A stretch of 31,705 nt of DNA. It comes from a virus. The notes beneath the pieces were generated by a model. The model was not told the origin of the DNA, did no database searches, and saw only the letters and a program-made list of their open reading frames with translations. The translations under genes were made by a program, and so were the position numbers. Below, piece after piece: positions 1-31,705 of the stretch. Location of the stretch: the IMG/VR virus record IMGVR_UViG_3300034007_000012, positions 1-31,705 of that record. The stretch is one strand, 5' to 3'. How positions within the stretch are numbered: the stretch's first letter is position 1; each line of letters starts with the position of its first letter.

Positions 1-815
1 AGGGCCGGCTCCCGCTCCACCCAGGCCAGCGCCGCCTGGGGCAAGAACCACCCTTGTTCACGGCGGAAGCCCCCGGACCCGGGCGCCATCTCGGTGAGCA
101 CGGCCCGCTCGGCCCGCTGTGGGTCGTGCACGATCCACATGGGGCGGCGCCGACCGAACAGAGTAACAATGTGGTACTCGGCCGTGGGGATTTCCGCCGA
201 GCTCATGAGCTTGATGAGCAGCGTCCCGTGCCGGCGCTGCGCGATCGCCGAAGCGCCGACCCAGAGCGCGTCCGTCACGCCGGCCCGGTACGCCAGCTCG
301 TACTCGCCGTCGGAGTAGGGGAGGTCGGCGTACTCGCTAAGCTGCCAGCTGGTGCCGAGGTACAGGCCGCGGATCTCGGGCACGTACCCCGTGGCCGCGC
401 CGGCGTACACCTGCAGGCGCCAGATCCGGCCGGTGGTGCCGGAGAAGCGGCACAGCCACGCGCCCTCCGTCGTGACGGCGCCGGTCTCCGCGTCGACGTC
501 GGCCGGGCCCGCGCCGGCGGCGGGGATCACCAGGTCGAGCACGGAAGCGCCGTCGCAGGTGAGGACGATGCGCTTTCCCCCGAGCGTGTGCCCGCGGTCG
601 ATCGCCACCATGTCGGCCGCTCGCAGCGCCACGCAGTCCACCTCGATCCACCCATCGCCTGACGTCCCCGCGCGCCAGGAGTTGAGCTCGCCGCGGCGCC
701 CGGTGCCCACGCGCCAGGCCTCCCGGCCCGGGGCAGCACTGCTAGCCGTGATCTCGTGCGCGGGGAACTGGGTCCGCGAGTAGAAGGACTCGCCGAAGAG
801 GATGGGGGTTCTCAC
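1..815 (-). CDS. distal tail protein (partial, cut by left edge)
   Basis: An open frame of 271 codons enters from a GTG at 815 and runs off the left edge without a stop. The GTG overlaps the tape-measure stop as GTGA, so the two are translationally coupled. The N-terminus (residues about 1-110) reads like a discoidin/galactose-binding beta-sandwich: an 'ASS' segment, 'GWIEVDC' and 'DMVAIDRGHTLGGKRI', as often seen in phage tail-tip proteins. The gene directly after a tape measure in long-tailed phages usually encodes the distal tail protein that joins tube to tip, which fits this position. The role is inferred from fold impression and synteny; a host-recognition or decoration protein is the alternative. 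Confidence 0.75.
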   Translation of the reverse strand, partial: MRTPILFGESFYSRTQFPAHEITASSAAPGREAWRVGTGRRGELNSWRAGTSGDGWIEVDCVALRAADMVAIDRGHTLGGKRIVLTCDGASVLDLVIPAAGAGPADVDAETGAVTTEGAWLCRFSGTTGRIWRLQVYAGAATGYVPEIRGLYLGTSWQLSEYADLPYSDGEYELAYRAGVTDALWVGASAIAQRRHGTLLIKLMSSAEIPTAEYHIVTLFGRRRPMWIVHDPQRAERAVLTEMAPGSGGFRREQGWFLPQAALAWVEREPA

Positions 816-3800
816 GGGGTGGTCCTCACCAGGCGGTACCCCTGCGGGATCCTCACCACGGCGTCTCGCCTGCTGAGCCGCTCCAGCGCGTACCCGGTCT
901 CGGCGAGGACCTCACCCGTCTCGGTCACGAACTGGAGCTTGACGACATCGGGGCCGTCCTTCCGCTTGGTCTGATCGAGCGCCCGCTGCGAGTACTCCTC
1001 CACGCGGACCGGCTGAGTCTCCCGGCGCTCCCGCCGCGCGAACAGACTGCCGATGATGCCCCCCAGCACACCGATGCCGGCGCCCAGGAGCGGATTGCTC
1101 TGCGCCAGCGCGGCCTGGGCCATGTTGGCGAACCCGGTAATCACCACCTGCTCCATCTGCGCCGTGCCGGAGATCGCCGCCTGCACCATGCTGCCGAAGG
1201 CGTTCACCGCCACCACCCCTGCCTGCTCCAGGTCCCGGGAGCCGCGGCCGACGTCGCGCGCGAGCGTCTCCCACGTGTTGCCGCTGGCCTGGAGGATCGC
1301 CTCCACCGCGTCCCGGTCTGAGCCCCGGAGCTCTTTGGGATCGATCCGGTGGGCCACGAGCCCGGCGTGCTGGCGGAGGCCGTGCTGCTGATCGAGCGCC
1401 TGCTGCCGGTCCCTGGGGAGGCCCGTCGGATCGAGCTTCGCGATTCCCTGGTTCTGCTGGATGATCCGTGCGGGTACCGTGAACTCGTCGGGCACGAGGA
1501 ACGGTCCCAGCTCGCGCCGGCGGAGCGTCGACAGGTTGCCGCTCAGCGTGGCCACGTCTGCGGTGAGATCGCGCACCTCGCCGCGGAGCTGGAACACGCG
1601 CTCGTTCGCGTCCCTCCACCGGTCCGTCCCCCGGGGCAGCCCCCGAAGCGCCTCCTCGGCGAGTGCCAGGTCCGCGGTCAGCTTCCGCAGCTGCTCACTC
1701 GACTGGTTCCGCATCGCGGCGAGCTCGCGGACCAGCTCGCCGTCGAGCACCGTCTCCAGACGCGCGAACCCGTCCCGGAACCCGAGGGTCTGCACCGGCG
1801 CATCCCGTCGGCGCCGCCCGGTCGAGTCGTCCTCCAGGTCGATCGTGGGGCGCTTGGGCCCCGCCACCGCCACCGTGATCCCGGGAAGAGTGTTCCGGTT
1901 GGCGCGCTCCTCCTGAAGTCTCTGGGCTAGATCCTTCCAGGCGCGATACTCCGTGCGGAGCCCTTCAGCCTCGGTGCGCAGCTGCATGTACAGCGAATGG
2001 CCCGGGGCCCCCTCATTCCCGGCCCCCTGGTCGAAGAGTCGCTGGGCAGATCGCCGTTTCTCCTCGAACTCCGCATACTTCAGCCGCATCTGCTGATCGG
2101 CCTTCTCCGCGCTCACCACCACCGTGGCGGCGCCCATCTTCGGTACGCTGGCCTTGATCCTCTCCACCGCGTCCACCACCTCCTCCGCCGCCTCGGTGGC
2201 GTTGTCGGCCATCTCCGCGAAGAGCGCCGACATGGCAGCCAGACCGACGAGGAGCACGCCCCCCGTCGCCACGATGCCCCCAAGCCCGGCCGCCGCCCCC
2301 GCGAACCCTGCACCCCGACCGACAGCCGCCGCGGCGCCGCTGGCCGCTGTACCGACCCCGCCGATCGCGCCCGCCGCCCGCGTGGCCAGCGCCGCGGTCC
2401 CGCCCAGCGCGTTGCCCGCATTCAGCAGCAGTACGGCGGCGCGCAGCTCCACCACCATGGAGATGACGCCACCCAGACCAGCGATCATCGGGCCGGTGAT
2501 CACCACCAGGCCGGTGATCCCCATCACCGTCGCCTGGAGCGGCTCGGGCAGCTCGCCGAACGCCTCCACCATGTCACCCACGAGCACGATCACCGGCCGC
2601 GCCGCGTCCAGCAGCGTGACTAGGGCCGGGGCGACCTCGGCGCCGAGCTGCACCCCGAGCACCGCGAGCTCCGCCAGCGACTGCTTGATCTTGAAGCCGT
2701 CCGTCTGCGAGACGCGGGCGAAGGCCGCGTCCAGGATCCCGGTGGAGTTGGCGACGTTCTGAGCGATCTGGGCGAACTGCTCGCCCTGCAGCCCGGCGGT
2801 GCCCAGGACGCCGACGAGTCCCTCCACGTTGGGGATCACGCGCGCGAGGGCCGCCGTGTTTCCGTCCAAGGTGTTGATCAGGTCGAGCAGGCTCTGGGTC
2901 AGCCCCCTCTCCCGGATCTGCTCGCGCAGCTTAGCGGTGGAGAGATTGACCTTGCCGAGCACCGTCTCGACTTCCTTCGTCGGGTTGAGCAGCGTCTGGA
3001 GGTAGCTGCGCAGGGCCGTGACGGAGATCGAGGCGTCGCCGTTGACGCGGGTGAAGGCGGCGACGAACGCCCCCACCTCCTCGAACGACACGCCCATCGA
3101 GGCCGCAACCGGCAGAACCTGCCCCATCGACCCGGCGAGCTGGGAGACTTCGAAGTTCCCTTCCACTGCCGTGGCCAGCATGATCTCCGTCGCACGCGCC
3201 GCGTTCAGGTTCTCTTTCCCGTATGCCTGAACCGCAGCCGTGCTGGTGCGTGCGACCGTTCCCGTGTCCCCCAGGCCGATCGCCGAAGCCTTCGCCGCGG
3301 CATCGAGCACGTCCAGCGCCTCCGCCCCCCGCTCTCCGGCCGAGGTCACCACCAGGAGCCCCGCAGCCAGGTCCCCAGGGACCGCTGCGAGATCAGGGGC
3401 CATCCCCAGCAACTCGCTGCGCCACTGCTGCACCAACTCGACCGGGACGCCGGCGAGGGTCTCCATCTGCGTCATGGCCGTGTCGTAGTCGACGGCCATC
3501 TTCGTGGCCGCGGTGCCCACGGCGGCGATCGGCAGCGACACCTTCGTCGAGAGGTCGTTCCCGACGCGCTCCATGCGGTCCGCCACCCGCCCGAGCCGGT
3601 CGCCGAGGTCCTCCACGTCCTCGCCGGCTGCGCGCGCCTGGCGCGCGGCGGACCGCATGCCGTCGCCGGCGCCTTCGGCAGCCGCGCCGAGGGAGACGAA
3701 CCGGCCGCTCGCGTCGCGGAGTCGCCCCGTCGCCTCGGGGATCTCCTGGACGGCGGCGGCGCCCTCGTGCGCGGCGGTGCTGAGCTCGCCGATTTCGCGT

Positions 3801-4156
3801 GCGGCGGTCCCCGCTGCCTCTCGGCCGAGCTCGCGCACCGTCTCGCCCGCCTCCGCTGCCTGGCGCTCCAGCTGCGCGAGCTGCGCGGTGGGCACGGACG
3901 CAACGGCCGAGGTGAGGCTTCCCCCAGCGGCGACGGCCACGCCGCGCAGGTCCTGGAGCTCGCCGACGAGCCCCGAAACCTGGCGGGTGGCCGCCTCCAG
4001 CGCCGACGGATCGAACCCGCCGAGCGCGTCCCCAGCATCGCCCACGGCGCGGAGCTCCTGGGCACCGGCGCGCACCTCCTCGAACGCGCGCACGGCATCC
4101 GGAGCCCCGCGGGTCCTGATCTGTAGCTCGATCTCGTTGTGGGACGTCGCGCCCAT
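812..4156 (-). CDS. tail tape measure protein
   Basis: This 1114-residue protein is by far the longest in the window, as expected for a tape measure, which sets tail length and is ejected ahead of the DNA. The N-terminal 200 residues are Ala/Glu/Arg-rich helix with coiled-coil character. Residues about 215-480 match the PhageMin_Tail type of core ('KMAVDYDTAMTQMETLAGV', later 'SMGVSFEEVGAFVAAFTRV'). Hydrophobic segments lie near residues 540-660 and again close to the C-terminus ('GAGIGVLGGIIGSLFA'), as expected for membrane insertion during DNA entry. It begins with ATG at 4156, four bases after the end of the frameshifted chaperone frame, and its stop overlaps the next gene. The assignment is firm from length, domain and position. 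Confidence 0.95.
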   Translation of the reverse strand: MGATSHNEIELQIRTRGAPDAVRAFEEVRAGAQELRAVGDAGDALGGFDPSALEAATRQVSGLVGELQDLRGVAVAAGGSLTSAVASVPTAQLAQLERQAAEAGETVRELGREAAGTAAREIGELSTAAHEGAAAVQEIPEATGRLRDASGRFVSLGAAAEGAGDGMRSAARQARAAGEDVEDLGDRLGRVADRMERVGNDLSTKVSLPIAAVGTAATKMAVDYDTAMTQMETLAGVPVELVQQWRSELLGMAPDLAAVPGDLAAGLLVVTSAGERGAEALDVLDAAAKASAIGLGDTGTVARTSTAAVQAYGKENLNAARATEIMLATAVEGNFEVSQLAGSMGQVLPVAASMGVSFEEVGAFVAAFTRVNGDASISVTALRSYLQTLLNPTKEVETVLGKVNLSTAKLREQIRERGLTQSLLDLINTLDGNTAALARVIPNVEGLVGVLGTAGLQGEQFAQIAQNVANSTGILDAAFARVSQTDGFKIKQSLAELAVLGVQLGAEVAPALVTLLDAARPVIVLVGDMVEAFGELPEPLQATVMGITGLVVITGPMIAGLGGVISMVVELRAAVLLLNAGNALGGTAALATRAAGAIGGVGTAASGAAAAVGRGAGFAGAAAGLGGIVATGGVLLVGLAAMSALFAEMADNATEAAEEVVDAVERIKASVPKMGAATVVVSAEKADQQMRLKYAEFEEKRRSAQRLFDQGAGNEGAPGHSLYMQLRTEAEGLRTEYRAWKDLAQRLQEERANRNTLPGITVAVAGPKRPTIDLEDDSTGRRRRDAPVQTLGFRDGFARLETVLDGELVRELAAMRNQSSEQLRKLTADLALAEEALRGLPRGTDRWRDANERVFQLRGEVRDLTADVATLSGNLSTLRRRELGPFLVPDEFTVPARIIQQNQGIAKLDPTGLPRDRQQALDQQHGLRQHAGLVAHRIDPKELRGSDRDAVEAILQASGNTWETLARDVGRGSRDLEQAGVVAVNAFGSMVQAAISGTAQMEQVVITGFANMAQAALAQSNPLLGAGIGVLGGIIGSLFARRERRETQPVRVEEYSQRALDQTKRKDGPDVVKLQFVTETGEVLAETGYALERLSRRDAVVRIPQGYRLVRTTP

Positions 4157-4159
4157 CGA

Positions 4160-4731
4160 TCAGGTCTCCAGGTGGAGCGCGCGCTCCGCCTCCAGGGAGT
4201 TCTTCAGCAAGATCATCGACTCCTCCCATGCGGGATCCAGCTGATCCAGAGGGAGGCCGAGATCCTGGGGCGTCTTCCCCCAGATCTCCAGGAACGTGAA
4301 GCTGCGCACCAGACGGCGCAGGCGCGGGCTCAGCCCGGCGAGGGCGTCTCCTCCGTGAAAGAGGACGGCGCCTGCGCTGCGGAGTTTCCCCGTTCCGTCT
4401 CCGACAGCCCCATTGAGAAGCGGATCAGCCGCGCGATCGCCACCGCCCGCCAGGGCTGCGGGATCCGGCGCACGTGCTCGGGGTTAGTGGGATCTAACGC
4501 CCCTCCCTCGGCCAGCTGGACGCCCTCCGCCCGGCGGAACCGGTCCTCGAACAGGCCGGGAACTCGGGAGCCGCGGAACACGAGGCGCGCGTCATCGCCC
4601 TCGCCCTGGAGGTCGGCCGTCTCGTTGATCACCAGGTACTGCTCGTCGGTGAGCGGCTCCATGTAGAGCGTGACCTTTCCACCCGAGATCTCCACGGGCA
4701 GCTCGGTGGGGCGCCTCGGCAGTTCGACCAT
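4160..4731 (-). CDS. tail assembly chaperone, -1 frameshift form (GT-like)
   Basis: If ribosomes shift -1 at 4390-4384, the reading frame continues to a TGA at 4160-4162, giving about 190 residues. The added tail is good protein sequence: 'FTFLEIWGKTPQDLGLPLDQ', then 'DPAWEESMILLKNSLEAERA'. A short helix, a 'W-K-TP--L' segment and an acidic helix are typical of T-domains that bind the tape measure. This tail has no good start of its own, and its stop lies three bases before the tape-measure ATG. The zero-frame alternatives over 4157-4330 are Gly/Pro-rich and not protein-like. Frameshifting is inferred from the heptamer, the open -1 frame and gene order. Confidence 0.8.
4330..4731 (-). CDS. 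tail assembly chaperone, short form (G-like)
   Basis: The zero-frame product has 133 residues. It is acidic, with an N-terminal beta-rich part ('PVEISGGKVTLYMEPLTDEQY') and a helical part ('AIARLIRFSMGLSETE'). Its place between the tail tube and tape measure genes is that of the lambda G / HK97 gp13 chaperones, which coat the tape measure during tube assembly. The last 18 codons lie after a GGGAAAC heptamer, where a fraction of ribosomes should shift to the -1 frame and make the longer form. The start is ATG at 4731, with a GAGGAG about ten bases upstream. Family assignment rests on synteny and the frameshift, not on recognised sequence motifs. Confidence 0.8.
   Translation of the reverse strand: MVELPRRPTELPVEISGGKVTLYMEPLTDEQYLVINETADLQGEGDDARLVFRGSRVPGLFEDRFRRAEGVQLAEGGALDPTNPEHVRRIPQPWRAVAIARLIRFSMGLSETERGNSAAQAPSSFTEETPSPG
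4384..4390 (-). promoter_or_regulatory. programmed -1 ribosomal frameshift site GGGAAAC
   Basis: Read on the minus strand, the zero-frame codons are CGG GGA AAC TCC, so the heptamer fits the X XXY YYZ rule (G GGA AAC slipping to GGG AAA). Lambda G/T uses the near-identical GGGAAAG. A Shine-Dalgarno-like GGAG lies about eleven bases upstream. Downstream, TCCTC-TTTCACG-GAGGA can pair, flanked by GGCG/CGCC, and may act as a stimulatory hairpin. Confidence 0.8.
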
Positions 4732-4788
4732 GTGATTCGTGCTCCTCTCATGTGGAGCGGGGCGGCACCGGCCGCCCCGCGGGATGGA

Positions 4789-5760
4789 TCAGTCGAAGGT
4801 GAGCGTGACGGCGGGGTCGGGGTCGGCGTGGTGCATCGCCAGCTGGATCCCCAGCATCGCGTGCCCGCTCTGGTCCTCCGGCGGGACCTTCAGGATCCGC
4901 GCGGCCGGCCCGGCGATGGTGAGCCGGTTGTACTGCGACCCGCCGATGGCGTGCTCCCATGCGAACAGGGTCCCCGCGGCGTGGATCGCCCACGGGTTCC
5001 AGACCGCCTTGGTCGGGCTGTCGATCTGGACCTTCGCGGTGGGGTCGTACCCCATGATGTCGTAGCCCGCGTGACCGCCCGGCGTCCCGCCGCGCGGCTT
5101 GGCGGGGAGCTCCGTGTTGAACTCCAGCGTGAAGCTGCCGGACGGCGCGCCGTAGGTGCCGAGCGTGACCACCTGGTCGGACACCGGGGGCTTCACGTTG
5201 CGGCCCGCGTAGACGATCGCCGGCAGCGCCACGTCGGTGGGGTCCTCCAGGAGCAGCCCCATCACCTCGAACCGGGCGATGCAGATGCGTGCCGGAATCG
5301 AGGTGAGGGAAACGAGGCGTCCGCGGCAGCCGACCACCTTGAACAGCGACCCCGCGCTGTAGGCGTAGAGGGTCGCCGACTCGTGGGCCTCGTCGATCGG
5401 CACGTAGGTGATCGACTCCGACGTCGCCGTCGCGTCGACCGTCGCCTGGAAGCCGGCGATCCGGAGTAGGACGTCCATCTCCGGACGGGTGGCCGCGGCG
5501 TAGGCGGCGCCGGCCCCCTTCACCCCCACGGTGAGGGTGAGCTTGGCGAAGCGGCCGCTGGGCTGCGCCGAGGCATGGCGACCCATCCGGGCGCCGGCGA
5601 CGTCCTTGCGTTCGTTCTGCTCCAGGTGGTCGACGTCGATGTTCGACCAGATGTGCTCCTCCAGCTGGATCCCGTTGGTGCCGGGGACCGGCAACGAGTC
5701 GGTGCCGTATTCCGTCTCGATCTTGGCCAGCAGCCCGGTCAGGCGGACGCGCTTCGACAT
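4789..5760 (-). CDS. major tail tube protein
   Basis: The product has 323 residues. It opens with 'MSKRVRLTGLLAKIETEYGT', a start typical of siphophage tube subunits, which describe the protein's first strand and 'a-ET-yGTd' segment. The remainder is beta-rich, with repeated Gly/Ser/Thr strands and a C-terminal 'PAVTLTFD'. The gene sits directly before the G/GT chaperone and tape measure, the usual tube-chaperone-ruler order. No sheath gene accompanies it, so the tail should be non-contractile. The ATG at 5760 follows GAGGAG, and the gap to the upstream 81-residue gene is three bases. The assignment is from sequence style plus context; a fused Ig-like C-terminal domain is possible given the length. 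Confidence 0.85.
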   Translation of the reverse strand: MSKRVRLTGLLAKIETEYGTDSLPVPGTNGIQLEEHIWSNIDVDHLEQNERKDVAGARMGRHASAQPSGRFAKLTLTVGVKGAGAAYAAATRPEMDVLLRIAGFQATVDATATSESITYVPIDEAHESATLYAYSAGSLFKVVGCRGRLVSLTSIPARICIARFEVMGLLLEDPTDVALPAIVYAGRNVKPPVSDQVVTLGTYGAPSGSFTLEFNTELPAKPRGGTPGGHAGYDIMGYDPTAKVQIDSPTKAVWNPWAIHAAGTLFAWEHAIGGSQYNRLTIAGPAARILKVPPEDQSGHAMLGIQLAMHHADPDPAVTLTFD

Positions 5761-5763
5761 GCC

Positions 5764-6009
5764 TTACTCCTCGGCGGGGGACTCGGCCGTGCGCGCCCGG
5801 CGCGGCCTCGGGGCGGAGCTGGTCTCCGCGGGAGCAGCGCCGTCCTCCAGCTCGGAGCCGGGCGTGCGACAGGTGTGGCCGACGAAGGCGGCCGTGTCGG
5901 GAGCGGTAGCCTCGCACGCGAGGCACACCAGCTCGGTGGCGCCCCCCGAAGGGCGGGTGGCGAAGCGCCGGCCCGGCCTCCCCAGGGTACCTTCCGCCTG
6001 CAGCGTCAT
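5764..6009 (-). CDS. small zinc-finger-like protein in tail operon
   Basis: This 81-residue protein carries 'LVCLACEAT' followed by 'FVGHTCRT', a C-x2-C ... H-x-C arrangement that probably binds zinc. The C-terminal 35 residues are acidic and low in complexity, with an Arg-Pro-Arg-rich patch. The ATG at 6009 was chosen because GAGGAGG stands five bases upstream; the frame is open further up but overlaps the preceding gene. It lies between the tail terminator-like gene and the tail tube. I do not recognise a family; small genes at this place can be tube-assembly helpers. Confidence 0.7.
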   Translation of the reverse strand: MTLQAEGTLGRPGRRFATRPSGGATELVCLACEATAPDTAAFVGHTCRTPGSELEDGAAPAETSSAPRPRRARTAESPAEE

Positions 6010-6019
6010 GCGGTCCTCC

Positions 6020-6463
6020 TCAGAGATCCTGGAAGTAGAAGTCCAGGGTGAGCTCCAGCTCACCCACGTGGCAGAGAACGCCGCCGAACGTGCGGGGCTC
6101 GATCGAGACGAGCTTGAGTGCCCCCTGCACCGAGCCGTGCACCAGGTCCGGCTCGTCGCGGAAGAGGCGGATCGCGGCGTCCACCTGCTCCTGAATCGCG
6201 AAGTCGCTCTCCTCCGCGTCGTTGATCCCGAGAAGCTTGTGGAGGACGTAGGTCTCCGCCCACCGGGTGCTCCGCTCCGGCGTCTGCCCGGGCCCGCGGC
6301 GGGTGACCTGCCACCCGTTCACGCGCTGGGACTCGGGATCGCGGAACAGGGCGATGTACCTGCCCCAGTCGCTGACCAGGCGAAGCCGGGCGTAGACGAA
6401 GCCTGCCCCCGCCAGGGTGGCCAGCTTCCCGGCGATCTCCTCCACGCGCTCGTGGTAGCTCAC
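6020..6463 (-). CDS. tail terminator-like protein (Mu gp37 role)
   Basis: A 147-residue alpha/beta protein starting with GTG at 6463, one base after the upstream stop. It begins 'SYHERVEEIAGKLATLAGAG' and ends with alternating strands ('GGVLCHVGELELTLDFYFQD'), the helix-then-strands plan of tail terminator and gpU-like proteins that cap the finished tail tube. The position between the HK97-gp10-like gene and the tube gene is where terminators usually lie. The call is mostly from position, size and fold impression. A minor neck protein is the alternative. Confidence 0.6.
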   Translation of the reverse strand: MSYHERVEEIAGKLATLAGAGFVYARLRLVSDWGRYIALFRDPESQRVNGWQVTRRGPGQTPERSTRWAETYVLHKLLGINDAEESDFAIQEQVDAAIRLFRDEPDLVHGSVQGALKLVSIEPRTFGGVLCHVGELELTLDFYFQDL

Positions 6464-6464
6464 G

Positions 6465-6983
6465 TCAGCGCCCCAGCTTCATGGTGATCTGCACGCCCGC
6501 CTTGTCGAAGATGCGCTGAAGGGTCGACACGTTCTGCTCCACGGCCTCCTCGAACATCCGGACCGGAGCGGTGCCCTTTTCACCGATCGAGCGGGCGATC
6601 ACGAACGCGAGGCGCTTCGACTCCTGGACGGAGAGCGGCCGCACATCGCCCGTGGCGTCCGTGTGACGGAGCTTCCTGCGCACCCAGAGCTCCAGCGCCT
6701 GCGGCGGCGGCATGGGCTGCCCCGGCCGGCGCCCGTCGTTGACCACGCGCACGTGGGCGATCGGCGACCCCAGCCGGCCGATCACGTCTCCCAGCGCCAC
6801 GCGCTCGACCGGGAGATCGGCGGCGATCGAGCCTCGCGCCACCTCCGTCACGCCGATCGGCGTGCGCGTCTTGACCTCCCGCTCCAAGAAGAGCAGCGCC
6901 TCGGTGACCGCAGCCTCCAGCGCCGGCGGGATGACGCCGCCGGGCTCCGGGAGACCCGGGCCCGCGACGGTGAGGGTGATCAC
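6465..6983 (-). CDS. HK97 gp10-like neck / tail completion protein
   Basis: The product has 172 residues. It has an N-terminal helix with 'LEREVKTRTPIGVTEVARGS', the 'L...vk..TP.~TG.L..S' signature of the HK97 gp10-like family, then 'GSPIAHVRVVNDGRRPGQPM', a strand and loop also typical of that family, and a helical C-terminal half. These proteins act at the head-tail joint, stopping or completing the connector. The GTG start at 6983 overlaps the upstream stop as GTGA. The family call is from visible motifs and the gene order connector, gp10-like, terminator, tube. Confidence 0.75.
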   Translation of the reverse strand: MITLTVAGPGLPEPGGVIPPALEAAVTEALLFLEREVKTRTPIGVTEVARGSIAADLPVERVALGDVIGRLGSPIAHVRVVNDGRRPGQPMPPPQALELWVRRKLRHTDATGDVRPLSVQESKRLAFVIARSIGEKGTAPVRMFEEAVEQNVSTLQRIFDKAGVQITMKLGR

Positions 6984-7636
6984 CGCTGGCGGTGCGTCAG
7001 GAGGAAGACGTCCTCGCCGTAGCTCACCTCGCCGCCGGCCGCCTGCACCTCGCCTTCCTCCAGGCTGCGGAAGGGCTCCGGTACCAGGCTCATGAAGCGC
7101 TTGGCGCGGTGCGCGTACTCGGCCCCCTTGCTCTTGTGGTCCACCGAGTCGGCGCCGATGGTCGAGTCGCCCTGGTTGGTGTAGTGCGAGGAGAGCTGCT
7201 CGCAGGCCAGGGAGGAGGCGATCAGGACCACGATGTCGTGGTCCGCGCTCGGGACGCTGGTGCTCGCCTCGGCGATGCTGTGCTCGCCGGTGACCGTCAG
7301 GCGAACCGTTTCGCCGACGGCCGGCGTGGAGCTCCGGAAGCGGAGCGCCGTTCCCTCCGGGGCGTCGTACAGCGTCCAGTCGAGCGAGTCCACCAGGACC
7401 GGCTCCCGCTGGCCAGCGGGGTACTCCACCTGCGCCACCGCCGCCGCGCCGGCGGGGAGGGCGTAGTCGAACCCGCCGTCGCCGGCGACATCCGCCACCC
7501 ATCGCCGCGGCCGCGCCCGGCCGTACCGCCTCACGGCCTCCTCCAGCACCTGGTCGTAGTCGCCGGGGGCGGCGAGCACGCCGGCGCCGTCGCGCACGTT
7601 CCGGATGACTCGGGGTCGGAGGAGTGAGAGGCTCAC
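6980..7636 (-). CDS. head-tail connector / adaptor-like protein
   Basis: The protein has 218 residues and begins with a GTG at 7636 that overlaps the upstream stop. It contains an early helix ('YDQVLEEAVRRYGRARPRRW'), a beta-rich middle ('LRFRSSTPAVGETVRLTVTG'), and a C-terminal helix pair ending in 'DSVDHKSKGAEYAHRAKRF'. This order (short helix, strands with 'P--GE', then a helix with 'SKG-EY---A') recurs in phage head-closure and adaptor proteins next to HK97-gp10-like genes. Position after the capsid and before the neck protein agrees. The call rests on pattern recognition without a named family. Confidence 0.65.
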   Translation of the reverse strand: MSLSLLRPRVIRNVRDGAGVLAAPGDYDQVLEEAVRRYGRARPRRWVADVAGDGGFDYALPAGAAAVAQVEYPAGQREPVLVDSLDWTLYDAPEGTALRFRSSTPAVGETVRLTVTGEHSIAEASTSVPSADHDIVVLIASSLACEQLSSHYTNQGDSTIGADSVDHKSKGAEYAHRAKRFMSLVPEPFRSLEEGEVQAAGGEVSYGEDVFLLTHRQR

Positions 7637-7848
7637 GGGCGGGCCACGTGCTCGGGCCAGTGCCAGGAGAAGTCCGCGTGCGACTCGGAGTGGGGTACCC
7701 TGACGGCCACGCGGCATCCGATCTCGGTGAACGCCGTGAGGTCGACGAAGTTCATCGGGCCCTTGTAGGTCGCGCGGACGATGGCCGGAAACGCCGCACC
7801 GGTCTCGTCCACGTAGTGGACCACCCGGCCCATCAAAGGCTGCTGCAC
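7633..7848 (-). CDS. small phage protein with C-terminal HWPEH segment
   Basis: A 71-residue protein with the C-terminal motif 'HADFSWHWPEHVARP'. Similar 'TWHWPE' endings occur in many small phage proteins of unknown role. The GTG at 7848 has a GGAG eight bases upstream; an internal ATG five codons later is an alternative start. It is beta-rich ('RVVHYVDETGAAFPAIVRA') and may be an SH3-like fold. It is coupled to the connector gene by a GTGA overlap. It is the first gene after the structured RNA segment, so its translation could depend on how that RNA is processed. Function unknown. Confidence 0.65.
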   Translation of the reverse strand: MQQPLMGRVVHYVDETGAAFPAIVRATYKGPMNFVDLTAFTEIGCRVAVRVPHSESHADFSWHWPEHVARP

Positions 7849-8004
7849 AATGCTCGCTCCACAAAGAGGGAAAGAAGCGGAGGTGGGCCTACTCGGCTGT
7901 CTCCCGGACGTCGGCCGGTGAAGTTGCGCGCTCCCGAGGGCGAGCCCAGCGGGACCAGACGTTGAAGACGGCTTAGCCGGAGCCTCGCCTTTGGGCACCA
8001 CCAG

Positions 8005-8081
8005 TTGCGAGAGCCGGAGTCGAACCGGACGCACCGGGGCCATGATTCCCGGGGCCCCACCACAAGGAGCACCCTCTCGCA
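8005..8081 (-). tRNA. tRNA-like element, apparent CAU anticodon
   Basis: The ends pair perfectly (TGCGAGA with TCTCGCA) and are followed by an unpaired A. The T-loop is TTCGACT with four stem pairs, matching the TTCRANY consensus. The D-arm GCTCCTTGTGGTGGGGC closely follows the usual GCTCAGTTGGTAGAGC form, including the GG pair. The anticodon loop can be read ATCATGG, with U33 before CAT. Odd points are a four-base linker instead of two before the D-stem, one mismatch each at the base of the anticodon and T stems, and no encoded CCA. It could be a Met/Ile-type phage tRNA, a decayed one, or a tRNA mimic. Confidence 0.5.
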
Positions 8082-8117
8082 GACGTCGTCTTACATCGGG
8101 GATTCCGGAAACGAGGA

Positions 8118-8147
8118 GGACCGCCGCCCGCGAACGGGCGACGGTCC
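8118..8147 (-). terminator. strong hairpin with TTCG loop, possible terminator or processing site
   Basis: On the minus strand GGACCGTCGCCCG pairs with CGGGCGGCGGTCC around a TTCG tetraloop, 13 pairs with one G-U. It is followed by pyrimidine-rich TCCTCCTCGTTTCC but no true U-run. It lies between the exported-protein stop and the tRNA-like element, so it could end the capsid message or guide RNase processing of the tRNA-like RNA. Confidence 0.45.
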
Positions 8148-8197
8148 CCAAAGTAGAGCCCCGCGCGCGGAACGGTGGCGCGGTTGGCGTGCGAGCG

Positions 8198-8602
8198 TCA
8201 GCTCCGCGGATCGCGCCCGGCCTGGAGAGTCAGCTGGGGCGGGCCGAGGTGGAGGCGCGCACGGGCCGCGACGCGCAGCTGATGGTGCGACGCTCCTCCT
8301 GCGGTCGCGTACATCGCAGAGCGCCTGGCGCGCGGCGCCCCGTAGCGCGTCCACTCGTCGAAGATGGGGACGAGCGACTCGGCGTCCTGGTTCGCGGCGC
8401 CCACCACCTGGGGGGCCTGGGCCGGCTCGGTGGCCATGCTGGCCGTGGCCGTCACCAGGTCGTAGCGAGGGGCGGCCGTGGTGGGCGCCGCGGCCGCCGT
8501 CATCGTGGGGGCGTTCTGCCCGGGCACGTCGGCCGGCGAGGGGGCCGGCGCGGCGAGCAGCAGCAGCGCGGCGAGGGGGAGGAGGATGCGCGATCGGAGC
8601 AT
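8198..8602 (-). CDS. small exported protein downstream of capsid gene
   Basis: The 134-residue product opens with a clear signal peptide, 'MLRSRILLPLAALLLLAA', with cleavage likely near residue 24. There is no lipobox cysteine. The mature part is Ala/Thr/Pro-rich and then Arg-rich, without recognised domain. AGGAGA stands six bases before the ATG at 8602, a strong ribosome site, which supports a real gene. It is the only gene between the capsid hairpin (8666-8698) and the structured RNA segment. A periplasmic role in lysis or superinfection exclusion is possible, but nothing in the sequence proves it. The lower half of the frame has weaker coding character. Confidence 0.55.
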   Translation of the reverse strand: MLRSRILLPLAALLLLAAPAPSPADVPGQNAPTMTAAAAPTTAAPRYDLVTATASMATEPAQAPQVVGAANQDAESLVPIFDEWTRYGAPRARRSAMYATAGGASHHQLRVAARARLHLGPPQLTLQAGRDPRS

Positions 8603-8665
8603 TCGGTCTCTCCTAGAGGGGAGGGTGGAGCCAGGCGCCGCGGGGTGCGTCGCCCTGGCGGGTCT

Positions 8666-8698
8666 CGCGGGCCCGGGCGGATCTCGCCCGGGCCCGCG
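8666..8698 (-). terminator. 14-pair perfect hairpin after capsid gene
   Basis: CGCGGGCCCGGGCG and its perfect complement flank a five-base loop, 25-58 bases past the capsid stop. No U-run follows on the minus strand, so it may act as a 3'-end stabiliser or partial terminator that keeps capsid message in excess over tail message. Confidence 0.5.
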
Positions 8699-8723
8699 CC
8701 GTCTCAGCCGCTGGGGTGGTCGC

Positions 8724-11105
8724 CTACGCGACCACCGACTTCACGGCCCCGCGGTAGTCGGTCACCGCGCCGCCGTACTCGTGGCGGATCTTGTACTGCA
8801 GCTTGTCCGCGGTGAACATCTGCCCGACGGTCGGGTTGTCGGCGAGGAAGAGCTCGGGCTCCTCCTGGCCGTTGAGGAACTTGATCTCCAGGACGTCCAC
8901 CTCGCTCGGGTTGGCGAAGACGCCCCAGTCGTTGGCGTCGGTGAGGAACGGGTTGACGATGATGTTCTCGGCCTTCTCCCCGAAGCGCTGGTACCAGGGG
9001 TTCGCGTCGTTGTTGGCCGACCCCGGCACCAGCTGGCTGTTGTTGAGGGCCAGCGCCGTCGGCTTCAGCTGGATCGGCACTGCCAGGATGTGGGGCGTGA
9101 GCCCCAGCTTCTCGCCGCTGGAGAGCTCCGTCTGGTTGAAGAGCGCGGCCTCGGCCGCGTCCAGGGCGCCGGCGGTGAGCGCCACGGAGAGCAGGTTCCC
9201 GTGCGCCACGGTGAACCAGGCCGTGGCGTCGTAGATGTTCGGGTTGTTCTTGAAGAACGACCACACGAACTTGGCGAACGTCCGCCGCGCGGCGCGCCCG
9301 AGGCGGCCCACCACCTTGGCGACGTGCCCGATGTCGTCGTTGATGATATGCCGGCGGGTGACGGTGACGATGTTCCCCTTCTGGCCCACCGAGTACGTCG
9401 CGGACTCGTCCCCGTAGGCCGCCAGCTCGGCGTAGTCGCCGCTCTCCGGGTCCACGTCGCTCAGGTCGCCGAAGTACCCGACGCGCACCGCCTCCTGGGT
9501 GCGGAAGTCGGTGGCGCTCCCGATGGTGCTGATCAGGCGGCGCTCCCCGTAGTCCACCTCCCGGTAGTCGCGGGCCATGCGCCGGTTGAGCGTGTTGGCC
9601 ACCACGCGGGGCAGGGTCGCGTTGGTGAACGCCTCCTGGAGCATCTCGCGCTGTGCGCTCTCGTGCAGGATCCCGGTCACGTCCGGGTCGTGCCCCAGGG
9701 TGATCTCGTTGTAGAGGGCCCGCAGCCCCAGCGGCCGGATCGTGCGCAGCTCCGCGTTCTCCGGCTCGATCCCACACGCGCGGTCGAACGCGGCCTGGAG
9801 CCGGTCCAGCCTCCCGACGCCGACCTGGACGTCCGTGCCGCTCCCACCCCCGGCCGCAGCGGCGCCAGCCCCCTGGGGGCGCGCGGGGTTCAGCCCGGCC
9901 AGGTACTCCCGCTCCCCGTCGATCGCCGCCTGGATCTGCGCCTCGGTGAGGACCTGGCCGTCCAGGCGCTCGCGGATGCGGCGCTGGGCGAGGTCCGGCA
10001 GGCGCGACTCCTGGAGGCGCTCGCGTACCAGCAGGCGGGTCTCCACGATCTCCGCCCGCGACGGCGCGGCGGTGGATCCGCCCGCACCGGCGCCGGCCTG
10101 GATGGGCTGGGTACCCGGCTCCTCGTCCCGCATCGCCTCCTGGAGCTCGGCGTCGGTGGCGATCGCCACCAGCTGCTCGCGCGTGACGTTCTCCCGGTCG
10201 ACCCCGGCGAGCGCGGTGGGGCGGCGGGACTCCAGGATGCGCACCAGGCGCAGCATCCACTTCGGCATCGAATCCTCCTCGTGAGGGTTGGCCGCGGCGG
10301 ACGCCACGAGCCGGGTGAACTTCCCGCCGGCGGCGGGCCTGAGAACCACGTCGACACTGAGCACCTGGCGGATCGACTCGACCAGCCGGGTCTGCTTTCC
10401 GTCCTGTGTGGCCTGGCGCACGGTGCCCCGCGCGTCGATCGAGAGGCCGAACAGGTCCCGCTTCCCGCGCCCCCACGCGTCCACCAGCTTCTTCCGCGTG
10501 GTCTCGCCGACTCCCTCCTGGAGGAAGTGGAGGCGGCCGCCCAGGGCGCCGCCGGCGCGGACGACGATCCCGTCGATCCACCCCGCCATCTGCCCCTGCG
10601 GCTTCTGCTCGGCGCTGGCCATGTGGCCGGTAGGGGAGTCGTCGAAGACGTACACGTGTGCCCCCTCGAACAGGGGCGCAGCCTCCCGGAGCGTCTCGGC
10701 CGGGTAGTAGAGCCCGTTCAGGCTCTGCCCGGGGGCGATGATGTCCACCTCCCACTCCAGCCCCGCGGGAGCGTCGCCCGAGGCCTCCACGAGGCGCGCC
10801 GCCGCGACGTTGAACGACTCCTGCATCCGCCGGTACTCGACCTCCACCCGCACCGCCTCGCCGAATTCCGGCCCGCCCTCGGCGTTGAGCGTGTAGGGAA
10901 CCTGGAGGAGCTGCTGCCCGCGGCGGACGATGGCGTGGTCCTCGAACACGTCCACCGGGATCCACCGCGAGCCGTCGTCCAGCTGGTTGCGGTTCCGCTC
11001 CCAGATCGCGTTCCGGACGACCTCCACTCGGCTCTCCAGGCTGACCGCCTCCTGGAGCCGGACGAGCTCGGCGCCGTGCAGCAGCGCGTGCAGCAGCCCG
11101 CGCAC
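8724..11105 (-). CDS. prohead protease - scaffold - major capsid fusion (Mu I/Z/T roles)
   Basis: This 793-residue protein joins three jobs. Residues about 110-275 form a prohead-type serine protease: His161 in 'SPTGHMAS', Ser222 in 'LFGLSIDARG', and the family ending 'SVDVVLRPAAGG'. Residues about 280-425 are charged helix with low-complexity Ala/Gly linkers, as in scaffolds. Residues about 430-793 form the major capsid subunit, with 'NIYDATAWFTVAHGNLLS' and 'NPWYQRFGEKAENIIVNPFL', resembling Mu gpT. An internal ATG at 10268 (Met280) has GAGGAGG five bases upstream and would give a 514-residue scaffold-capsid chain without protease. The GTG start at 11105 abuts the previous stop. Similar protease/capsid fusions are known in other phages. 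Confidence 0.85.
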   Translation of the reverse strand: MRGLLHALLHGAELVRLQEAVSLESRVEVVRNAIWERNRNQLDDGSRWIPVDVFEDHAIVRRGQQLLQVPYTLNAEGGPEFGEAVRVEVEYRRMQESFNVAAARLVEASGDAPAGLEWEVDIIAPGQSLNGLYYPAETLREAAPLFEGAHVYVFDDSPTGHMASAEQKPQGQMAGWIDGIVVRAGGALGGRLHFLQEGVGETTRKKLVDAWGRGKRDLFGLSIDARGTVRQATQDGKQTRLVESIRQVLSVDVVLRPAAGGKFTRLVASAAANPHEEDSMPKWMLRLVRILESRRPTALAGVDRENVTREQLVAIATDAELQEAMRDEEPGTQPIQAGAGAGGSTAAPSRAEIVETRLLVRERLQESRLPDLAQRRIRERLDGQVLTEAQIQAAIDGEREYLAGLNPARPQGAGAAAAGGGSGTDVQVGVGRLDRLQAAFDRACGIEPENAELRTIRPLGLRALYNEITLGHDPDVTGILHESAQREMLQEAFTNATLPRVVANTLNRRMARDYREVDYGERRLISTIGSATDFRTQEAVRVGYFGDLSDVDPESGDYAELAAYGDESATYSVGQKGNIVTVTRRHIINDDIGHVAKVVGRLGRAARRTFAKFVWSFFKNNPNIYDATAWFTVAHGNLLSVALTAGALDAAEAALFNQTELSSGEKLGLTPHILAVPIQLKPTALALNNSQLVPGSANNDANPWYQRFGEKAENIIVNPFLTDANDWGVFANPSEVDVLEIKFLNGQEEPELFLADNPTVGQMFTADKLQYKIRHEYGGAVTDYRGAVKSVVA

Positions 11106-11387
11106 CTACCTGCTCTCCTTCGCCCCGACGAACTTCTGCCCGTCGGTGGTGACCACCACGACGCGGTCCGAGTACTCCTTCCAGCTGAGCACCTCGTCCG
11201 CCTTGATCGACCGGAGCTTCGGCTCGCCCTTCCGCTCCTCCACCACCTTCCCCTCGCGGTTGGTCACCGGGCGCTGCACCAGCTTCAGCAGCGCCGTGGG
11301 GATCCGTCCCTGGCCCTCGGGCGCGGTGGTGACGGCCGCCGCGCCGGACCCTGCCGCTCCCGCCCCGCCCGTCTGGTTCTCCGACAT
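11106..11387 (-). CDS. small protein between F-like and protease-capsid genes
   Basis: The product has 93 residues. About 28 N-terminal residues are Gly/Ala/Thr-rich and probably disordered. The remainder is a compact charged domain ('EVLSWKEYSDRVVVVTTDGQKF') of helix and strands. ATG at 11387 follows GAGGAGCGACAG. It sits where Mu has gene G, after the F-like gene, but it is much shorter than Mu gpG and no similarity is evident. A head-assembly helper is the best guess from position; the family is not recognised. Confidence 0.65.
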   Translation of the reverse strand: MSENQTGGAGAAGSGAAAVTTAPEGQGRIPTALLKLVQRPVTNREGKVVEERKGEPKLRSIKADEVLSWKEYSDRVVVVTTDGQKFVGAKESR

Positions 11388-11407
11388 CTGTCGCTCCTCG
11401 TGAGGGT

Positions 11408-12220
11408 TCACCATCCGGCCATCCACGGCACGCTCTCGCACCCGCAGTTGGCCACGTGCTCCACCGGAGCCCCTGCGGCTCGGGGGTACTGCATCTTCAC
11501 ACCGTCCGGCAGCTCGAACGCCTCGCCCACCGCCCGCTTCTGCCCGTTGATCGCGCGGTGGAGCGCGCGAGACTTTCCGCTCCACAGCCACTCCTTGCCC
11601 AGCCCGGGGACCAGCTTCGCCGCTGCCTGGTGGCGGCGATCGGCGGCGGCCGAGTGGACCCGACCCATCTCCGTGCGGGTGATCGTTTCGGCCCGGAACG
11701 TCACGAACTTCATCGGCCCCGGCCCGTCGACCACCCGCCCCACCCCCTCCATCACCAGGTGGGGCGACTGCCCGCCCAGCAGGCCGAGGCGCACGTGGTT
11801 CTCGATGCGCCGGCGGGCGACGGGGGCGACGCCCTTAATCTTGTCGGCGGTGTAGCCCTGGAGCTCCTCCAGGAGGGAGCGCGGCAGGATCGTCCCGCCG
11901 ATCCGGATCTCCGCGGCCGCGAGCGGCGCATCGATCATCGCCGGGCCCCGCTCCCAGGCCTCCTCGATCAACCGGTCGGTCACCCCGACGGCCCGTCGCG
12001 TCCATCTCTCGATGTGGCGGTCCAGCTCGGCCAGGAGGGCGGGGAGGCGGGACACCTGGAACTCCGTGGGCTCCCCTGCGAGCGTCTGACGGATCTCCTC
12101 CTGGAGCTGCGCCAGCGTGCCCAGCAGATCGACCACGCCCGCGTTCACCGCGAGCCCCCGGCGCTCGACCTGCTTGCGGACCGAGTCGCGGATCCGCTTC
12201 CTGCGCTCCTCCGGCGTCAC
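11408..12220 (-). CDS. Mu F-like head morphogenesis protein (SPP1 gp7 family)
   Basis: The 270-residue protein carries the family pattern in its second half: 'RAETITRTEMGRVHSAAADR' (the R-E--R--S/A-A helix), 'WLWSGKSRALHRAINGQKRA' (W-----R-----NGQ), and the ending 'VEHVANCGCESVPWM', equivalent to the P--H-NCRC motif. Mu gpF and SPP1 gp7 are minor head proteins made just after the portal and needed for assembly or DNA ejection. The N-terminal half is helical. GTG at 12220 lies one base past the portal stop. The usual NCRC reads NCGC here, a small deviation. Confidence 0.85.
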   Translation of the reverse strand: MTPEERRKRIRDSVRKQVERRGLAVNAGVVDLLGTLAQLQEEIRQTLAGEPTEFQVSRLPALLAELDRHIERWTRRAVGVTDRLIEEAWERGPAMIDAPLAAAEIRIGGTILPRSLLEELQGYTADKIKGVAPVARRRIENHVRLGLLGGQSPHLVMEGVGRVVDGPGPMKFVTFRAETITRTEMGRVHSAAADRRHQAAAKLVPGLGKEWLWSGKSRALHRAINGQKRAVGEAFELPDGVKMQYPRAAGAPVEHVANCGCESVPWMAGW

Positions 12221-12221
12221 G

Positions 12222-13640
12222 TCACCCGGCCGCAGCCAGGCGGCGTTCCAGCGCGCGGGACGCCTCGTCCGCCAGGCCGCGGCCGGCCTCCTCGCGGGCC
12301 CGCTCCAGCATCTCCTCGGGATCCACCTTGACGCCCATCTGCCCGATCAGGTTCCCCATCACTCGGGTGGACGTCTCGTCGTCCACCCACCCCTCATCGC
12401 CGCCCTGTGCCAGCGCTGCGGCGACCTGCGACAGGGCTGTCCCGATCCGGGAGAGATCCCGGGTGGAAAGGTCGGGTGTGGAGACGGTGATCTCGCGCGC
12501 CTCCTCCGAATCGCGGACCGCCCCGGTCTCGATCCCACGCTCCACCTGGGCGGTGAGCACGTCCTCCATGATGTACTCCACCGTCCGCTGCTTCGCGGTC
12601 ATCGCCTTCTCGGTGGGTGCCTGCATCTCGGCTCCGACCGCGCGGTTCACGTCGCCCCCGCCGCCATACCAGTGCTCCGGGTACTGCGCTCCCCCGAGCA
12701 CATGGTTGCGCTGCAGGCGCGCGGTCTCGGCATTTGCCGCCGCCGCACCCTTGTCGGGCCCCACCAGGGCCCAGGTCTCCTTCTCATTGTGCACGCGCAC
12801 GGAGAAGGGCTTGGGCGCCTGGATGGTCTTCAGCTTCTCGTCGATCGCCTTCTGATCCGCGCCGGTGAGCGTCAGGTCCCACATGTACTGCGAGCGCCCG
12901 AGCTCCTGGCGGAGGATCGAGAAGAGGAGCTGCTCGTACCCGTCGATCGCATCCGCCAGCGCGAACAGCTCGGAGATCCCACGGGCGCTGTTGCTGAGGT
13001 TGTTGACCGCGTTGAAGAAGCACTCGCCGTCCGTGAACCGCTCCCGCTCGCGCTCGGCCGCGGCGCTGATCACGCCGCGCTCACCCTCCAGGAGCACCGT
13101 GCGGATCCGCCGCTCCGGCACCGCGTGCGTCTGCTTCGTGATGACCCCGATCGGCAGCTGCGCGTACTCCGGATCGAGCACCACATGCTTGATGCGGCTC
13201 GGGTCGATCACCCCGACCGTGAAGAGGCCGTTGAAGGGGTTCGCGAAGATGGGCCACGTCTGGTCGCCGAAAAGGTAGAGCTCGCGCACCCGCTGCTCCA
13301 GGCGGCGATTCCACCGAGCCCCCGGACTCCGCCAGTGCCGCTCCAGGTAGGCCTGCGCGCGCGGGTCCGCCGTGCGGAACGTGACGCCCTCGCCCACGAC
13401 CCACTCGCCGATCAGGTTGATGATCCGGCGCGCGAGCGGGTTGTGAGTCCAGAGGTAGGCGGCGATCTCGCGCATGCGGTCGCCGGTCATCGGAGGCAGC
13501 TCGCGCGCGGTGTCGGTGAGCCGGCGCCAGCTGACGTCCTCCGTCTGGCGACCCGCCGCCTCGCGCAGCGCCTCCACCCGCGCCTCCACCCGTGCCTCGA
13601 TCACGCCACCGAGGAAGCGGTCCACCAGGTTGCGAATCAT
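12222..13640 (-). CDS. portal protein
   Basis: A 472-residue protein in the position and style of phage portals, the dodecameric ring at one head vertex through which DNA is packed. The start ATG at 13640 overlaps the terminase stop as ATGA; the frame is open further upstream but that part is terminase antisense to sense overlap. Telling segments are 'THNPLARRIINLIGEWVVGE' (the helix that opens most portals), 'RELYLFGDQTWPIFANPFNG', and 'ALADAIDGYEQLLFSILRQE'. A mid-region 'VLGGAQYPEHWYGGGGDVNR' also matches portal style. Order terminase-portal-F matches Mu gp28-gp29-gp30. No relatedness to a particular portal subfamily is claimed. Confidence 0.85.
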   Translation of the reverse strand: MIRNLVDRFLGGVIEARVEARVEALREAAGRQTEDVSWRRLTDTARELPPMTGDRMREIAAYLWTHNPLARRIINLIGEWVVGEGVTFRTADPRAQAYLERHWRSPGARWNRRLEQRVRELYLFGDQTWPIFANPFNGLFTVGVIDPSRIKHVVLDPEYAQLPIGVITKQTHAVPERRIRTVLLEGERGVISAAAERERERFTDGECFFNAVNNLSNSARGISELFALADAIDGYEQLLFSILRQELGRSQYMWDLTLTGADQKAIDEKLKTIQAPKPFSVRVHNEKETWALVGPDKGAAAANAETARLQRNHVLGGAQYPEHWYGGGGDVNRAVGAEMQAPTEKAMTAKQRTVEYIMEDVLTAQVERGIETGAVRDSEEAREITVSTPDLSTRDLSRIGTALSQVAAALAQGGDEGWVDDETSTRVMGNLIGQMGVKVDPEEMLERAREEAGRGLADEASRALERRLAAAG

Positions 13641-15394
13641 CGCCAGGCTCTCCCGATCAGGCCGACCCGCTCGCCGAAGCGGGGCAGCGCCAGGTTCGTG
13701 TTGCCGAACATGCTCTCGCGCTCGATGCGCCCGGCGTCCGGGCCGGGGTCGATCACGCCACCCGCGGGGACGATGTCGGTGAGAAACACGTCGGCCAGCT
13801 GGTTCGCCTGCTGGACCGCGTCCCACACGTCGTCGTTGGGATGCTGGCCGTAGTACTTGATCTGCCGCACCGCCTCCAGCGGGAGGTCCGCGGCGAAGAG
13901 CAGCCCGCCGCTCACGACCAGCGGGCGCATGCTCTTGATGCGGAGCTGCTTCTCGCCCTGCGGGGTCACCGGCTCCACCGGGAGCGAGACGCCGGCGCCG
14001 CGCGAGACCCGCTGCAGGTCGCCGTCGTAGTTGGAGAGGCCCACCTTTTCCACGCCGAACGCATAGAACGCCCGTACCTTGTGGGCTCCCACCACCGTCT
14101 CGATCACCTCCTCGGGCGGGATCTGTCCGGCCACACCCCAGCTGACGAACCGCCGCCCGTCGAGGAGCACATCCAGGCGGAACGCCGCGCTCGTGTCACT
14201 CTTGCTGGTGCCGCGGCTGGGATCCCAGAAGCCGACTGACAGGCGCACCTGGTCGACCGCCGGTTTGTCGTCCGCCTCCAGGAACTGGAGCGCCTCCTCG
14301 GGGAAGTAGCTCGCGGCGGGGTCGAACGGGTCGTTCTGGCGTTCGGAGAGGAAGCTCGCGAGGTCCTCCGCCCGCTCCACCATCAGCTCGTACAGGCTGA
14401 ACTTCGCCGGCCAGAGCACCACCGCGCCGGCGTCCATCTCCTCCTGGCGCGCCTCGTAGAACGCCCGGGCGGCCGCCTCGCGGTCCGGCAGGGAACGGTC
14501 GTGGAAGATCTTCTCCCACTCCTCCCACAGGTTCATCGCCGCCGGGTAGGCGGTGATCGCGCGGAACACGTCCGCGTCGCTCCGGATCCGGTTGGCCAGG
14601 AAGCTGTCGGCGTGGAGCACCGTCCCGACGCTCAGGATGACCGCCGCCTTCCCCAGCTTCTTCACCACCTTGTTGTGCCAGACCAGCTTCTTCCTGCGCC
14701 GCTTCGGGTTCTCGACCTCCTCGTCGTTCTCGATGTCGTCCTGGATGATCAGGTCCGGGCGCTGCGCACCCTTGCGCGCCCCTCGGACGCTCTTCCCGGA
14801 GCCGGCCGCCATCATGACCGCGCCGTTGCCGAACACCAGGCGGTTCACCCGGGGCTTGCCCTGGAAGACGCAGAACGCCGGGTAGATCGCCTGCAGGCGC
14901 TCGTTGGTCTCCACCTCGACCCGGATGTCCTCTAGGAACCCCCACGCCTGGGTGTCCGTGTCGGAGAACAGGAAGGCGAACCGGCGGTGCCCGTTCGAGA
15001 GGGCCCAGAGCGGGAGCAGCAGGGAGCCGTTGACGGACTTGGAGTGTTCGCGCGGGCAGGCCACCGCATCCTCTTTGCGGCTGCTTTCCCCCAGGACCAG
15101 CGCCTGCCAGCGCGCGCGGAGCTCCGCATGGAACGGGGCCCCCGGCGTCTCCTCGCCCGACTCCTCGTCCACCCGGTAGTGGCCGAAGAAGAAGCTCCAG
15201 TAGAGCTCCAGGCTTTCCCCGAACGCCGCCTGGACCTGTTCCAGCGAGGCGTCGAAGGGCAGCGTGAGGAACGCCCTCGCCTCGTCGCGGATCTCCTCCA
15301 GGAGCGCCTCGTCCTCGCCGGGCTCCTCGGGCTCCGCCTCCGGGACGATCAGATCCAGGTCTTCCAGGAGCTCGTGCGTGCGGTATCGGGCCAC
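13637..15394 (-). CDS. terminase large subunit (TerL)
   Basis: The 585-residue protein has both motor and nuclease signs. Residues 113-120, 'CPREHSKS', occupy the Walker A place in the degenerate form common in Mu gp28-like terminases. 'RPDLIIQDDIENDEE' (about 212-226) gives Walker B and catalytic acid. The nuclease part has 'GFWDPSRG', 'FGVEKVGLSNYD' and 'HPNDDVWDA', supplying the Asp/Glu cluster. The frame is open to 15631, but that stretch covers another gene and a terminator, so GTG at 15394 was chosen; TTG at 15400 is possible, and no strong Shine-Dalgarno separates them. TerL cuts and pumps DNA into proheads; in Mu-like phages it packs integrated copies by the headful. Confidence 0.9.
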   Translation of the reverse strand: MARYRTHELLEDLDLIVPEAEPEEPGEDEALLEEIRDEARAFLTLPFDASLEQVQAAFGESLELYWSFFFGHYRVDEESGEETPGAPFHAELRARWQALVLGESSRKEDAVACPREHSKSVNGSLLLPLWALSNGHRRFAFLFSDTDTQAWGFLEDIRVEVETNERLQAIYPAFCVFQGKPRVNRLVFGNGAVMMAAGSGKSVRGARKGAQRPDLIIQDDIENDEEVENPKRRRKKLVWHNKVVKKLGKAAVILSVGTVLHADSFLANRIRSDADVFRAITAYPAAMNLWEEWEKIFHDRSLPDREAAARAFYEARQEEMDAGAVVLWPAKFSLYELMVERAEDLASFLSERQNDPFDPAASYFPEEALQFLEADDKPAVDQVRLSVGFWDPSRGTSKSDTSAAFRLDVLLDGRRFVSWGVAGQIPPEEVIETVVGAHKVRAFYAFGVEKVGLSNYDGDLQRVSRGAGVSLPVEPVTPQGEKQLRIKSMRPLVVSGGLLFAADLPLEAVRQIKYYGQHPNDDVWDAVQQANQLADVFLTDIVPAGGVIDPGPDAGRIERESMFGNTNLALPRFGERVGLIGRAWR

Positions 15395-15548
15395 GTTCAA
15401 ATTTCCGCTGTAGCGCGTCGGACCCGCGGAAGGGTCCAGGTGTCGGCTCGACGGCAGATCGACGCCCCAGGCCCGTTGCGCAACGCATGGAGAGCCGAAA
15501 ACGGGGGGTGCTCCAATCCCCCCGCGGGCGCGCTTCGAACCCCGGTTT
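15395..15548 (-). promoter_or_regulatory. intergenic switch: terminator, palindrome and likely late promoter
   Basis: This 154-base gap is unusual in an otherwise packed strand. In transcription order it holds a terminator (15524-15498), a perfect 12-base palindrome CGTTGCGCAACG (15474-15485), and a small hairpin GGACCC/GGGTCC (15420-15437) just before the terminase start. Because the terminator separates the upstream small genes from TerL, a promoter for the head genes should lie here, but I see no clear sigma-70 boxes; an activator-dependent (Mor/C-like) promoter is one explanation. Confidence 0.5.
15498..15524 (-). terminator. rho-independent terminator upstream of terminase
   Basis: On the minus strand CGGGGGG pairs with CCCCCCG around a nine-base loop (ATTGGAGCA), followed at once by TTTTC. 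This is the best canonical terminator in the window. It would end the transcript of the 15549-17514 genes. Confidence 0.7.
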
Positions 15549-15749
15549 TCACAGGCGCGGGTCCCGGAGCCATTCAGGCGCGTCCGCTGCCACCGGCTCA
15601 GCCTCGATCGACGGTTCGACCCAGCCCCCATAAAAACGGATCAGCGACTCCAGGCAGCGGCGCTGCCCGCAGTCACAGCACGAGCACCCGAGGCGGAGCG
15701 GGGGCAGCTTCGCGAGACGTGCCTCGGCCTGGGCTTGGGTCAGGATCAT
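15549..15749 (-). CDS. small cysteine-cluster protein
   Basis: The 66-residue product has a tight cluster, 'LGCSCCDCGQRRC', five cysteines in eleven residues, likely to hold a metal. It begins with ATG at 15749 overlapping the terminase-small-like stop as ATGA, with GGAGGG upstream. The N-terminal 'MILTQAQAEARLAKL' is a helix; the C-terminus is acidic. Small zinc proteins next to terminase genes are common, and some aid DNA binding or cutting, but no function is recognised here. Confidence 0.7.
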   Translation of the reverse strand: MILTQAQAEARLAKLPPLRLGCSCCDCGQRRCLESLIRFYGGWVEPSIEAEPVAADAPEWLRDPRL

Positions 15750-16177
15750 CGGCCCTCCTGGATGCGCTGGAGTTCGGCCTTCATATCGGCGAGCACCTTC
15801 TCCCGCTTCTTCCGGATCAGCGGGGCAAGCTCGTCGTCCTGCATCATCACCCGCAGCAGCGCCTCGGCGACCAGGCGCGGCTCCGGGTGCGGGTCCGGGC
15901 GGTCGCGCAGCCTCGCCAGATCGGCCGCGTGCATCGCCGCGTAGGCTTGCTGGGGATCCCCGCTCCGGCGTGCCGCGCGCGCCAGCTCCACCACCAGCTC
16001 GCCCGCTTCCACTTCCAAGGCGCGCTGGCGCTCCAGCACCCGCTCCCACTCCCCCTCGGACTTCCAGCGCTGAAGGGTGGCCCGGCTGATTCCCGTCTGG
16101 GCGAGGATCTCCCCAGTGGAGTACTCCTCCAGGTACAGGAGCCGGGCGCGCGCCTTCGTGGCAGACCCGTGCGCCAC
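15746..16177 (-). CDS. terminase small subunit-like HTH protein (DUF1804-like)
   Basis: The 143-residue protein starts 'AHGSATKARARLLYLEEYST' and has an HTH at about residues 21-42 ('TGEILAQTGISRATLQRWKS'), followed by a long helical part. This is the plan of the small proteins that precede TerL in Mu-like phages (DUF1804 / Mu gp27 position): an N-terminal helix-turn-helix that recognises a pac-like site, then an oligomerisation helix. GTG at 16177 lies one base after the upstream stop. Assignment as small terminase is inferred from domain plan and its place, with one small gene between it and TerL. Confidence 0.7.
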   Translation of the reverse strand: MAHGSATKARARLLYLEEYSTGEILAQTGISRATLQRWKSEGEWERVLERQRALEVEAGELVVELARAARRSGDPQQAYAAMHAADLARLRDRPDPHPEPRLVAEALLRVMMQDDELAPLIRKKREKVLADMKAELQRIQEGR

Positions 16178-16178
16178 G

Positions 16179-16337
16179 TCAGGCGATTCCGAGCGCTCGG
16201 GCAGTCGCCACCAGGTGGAGCTGGTGCTCGGTGCGGAGACGCATCCGCTCGCGCACCAGGTCCTGGGCGAGGCGATCGGCGCGGCGCGCTGCCAGCCACA
16301 TCCGACCCATCAGCACGAAGTCATGCAGCCGGCGCAT
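16179..16337 (-). CDS. 52-residue basic helical protein
   Basis: A short protein of mostly helix, rich in Arg and Leu ('MWLAARRADRLAQDLVRERM'). The ATG at 16337 was chosen because AGGAGG precedes it by five bases; an ATG at 16352 in the same frame is the alternative. It overlaps the end of the membrane-protein gene upstream and almost touches the small-terminase-like gene downstream. No family is recognised. Confidence 0.6.
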   Translation of the reverse strand: MRRLHDFVLMGRMWLAARRADRLAQDLVRERMRLRTEHQLHLVATARALGIA

Positions 16338-16584
16338 CCCCACCTCCTCCATGCGAGCGGACAAGTTCCCGGATGGCCCACTCGTCCACCGCGGTGCGCA
16401 GCTGGAGGTCACTCTCCAAGTGCGCGCGGAACTCCCGGTGCAGGGCCTCGCGGTCGCGGTACAGGCGGTGGATCCAGACGAGCAGCACACCCCACGAGGC
16501 GATCAGGGCAGCGAGCAGCAGCAGGGAGACGGCGACGGGGCTCTGGAGGACCGGCTCCCACTGCCTCAGCTGGCCCGGGTCCAC
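16321..16584 (-). CDS. single-span membrane protein with coiled tail (DUF2730-like or holin-like)
   Basis: The 87-residue product has one strong membrane segment at about residues 15-37 ('PVAVSLLLLAALIASWGVLL') followed by a charged helix ('HRLYRDREALHREFRAHLES'). Mu-like phages carry such a protein (DUF2730, Mu gp25 position) between lysis and terminase genes, and i-spanins and some holins look similar. GTG at 16584 lies one base after the upstream stop. The class is clear (membrane anchor plus coiled helix); the exact role is not. Confidence 0.65.
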   Translation of the reverse strand: MDPGQLRQWEPVLQSPVAVSLLLLAALIASWGVLLVWIHRLYRDREALHREFRAHLESDLQLRTAVDEWAIRELVRSHGGGGDAPAA

Positions 16585-16585
16585 C

Positions 16586-16996
16586 TCAGCCCTCGGAGTG
16601 CAGCACCCGCCCGAGCAGGCCGTGCTCGGCCTCCATCGCCTCCTCCGTCTGCCGGGCCCTCAGGATGCCGAGGTGCATCTCCGCCTCCTCGCGATCGTGG
16701 CGCGCGGAACGGCGGTCCCGCTCCAGCTCGGCGAGCTGGAGGATGAACTGGTTCGTCCGCTCCTGCACCTTGAGGATGCGGACCTTGCGGGGATCGGCAT
16801 CCCCCTCAGTAGGGGTGAGGTAGAGTGCGTCCTCCAGCGCGGCGAAGAACAGGTCCGACTTGCTCTCCGCGAGGCGCTTCTCCTCCCGGACGTCGTGCTC
16901 GTGCGCGTCGAAGATCTCGCGGGTGAGGCGGCGGGCCTCGTCCTCCAGTGCACGGATCCGCCCGAGGAGCAGGCGGCGCTGGGGCTGATCCATCAT
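16586..16996 (-). CDS. coiled-coil protein of the lysis/terminase-proximal cluster
   Basis: The product has 136 residues and is almost all charged helix, with heptad-like stretches ('LLLGRIRALEDEARRLTREI' and 'QFILQLAELERDRRSARHDR'). ATG at 16996 overlaps the upstream stop as ATGA. It lies in the set of small genes that, in Mu, fills the space between lysis genes and terminase. A partner of the neighbouring membrane protein is possible. I do not recognise the family. Confidence 0.65.
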   Translation of the reverse strand: MMDQPQRRLLLGRIRALEDEARRLTREIFDAHEHDVREEKRLAESKSDLFFAALEDALYLTPTEGDADPRKVRILKVQERTNQFILQLAELERDRRSARHDREEAEMHLGILRARQTEEAMEAEHGLLGRVLHSEG

Positions 16997-17514
16997 TGCG
17001 GGTCTGTAGGGAGGTGGATTTCCCGCACTTCGACCAGCGCCAGCTGGAGGAAGCGGCGGACGAGGAGGCGGGCGGCAGCCTCCGGGAGGGCAAGGCGCAC
17101 GAGCGCCGCGGCGACGACACGGGGCATCGCGGCGCTGAGCTCGCGCGCCACCGCGCCCCGCAGGGCAGGCAGGCCGCCCCACTCCAGCAGCAACGACCAG
17201 GCGATCTCCTCCACGGCCTGGGCCCGGTCCCGCTCTTCCACCCAGACGAACACCGTGGGGGCGCGCTCGAACGTGAGCACCAGATCGCGCGCCGCGGCCC
17301 AGAGTTCACCAAGTGGCCGCTCTCGGAGGTCTCCGCAGGGGAAGAACACCCGCAAGTCCTCGATCACCCGGTCGGACAGCTCCTCCACCGACCACGCCGG
17401 CTCGCCGGGCGCCCGCGCCATGAGCGTCGCGACGTTCAGCTGGCGGACCGGGCGTCGGGAGGCGTCGGCGATGTACGGGTAGGGTGCGCCCGTGGACACA
17501 CGTCCTGGAGGCAC
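16993..17514 (-). CDS. unknown helical protein, first gene of the late small-gene cluster
   Basis: This 173-residue protein has a mixed N-terminal half ('VEELSDRVIEDLRVFFPCGD', 'APTVFVWVEERDRAQAVEEI') and a strongly helical, Ala/Leu/Arg-rich C-terminal half ('AAALVRLALPEAAARLLVRR'). Two GTG codons (17514 and five codons later) could start it; neither has a strong ribosome site, though CAGGA lies before the second. It is the first gene downstream of the hairpin that follows the lipoprotein, so a promoter for the cluster should lie nearby. The family is not recognised. Confidence 0.55.
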   Translation of the reverse strand: MPPGRVSTGAPYPYIADASRRPVRQLNVATLMARAPGEPAWSVEELSDRVIEDLRVFFPCGDLRERPLGELWAAARDLVLTFERAPTVFVWVEERDRAQAVEEIAWSLLLEWGGLPALRGAVARELSAAMPRVVAAALVRLALPEAAARLLVRRFLQLALVEVREIHLPTDPQ

Positions 17515-17651
17515 GAGGAAGACTTGGATTTAGGGGGAGGCCGAACAGCGAAGGGCCGCGGCGCTGTATGCACCGCGGCCCCAACGTATGTGTGAGCGCG
17601 AGAATCAGTGGCGCGCTTGGCGCGCTGTGCGCTTTTCGAGGGAGGGGGAAC
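17515..17651 (-). terminator. intergenic segment with 9-pair hairpin after lipoprotein gene
   Basis: At 17553-17581 GGGCCGCGG and CCGCGGCCC form a perfect nine-pair stem with an 11-base loop. No U-run follows on the minus strand. A second GCGCGC-TTG-GCGCGC repeat lies near 17621. The segment separates the immunity/cargo operon from the late genes, so a terminator and a late promoter are expected; only the hairpin can be seen. Confidence 0.45.
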
Positions 17652-18149
17652 CTACTTCGTGAAGGTGAGCCGGTAGCTGCGCTGCGTCAGCCCGTCGTAC
17701 CAGGTGAACGACACCTGCCCCGCGGAGTACTGCGGCATCGTGATCCGCTTGTCCACAGCATAGGCACCCGATTCGGTGATCTGCATCTGCATTCCGCTGG
17801 TGGCGTATGCGTATGTGCCCTTCACCCGCCAGGTGTAGGTGGTCGCCACATGGCTCTGCACCGTCCCGCAGGCATCCACCAGGACGTGTTCCGCAGTGAA
17901 CTTGTTCGCCTCCAGGGTCAACGTTCCGTCACGCACGAAGTGAATGTGCGGCCGGCCGGTGCCTTCACACTGCCCCAGGTCTCTCACCACCCGGGGGAGT
18001 GCCACACCATCCACGCCCGTCAGCTGGTACGTGCCGGCGATGCTCTCGACCGGCCGAGGTTCGGTCGGCTGGCGCCCTCCGCAGGCGCCGAGAGCGAGCA
18101 AGCTGAGCAGCACGACTACGATTCTGGCCCGTGATCGCCGGAGCGCCAT
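17652..18149 (-). CDS. lipocalin-like lipoprotein, probable lysogenic-conversion cargo
   Basis: The 165-residue protein has a basic N-region, a hydrophobic core ('IVVVLLSLLALGAC') and a lipobox L-G-A-C with Cys23, so it should be lipidated and exported. The mature part opens 'SIAGTYQLTGVDGVALPRVV', the form of the lipocalin-like beta-barrel lipoproteins common in Gemmatimonadota, and continues as strands ('GTLTLEANKFTAEHVLVDAC', 'YTWRVKGTYAYATSGMQMQI'). It lies downstream of the repressor and the Myb-repeat gene on the same strand, where it could be expressed in the lysogen. It is not a usual virion or lysis gene. ATG at 18149 lacks a clear Shine-Dalgarno. Confidence 0.8.
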   Translation of the reverse strand: MALRRSRARIVVVLLSLLALGACGGRQPTEPRPVESIAGTYQLTGVDGVALPRVVRDLGQCEGTGRPHIHFVRDGTLTLEANKFTAEHVLVDACGTVQSHVATTYTWRVKGTYAYATSGMQMQITESGAYAVDKRITMPQYSAGQVSFTWYDGLTQRSYRLTFTK

Positions 18150-18170
18150 GGTTGGGGCGGGTGAAGGGTT

Positions 18171-18956
18171 TCACACCTGAGGGGCGGGATCGCGGCAATT
18201 CCCGCCCGCCGCTTCCATCCTCTGGAGCTCTCGCTTGACCACGGCCGCGGGAAGCCCGAGCTGCTCCGCGAACAACCCCACCACACCGTCGACGTCGCGC
18301 AACGCCCAGAGCAGCTCCTCCGCCTCGGCCGACAGCGGCGGGCGCCTCCGTAGGCCGAGCTTCCGGGCCCGACCGTACACCTGCGTCGGCGATCGCCCGA
18401 GCTGCGCAGCGATCACCGGCGCCGTCTGCACAGGGTAGGCATCGATCAGGAGTTGCTCCTCGGCGGGCGTCCACGCCTCCTTGCGAACGCCGAGTGCCTT
18501 CGCCTGATCGTGCACTTGCGGAGCAGTGCGGCCGAGCGCCTCAGCGATCTCAGCGGTGGGCAGCCGCGCATAATTGAGGCGCAGGTACTCAAGATCGTCG
18601 TCGGACCAGAAGCGCCCATGGCGCAGCTTGAGATCCTCAGCACGGGCGCGCACACCGCCCCGTGGCCTCCCGAGCTGGCCGGCCACCCAAGCCGCCCCCT
18701 CGCTGGGGTAATGTTCCCGCAGGAAGGTGTCCTCCGCTTCCGTCCAGGGCCTCACCTTCCGCAGCTCCAGCCTGCTCGCCCAGTCATGCACCCGCTGCGC
18801 GGTCCAGGGCTCGCCCAGTTTGCTGGCGATCTCTGCGGCCGAGTGGTGCGGATGCAGCTCGCGGATGCGCGCCTTCTCGGCGGCAGTGGGGCGGGGAAGG
18901 CGCTTGCCGGGCCGCACCAGCTGAGCAGCCGAGAACGGCGGTGTGATCGACGCCAC
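18171..18956 (-). CDS. protein of five tandem Myb/SANT-like HTH repeats
   Basis: The 261-residue protein is built from about five repeats of 44-46 residues, near positions 24-67, 70-115, 116-161, 162-207 and 208-247. Each has a first-helix 'W(T/S)--E---L', an acidic helix, then 'A--LGR---QV--RA--LGLR', the three-helix plan of Myb/SANT or trihelical HTH units. Such an array should read a long DNA site. GTG at 18956 has AAGGAGA six bases upstream and is 22 bases after the repressor stop, so the two are likely one operon. It may help silence or sense phage DNA; whether it binds the phage operators is unknown. The last repeat is the most diverged and lacks the tryptophan. Confidence 0.8.
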   Translation of the reverse strand: MASITPPFSAAQLVRPGKRLPRPTAAEKARIRELHPHHSAAEIASKLGEPWTAQRVHDWASRLELRKVRPWTEAEDTFLREHYPSEGAAWVAGQLGRPRGGVRARAEDLKLRHGRFWSDDDLEYLRLNYARLPTAEIAEALGRTAPQVHDQAKALGVRKEAWTPAEEQLLIDAYPVQTAPVIAAQLGRSPTQVYGRARKLGLRRRPPLSAEAEELLWALRDVDGVVGLFAEQLGLPAAVVKRELQRMEAAGGNCRDPAPQV

Positions 18957-18978
18957 GCCGACTCTCCTTGCTACCTGG

Positions 18979-19434
18979 TTACTCCGCCACGAAGCGCCGC
19001 TCGATGTCGTACAGCGTCGCGGGGATCGGCTCGCCTGCCTGGATCGCCAGCCGTTTGAAGCCGTTCAGGATCGCCAGAGCGACTGTTCGGCGGTCCTCCA
19101 CACTCAGCCCCTCTGTCGTGGTCTCCATGAACGTGGCGAGCTGCCTGTCATTCTGAAGGAAGAACTCCAGCAGGGCCTGCTCCGGTGACTCTGCACCATC
19201 CCCCCGTTGGACTGTTTGCACCGCAGGTCCTTCCCTCCGTCGCCGCACCCACTCCGAAATAGAACCGCGAGTCCGAGGCTGAGGCTCCCCTGTCTCCCCG
19301 CTCAGGATCCGCAGCAGCGTGCCGTGACCCACGCCGAGCTCGGCCGCCAACGCTCGCACGGAGGCGACCTCCTTCCGCTCGACGATGCCGCGCAGCTCCC
19401 CGAGTACCGAGTCCCAATCACCTCTACTGGTCAC
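18979..19434 (-). CDS. repressor-like HTH protein (lysogeny control)
   Basis: The 151-residue product has an HTH at about residues 26-44 ('VRALAAELGVGHGTLLRILS') and a helical C-terminal half ('ALLEFFLQNDRQLATFMETT'). It is transcribed away from the early operon, the place of the Mu c repressor. GTG at 19434 was chosen; the open frame extends further upstream but would cover the control region and run into the opposite gene's start. No protease (LexA-like) domain is seen, so induction may work through instability or an antirepressor, as in Mu. Role as main repressor is inferred from position and HTH. Confidence 0.7.
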   Translation of the reverse strand: MTSRGDWDSVLGELRGIVERKEVASVRALAAELGVGHGTLLRILSGETGEPQPRTRGSISEWVRRRREGPAVQTVQRGDGAESPEQALLEFFLQNDRQLATFMETTTEGLSVEDRRTVALAILNGFKRLAIQAGEPIPATLYDIERRFVAE

Positions 19435-19525
19435 GGTGTGATTGCACCATGTAGGACTTGACCGGCGCGCCGGTGGTGGATAGTTTGCACCAGGGTTACA
19501 ACTGTCACCCCGGCGCAAGCTATCC
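19435..19525. promoter_or_regulatory. divergent control region with palindrome and TTGCACCA repeats
   Basis: Between the divergent repressor-like and Ner-like genes lie a perfect 14-base palindrome ACCGGCGCGCCGGT (19461-19474) and two direct repeats TTGCACCA (19442-19449 and 19485-19492), 43 bases apart, about four helical turns. A possible rightward promoter is TTGACC (19458-19463), a 17-base spacer, and TAGTTT (19481-19486). The palindrome overlaps its -35 and a repeat overlaps its -10, so repressor or Ner-like binding could block the early operon. Confidence 0.6.
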
Positions 19526-19738
19526 GTGGAACGGCGCGAAATCAAGAAACTGCTCATTGATCTGGATCTGTCTGTGGCGGAAATCGCACGGCGGGTGAAG
19601 CTCAGCCGCAACACGGTCTACAGGTATTTCAACGGTGGACTGCGATCCCGTCAGCAGCGTAGGAGAATCCAGCTGGTGCTGAGCAGCCACGGCAAGGCGC
19701 GGCAGGTGTCGGTGCCAGAACTCTGGCCAGAGCCGTAA
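19526..19738 (+). CDS. Ner-like small HTH regulator
   Basis: The product has 70 residues with a central HTH ('DLSVAEIARRVKLSRNTVYR', about residues 14-33) and a basic tail. Its place, first in the rightward early operon and divergent from the repressor, is that of Mu ner, which damps early transcription. Sequence matches a resolvase/HTH_7-type helix-turn-helix more than true Ner. GTG at 19526 is used; the ribosome site is weak. Function as early regulator is inferred. Confidence 0.7.
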   Translation: MERREIKKLLIDLDLSVAEIARRVKLSRNTVYRYFNGGLRSRQQRRRIQLVLSSHGKARQVSVPELWPEP

Positions 19739-19770
19739 GGCGCGGCTTCGATCCGCGTCTGCAAGTGTGC

Positions 19771-19787
19771 CCGCAGGGGTCCTGCGG
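19771..19787 (+). terminator. small hairpin after the Ner-like gene
   Basis: CCGCAGG-GGT-CCTGCGG forms a seven-pair stem with a three-base loop in the 88-base gap before the CII-like gene. No U-run follows. It may attenuate early transcription; evidence is the inverted repeat alone. Confidence 0.35.
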
Positions 19788-19826
19788 AATCAACCCACTC
19801 GCCTTCCACAGGGAGGACAGCGCTCC

Positions 19827-20315
19827 ATGACACCGACGCACCAGCTGATGCAGGCTGCGGTTCCGACCCGCCACGAGAAGCGGCGTGTCGCGCGGGCCCT
19901 CGGCATCTCCAGCGAGAGCCTGTTCTACGCCTTCTGCGAGGACCCGGACGGCTCCGGCCGGCCCAACCCCATCGACAAGATCGAGGTGATCCTGGACCAC
20001 GCCCTGGTCCACCACCCCGACGCGGCCCTGGCGATCGTGCAGCGGTTGGAGGCCCGGTGCGTCCACGCGCTCAGCGCGCGCGCCACGGCTCTGCCGCTCG
20101 CCGATCTGCTCGTCTCCCTCCAGCCTGACGCGGAGCGCGAGGCGATGGACACCGTCCGCGCGTTCTCCACGGCGATCCGCCAGGTGGTGCTCGGCGGAGA
20201 CTGCGATCGCGACGCCCTCCTCCAGGAGATCACGGAAGCCGAGCGGGAGCTGAAGCGTGTCGGCGTCATGCTGCGCGCCGCAATCGAAGCCGACCCGGAG
20301 GCGAGCCATGCTTGA
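19827..20315 (+). CDS. CII-like phage regulatory protein
   Basis: The 162-residue protein contains an HTH followed by the phrase 'SLFYAFCEDPDGSGRPNPID' (about residues 32-51) and 'KIEVILDHALV'. This 'L(Y/F)---EDP--SGR-NP-D(R/K)I' pattern marks the phage CII-like regulatory family (CP76-type), seen in many transposable and temperate phages of diverse hosts. The C-terminal part is helical and may oligomerise. ATG at 19827 follows GGGAGGA by about ten bases. It overlaps the next gene by eight bases. The DNA target is unknown; control of the early-to-lysogenic decision is the usual role of relatives. Confidence 0.75.
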   Translation: MTPTHQLMQAAVPTRHEKRRVARALGISSESLFYAFCEDPDGSGRPNPIDKIEVILDHALVHHPDAALAIVQRLEARCVHALSARATALPLADLLVSLQPDAEREAMDTVRAFSTAIRQVVLGGDCDRDALLQEITEAERELKRVGVMLRAAIEADPEASHA

Positions 20316-20574
20316 CGGCTACACCTACATCTCCGCTGAGCGGGAGGCGGAGTTACGCGCCGTGCAGCTCGCTGCTGCTGGGACCTGCGGCAAGCTCACC
20401 GCGACCATCAGCATGAGCGGCGAACCCGCCCGCCGAATGGACAAGAAGAAGATCATCGCCCACGTGCGAGAGGTCGAGCAGAAGCTGCGTGCGAAGGTGT
20501 TCCCTCCCCGAGGCACATCCCAGATCGGCACCGTGGTGCCGGTCCCCCCCTGCGAAACACATGCAAATGCCTAA
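20308..20574 (+). CDS. unknown 88-residue early protein
   Basis: Begins with ATG at 20308 inside the end of the CII-like gene. The N-terminal half is helical with 'YTYISAEREAELRAVQLAAA'; the middle has a basic 'ARRMDKKKIIAHVREVEQKL' helix that could touch nucleic acid. Its stop lies 14 bases past the start of the next gene, so the three genes are coupled. The family is not recognised. Confidence 0.6.
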   Translation: MLDGYTYISAEREAELRAVQLAAAGTCGKLTATISMSGEPARRMDKKKIIAHVREVEQKLRAKVFPPRGTSQIGTVVPVPPCETHANA

Positions 20575-21457
20575 AGCCGACCGGCACCCGGTGCCAATTC
20601 CCACCACCGCCGCCGAGGCCGTCGCAGCGGCACACCACCTGGCTGGCGCCGTCGACGGCATTCGGATGATCGAGGAGTTCGGGCGCTACTCCCGGCTGCT
20701 CGTCGTTCAGCAGATCAAGGAGTTCGACGCCTACAAGGCACTCGGGCACACCTGGGACTCATTCTGCACGGAGCGCTTGAGGCAGTCCCGCCGCACGGTG
20801 GACGAGGACCTCCAGAACCTGGAGTTGTTCGGCCACGAGTTCCTGGAGGCGACGGACCGCCTCTCGATCGGGCGGCGCACGCTGCGGACGCTGCGCTCGC
20901 TCCCCGCAGATGAGCTGCCCCGCCTCCTCCCCGGCGGCCGGATGGAGATCGCCGGGGAGGTCTACCCGGTAGACGCGGAGCACAGCGAGGCGATCGCCGA
21001 AGCCGTCAAGGCTCTCGCCGGCCAGCTGAACTACACGCAGAACCGGCTGGAGGACGCCGAGTCGGCCGTGGAGGAGGTGCGCGGGCAGCTCGCGGAGAAG
21101 GAGCAGGAGGCCGAGGGGCTCCGGAACAAGCTGGCCGAGAAGCGCACCGTCGAGCGCGAGCAGGACCGCTACGCGCACCTCCAGGCCGCCGCGACGGGCG
21201 AGATCGGGCGCGGGATCCTGCTGGTGGCCAGCATCCTCGCGGAGCTGGGCCAGCGCTGCGAAAGGGAGATCCCCGACCGGGAGGAGGTGCTCCGCGCCGC
21301 CCGCGTGCTCCCGCCCCTCGTGAGCAACCTGCTCGACTTCGGCGCCGGGCGGAGGAAGTTCGGGGTCCCGCCCGAGGTGGAGGACCAGCTCGACCAGGAC
21401 GCCCTGGACGAGGTGGTCCGCGAACTCGCCACCGCCGACGAGGGTGGAGACGCCTAG
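20561..21457 (+). CDS. coiled-coil early protein
   Basis: The 298-residue protein has a helical N-terminal domain ('QQIKEFDAYKALGHTWDSFC', 'RLRQSRRTVDEDLQNLELFG') of the style seen in phage proteins that combine an HTH-like bundle with long helices, then a coiled coil at about residues 140-205 rich in Glu/Lys/Arg ('VEEVRGQLAEKEQEAEGLRN'), then a helical C-terminal domain. ATG at 20561 and another two codons later are both possible. It precedes the transposase gene. No catalytic motif is seen. A structural or chromosome-associated helper of transposition is a guess. Confidence 0.7.
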   Translation: MQMPKADRHPVPIPTTAAEAVAAAHHLAGAVDGIRMIEEFGRYSRLLVVQQIKEFDAYKALGHTWDSFCTERLRQSRRTVDEDLQNLELFGHEFLEATDRLSIGRRTLRTLRSLPADELPRLLPGGRMEIAGEVYPVDAEHSEAIAEAVKALAGQLNYTQNRLEDAESAVEEVRGQLAEKEQEAEGLRNKLAEKRTVEREQDRYAHLQAAATGEIGRGILLVASILAELGQRCEREIPDREEVLRAARVLPPLVSNLLDFGAGRRKFGVPPEVEDQLDQDALDEVVRELATADEGGDA

Positions 21458-21458
21458 C

Positions 21459-21638
21459 ATGCGCTCCCGCCCCGTCCTCCCTCCTTCAACCCGGCGGTGC
21501 CTCGTGTACGGCATCCGCCGCGGCTCGCTGGTCACCCTCCTCGCGCCGGCGCACGTGCCCCCCACGCTGCGCGGGCTGACCGTGGTTTCCCTTCACCCAG
21601 GCGAGCGCTGGTGGTCGGCTCTCGTCCTCGCCAGGTGA
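21459..21638 (+). CDS. unknown 59-residue protein
   Basis: A short frame between the coiled-coil protein and the transposase, starting ATG at 21459 directly after the upstream stop and ending two bases before the transposase ATG. It reads 'YGIRRGSLVTLLAPAHVPPT', a possible small beta-barrel. The tight packing on both sides supports translation, but there is no recognised family. Confidence 0.5.
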   Translation: MRSRPVLPPSTRRCLVYGIRRGSLVTLLAPAHVPPTLRGLTVVSLHPGERWWSALVLAR

Positions 21639-21640
21639 TC

Positions 21641-23305
21641 ATGAGCCGCTCGAAAGCACTCTCCGCAGACACGATCCGCTCCCTCCAGGAGGAGGCGGCG
21701 CAGCTGCGGGCGCAGGGAACACCGATCCGGGGATGGGCGGCGGGGGCAGCCAAGCTGCTCGACGTCAGCCTGGACACGATCTACCGGGCCGTGAAGGAGG
21801 AGGTCTCCACCCGCAAGAAGCGGAGCGACGCGGGGAGCCTGCGGGCTATGGAGGCGGAGGTGCTCGCCGACATCGCTGCTTTCGTGGTCCAACACGACTT
21901 CCCGGTCGAGCTGGCGATCAACACGGTCAACACCCTCCGCGCCCGTGAGGGGCAACCCGAAATCGAGGTCCACAAGGAGACCGTGCTGCGGCACCTCCGG
22001 CAGCTCGGCGTCAGCCGGCGCGACAACGCCGAGGACCTCCGGGTGCACCGTCGGTGGGAGGCGCCCCGGCCGCTGTACCTGGTGCAGATGGACTCCACCG
22101 TCGCGGCAAGCTGGTACATCGACTCGGACGACACGATCGGCTACGAGTCGCCCGTCCAGCTGGGCAAGAACAAGGCAGGGAACGGGAAGCCCCGCATATG
22201 GATGCTCACCGTGGTGGACGACTACAGCCGCGTGAAGTGGGCCCGGTACTACTCCGGCAACAGCGCCCCCTTCTGGCTGGACATGCTGACGCGCGTAATG
22301 CGCAAGGGCGCGTTTGGGGAACCGGACGTATGGCCTGCCTACGGGGTGCCGGAGCGGCTGTACACCGACCAGGATGCGGCCATGAAGGCCCGCGAGTCCG
22401 TGTCGTTCCTGGCGGCGTTCGAAATCGAGCGGATGCTGGCGAACCCCAGCAACCCGCACTTCACGAATGCCCAGGCGAAGGGGAAGGTGGAGCGGGCACA
22501 GGGACACATCCTCCACTCGTTCGAGAAGGTCACGCGGGCGAAGCGGTTCGAGAGCCTGGAGGCGATGAACCGGGCCCTGAACACCTTCCTGATCACCATC
22601 AACAACGCCGTCCACTCCACCACGGGAAGGGCACCGTTCGAGCGCTGGCTGGAGGCCGCGCAGATCCGCGTGCTGCCCGAGGCGGAGATCGTCCGCCGTG
22701 TCTCGGCGCGGGTGGACGAGGCCTGGGTGAGCCCCGATCTGGCGATCCGCTTGGAGGGCAAGACGTACCAGCTCCCCAGGCGCGAGCCGTTCCTCGGGCT
22801 CGTGAAGAAGACGGTGAACATCCGCTACTACCGGGCGGACCTGTCGAGGATCACGGTGATCCTGGACGGGCAGGCGCACGAGATCGACGCAGTGGAGGCC
22901 GTCCCCGACGTCGCCGGCGAGTTCCACACCGCCCCCGTCACGCCCGCTGTCGAGGTCAAGAAGGCGCTCCTCGAACGCGACCTCTCCAGGTACGACGGCG
23001 CCGTACACGAGGTCTTCAACTACGTCGCCGAGAAGGACCCTCGCACCTACCCGATTCGCCCCAAGGAAGTCGAGCACCCGCTGACCGCGGCCGAGTTCGC
23101 CCCGGTGATGATCCGGCGCGGCAAGGCGGTGGAGCGGGCGCAGCGAGAGGGCGTCGTCTCCGTCCCTCCCACCGAGCTGGAGCGGGCGGTGATCGACGCG
23201 CTGATGGCCGGCCGTGGCGAGATCTCCGAATCCGAGCTCGCCACGTGGATCCAGTCCCGCCGGGCACCCGGCACCACCCCCCAGCTGCGCGCACACCGCG
23301 CGTAA
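21641..23305 (+). CDS. DDE transposase (MuA role)
   Basis: The 554-residue enzyme cuts and joins phage ends to new DNA sites, used for both integration and replication. Residues about 1-125 hold HTH parts ('AAGAAKLLDVSLDTIYRAVK', 'EIEVHKETVLRHLRQLGVSR'). The RNase H-like core has Asp151 in 'LVQMDSTVA', Asp243 in 'RLYTDQDAAMK' and Glu284 in 'AKGKVERAQGH'. The following beta-barrel domain ('LAIRLEGKTYQLPR') is like Mu-transpos_C, and the C-terminal 120 residues are helical and may contact the ATPase. It is shorter than MuA (663 residues) and closer to BcepMu-type or IS-type enzymes. Start ATG at 21641. The catalytic triad is intact. Confidence 0.95.
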   Translation: MSRSKALSADTIRSLQEEAAQLRAQGTPIRGWAAGAAKLLDVSLDTIYRAVKEEVSTRKKRSDAGSLRAMEAEVLADIAAFVVQHDFPVELAINTVNTLRAREGQPEIEVHKETVLRHLRQLGVSRRDNAEDLRVHRRWEAPRPLYLVQMDSTVAASWYIDSDDTIGYESPVQLGKNKAGNGKPRIWMLTVVDDYSRVKWARYYSGNSAPFWLDMLTRVMRKGAFGEPDVWPAYGVPERLYTDQDAAMKARESVSFLAAFEIERMLANPSNPHFTNAQAKGKVERAQGHILHSFEKVTRAKRFESLEAMNRALNTFLITINNAVHSTTGRAPFERWLEAAQIRVLPEAEIVRRVSARVDEAWVSPDLAIRLEGKTYQLPRREPFLGLVKKTVNIRYYRADLSRITVILDGQAHEIDAVEAVPDVAGEFHTAPVTPAVEVKKALLERDLSRYDGAVHEVFNYVAEKDPRTYPIRPKEVEHPLTAAEFAPVMIRRGKAVERAQREGVVSVPPTELERAVIDALMAGRGEISESELATWIQSRRAPGTTPQLRAHRA

Positions 23306-23317
23306 GGAGGCTCTCCC

Positions 23318-23803
23318 ATGCCCACTCCCGCCCCCATCACCTGGTTCCTGGACGAGGCGACCCTGCTCCACCGCCTGCAGGCGAGCGGCTTCCTGTGCCG
23401 CGCGACCGGCGACCTCCTCACCCTGCACACGGTCGTGCTCCCCGGTGGGGAGATCGTTTTCGCGCGGGTCGTCCAGGAGAGCACGGCGCAGACCTGGATG
23501 GAGACGCTGCGCCTGGCCCTCGACGCCAGCGGCAGCCAGCCGCGGCCCCACACGGTGGCCACCGACCGCGGTCGGGCTTTCTCCAGCGTGGACTTCCAGG
23601 ACTTCCTCTACCTGGAGCTGCTGGTGGATCACCGGGTCCGCACATCGGTCGGCGGCGCACACGCGGCCGAGCGGGCAGTGCTCCGGCTTCGCCAGCACCT
23701 CGATCACCAGTTGAGCCGCGTGGTGCTCCCGACTCTGGCCCTGGTCGCCGAGGAGGTTCCGATCCTGGTCGCTTCCCTGAACCCGCAGCCCGTGGAGGCC
23801 TGA
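23318..23803 (+). CDS. stand-alone DD(35)E integrase-core-like protein
   Basis: The 161-residue protein reads like a minimal rve integrase core: 'WFLDEATLL' with Asp12, 'LLTLHTVVLPGGEIVFARVV' as the central strands, 'TWMETLRLALDASG' as the helix, 'TVATDRGRAFSSVDFQDFL' with Asp83, and 'GGAHAAERAVLRLRQHLDHQ' with Glu118. Asp83 and Glu118 are 35 positions apart, the DD(35)E spacing. There is no HTH or C-terminal DNA-binding domain. AAGGAGG lies seven bases before ATG 23318, and the stop overlaps the next gene, so it is a maintained operon member and not debris. It could be a regulator or partner of the transposase, or a repurposed fold. No database check was possible. Confidence 0.6.
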   Translation: MPTPAPITWFLDEATLLHRLQASGFLCRATGDLLTLHTVVLPGGEIVFARVVQESTAQTWMETLRLALDASGSQPRPHTVATDRGRAFSSVDFQDFLYLELLVDHRVRTSVGGAHAAERAVLRLRQHLDHQLSRVVLPTLALVAEEVPILVASLNPQPVEA

Positions 23804-24150
23804 TGTCACAGCGGTCGCAGATCACCATCACCGGGGGCGACCCCGCAGTCCTCGCCCAGATCGGGCAGGTCGCATCGGCGGGAGGGGCGAGCGTGGTGGT
23901 CGTACAGCCTCCCGGTGCGACGTGCTCGGTGTTCAGCGGGCTCTTTCCCCCGGATCAGCTGAAGCCCGTGCGGGGGCTGGACGGGGAGATCTGCCCGGTC
24001 TGCCAGAGTTCCGCCGTTCGGCTTGTCGACCGGTTCGAGGACGCGGCGCGCACGCACTACCGGGAGTTCAAGGGGCAGCTGCCCCAGATGATCCGCGATC
24101 TCCGCGGTGGAGCCACGGAGCCCACGTTCTACCAAGGATTCGAGGGATGA
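23803..24150 (+). CDS. small protein with CPVC motif
   Basis: The 115-residue product begins with ATG overlapping the previous stop (TGATG). The N-terminal half alternates strand and helix ('DPAVLAQIGQVASAGGASVV'); the middle has 'LDGEICPVCQSSAVRLVDRF', one C-x2-C pair that may bind metal with help from a partner. A helical C-terminus follows. It lies between the DDE-like protein and the ATPase gene. Function unknown. Confidence 0.65.
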   Translation: MSQRSQITITGGDPAVLAQIGQVASAGGASVVVVQPPGATCSVFSGLFPPDQLKPVRGLDGEICPVCQSSAVRLVDRFEDAARTHYREFKGQLPQMIRDLRGGATEPTFYQGFEG

Positions 24151-24416
24151 GCCGATCGGTGACCGTGAACGCCGGGGGCAGGAAGGGCGAAGCGCCGCGG
24201 AGGCTGGCGGCCGCGATAGCCGGGGCAGTGGAGGGCGCGCGCTCGGGCGGCCTGCCCGAGGTGGTGCTCGACGTGATCGCGGCCACTGGGCAGGCAGCCA
24301 ACAAGCTGATCTGTCGCGCCCCCAAGGGGGCCGTGGTCCAGGTCCAGGCGTGCATCCAGGAGGACCCGATCAGCGGCTGGAGCGCCTCGGTGCTGGTCGA
24401 CGTCACGGCCGGGTAG
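24147..24416 (+). CDS. unknown 89-residue protein
   Basis: Starts with ATG overlapping the upstream stop (ATGA) and ends eleven bases before the ATPase gene. A basic N-terminus is followed by an Ala-rich helix and a beta-rich C-terminal part ('AVVQVQACIQEDPISGWSAS'). No motif is recognised. Coupling on both sides suggests a real member of the transposition operon. Confidence 0.6.
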   Translation: MSRSVTVNAGGRKGEAPRRLAAAIAGAVEGARSGGLPEVVLDVIAATGQAANKLICRAPKGAVVQVQACIQEDPISGWSASVLVDVTAG

Positions 24417-24427
24417 GGGGCGCTGCC

Positions 24428-25576
24428 ATGCCGTACCGCGCGCGGCGAATCCTGGAGGAGGCGGAGATCAGCCTTGGCGACCTGGCTGCCGCTTCGCGCC
24501 GCAACAAGAGCACCTGGAGCCGCTTTCTCCGGTGCCAGCTGGATCCGGAGCCGCCGGAGCTCCGGGGGATCGTGGAGGACGTGCTCCGGGAGCGCGTGCT
24601 CCCGGTCCCCGGTGATCTGTGGCGGATCGAGGCCACGGCCGAATTCAACGAGACGGAGGAGATCTCCATGCAGGCGATGACGCTCAGTGACCAGGCGCGG
24701 CAGGCGTTCCGCCTCTTCGTCGCGCCGTTCGACCCCGAGGCGATGATCGATCCCGCGGGAGGCGATCACCTGGACCGCCTGTACCTGCCCCCGCGCCACC
24801 TCTTCGTGGAGTTGCGCCTGAAGCAGGCGCTGACCAAGGCTGGGTTCGTCGCCGTGTACGGCGAGCCCGGCTCGGGCAAGACCACGCTCCTCCGGAAGGC
24901 GATCCGCGGGGCCGCCCTGGTCAAGCCGGTCGTTCAGGTGATGCCCGCCAACGTGGAGCGCCGGAAGCTCACGGCGATGCACATCGCCGCCGAGATCATC
25001 CGCCAGCTCAGCACGCACGACGTGCCGCGCACCGCCAACCAGCGCGACGCGCTCGCGGCCGACGTGCTCCGAGAGCATTACCAGCAGGGGCACCGGGTGG
25101 CGCTGATCATCGACGAGTCGCACGAGCTGCCCACCGACACCATCAAGGATCTGAAGCGGTTCCACGAGCTGGGCGACGGCCTGTTCCGGCTCCTGGCGAT
25201 CGTGTTGGTCGGCCAGACGGAACTCCAGCAGCGGTTCGAGCTCGCGCGCAACCACCGCCTGCGGGAGGCGATCATCCGCTGCGAGCTGCTCCACCTGCCG
25301 CCGATGAAGGAACGCGGCGCGGTGCGGGCCTACATGGAGACCCGCTTCGGGTGGATCGGCGCGCAGCTGGAGGACTCGTGGGAACCGGCCGCGGTGGACG
25401 AGCTGGAGCGGCGCCTCGCCGTGCATGACCAGCAGCTCCCCGTGCTGATCGGCAACCTGGCCAACGCGGCCATGAACGCCGCGTACCGGCGCGGCAACCC
25501 CCGCGTCACGCCGGACGAAGTGGCCGACGTCTGGGGCGCCTCCGCCGCGGACCTCCAGGAGTGGGGCCTCTCGTGA
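24428..25576 (+). CDS. ExeA-type AAA ATPase (MuB role, target selection)
   Basis: The 382-residue protein has an N-terminal HTH (about residues 12-35, 'EISLGDLAAASRRNKSTWSR') and an AAA module: a 'FRLFVAPFDPEAM' entry typical of ExeA/GspA-like ATPases, Walker A 'YGEPGSGKTT' (144-153), Walker B 'VALIIDESHEL' (224-234), then sensor segments 'LLAIVLVGQTELQQRF'. MuB-type ATPases bind target DNA, give target immunity and stimulate the transposase; as I recall, BcepMu uses an ExeA-like protein in that role. ATG at 24428 was chosen with AGGGGG upstream; a later ATG (Met81) would drop the HTH. The stop overlaps the next gene as GTGA. Confidence 0.9.
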   Translation: MPYRARRILEEAEISLGDLAAASRRNKSTWSRFLRCQLDPEPPELRGIVEDVLRERVLPVPGDLWRIEATAEFNETEEISMQAMTLSDQARQAFRLFVAPFDPEAMIDPAGGDHLDRLYLPPRHLFVELRLKQALTKAGFVAVYGEPGSGKTTLLRKAIRGAALVKPVVQVMPANVERRKLTAMHIAAEIIRQLSTHDVPRTANQRDALAADVLREHYQQGHRVALIIDESHELPTDTIKDLKRFHELGDGLFRLLAIVLVGQTELQQRFELARNHRLREAIIRCELLHLPPMKERGAVRAYMETRFGWIGAQLEDSWEPAAVDELERRLAVHDQQLPVLIGNLANAAMNAAYRRGNPRVTPDEVADVWGASAADLQEWGLS

Positions 25577-25830
25577 GCGGCGGCGCCTCGGGCCGGGTGC
25601 AGGCCCTCCAGGAGGAGCGGACGGCCCTGTTCGTCGCCCAGGGCGCGTGCAGCGGGTGCGAGTACGCCTCCCACCACTGCCACGCCGCACGCCAGCGTGT
25701 CATGGACCGCCGCGGCATCGGCCGCCACACCAGCTGTGCGTTCTTCCTGGAGTTCCGCCAGCAGGAGAGACCCGCCCCGGCGCCGACGTCGGGATCCTGG
25801 TGGCGGCCGCTGCTCGCGTGGTGGCGCTGA
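25573..25830 (+). CDS. small Cys/His-rich protein
   Basis: The 85-residue product contains 'CSGCEYASHHCHAARQRV' (residues about 25-42), a likely metal-binding cluster, and 'HTSCAFFLEF', and it ends in a tryptophan-rich tail ('WWRPLLAWWR') that may be membrane-active or bind a partner. GTG at 25573 overlaps the ATPase stop. The family is not recognised, but the same kind of small Cys/His protein follows repeatedly in this stretch. Confidence 0.6.
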   Translation: MSGGASGRVQALQEERTALFVAQGACSGCEYASHHCHAARQRVMDRRGIGRHTSCAFFLEFRQQERPAPAPTSGSWWRPLLAWWR

Positions 25831-26057
25831 TGCTCACGCCCAACTCCGTGCGCGAACTCCACAGATCGTTCGGCGAGGAGAACACCCTCGGCGTGCTCGG
25901 CGTCAACGGCCAGCCTGCCGTGCTCCTGACCGCGCCCGACACAGTCGGGGCGAGATTCGCGGACGCCAGCCCGCACATCCTGCTGTGGACCGGGTCGTAC
26001 CTGCTCACCGGGTACTGGACCACGCGGGCGGACAGCGGCGGGCTGGGCTGGCGGTGA
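25830..26057 (+). CDS. unknown 75-residue protein
   Basis: Starts at ATG 25830, overlapping the previous stop as TGATG, and ends overlapping the next GTG start. Predicted mostly beta ('NTLGVLGVNGQPAVLLTAPD', 'HILLWTGSYLLTGYWTTRAD'). No motif is recognised. The unbroken coupling is the main support. Confidence 0.55.
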   Translation: MLTPNSVRELHRSFGEENTLGVLGVNGQPAVLLTAPDTVGARFADASPHILLWTGSYLLTGYWTTRADSGGLGWR

Positions 26058-26335
26058 GTCCACCCGAGGGGCTGCGCGAAGAGCTGCCCGTGCTCGGGAG
26101 GCGCTACGGGTGGCCCACGCTGATGGCGGAGATGTGCAGCCTTGTGACGGAGTTCGCGGTGAAGGGGATGGAGGCCGCGGTGACGGCGGAGCGCGGCGAC
26201 CCCAAGCAGGACTGCGCCCGGTGCCGCCGGAACGACGCCCTCCTCCGGCAGACGGAGGCGGTGCTGCGGCGGACGAAAACCCAGCCGGCCACGGCCGGCG
26301 CTGACCCGGAGAAACGTGATGCAGATGACCGCTGA
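26054..26335 (+). CDS. unknown 93-residue protein with CARC motif
   Basis: GTG at 26054 overlaps the upstream stop as GTGA. The protein is helical with 'MAEMCSLVTEFAVKGMEAAV' and later 'DCARCRRNDALLRQTEAVLR', one C-x2-C pair followed by a basic helix. It may be a small DNA- or protein-binding helper. It overlaps the next gene by 17 bases in another frame. Confidence 0.55.
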   Translation: MSPPEGLREELPVLGRRYGWPTLMAEMCSLVTEFAVKGMEAAVTAERGDPKQDCARCRRNDALLRQTEAVLRRTKTQPATAGADPEKRDADDR

Positions 26336-26534
26336 CCGGACCAGGACGGCGCCCCTTCAAACGGACGGGGCCTGCGCGTGCTGCACGGCCGAGGCAACCA
26401 CGCCCATCGAGGTGACGGTGCTGGGCGCGCCGCTGGTGATCGAGGTGTGCGACGCGCACGCCTTCCTGCGCGACGCCTACGTGTCGGAGATCCCGACCTA
26501 CGCCGCCCAGGCGCAGGCGGACGGACACCCCTGA
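26319..26534 (+). CDS. small zinc-motif protein
   Basis: A 71-residue product with 'DGACACCTAEATTPIEVTVL' and 'VIEVCDAHAFLRD', giving Cys-x-Cys-Cys and C-x2-H elements of a probable zinc site on a beta scaffold. ATG at 26319 follows GGAG by seven bases; GTG at 26316 is equally in frame. The family is not recognised. Confidence 0.6.
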   Translation: MQMTADRTRTAPLQTDGACACCTAEATTPIEVTVLGAPLVIEVCDAHAFLRDAYVSEIPTYAAQAQADGHP

Positions 26535-26549
26535 ACGAAGGAGCAGCTC

Positions 26550-26747
26550 ATGACCACGAGGACACTCCAGAAGTCGAATGGCGGGAACTTCAGCTGCGGC
26601 TGCCCGACCTGTGGGACCTGCATCCTGGTCGACGCAAACCTGCATGTCGTTTCGCGGTGCGAGCATTTCGTCCGCCGGTGGCGTGTCTCGGCCGATGGGC
26701 GTGTGCGCGCCGAGTTCAGCAGCGGCGTCCCGGCAACCACAGCCTGA
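26550..26747 (+). CDS. small zinc-ribbon-like protein
   Basis: The 65-residue protein has 'FSCGCPTCGTCILVDANL', a dense cysteine cluster, and later 'VVSRCEHFVRRW'. AAGGAG stands six bases before ATG 26550, the clearest ribosome site in this stretch. Probably folds around one zinc. Function unknown. Confidence 0.65.
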   Translation: MTTRTLQKSNGGNFSCGCPTCGTCILVDANLHVVSRCEHFVRRWRVSADGRVRAEFSSGVPATTA

Positions 26748-26760
26748 CCAAGGAGCGACC

Positions 26761-27612
26761 ATGCAAATGCAGGCGGAAGTGGTGGCAGGCGCCACCATGG
26801 TGCCGGCGGCCGGCGACCCCGCCCCCGAGCGGGCGGCCGTGGCGCGAAAGCCGGGGACGTACCTGATCTTCGATTTCGGCACCTGTTGTTGGTTGCAGCG
26901 TGAGGAGGGGCAGATCAGCCCGGATCTCCTGGAAGCGGGGCTGTTCGACCGAGAGCAGGCCGCAGAGATCGTGAGTCGCAGCCCGACCCACCTGGAGTCG
27001 ATCCCGCTGGCCGACAAGGCCGACGAGATCCGTCGTCTCGCGGTAGCCGCGGAGCGGATGCAGTGGGCGCTGGGCTTTGCTGTGCGCGCGGTGACCTGCG
27101 TCCGGTGCGGCTGCGAGTTCAGCGATGACGAGGCCGCCGCGGCCCGGGAGACGTGCATGGACTGCGCGCCCGTGGACGTTTCTACGCCGGAGGGCGTAGC
27201 ACTGCGCGTGCTCCGCGCCCTCCAGGCCAACCCTCTCTTCCTCAGCCACGTGATGAACAGGCAGCCGGCCGTGCTCCACCTGGAGACGGAGGCCGGGGAC
27301 GAGTTCGTCCTGGAGGTGCAGCCCGCGCTCACTGTGCCGGAGAGGCCCGGCCCCGACCTGTCCCCGGCCGAGGCCCTGGAGGTGATGATCCAGATCTGGG
27401 GCTTCGGTGTGGTGCCGCTGGAGACGATCGAGTCGTGGTCCGACGCGGTGATCGAGCAGGCGGCGCGCTACGTCTCCGCGGCGATCGCCGATGCGAACGA
27501 TAACGACGTTCCCGCGGAGCAGTGGCCGGAGCCGCCGGCCGAGCTTCAGGAGGCGCTGGGCGCGCGCCTGCCGCACCCGTCGCGTCGGCGGACCCGGCCC
27601 CAGGAGGCCTGA
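26761..27612 (+). CDS. 283-residue early protein with internal zinc finger
   Basis: ATG at 26761 follows CAAGGAGCGACC. The N-terminal domain ('GTYLIFDFGTCCWLQREEGQ') is mixed alpha/beta; residues about 117-142 hold 'CVRCGCEFSDDE' and 'CMDCAP', a four-cysteine zinc finger; the C-terminal half has two helical parts and ends with a basic Arg/Pro tail. No catalytic motif is visible. It is the largest unknown of the zinc-rich stretch. The single zinc finger flanked by helical domains suggests nucleic-acid or protein binding, not proven. Confidence 0.65.
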   Translation: MQMQAEVVAGATMVPAAGDPAPERAAVARKPGTYLIFDFGTCCWLQREEGQISPDLLEAGLFDREQAAEIVSRSPTHLESIPLADKADEIRRLAVAAERMQWALGFAVRAVTCVRCGCEFSDDEAAAARETCMDCAPVDVSTPEGVALRVLRALQANPLFLSHVMNRQPAVLHLETEAGDEFVLEVQPALTVPERPGPDLSPAEALEVMIQIWGFGVVPLETIESWSDAVIEQAARYVSAAIADANDNDVPAEQWPEPPAELQEALGARLPHPSRRRTRPQEA

Positions 27613-27613
27613 G

Positions 27614-27781
27614 ATGGGCGAGCCGATCAGCTTCCCGTGCCCAATTGTTGGCTGCTCCGAGGTGATGGATCGGGTCACGGAGGGTCAGATCGAGGACAAC
27701 GCAGGAACCGACGTAGATGTGTTTTACTACGTCTGTGGGGCAGGGCACGAAGCGTGGCTCGGCTGCGCAGAGGATGCGTGA
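27614..27781 (+). CDS. 55-residue zinc-motif protein
   Basis: ATG at 27614 lies one base after the upstream stop. 'PCPIVGCSEVM' and 'VFYYVCGAGHEAWLGC' supply C-x4-C and C-x3-H-x5-C ligands of a likely zinc ribbon. The end is acidic. It stops one base before the next ATG. Function unknown. Confidence 0.6.
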   Translation: MGEPISFPCPIVGCSEVMDRVTEGQIEDNAGTDVDVFYYVCGAGHEAWLGCAEDA

Positions 27782-27782
27782 G

Positions 27783-28193
27783 ATGGACTCGCAGCTCGCG
27801 CTCTACCTGGACACCACGCGCCCGCAGCTCTACCCCGCGGACCTGTGCAGCGACGAGGAGCGTGCCGTCGCGGCCGCGCTCCGCTGGGGCAGCGCGGCCG
27901 CGCGCCAGGTGCCGGAGATCGCGGCTGCTGCGGGCCTCCCCGCCCGCCGGGTGCAGACGATCATCAAGCACCTGGTGGACGACCACGGCTGGCCGGTCGG
28001 CACGAGCATGTCCGCGCCGTTCGGCAACTACCTGATCGACTCCGCTGCGGAGCTCGATCAAACCGTCGAGCTGCTGCGCACCCGCGGAATCAGCATCCTC
28101 GCGCGCGCCGCGGCTCTCAACCGCACATCGCTCCGCCGGTTCCTGGAGAAGGTGCAGGCGGATCTCGATCTGGAGGCGCCCAGCCATGACTGA
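27783..28193 (+). CDS. winged-helix DNA-binding early protein
   Basis: The 136-residue protein has a wHTH at about residues 40-85: 'QVPEIAAAAGLPARRVQTII', 'KHLVDDHGWPVGTSMSAPFG', 'NYLIDSAAELDQTVELLRTR'. The pattern, an HTH followed by a G-W-P wing and a 'G-Y/N-YLI' strand then a helix with 'LR-R---I--RA--L', recurs in small phage winged-helix proteins. ATG 27783 and the earlier ATG 27774 (three codons upstream, overlapping the previous stop) are both possible. A regulator or replication accessory is likely; the target is unknown. Confidence 0.65.
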   Translation: MDSQLALYLDTTRPQLYPADLCSDEERAVAAALRWGSAAARQVPEIAAAAGLPARRVQTIIKHLVDDHGWPVGTSMSAPFGNYLIDSAAELDQTVELLRTRGISILARAAALNRTSLRRFLEKVQADLDLEAPSHD

Positions 28194-28368
28194 CATACCG
28201 GGCATGGTGCTCACGACGGCCCAGGGGTCGTTCATCATCATGCCGATCGCCGAGATGCAGCGCCTCGTGGCGGAGGCGGCCGAGGAGGCTCGAAAGCTCG
28301 GCCTGCGGGCCGGGTACCAGGAGGGGCTGGCGGACGCGAGCCGCGTGCGGGAGGTGCGCCGTGGGTAG
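28186..28368 (+). CDS. unknown 60-residue protein
   Basis: ATG 28186 overlaps the end of the winged-helix gene, and its stop overlaps the next GTG start. The N-terminal strand pair ('MVLTTAQGSFIIMPIAEMQR') and a helix resemble small phage proteins that dimerise. No motif is recognised. Confidence 0.55.
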   Translation: MTDIPGMVLTTAQGSFIIMPIAEMQRLVAEAAEEARKLGLRAGYQEGLADASRVREVRRG

Positions 28369-28837
28369 CGTAGCGCTCGACCTCCCGGTTGACGTCGAAG
28401 CGATCGCGCGGAAGGCGCTCAGCCCTTCGCCCGGGCAGAGCCCCGACGACGTGATCGAGAGCGAGCTCCAGCGCGCCGGGATCCCCGGGGGGTTCAGCAG
28501 CTCCCGCGAGTACCGGGAGCTCTGGCACCTGTGCGCCACCACCTACGCGGACCTGCGGGCCAAGGTCCCCGCCCGCGATCCGGAGACGATCACCGCCGAG
28601 GTGCTCTGGGCGAGCTACGACCAGGGGTTGAGCCAGTACGACATGGCGCGCCTGTGGGGGCTCGGGGCCGCCAACGTGGCCCAGCGGAGCATTGACGCGG
28701 GGTTCGTGCTCTCCCGCCGCGCCGACTACTCCTCGGGCCGCCACGTGATCGCCGAGGGGCCCTGCCTCCGCTGCGGGGCGAGCTACGACGTCTCGCGGCT
28801 GGACAAGGCGCACGCGTGCGACAGCTGCCGGCGGTAG
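28361..28837 (+). CDS. HTH protein with C-terminal zinc ribbon
   Basis: The 158-residue product starts with GTG 28361. An N-terminal helical part is followed by an HTH-like segment at about residues 87-108 ('YDQGLSQYDMARLWGLGAAN') and a C-terminal zinc ribbon, 'CLRCGASYDVSRLDKAHACDSCRR' broken as C-x2-C then C-x2-C, at residues about 134-157. It lies just before gemA. The combination suggests a sequence-specific DNA-binding regulator of the middle genes, which is an inference. Confidence 0.65.
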   Translation: MGSVALDLPVDVEAIARKALSPSPGQSPDDVIESELQRAGIPGGFSSSREYRELWHLCATTYADLRAKVPARDPETITAEVLWASYDQGLSQYDMARLWGLGAANVAQRSIDAGFVLSRRADYSSGRHVIAEGPCLRCGASYDVSRLDKAHACDSCRR

Positions 28838-28841
28838 CGCC

Positions 28842-29273
28842 ATGCCGAACCGGGCGCAGCTCAAGAAGATCTTCGCCGCCTCGCGCGAGCTCGGCTTGGA
28901 CGAGGAGCAGCTCCGCGACCAGGTGGAGGAGCTCTCGGGTGCACGCTCGATCTCGAAGCTGAGCGAGGCGCACACCCGGCAGCTGCTCGATCTCCTCGTG
29001 CGCGCGGGTGCGCGCACGCCCGCGCCACGGAAGAAGCCGAGCGGTCGGCGCACGGCACCGAATGAGACGCTGCTGATCACGCCGGACCAGCGCACCGAGA
29101 TCGAGAGACTCCGGGAGGAGCTCGGGGGGGACTGGACGCGAGACGCGTACTTCCAGGGCGCCTGCCGGAAGCGGATCAAACTGGACGGTCCTCGCACCGC
29201 TGGTGAGGCCGTGCAGGTGATCGAGATGCTGAAGCAGCGCCGCGCCTACGACCGCGGGAAGCGCCGCACGTGA
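28842..29273 (+). CDS. gemA: GemA / Mu gp16-like protein (DUF1018)
   Basis: The 143-residue protein begins 'RAQLKKIFAASRELGLDEEQ' and has 'SGARSISKLSEAHTRQLLDL', the usual GemA opening: I/L-K-I--A-(R/K)ELGLD then a 'G-xSi--L---h---lL--L' helix. The C-terminal part 'ERLREELGGDWTRDAYFQGA' and 'CRKRI' also agrees with the DUF1018 family, in which Mu GemA modulates host supercoiling and gene expression. ATG 28842 is four bases after the upstream stop. Its presence is one of the stronger marks of a Mu-like phage. It overlaps the next gene by four bases. Confidence 0.8.
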   Translation: MPNRAQLKKIFAASRELGLDEEQLRDQVEELSGARSISKLSEAHTRQLLDLLVRAGARTPAPRKKPSGRRTAPNETLLITPDQRTEIERLREELGGDWTRDAYFQGACRKRIKLDGPRTAGEAVQVIEMLKQRRAYDRGKRRT

Positions 29274-29644
29274 GCCGGGCGGAGGAGGTGAAGGCTTTCT
29301 GGGACGCACGGATCCCCGCGAGCGCGTCGTTCTACCTGCGCGACGTCGCCCGCTACACCGAGGGGATCGTGAGCCTGCGCACCCTCCAGCGCCGGGCGGC
29401 GAACGGCTCCCTCCCGGTGATCGGCGGATCGGACCGCGCAGTCCACAACTACCGTGTCCTGCGCACCGACCTCCTCACGTTCCTGTGCACGCTCGACAGC
29501 ATCACCGGCGCGCCCCCGCCGCCGCCGGCGGAACGGCCGCCGCCGGCCCGGCGACGGAAGCGAGCTCGGAAGAAGAAGGCGGCGAGGCAGAGCGCAGCAC
29601 AGGCGCCTGCCCAGCAGGACCAGGTGAGCCTGTTCGAAGACTGA
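29270..29644 (+). CDS. DNA-binding protein with C-terminal clamp-binding motif
   Basis: The 124-residue product begins with GTG 29270 inside the gemA stop. Residues about 20-65 ('FYLRDVARYTEGIVSLRTLQ', 'RRAANGSLPVIGG') look like an excisionase/MerR-type winged helix. A Pro-rich linker is followed by a strongly basic patch ('ARRRKRARKKKAARQ') and then 'QVSLFED' at the end. QVSLF (118-122) fits the bacterial sliding-clamp motif QL(S/D)LF. The protein may load onto the beta clamp during phage replication. The clamp role is inferred from the motif; a chance C-terminus is possible. Confidence 0.65.
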   Translation: MSRAEEVKAFWDARIPASASFYLRDVARYTEGIVSLRTLQRRAANGSLPVIGGSDRAVHNYRVLRTDLLTFLCTLDSITGAPPPPPAERPPPARRRKRARKKKAARQSAAQAPAQQDQVSLFED

Positions 29645-29677
29645 CCACGTAAGCCACCCGCGCAGAGAGTCCGCGCC

Positions 29678-30721
29678 ATGGCCATAGCCGAAGACGAGAA
29701 ACACGCTGGGTACGAGCTGAAGCGCGATCAGGGGACGAGCGATCGCAGTCGCGGGGTCATCTACCACGTCGAAGAGATTTCACGGGAGCAAGCCGTGCGA
29801 TTGCGGCGCCACGGCCTCCCGCGCGGGGTGGAGATCCTGGAGCGAGATGAGGTTCGGTTCTGGGGCGCTGACTACGTCCGCTCGGAAGGTGGGCTCTACG
29901 TACCCGAGCGCCTGGAGCCGATACCCACCCAGCCGGTCGCACTCGATCTGTTCGCGGGATGCGGCGGATTCTCGCTGGGTGTGCAAATGGCTGGCTTCGA
30001 TGTCGTCTGCGCCGTCGAATGGAGCGCCGACGCTGCTTTCACGTACCTCCACAATCTTGGGCGGCCGGACTGCCGTGTCCGCTTCTCCGATCCCGAGGCG
30101 AAACGGAGGTGGATAAAGCGACTCAAGCGCCTGCGGAGAGAGGATTCCAGCCTTGCGGGACGCTCCTGGATCGGCGCCAACAACCACGACGAGCTGCGGG
30201 GAGGGGCGCGGGGTTTCTGGTTCGGCGACGTCTGCAAAGCGCGTGGCGCGGATCTCCTGGAGCTGGGCGGCGTGTCCAGCTACGACTTGATTATTGGCGG
30301 GCCGCCATGCCAGGGAATGTCGCGGGCGAACAGCAAGGCAAGCATTCACGACCCGCGGAACCGGCTGGTTCACGAGTACCTGCGGCTGGTCGCTGAGATA
30401 CGGCCTCGATGGTTCCTGATGGAGAATGTCCCCCAGCTATTCACGATCGGGGGAGGGTCGCTGTGGAAAGAGATCGCTACCGAGGCGAAGCGTCTTGGCT
30501 ATGCCGTGAACGGGAAGGTGCTGAACGCTGCCGAGTACGGGGTACCCCAGAACCGCCACCGTGCGTTCGTCATGGGCCAGCTCGGCGGAGCAATGTTCCC
30601 GTTCCCAATTGCTGGCGAGGAAAAGCGGACGCCGAGGAGCAACCGCACGCAGGAAGGGAGTTCGGAGCCTGAGAGCTCTTCCGGAGAACTGGATTTGTTC
30701 ACAGCCACAGGAGTAACCTGA
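29678..30721 (+). CDS. cytosine-C5 DNA methyltransferase, atypical
   Basis: The 347-residue enzyme has motif I 'DLFAGCGGFSLG' (90-101), motif IV 'GGPPCQGMSRAN' (207-218) with Cys211, motif VI 'MENV' (248-251) and motif VIII 'QNRHRAFVMG' (291-300), so the catalytic core is complete. Only about 47 residues follow motif VIII: no target-recognition domain and no motif X GN-V segment are seen. A basic insert of about 60 residues lies between motifs II and IV, and 89 residues precede motif I. The C-terminus contains 'GELDLF', close to a clamp-binding motif. G+C looks lower than in neighbours, suggesting later gain. It may shield phage DNA from host restriction. Confidence 0.85.
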   Translation: MAIAEDEKHAGYELKRDQGTSDRSRGVIYHVEEISREQAVRLRRHGLPRGVEILERDEVRFWGADYVRSEGGLYVPERLEPIPTQPVALDLFAGCGGFSLGVQMAGFDVVCAVEWSADAAFTYLHNLGRPDCRVRFSDPEAKRRWIKRLKRLRREDSSLAGRSWIGANNHDELRGGARGFWFGDVCKARGADLLELGGVSSYDLIIGGPPCQGMSRANSKASIHDPRNRLVHEYLRLVAEIRPRWFLMENVPQLFTIGGGSLWKEIATEAKRLGYAVNGKVLNAAEYGVPQNRHRAFVMGQLGGAMFPFPIAGEEKRTPRSNRTQEGSSEPESSSGELDLFTATGVT

Positions 30722-31284
30722 TGAGTGCTGGGCCGAAGCTCCCGCTCGCTCGGGCGCGCGAGATTGCAGATCGTCTTGTAGCCGATCTTGCACCGGTGGT
30801 CACCAGGTGCGAGGTGGCCGGTTCAGTTCGCCGCGAGAAAGAGCTGGTGGGCGACATCGAGATCGTCATCGAACCGCGGGAGATCGACAGCGGCTTCCTC
30901 GGCGGGACAGCGCCCGACGTCGAGATCCTCCAGGCACTCGCGCGGCGGTGGAGCGGTGCGAGCCTGGAGAAAGGGACGAGGGCTGACGCGCGCCAGATCG
31001 CGGCGATGCTCCCGGAAGGCGTGAAGGTGGAGCTCTACCTAGTGCTGCCGCCCGCGCAGTGGGGGAGCATCCTCGCGATCCGCACCGGGCCTGCCGAGCT
31101 GGGGCGGTTCGTGATGGAGCGCTTCAAGCGACGCGGCCTCCGTCACGTGAACGGGCATTTGGAGAATGCCGAGACGGGGGCTCTCGTCCCCACCGCCACC
31201 GAGGAGGACTACTTCGCGGCCGCGGGGCTTCCCTGTCTCCCGCCACAGCGCCGGCACGAACTGCTCGGGGGCTTCCATGGCTGA
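30721..31284 (+). CDS. minimal DNA polymerase X-type nucleotidyltransferase
   Basis: The 187-residue protein has the Pol beta superfamily core 'CEVAGSVRREKELVGDIEIV' (30-49): GS-RR then Asp45 and Glu47 as metal ligands, and a third acid in 'VKVELYLV' (Glu104). 'QWGSILAIRTGPAELGRFVM' matches the Pol X thumb/YF-G strand region. The N-terminal HhH domain and the C-terminal PHP domain of PolX are absent, so it is catalytic palm plus thumb only. Asp-x-Glu in place of Asp-x-Asp is unusual. ATG 30721 overlaps the methyltransferase stop (TGATG). Gap filling after transposition is a possible job, not proven. Confidence 0.8.
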   Translation: MSAGPKLPLARAREIADRLVADLAPVVTRCEVAGSVRREKELVGDIEIVIEPREIDSGFLGGTAPDVEILQALARRWSGASLEKGTRADARQIAAMLPEGVKVELYLVLPPAQWGSILAIRTGPAELGRFVMERFKRRGLRHVNGHLENAETGALVPTATEEDYFAAAGLPCLPPQRRHELLGGFHG

Positions 31285-31705
31285 TCGCGAGGCGCTCCCG
31301 CCCATTGAGGCCACGCTGCTGGCTTCGCTCTGCGGCAGCGAGCTCGCTGCCGTGGAGCGTGCCCGCGAGGTCCTCCGGCTGCCGCGATTTTCCCCACGGT
31401 ACCTGGCGCGCCTCAAGACGCTTCAGCGCATCGCTTACCACCTGGGAACGCTGATCGACGTCCGGCCGCGTGGCCATTACAGCTTGGAGAGCAAGCGCGG
31501 CATCCTGAAGATCATCACGATTGAGCAGGGGCAGCGCTACGCGGACTTCTGGGGTATACAACCAGGAGAGGTCGTGCAGACGGTCTGGGGCCAGAGCACG
31601 CTGGCCCAGCTGACGAAGTACTACCGCGAGGAGGGGATCGACCTCCGCTTCGCCAGCTTCTTGGAGGCCGTGGGTCCTGTGCACTCGGAGTCTCCGCATG
31701 GGTGA
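31277..31705 (+). CDS. unknown protein ending at right edge
   Basis: ATG 31277 overlaps the nucleotidyltransferase stop; TGA is the last codon of the window. The 142-residue product is helical at both ends, with a middle 'SKRGILKIITIEQGQRYADF' and 'QTVWGQSTLAQLTKYYREEG'. It lies where Mor-like middle regulators would be expected, but the Mor/C signature (RGG---YIP) is not seen, so that name is not given. The family is not recognised. Confidence 0.6.
   Translation: MADREALPPIEATLLASLCGSELAAVERAREVLRLPRFSPRYLARLKTLQRIAYHLGTLIDVRPRGHYSLESKRGILKIITIEQGQRYADFWGIQPGEVVQTVWGQSTLAQLTKYYREEGIDLRFASFLEAVGPVHSESPHG

Follow-up and report, generated by a model that had tools for sequence, protein, structure and literature searches.

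A stand-alone predicted rve/RNase H-like core protein encoded beside the intact transposase of a B3-like transposable phage

Organization of the early transposition operon

The window analysed here is the whole stretch of 31,705 bases of an IMG/VR virus record (IMGVR_UViG_3300034007_000012, positions 1 to 31,705; G+C content 70%). It derives from a B3-like transposable phage whose relatives among named phages (25-35% identity) are also B3-like and have Pseudomonas, Stenotrophomonas and cyanobacteria as hosts; no relative was returned from genome contigs by a scan with the TnpA alignment. All of the window genes described in this section lie on the + strand. A conserved early gene related to phrog_4623 (20561..21457; E 6.8e-24) is located 5' of the transposase gene, and a gene for a protein of about 310 aa occupies the same position in the B3-type phages phiSHP3, PM105 and Ps59. 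The transposase gene itself (tnpA, 21641..23305) codes for a complete B3-type DDE transposase of 554 aa (phrog_310, E 7.5e-34; Pfam rve above cut-off). Its catalytic residues are D151, D243 and E284, and the corresponding D, D and E were present in all of the 173-174 related TnpA rows covering each column.

The gene under study follows tnpA directly (23318..23803; 161 aa). It starts with ATG and is preceded, 7 bases upstream, by an AGGAGG Shine-Dalgarno-like site (23305..23310) that overlaps the tnpA stop codon, and its own stop codon overlaps the ATG of the next gene (TGATG). Its GC content by codon position (0.76/0.46/0.91) resembles that of the neighbouring genes. The gene is confirmed as real, and it is a translationally coupled early gene of the phage. 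The product is a predicted stand-alone rve/RNase H-like core with D12, D83 and E118 at the putative catalytic places, an assignment based on Pfam rve, an IS481 transposase model, a homologue in a related phage and comparison of AF2 models with the PDB. The core begins at residue 8, and its last helix is followed by the C-terminal end of the protein. The N-terminal helix-turn-helix (HTH) domains that bind the phage ends are absent, as are the beta-barrel and C-terminal domain that follow the core in TnpA, and no barrel match was found in the window outside TnpA. The protein is referred to below as the core-only protein.

Two small genes come next, the first (23803..24150) coding for a CxxC-containing protein of 115 aa with same-place homologues in the related phages L168, L089 and L088 (35-40% identity), and the second (24147..24416) for a protein of 89 aa with homologues in L168 (43% identity) and L089 (36% identity). 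Besides the CxxC, the 115-aa protein has a conserved C-terminal F-x-G-Q..D-x-R-x-G..P-x-F-Y pattern; a convincing family match for it was not found. Phages of this lineage retain both small genes (23803-24416) between tnpA and tnpB; the two are not found in Mu or in B3-type phages. The tnpB gene (24428..25576) codes for an AAA ATPase/transposition target protein of 382 aa (phrog_296, E 1.7e-35), 43-55% identical to the TnpB proteins of the close relatives. The preliminary description had placed the core-only gene between a full DDE transposase and its ATPase. It does lie between tnpA and tnpB, but it does not adjoin tnpB, since the two small genes intervene.

As had been stated, Mu has no such gene, A (1328-3319) and B (3358-4296) being adjacent, and in the annotated B3-like relatives that were inspected B is likewise directly 3' of A. 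Across the loci having both genes, A adjoins B in 148 of 173 (some loci are duplicates), and no other rve-like gene was seen between A and B when the inserted ORFs listed for these 173 loci were gone through by eye.

Relationship to the rve superfamily

The core-only protein matched Pfam rve over residues 35-97 (E 1.3e-4, 22.6 bits) and its homologue in L168 (described below) over residues 22-99 (E 5.1e-6), both scoring below the Pfam gathering score of 32.6 bits. The IS481 transposase model NF033577 was the best NCBIfam match of both homologues, over the mid-core region (E 2e-4 to 3e-4, 20-21 bits), and covered residues 36-97 of the core-only protein (E 2.8e-4, 20.5 bits). By the cut-off of that model (224 bits) and the N-terminal HTH of the family, the core-only protein is not an IS481 transposase. 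A collinear profile match to the TnpA of the lineage was obtained (E 5e-4). An HMM of the TnpA core scored the core-only protein at 4.7 bits, no better than shuffled sequences, so that descent from TnpA would rest on indirect links. Searches of the PDB sequences with phmmer gave no match with the single protein and, with the pair, marginal integrase matches among others only.

When the two family members were the only sequences supplied to AF2, the model was unusable (pLDDT 42.6), and its middle part had the order E34-40, E46-52, H57-70, E78-82. When rows of TnpA cores were added to the alignment, the model (pLDDT 77.4, pTM 0.72) had the element order of retroviral integrases and RNase H (E8-16, E34-40, E46-52, H57-70, E79-82, H91-101, E104-107, H113-142), the same order in the middle part as the poor model. 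The preliminary description had proposed a Foldseek check of the 161 residues; the predicted model proved RNase H-like and matched integrase cores and TnsB in the PDB (E 3e-6 to 1e-5), and it leans on the supplied TnpA rows, which were chosen because they are RNase H-like. VIA of the same model gave the ASV integrase core at Z 13.7 (133-135 residues aligned, rmsd 3.0, 16% identity). In this overlay the pair at which the alignment starts (2 to 54) would bring D12 to D64 if no gap intervenes, and the offset at the end (39 in 7jn3_B, 139 to 178) would bring E118 to E157. Membership of the core-only protein in the rve superfamily is well supported by profile matches and modelling, and the Pfam rve matches of the protein and its homologue make a chance explanation of the fold unlikely.

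Catalytic acids and their spacing

D12, D83 and E118 fell into the catalytic columns of TnpA when the core-only family was included in an unguided alignment of 65 non-redundant TnpA cores, and again with 56. In the larger alignment the three columns held D in 68/68, D in 67/68 and E in 65/68 rows. The acids are where the preliminary description had put them, and the TD-G--F-S--F---L context that it had noted is present. The spacing given there as DD(35)E holds as a distance, Asp83 to Glu118 being +35; the customary notation counts the 34 residues in between and gives DD(34)E, whereas DD(35)E stands for +36. A spacing of +36 from the second Asp to the Glu was found in 148 of 173 related TnpA rows. 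The clade of the window TnpA (21641-23305) has +41 and not +36, by way of an insertion before N-A-Q-A-K-G-K-V-E.

Conservation of the three acids, which had been named as a test of the assignment, gave a mixed picture. The one known orthologue, that in L168, retains both Asp residues, but its Glu (in T-E-R, at +34) lines up only with a shifted gap, and the aligners favoured another placement; a more distant paralogue in the same phage has lost the second Asp. The core-only protein contains no lysine, compared with 10/174 in the TnpA core; the chance of this at the window average of 2.7% is about 0.012, and the L168 homologue is likewise free of lysine. The A-K-G-x-V-E stretch of the TnpAs of the clade is also absent from the core-only protein.

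Relatives and detached transposase domains

Four close TnpA relatives were found: L089/L171 (53% identity), L168 (49-50%), L169 (about 46%) and L088/L170 (42-45%). The L169 contig ends inside TnpA. In L089 and L088 the tnpA gene is followed directly by the gene for the 115-aa protein and the core-only gene is absent, so it is present in two of the four phages with a readable site, the window phage and L168. The homologue (L168:8657-9130; IMG/VR record 3300035683_000204) codes for 157 aa, has the same place in the operon and is 35-39% identical to the core-only protein (E 2e-9 among the compared loci; E 2.7e-10 in a search of its own record). A scan of viral contigs with the two sequences returned the L168 record alone, and scans of viral and genome contigs with the single protein, together with tblastn in phages and plasmids, gave no credible homologue. 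The orthologues that the preliminary description had suggested seeking between A- and B-type genes amount to this one.

L168 has three tightly packed genes between tnpA and the gene for the 115-aa protein, the homologue being the first. The other two (L168:9135-10111) are also detached transposase-domain genes. The product of 9135-9836 (233 aa) is related to the core-only family in its first half (E 5e-4 to 5e-5), where W-L-L-D is kept, the second Asp is replaced by Ser and a clear Glu is absent, and its second half aligns with residues 359-423 of TnpA, the beta-barrel (E about 1e-6). The product of 9833-10111 (92 aa) is the barrel by itself. In L169, a protein of 241 aa encoded 5' of tnpA (6461-7186) carries a TnpA-type barrel at its C-terminal end (E 1.5e-9; Mu-transpos_C, E 0.0018) and an unrelated N-terminal part. 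The domain copies in L168 and L169 indicate that this lineage repeatedly carries transposase domains detached from the enzyme. Since the core-plus-barrel copy has the domain order and the barrel of TnpA, it ties the core-only family to TnpA and not to IS481-type elements. In L062 the C-terminal part of TnpA is in a separate ORF (4951-5736), which would reflect either a frameshift or the splitting of the transposase gene. Partial TnpA matches in L118 and L042 were checked and discarded.

Between the window phage and L168, the core-only proteins are 38.6% identical over 140 positions, the neighbouring small proteins 39.5% and 43.2%, TnpA 50% and TnpB 55%. The core-only gene and its small neighbours have diverged at similar rates, which argues that the core-only gene is maintained; such persistence would be unexpected of a functionless ORF.

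Proposed role and alternative explanations

That a core-only protein is encoded beside an intact transposase, as first described, is borne out by the profile matches, by the unforced alignment of the three acids and by the predicted fold. Such a gene beside a transposase gene is rare. The term 'integrase core' is absent from the accessible portion of a survey of Pseudomonas Mu-like phages (PMC4378225), and a description of such a gene was not found in the part of the literature covered.

With moderate confidence, on sequence and model evidence, we propose that the core-only protein arose as a paralogue of the TnpA catalytic domain, has since diverged and been stripped down, and is now retained as a transpososome partner or regulator that does not bind the phage ends. 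The core of the lineage's TnpA would have been duplicated, with the end-binding, barrel and C-terminal domains gone. The protein would be made from the early transposition operon along with TnpA and TnpB, would be unable to bind the phage ends alone, and may contact TnpA or the assembled transpososome. It could in this way tune transposition, most likely by restraining or stabilising it; a helper and an inhibitor both fit. In transpososomes of the MuA/TnsB type, some copies of one protein do the chemistry and others scaffold. The TnsB strand-transfer complex, whose architecture resembles that of the MuA transpososome, has two protomers with a competent active site and two that are structural (PMC9527255), and by analogy with the structural protomers a detached core is plausible as a scaffold or poison subunit. 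In a bolder and rather doubtful extension, the lineage would build a heteromeric transpososome in which, alongside full TnpA, separately encoded core-only, core-plus-barrel and barrel-only subunits take structural, non-catalytic places or gate catalysis.

The preliminary description had offered a transposase partner, an immunity or end-protection factor and a split-off catalytic subunit; of these, a role as partner or regulator of the transposase is still the most favoured. A split-off subunit is not supported, because TnpA is complete and has its own DDE residues, which makes the extra core a paralogue; a split of TnpA itself was rejected for the same completeness. We consider it unlikely that the protein acts in trans with TnpA as a catalytically active DDE nuclease or strand transferase, in a part like that of TnsA beside TnsB in Tn7, for example the cleavage of flanking host DNA or of the non-transferred strand. 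Two-nuclease transposases do exist in Tn7 and its relatives, the three acids are laid out as a catalytic triad and D12 and D83 are kept in L168. However, Glu118 is not securely conserved there, the next paralogue has lost its second Asp, the protein lacks lysines and the basic stretch that is conserved ahead of the Glu, and two close relatives manage without the gene. From the ambiguous Glu of the homologue, the missing lysines and A-K-G-x-V-E stretch and the L168 copy lacking an Asp, we read the family as one that may have drifted from catalysis, and the core-only protein is probably not an independent catalyst.

A protein acting against others, either a superinfection or competitor factor that poisons related transpososomes or a decoy for host defence, is also improbable. 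A dominant-negative subunit might be expected to take the form of a core lacking end-binding domains, and patchy presence among relatives suits an arms-race gene, but the location in the lytic transposition operon, and not on the repressor side, misfits a pure immunity gene. Decay is quite unlikely: a functionless remnant, whether of an IS481-like element or of a transposase duplicated in part, would account for the weak similarity, the narrow distribution and the dead and fragmentary sister copies in L168, but not for an intact ORF with a ribosome site, a coding GC pattern and overlapping stop and start codons, nor for a same-slot homologue conserved nearly as well as the small neighbours, which points to selection since the two phages parted. 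Least probable by far is a coincidental motif match in a protein that is not RNase H-like. The sub-threshold Pfam score and the unusable two-sequence model would allow it; against it stand the independent, stronger rve match of the L168 homologue, the two IS481 matches, the shared strand and helix order of the poor model and the strong fold match obtained with the richer alignment.

Detached transposase domains maintained as separate genes offer a natural test of whether the chemical and scaffolding roles can be split between proteins. Through the core-only gene one can also ask how such a phage keeps its own transposase in check or adjusts its activity; the product, if it is an inhibitor, would provide a small, naturally occurring regulator for a MuA-like transposase.

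Comparison with known systems

The closest comparison is with the TnpA of B3/JBD25-type phages (phrog_310, a MuA-like DDE transposase), with which the core-only protein shares the predicted RNase H-like core, the D-D-E order and the operon, and whose beta-barrel is carried by the sister copies in L168. It differs from TnpA in having no N-terminal end-binding domains, beta-barrel or C-terminal part, in the spacing of its acids (D-D 71 compared with about 92, D-E +35 compared with +36/+41), and in the absence of lysine and of A-K-G-x-V-E. It resembles the IS481 family (NF033577) in the mid-core match, but is without the HTH part and is not in an insertion sequence. The fold of the predicted model is that of the retroviral integrase core (ASV, HIV, HTLV); the core-only protein has neither the zinc-binding nor the C-terminal domain of those enzymes and is set in a phage operon. 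Inh of Tn5/IS50, likewise encoded next to a full enzyme, is a transposase derivative from which the end-binding part is missing; it arises from an internal start of the same gene, whereas the core-only protein is the product of a separate, diverged gene and its inhibition of transposition is a possibility. TnsA of Tn7 is a second protein beside a DDE transposase and an AAA ATPase, and has a restriction-endonuclease-like fold, in contrast to the predicted RNase H core of the protein described here.
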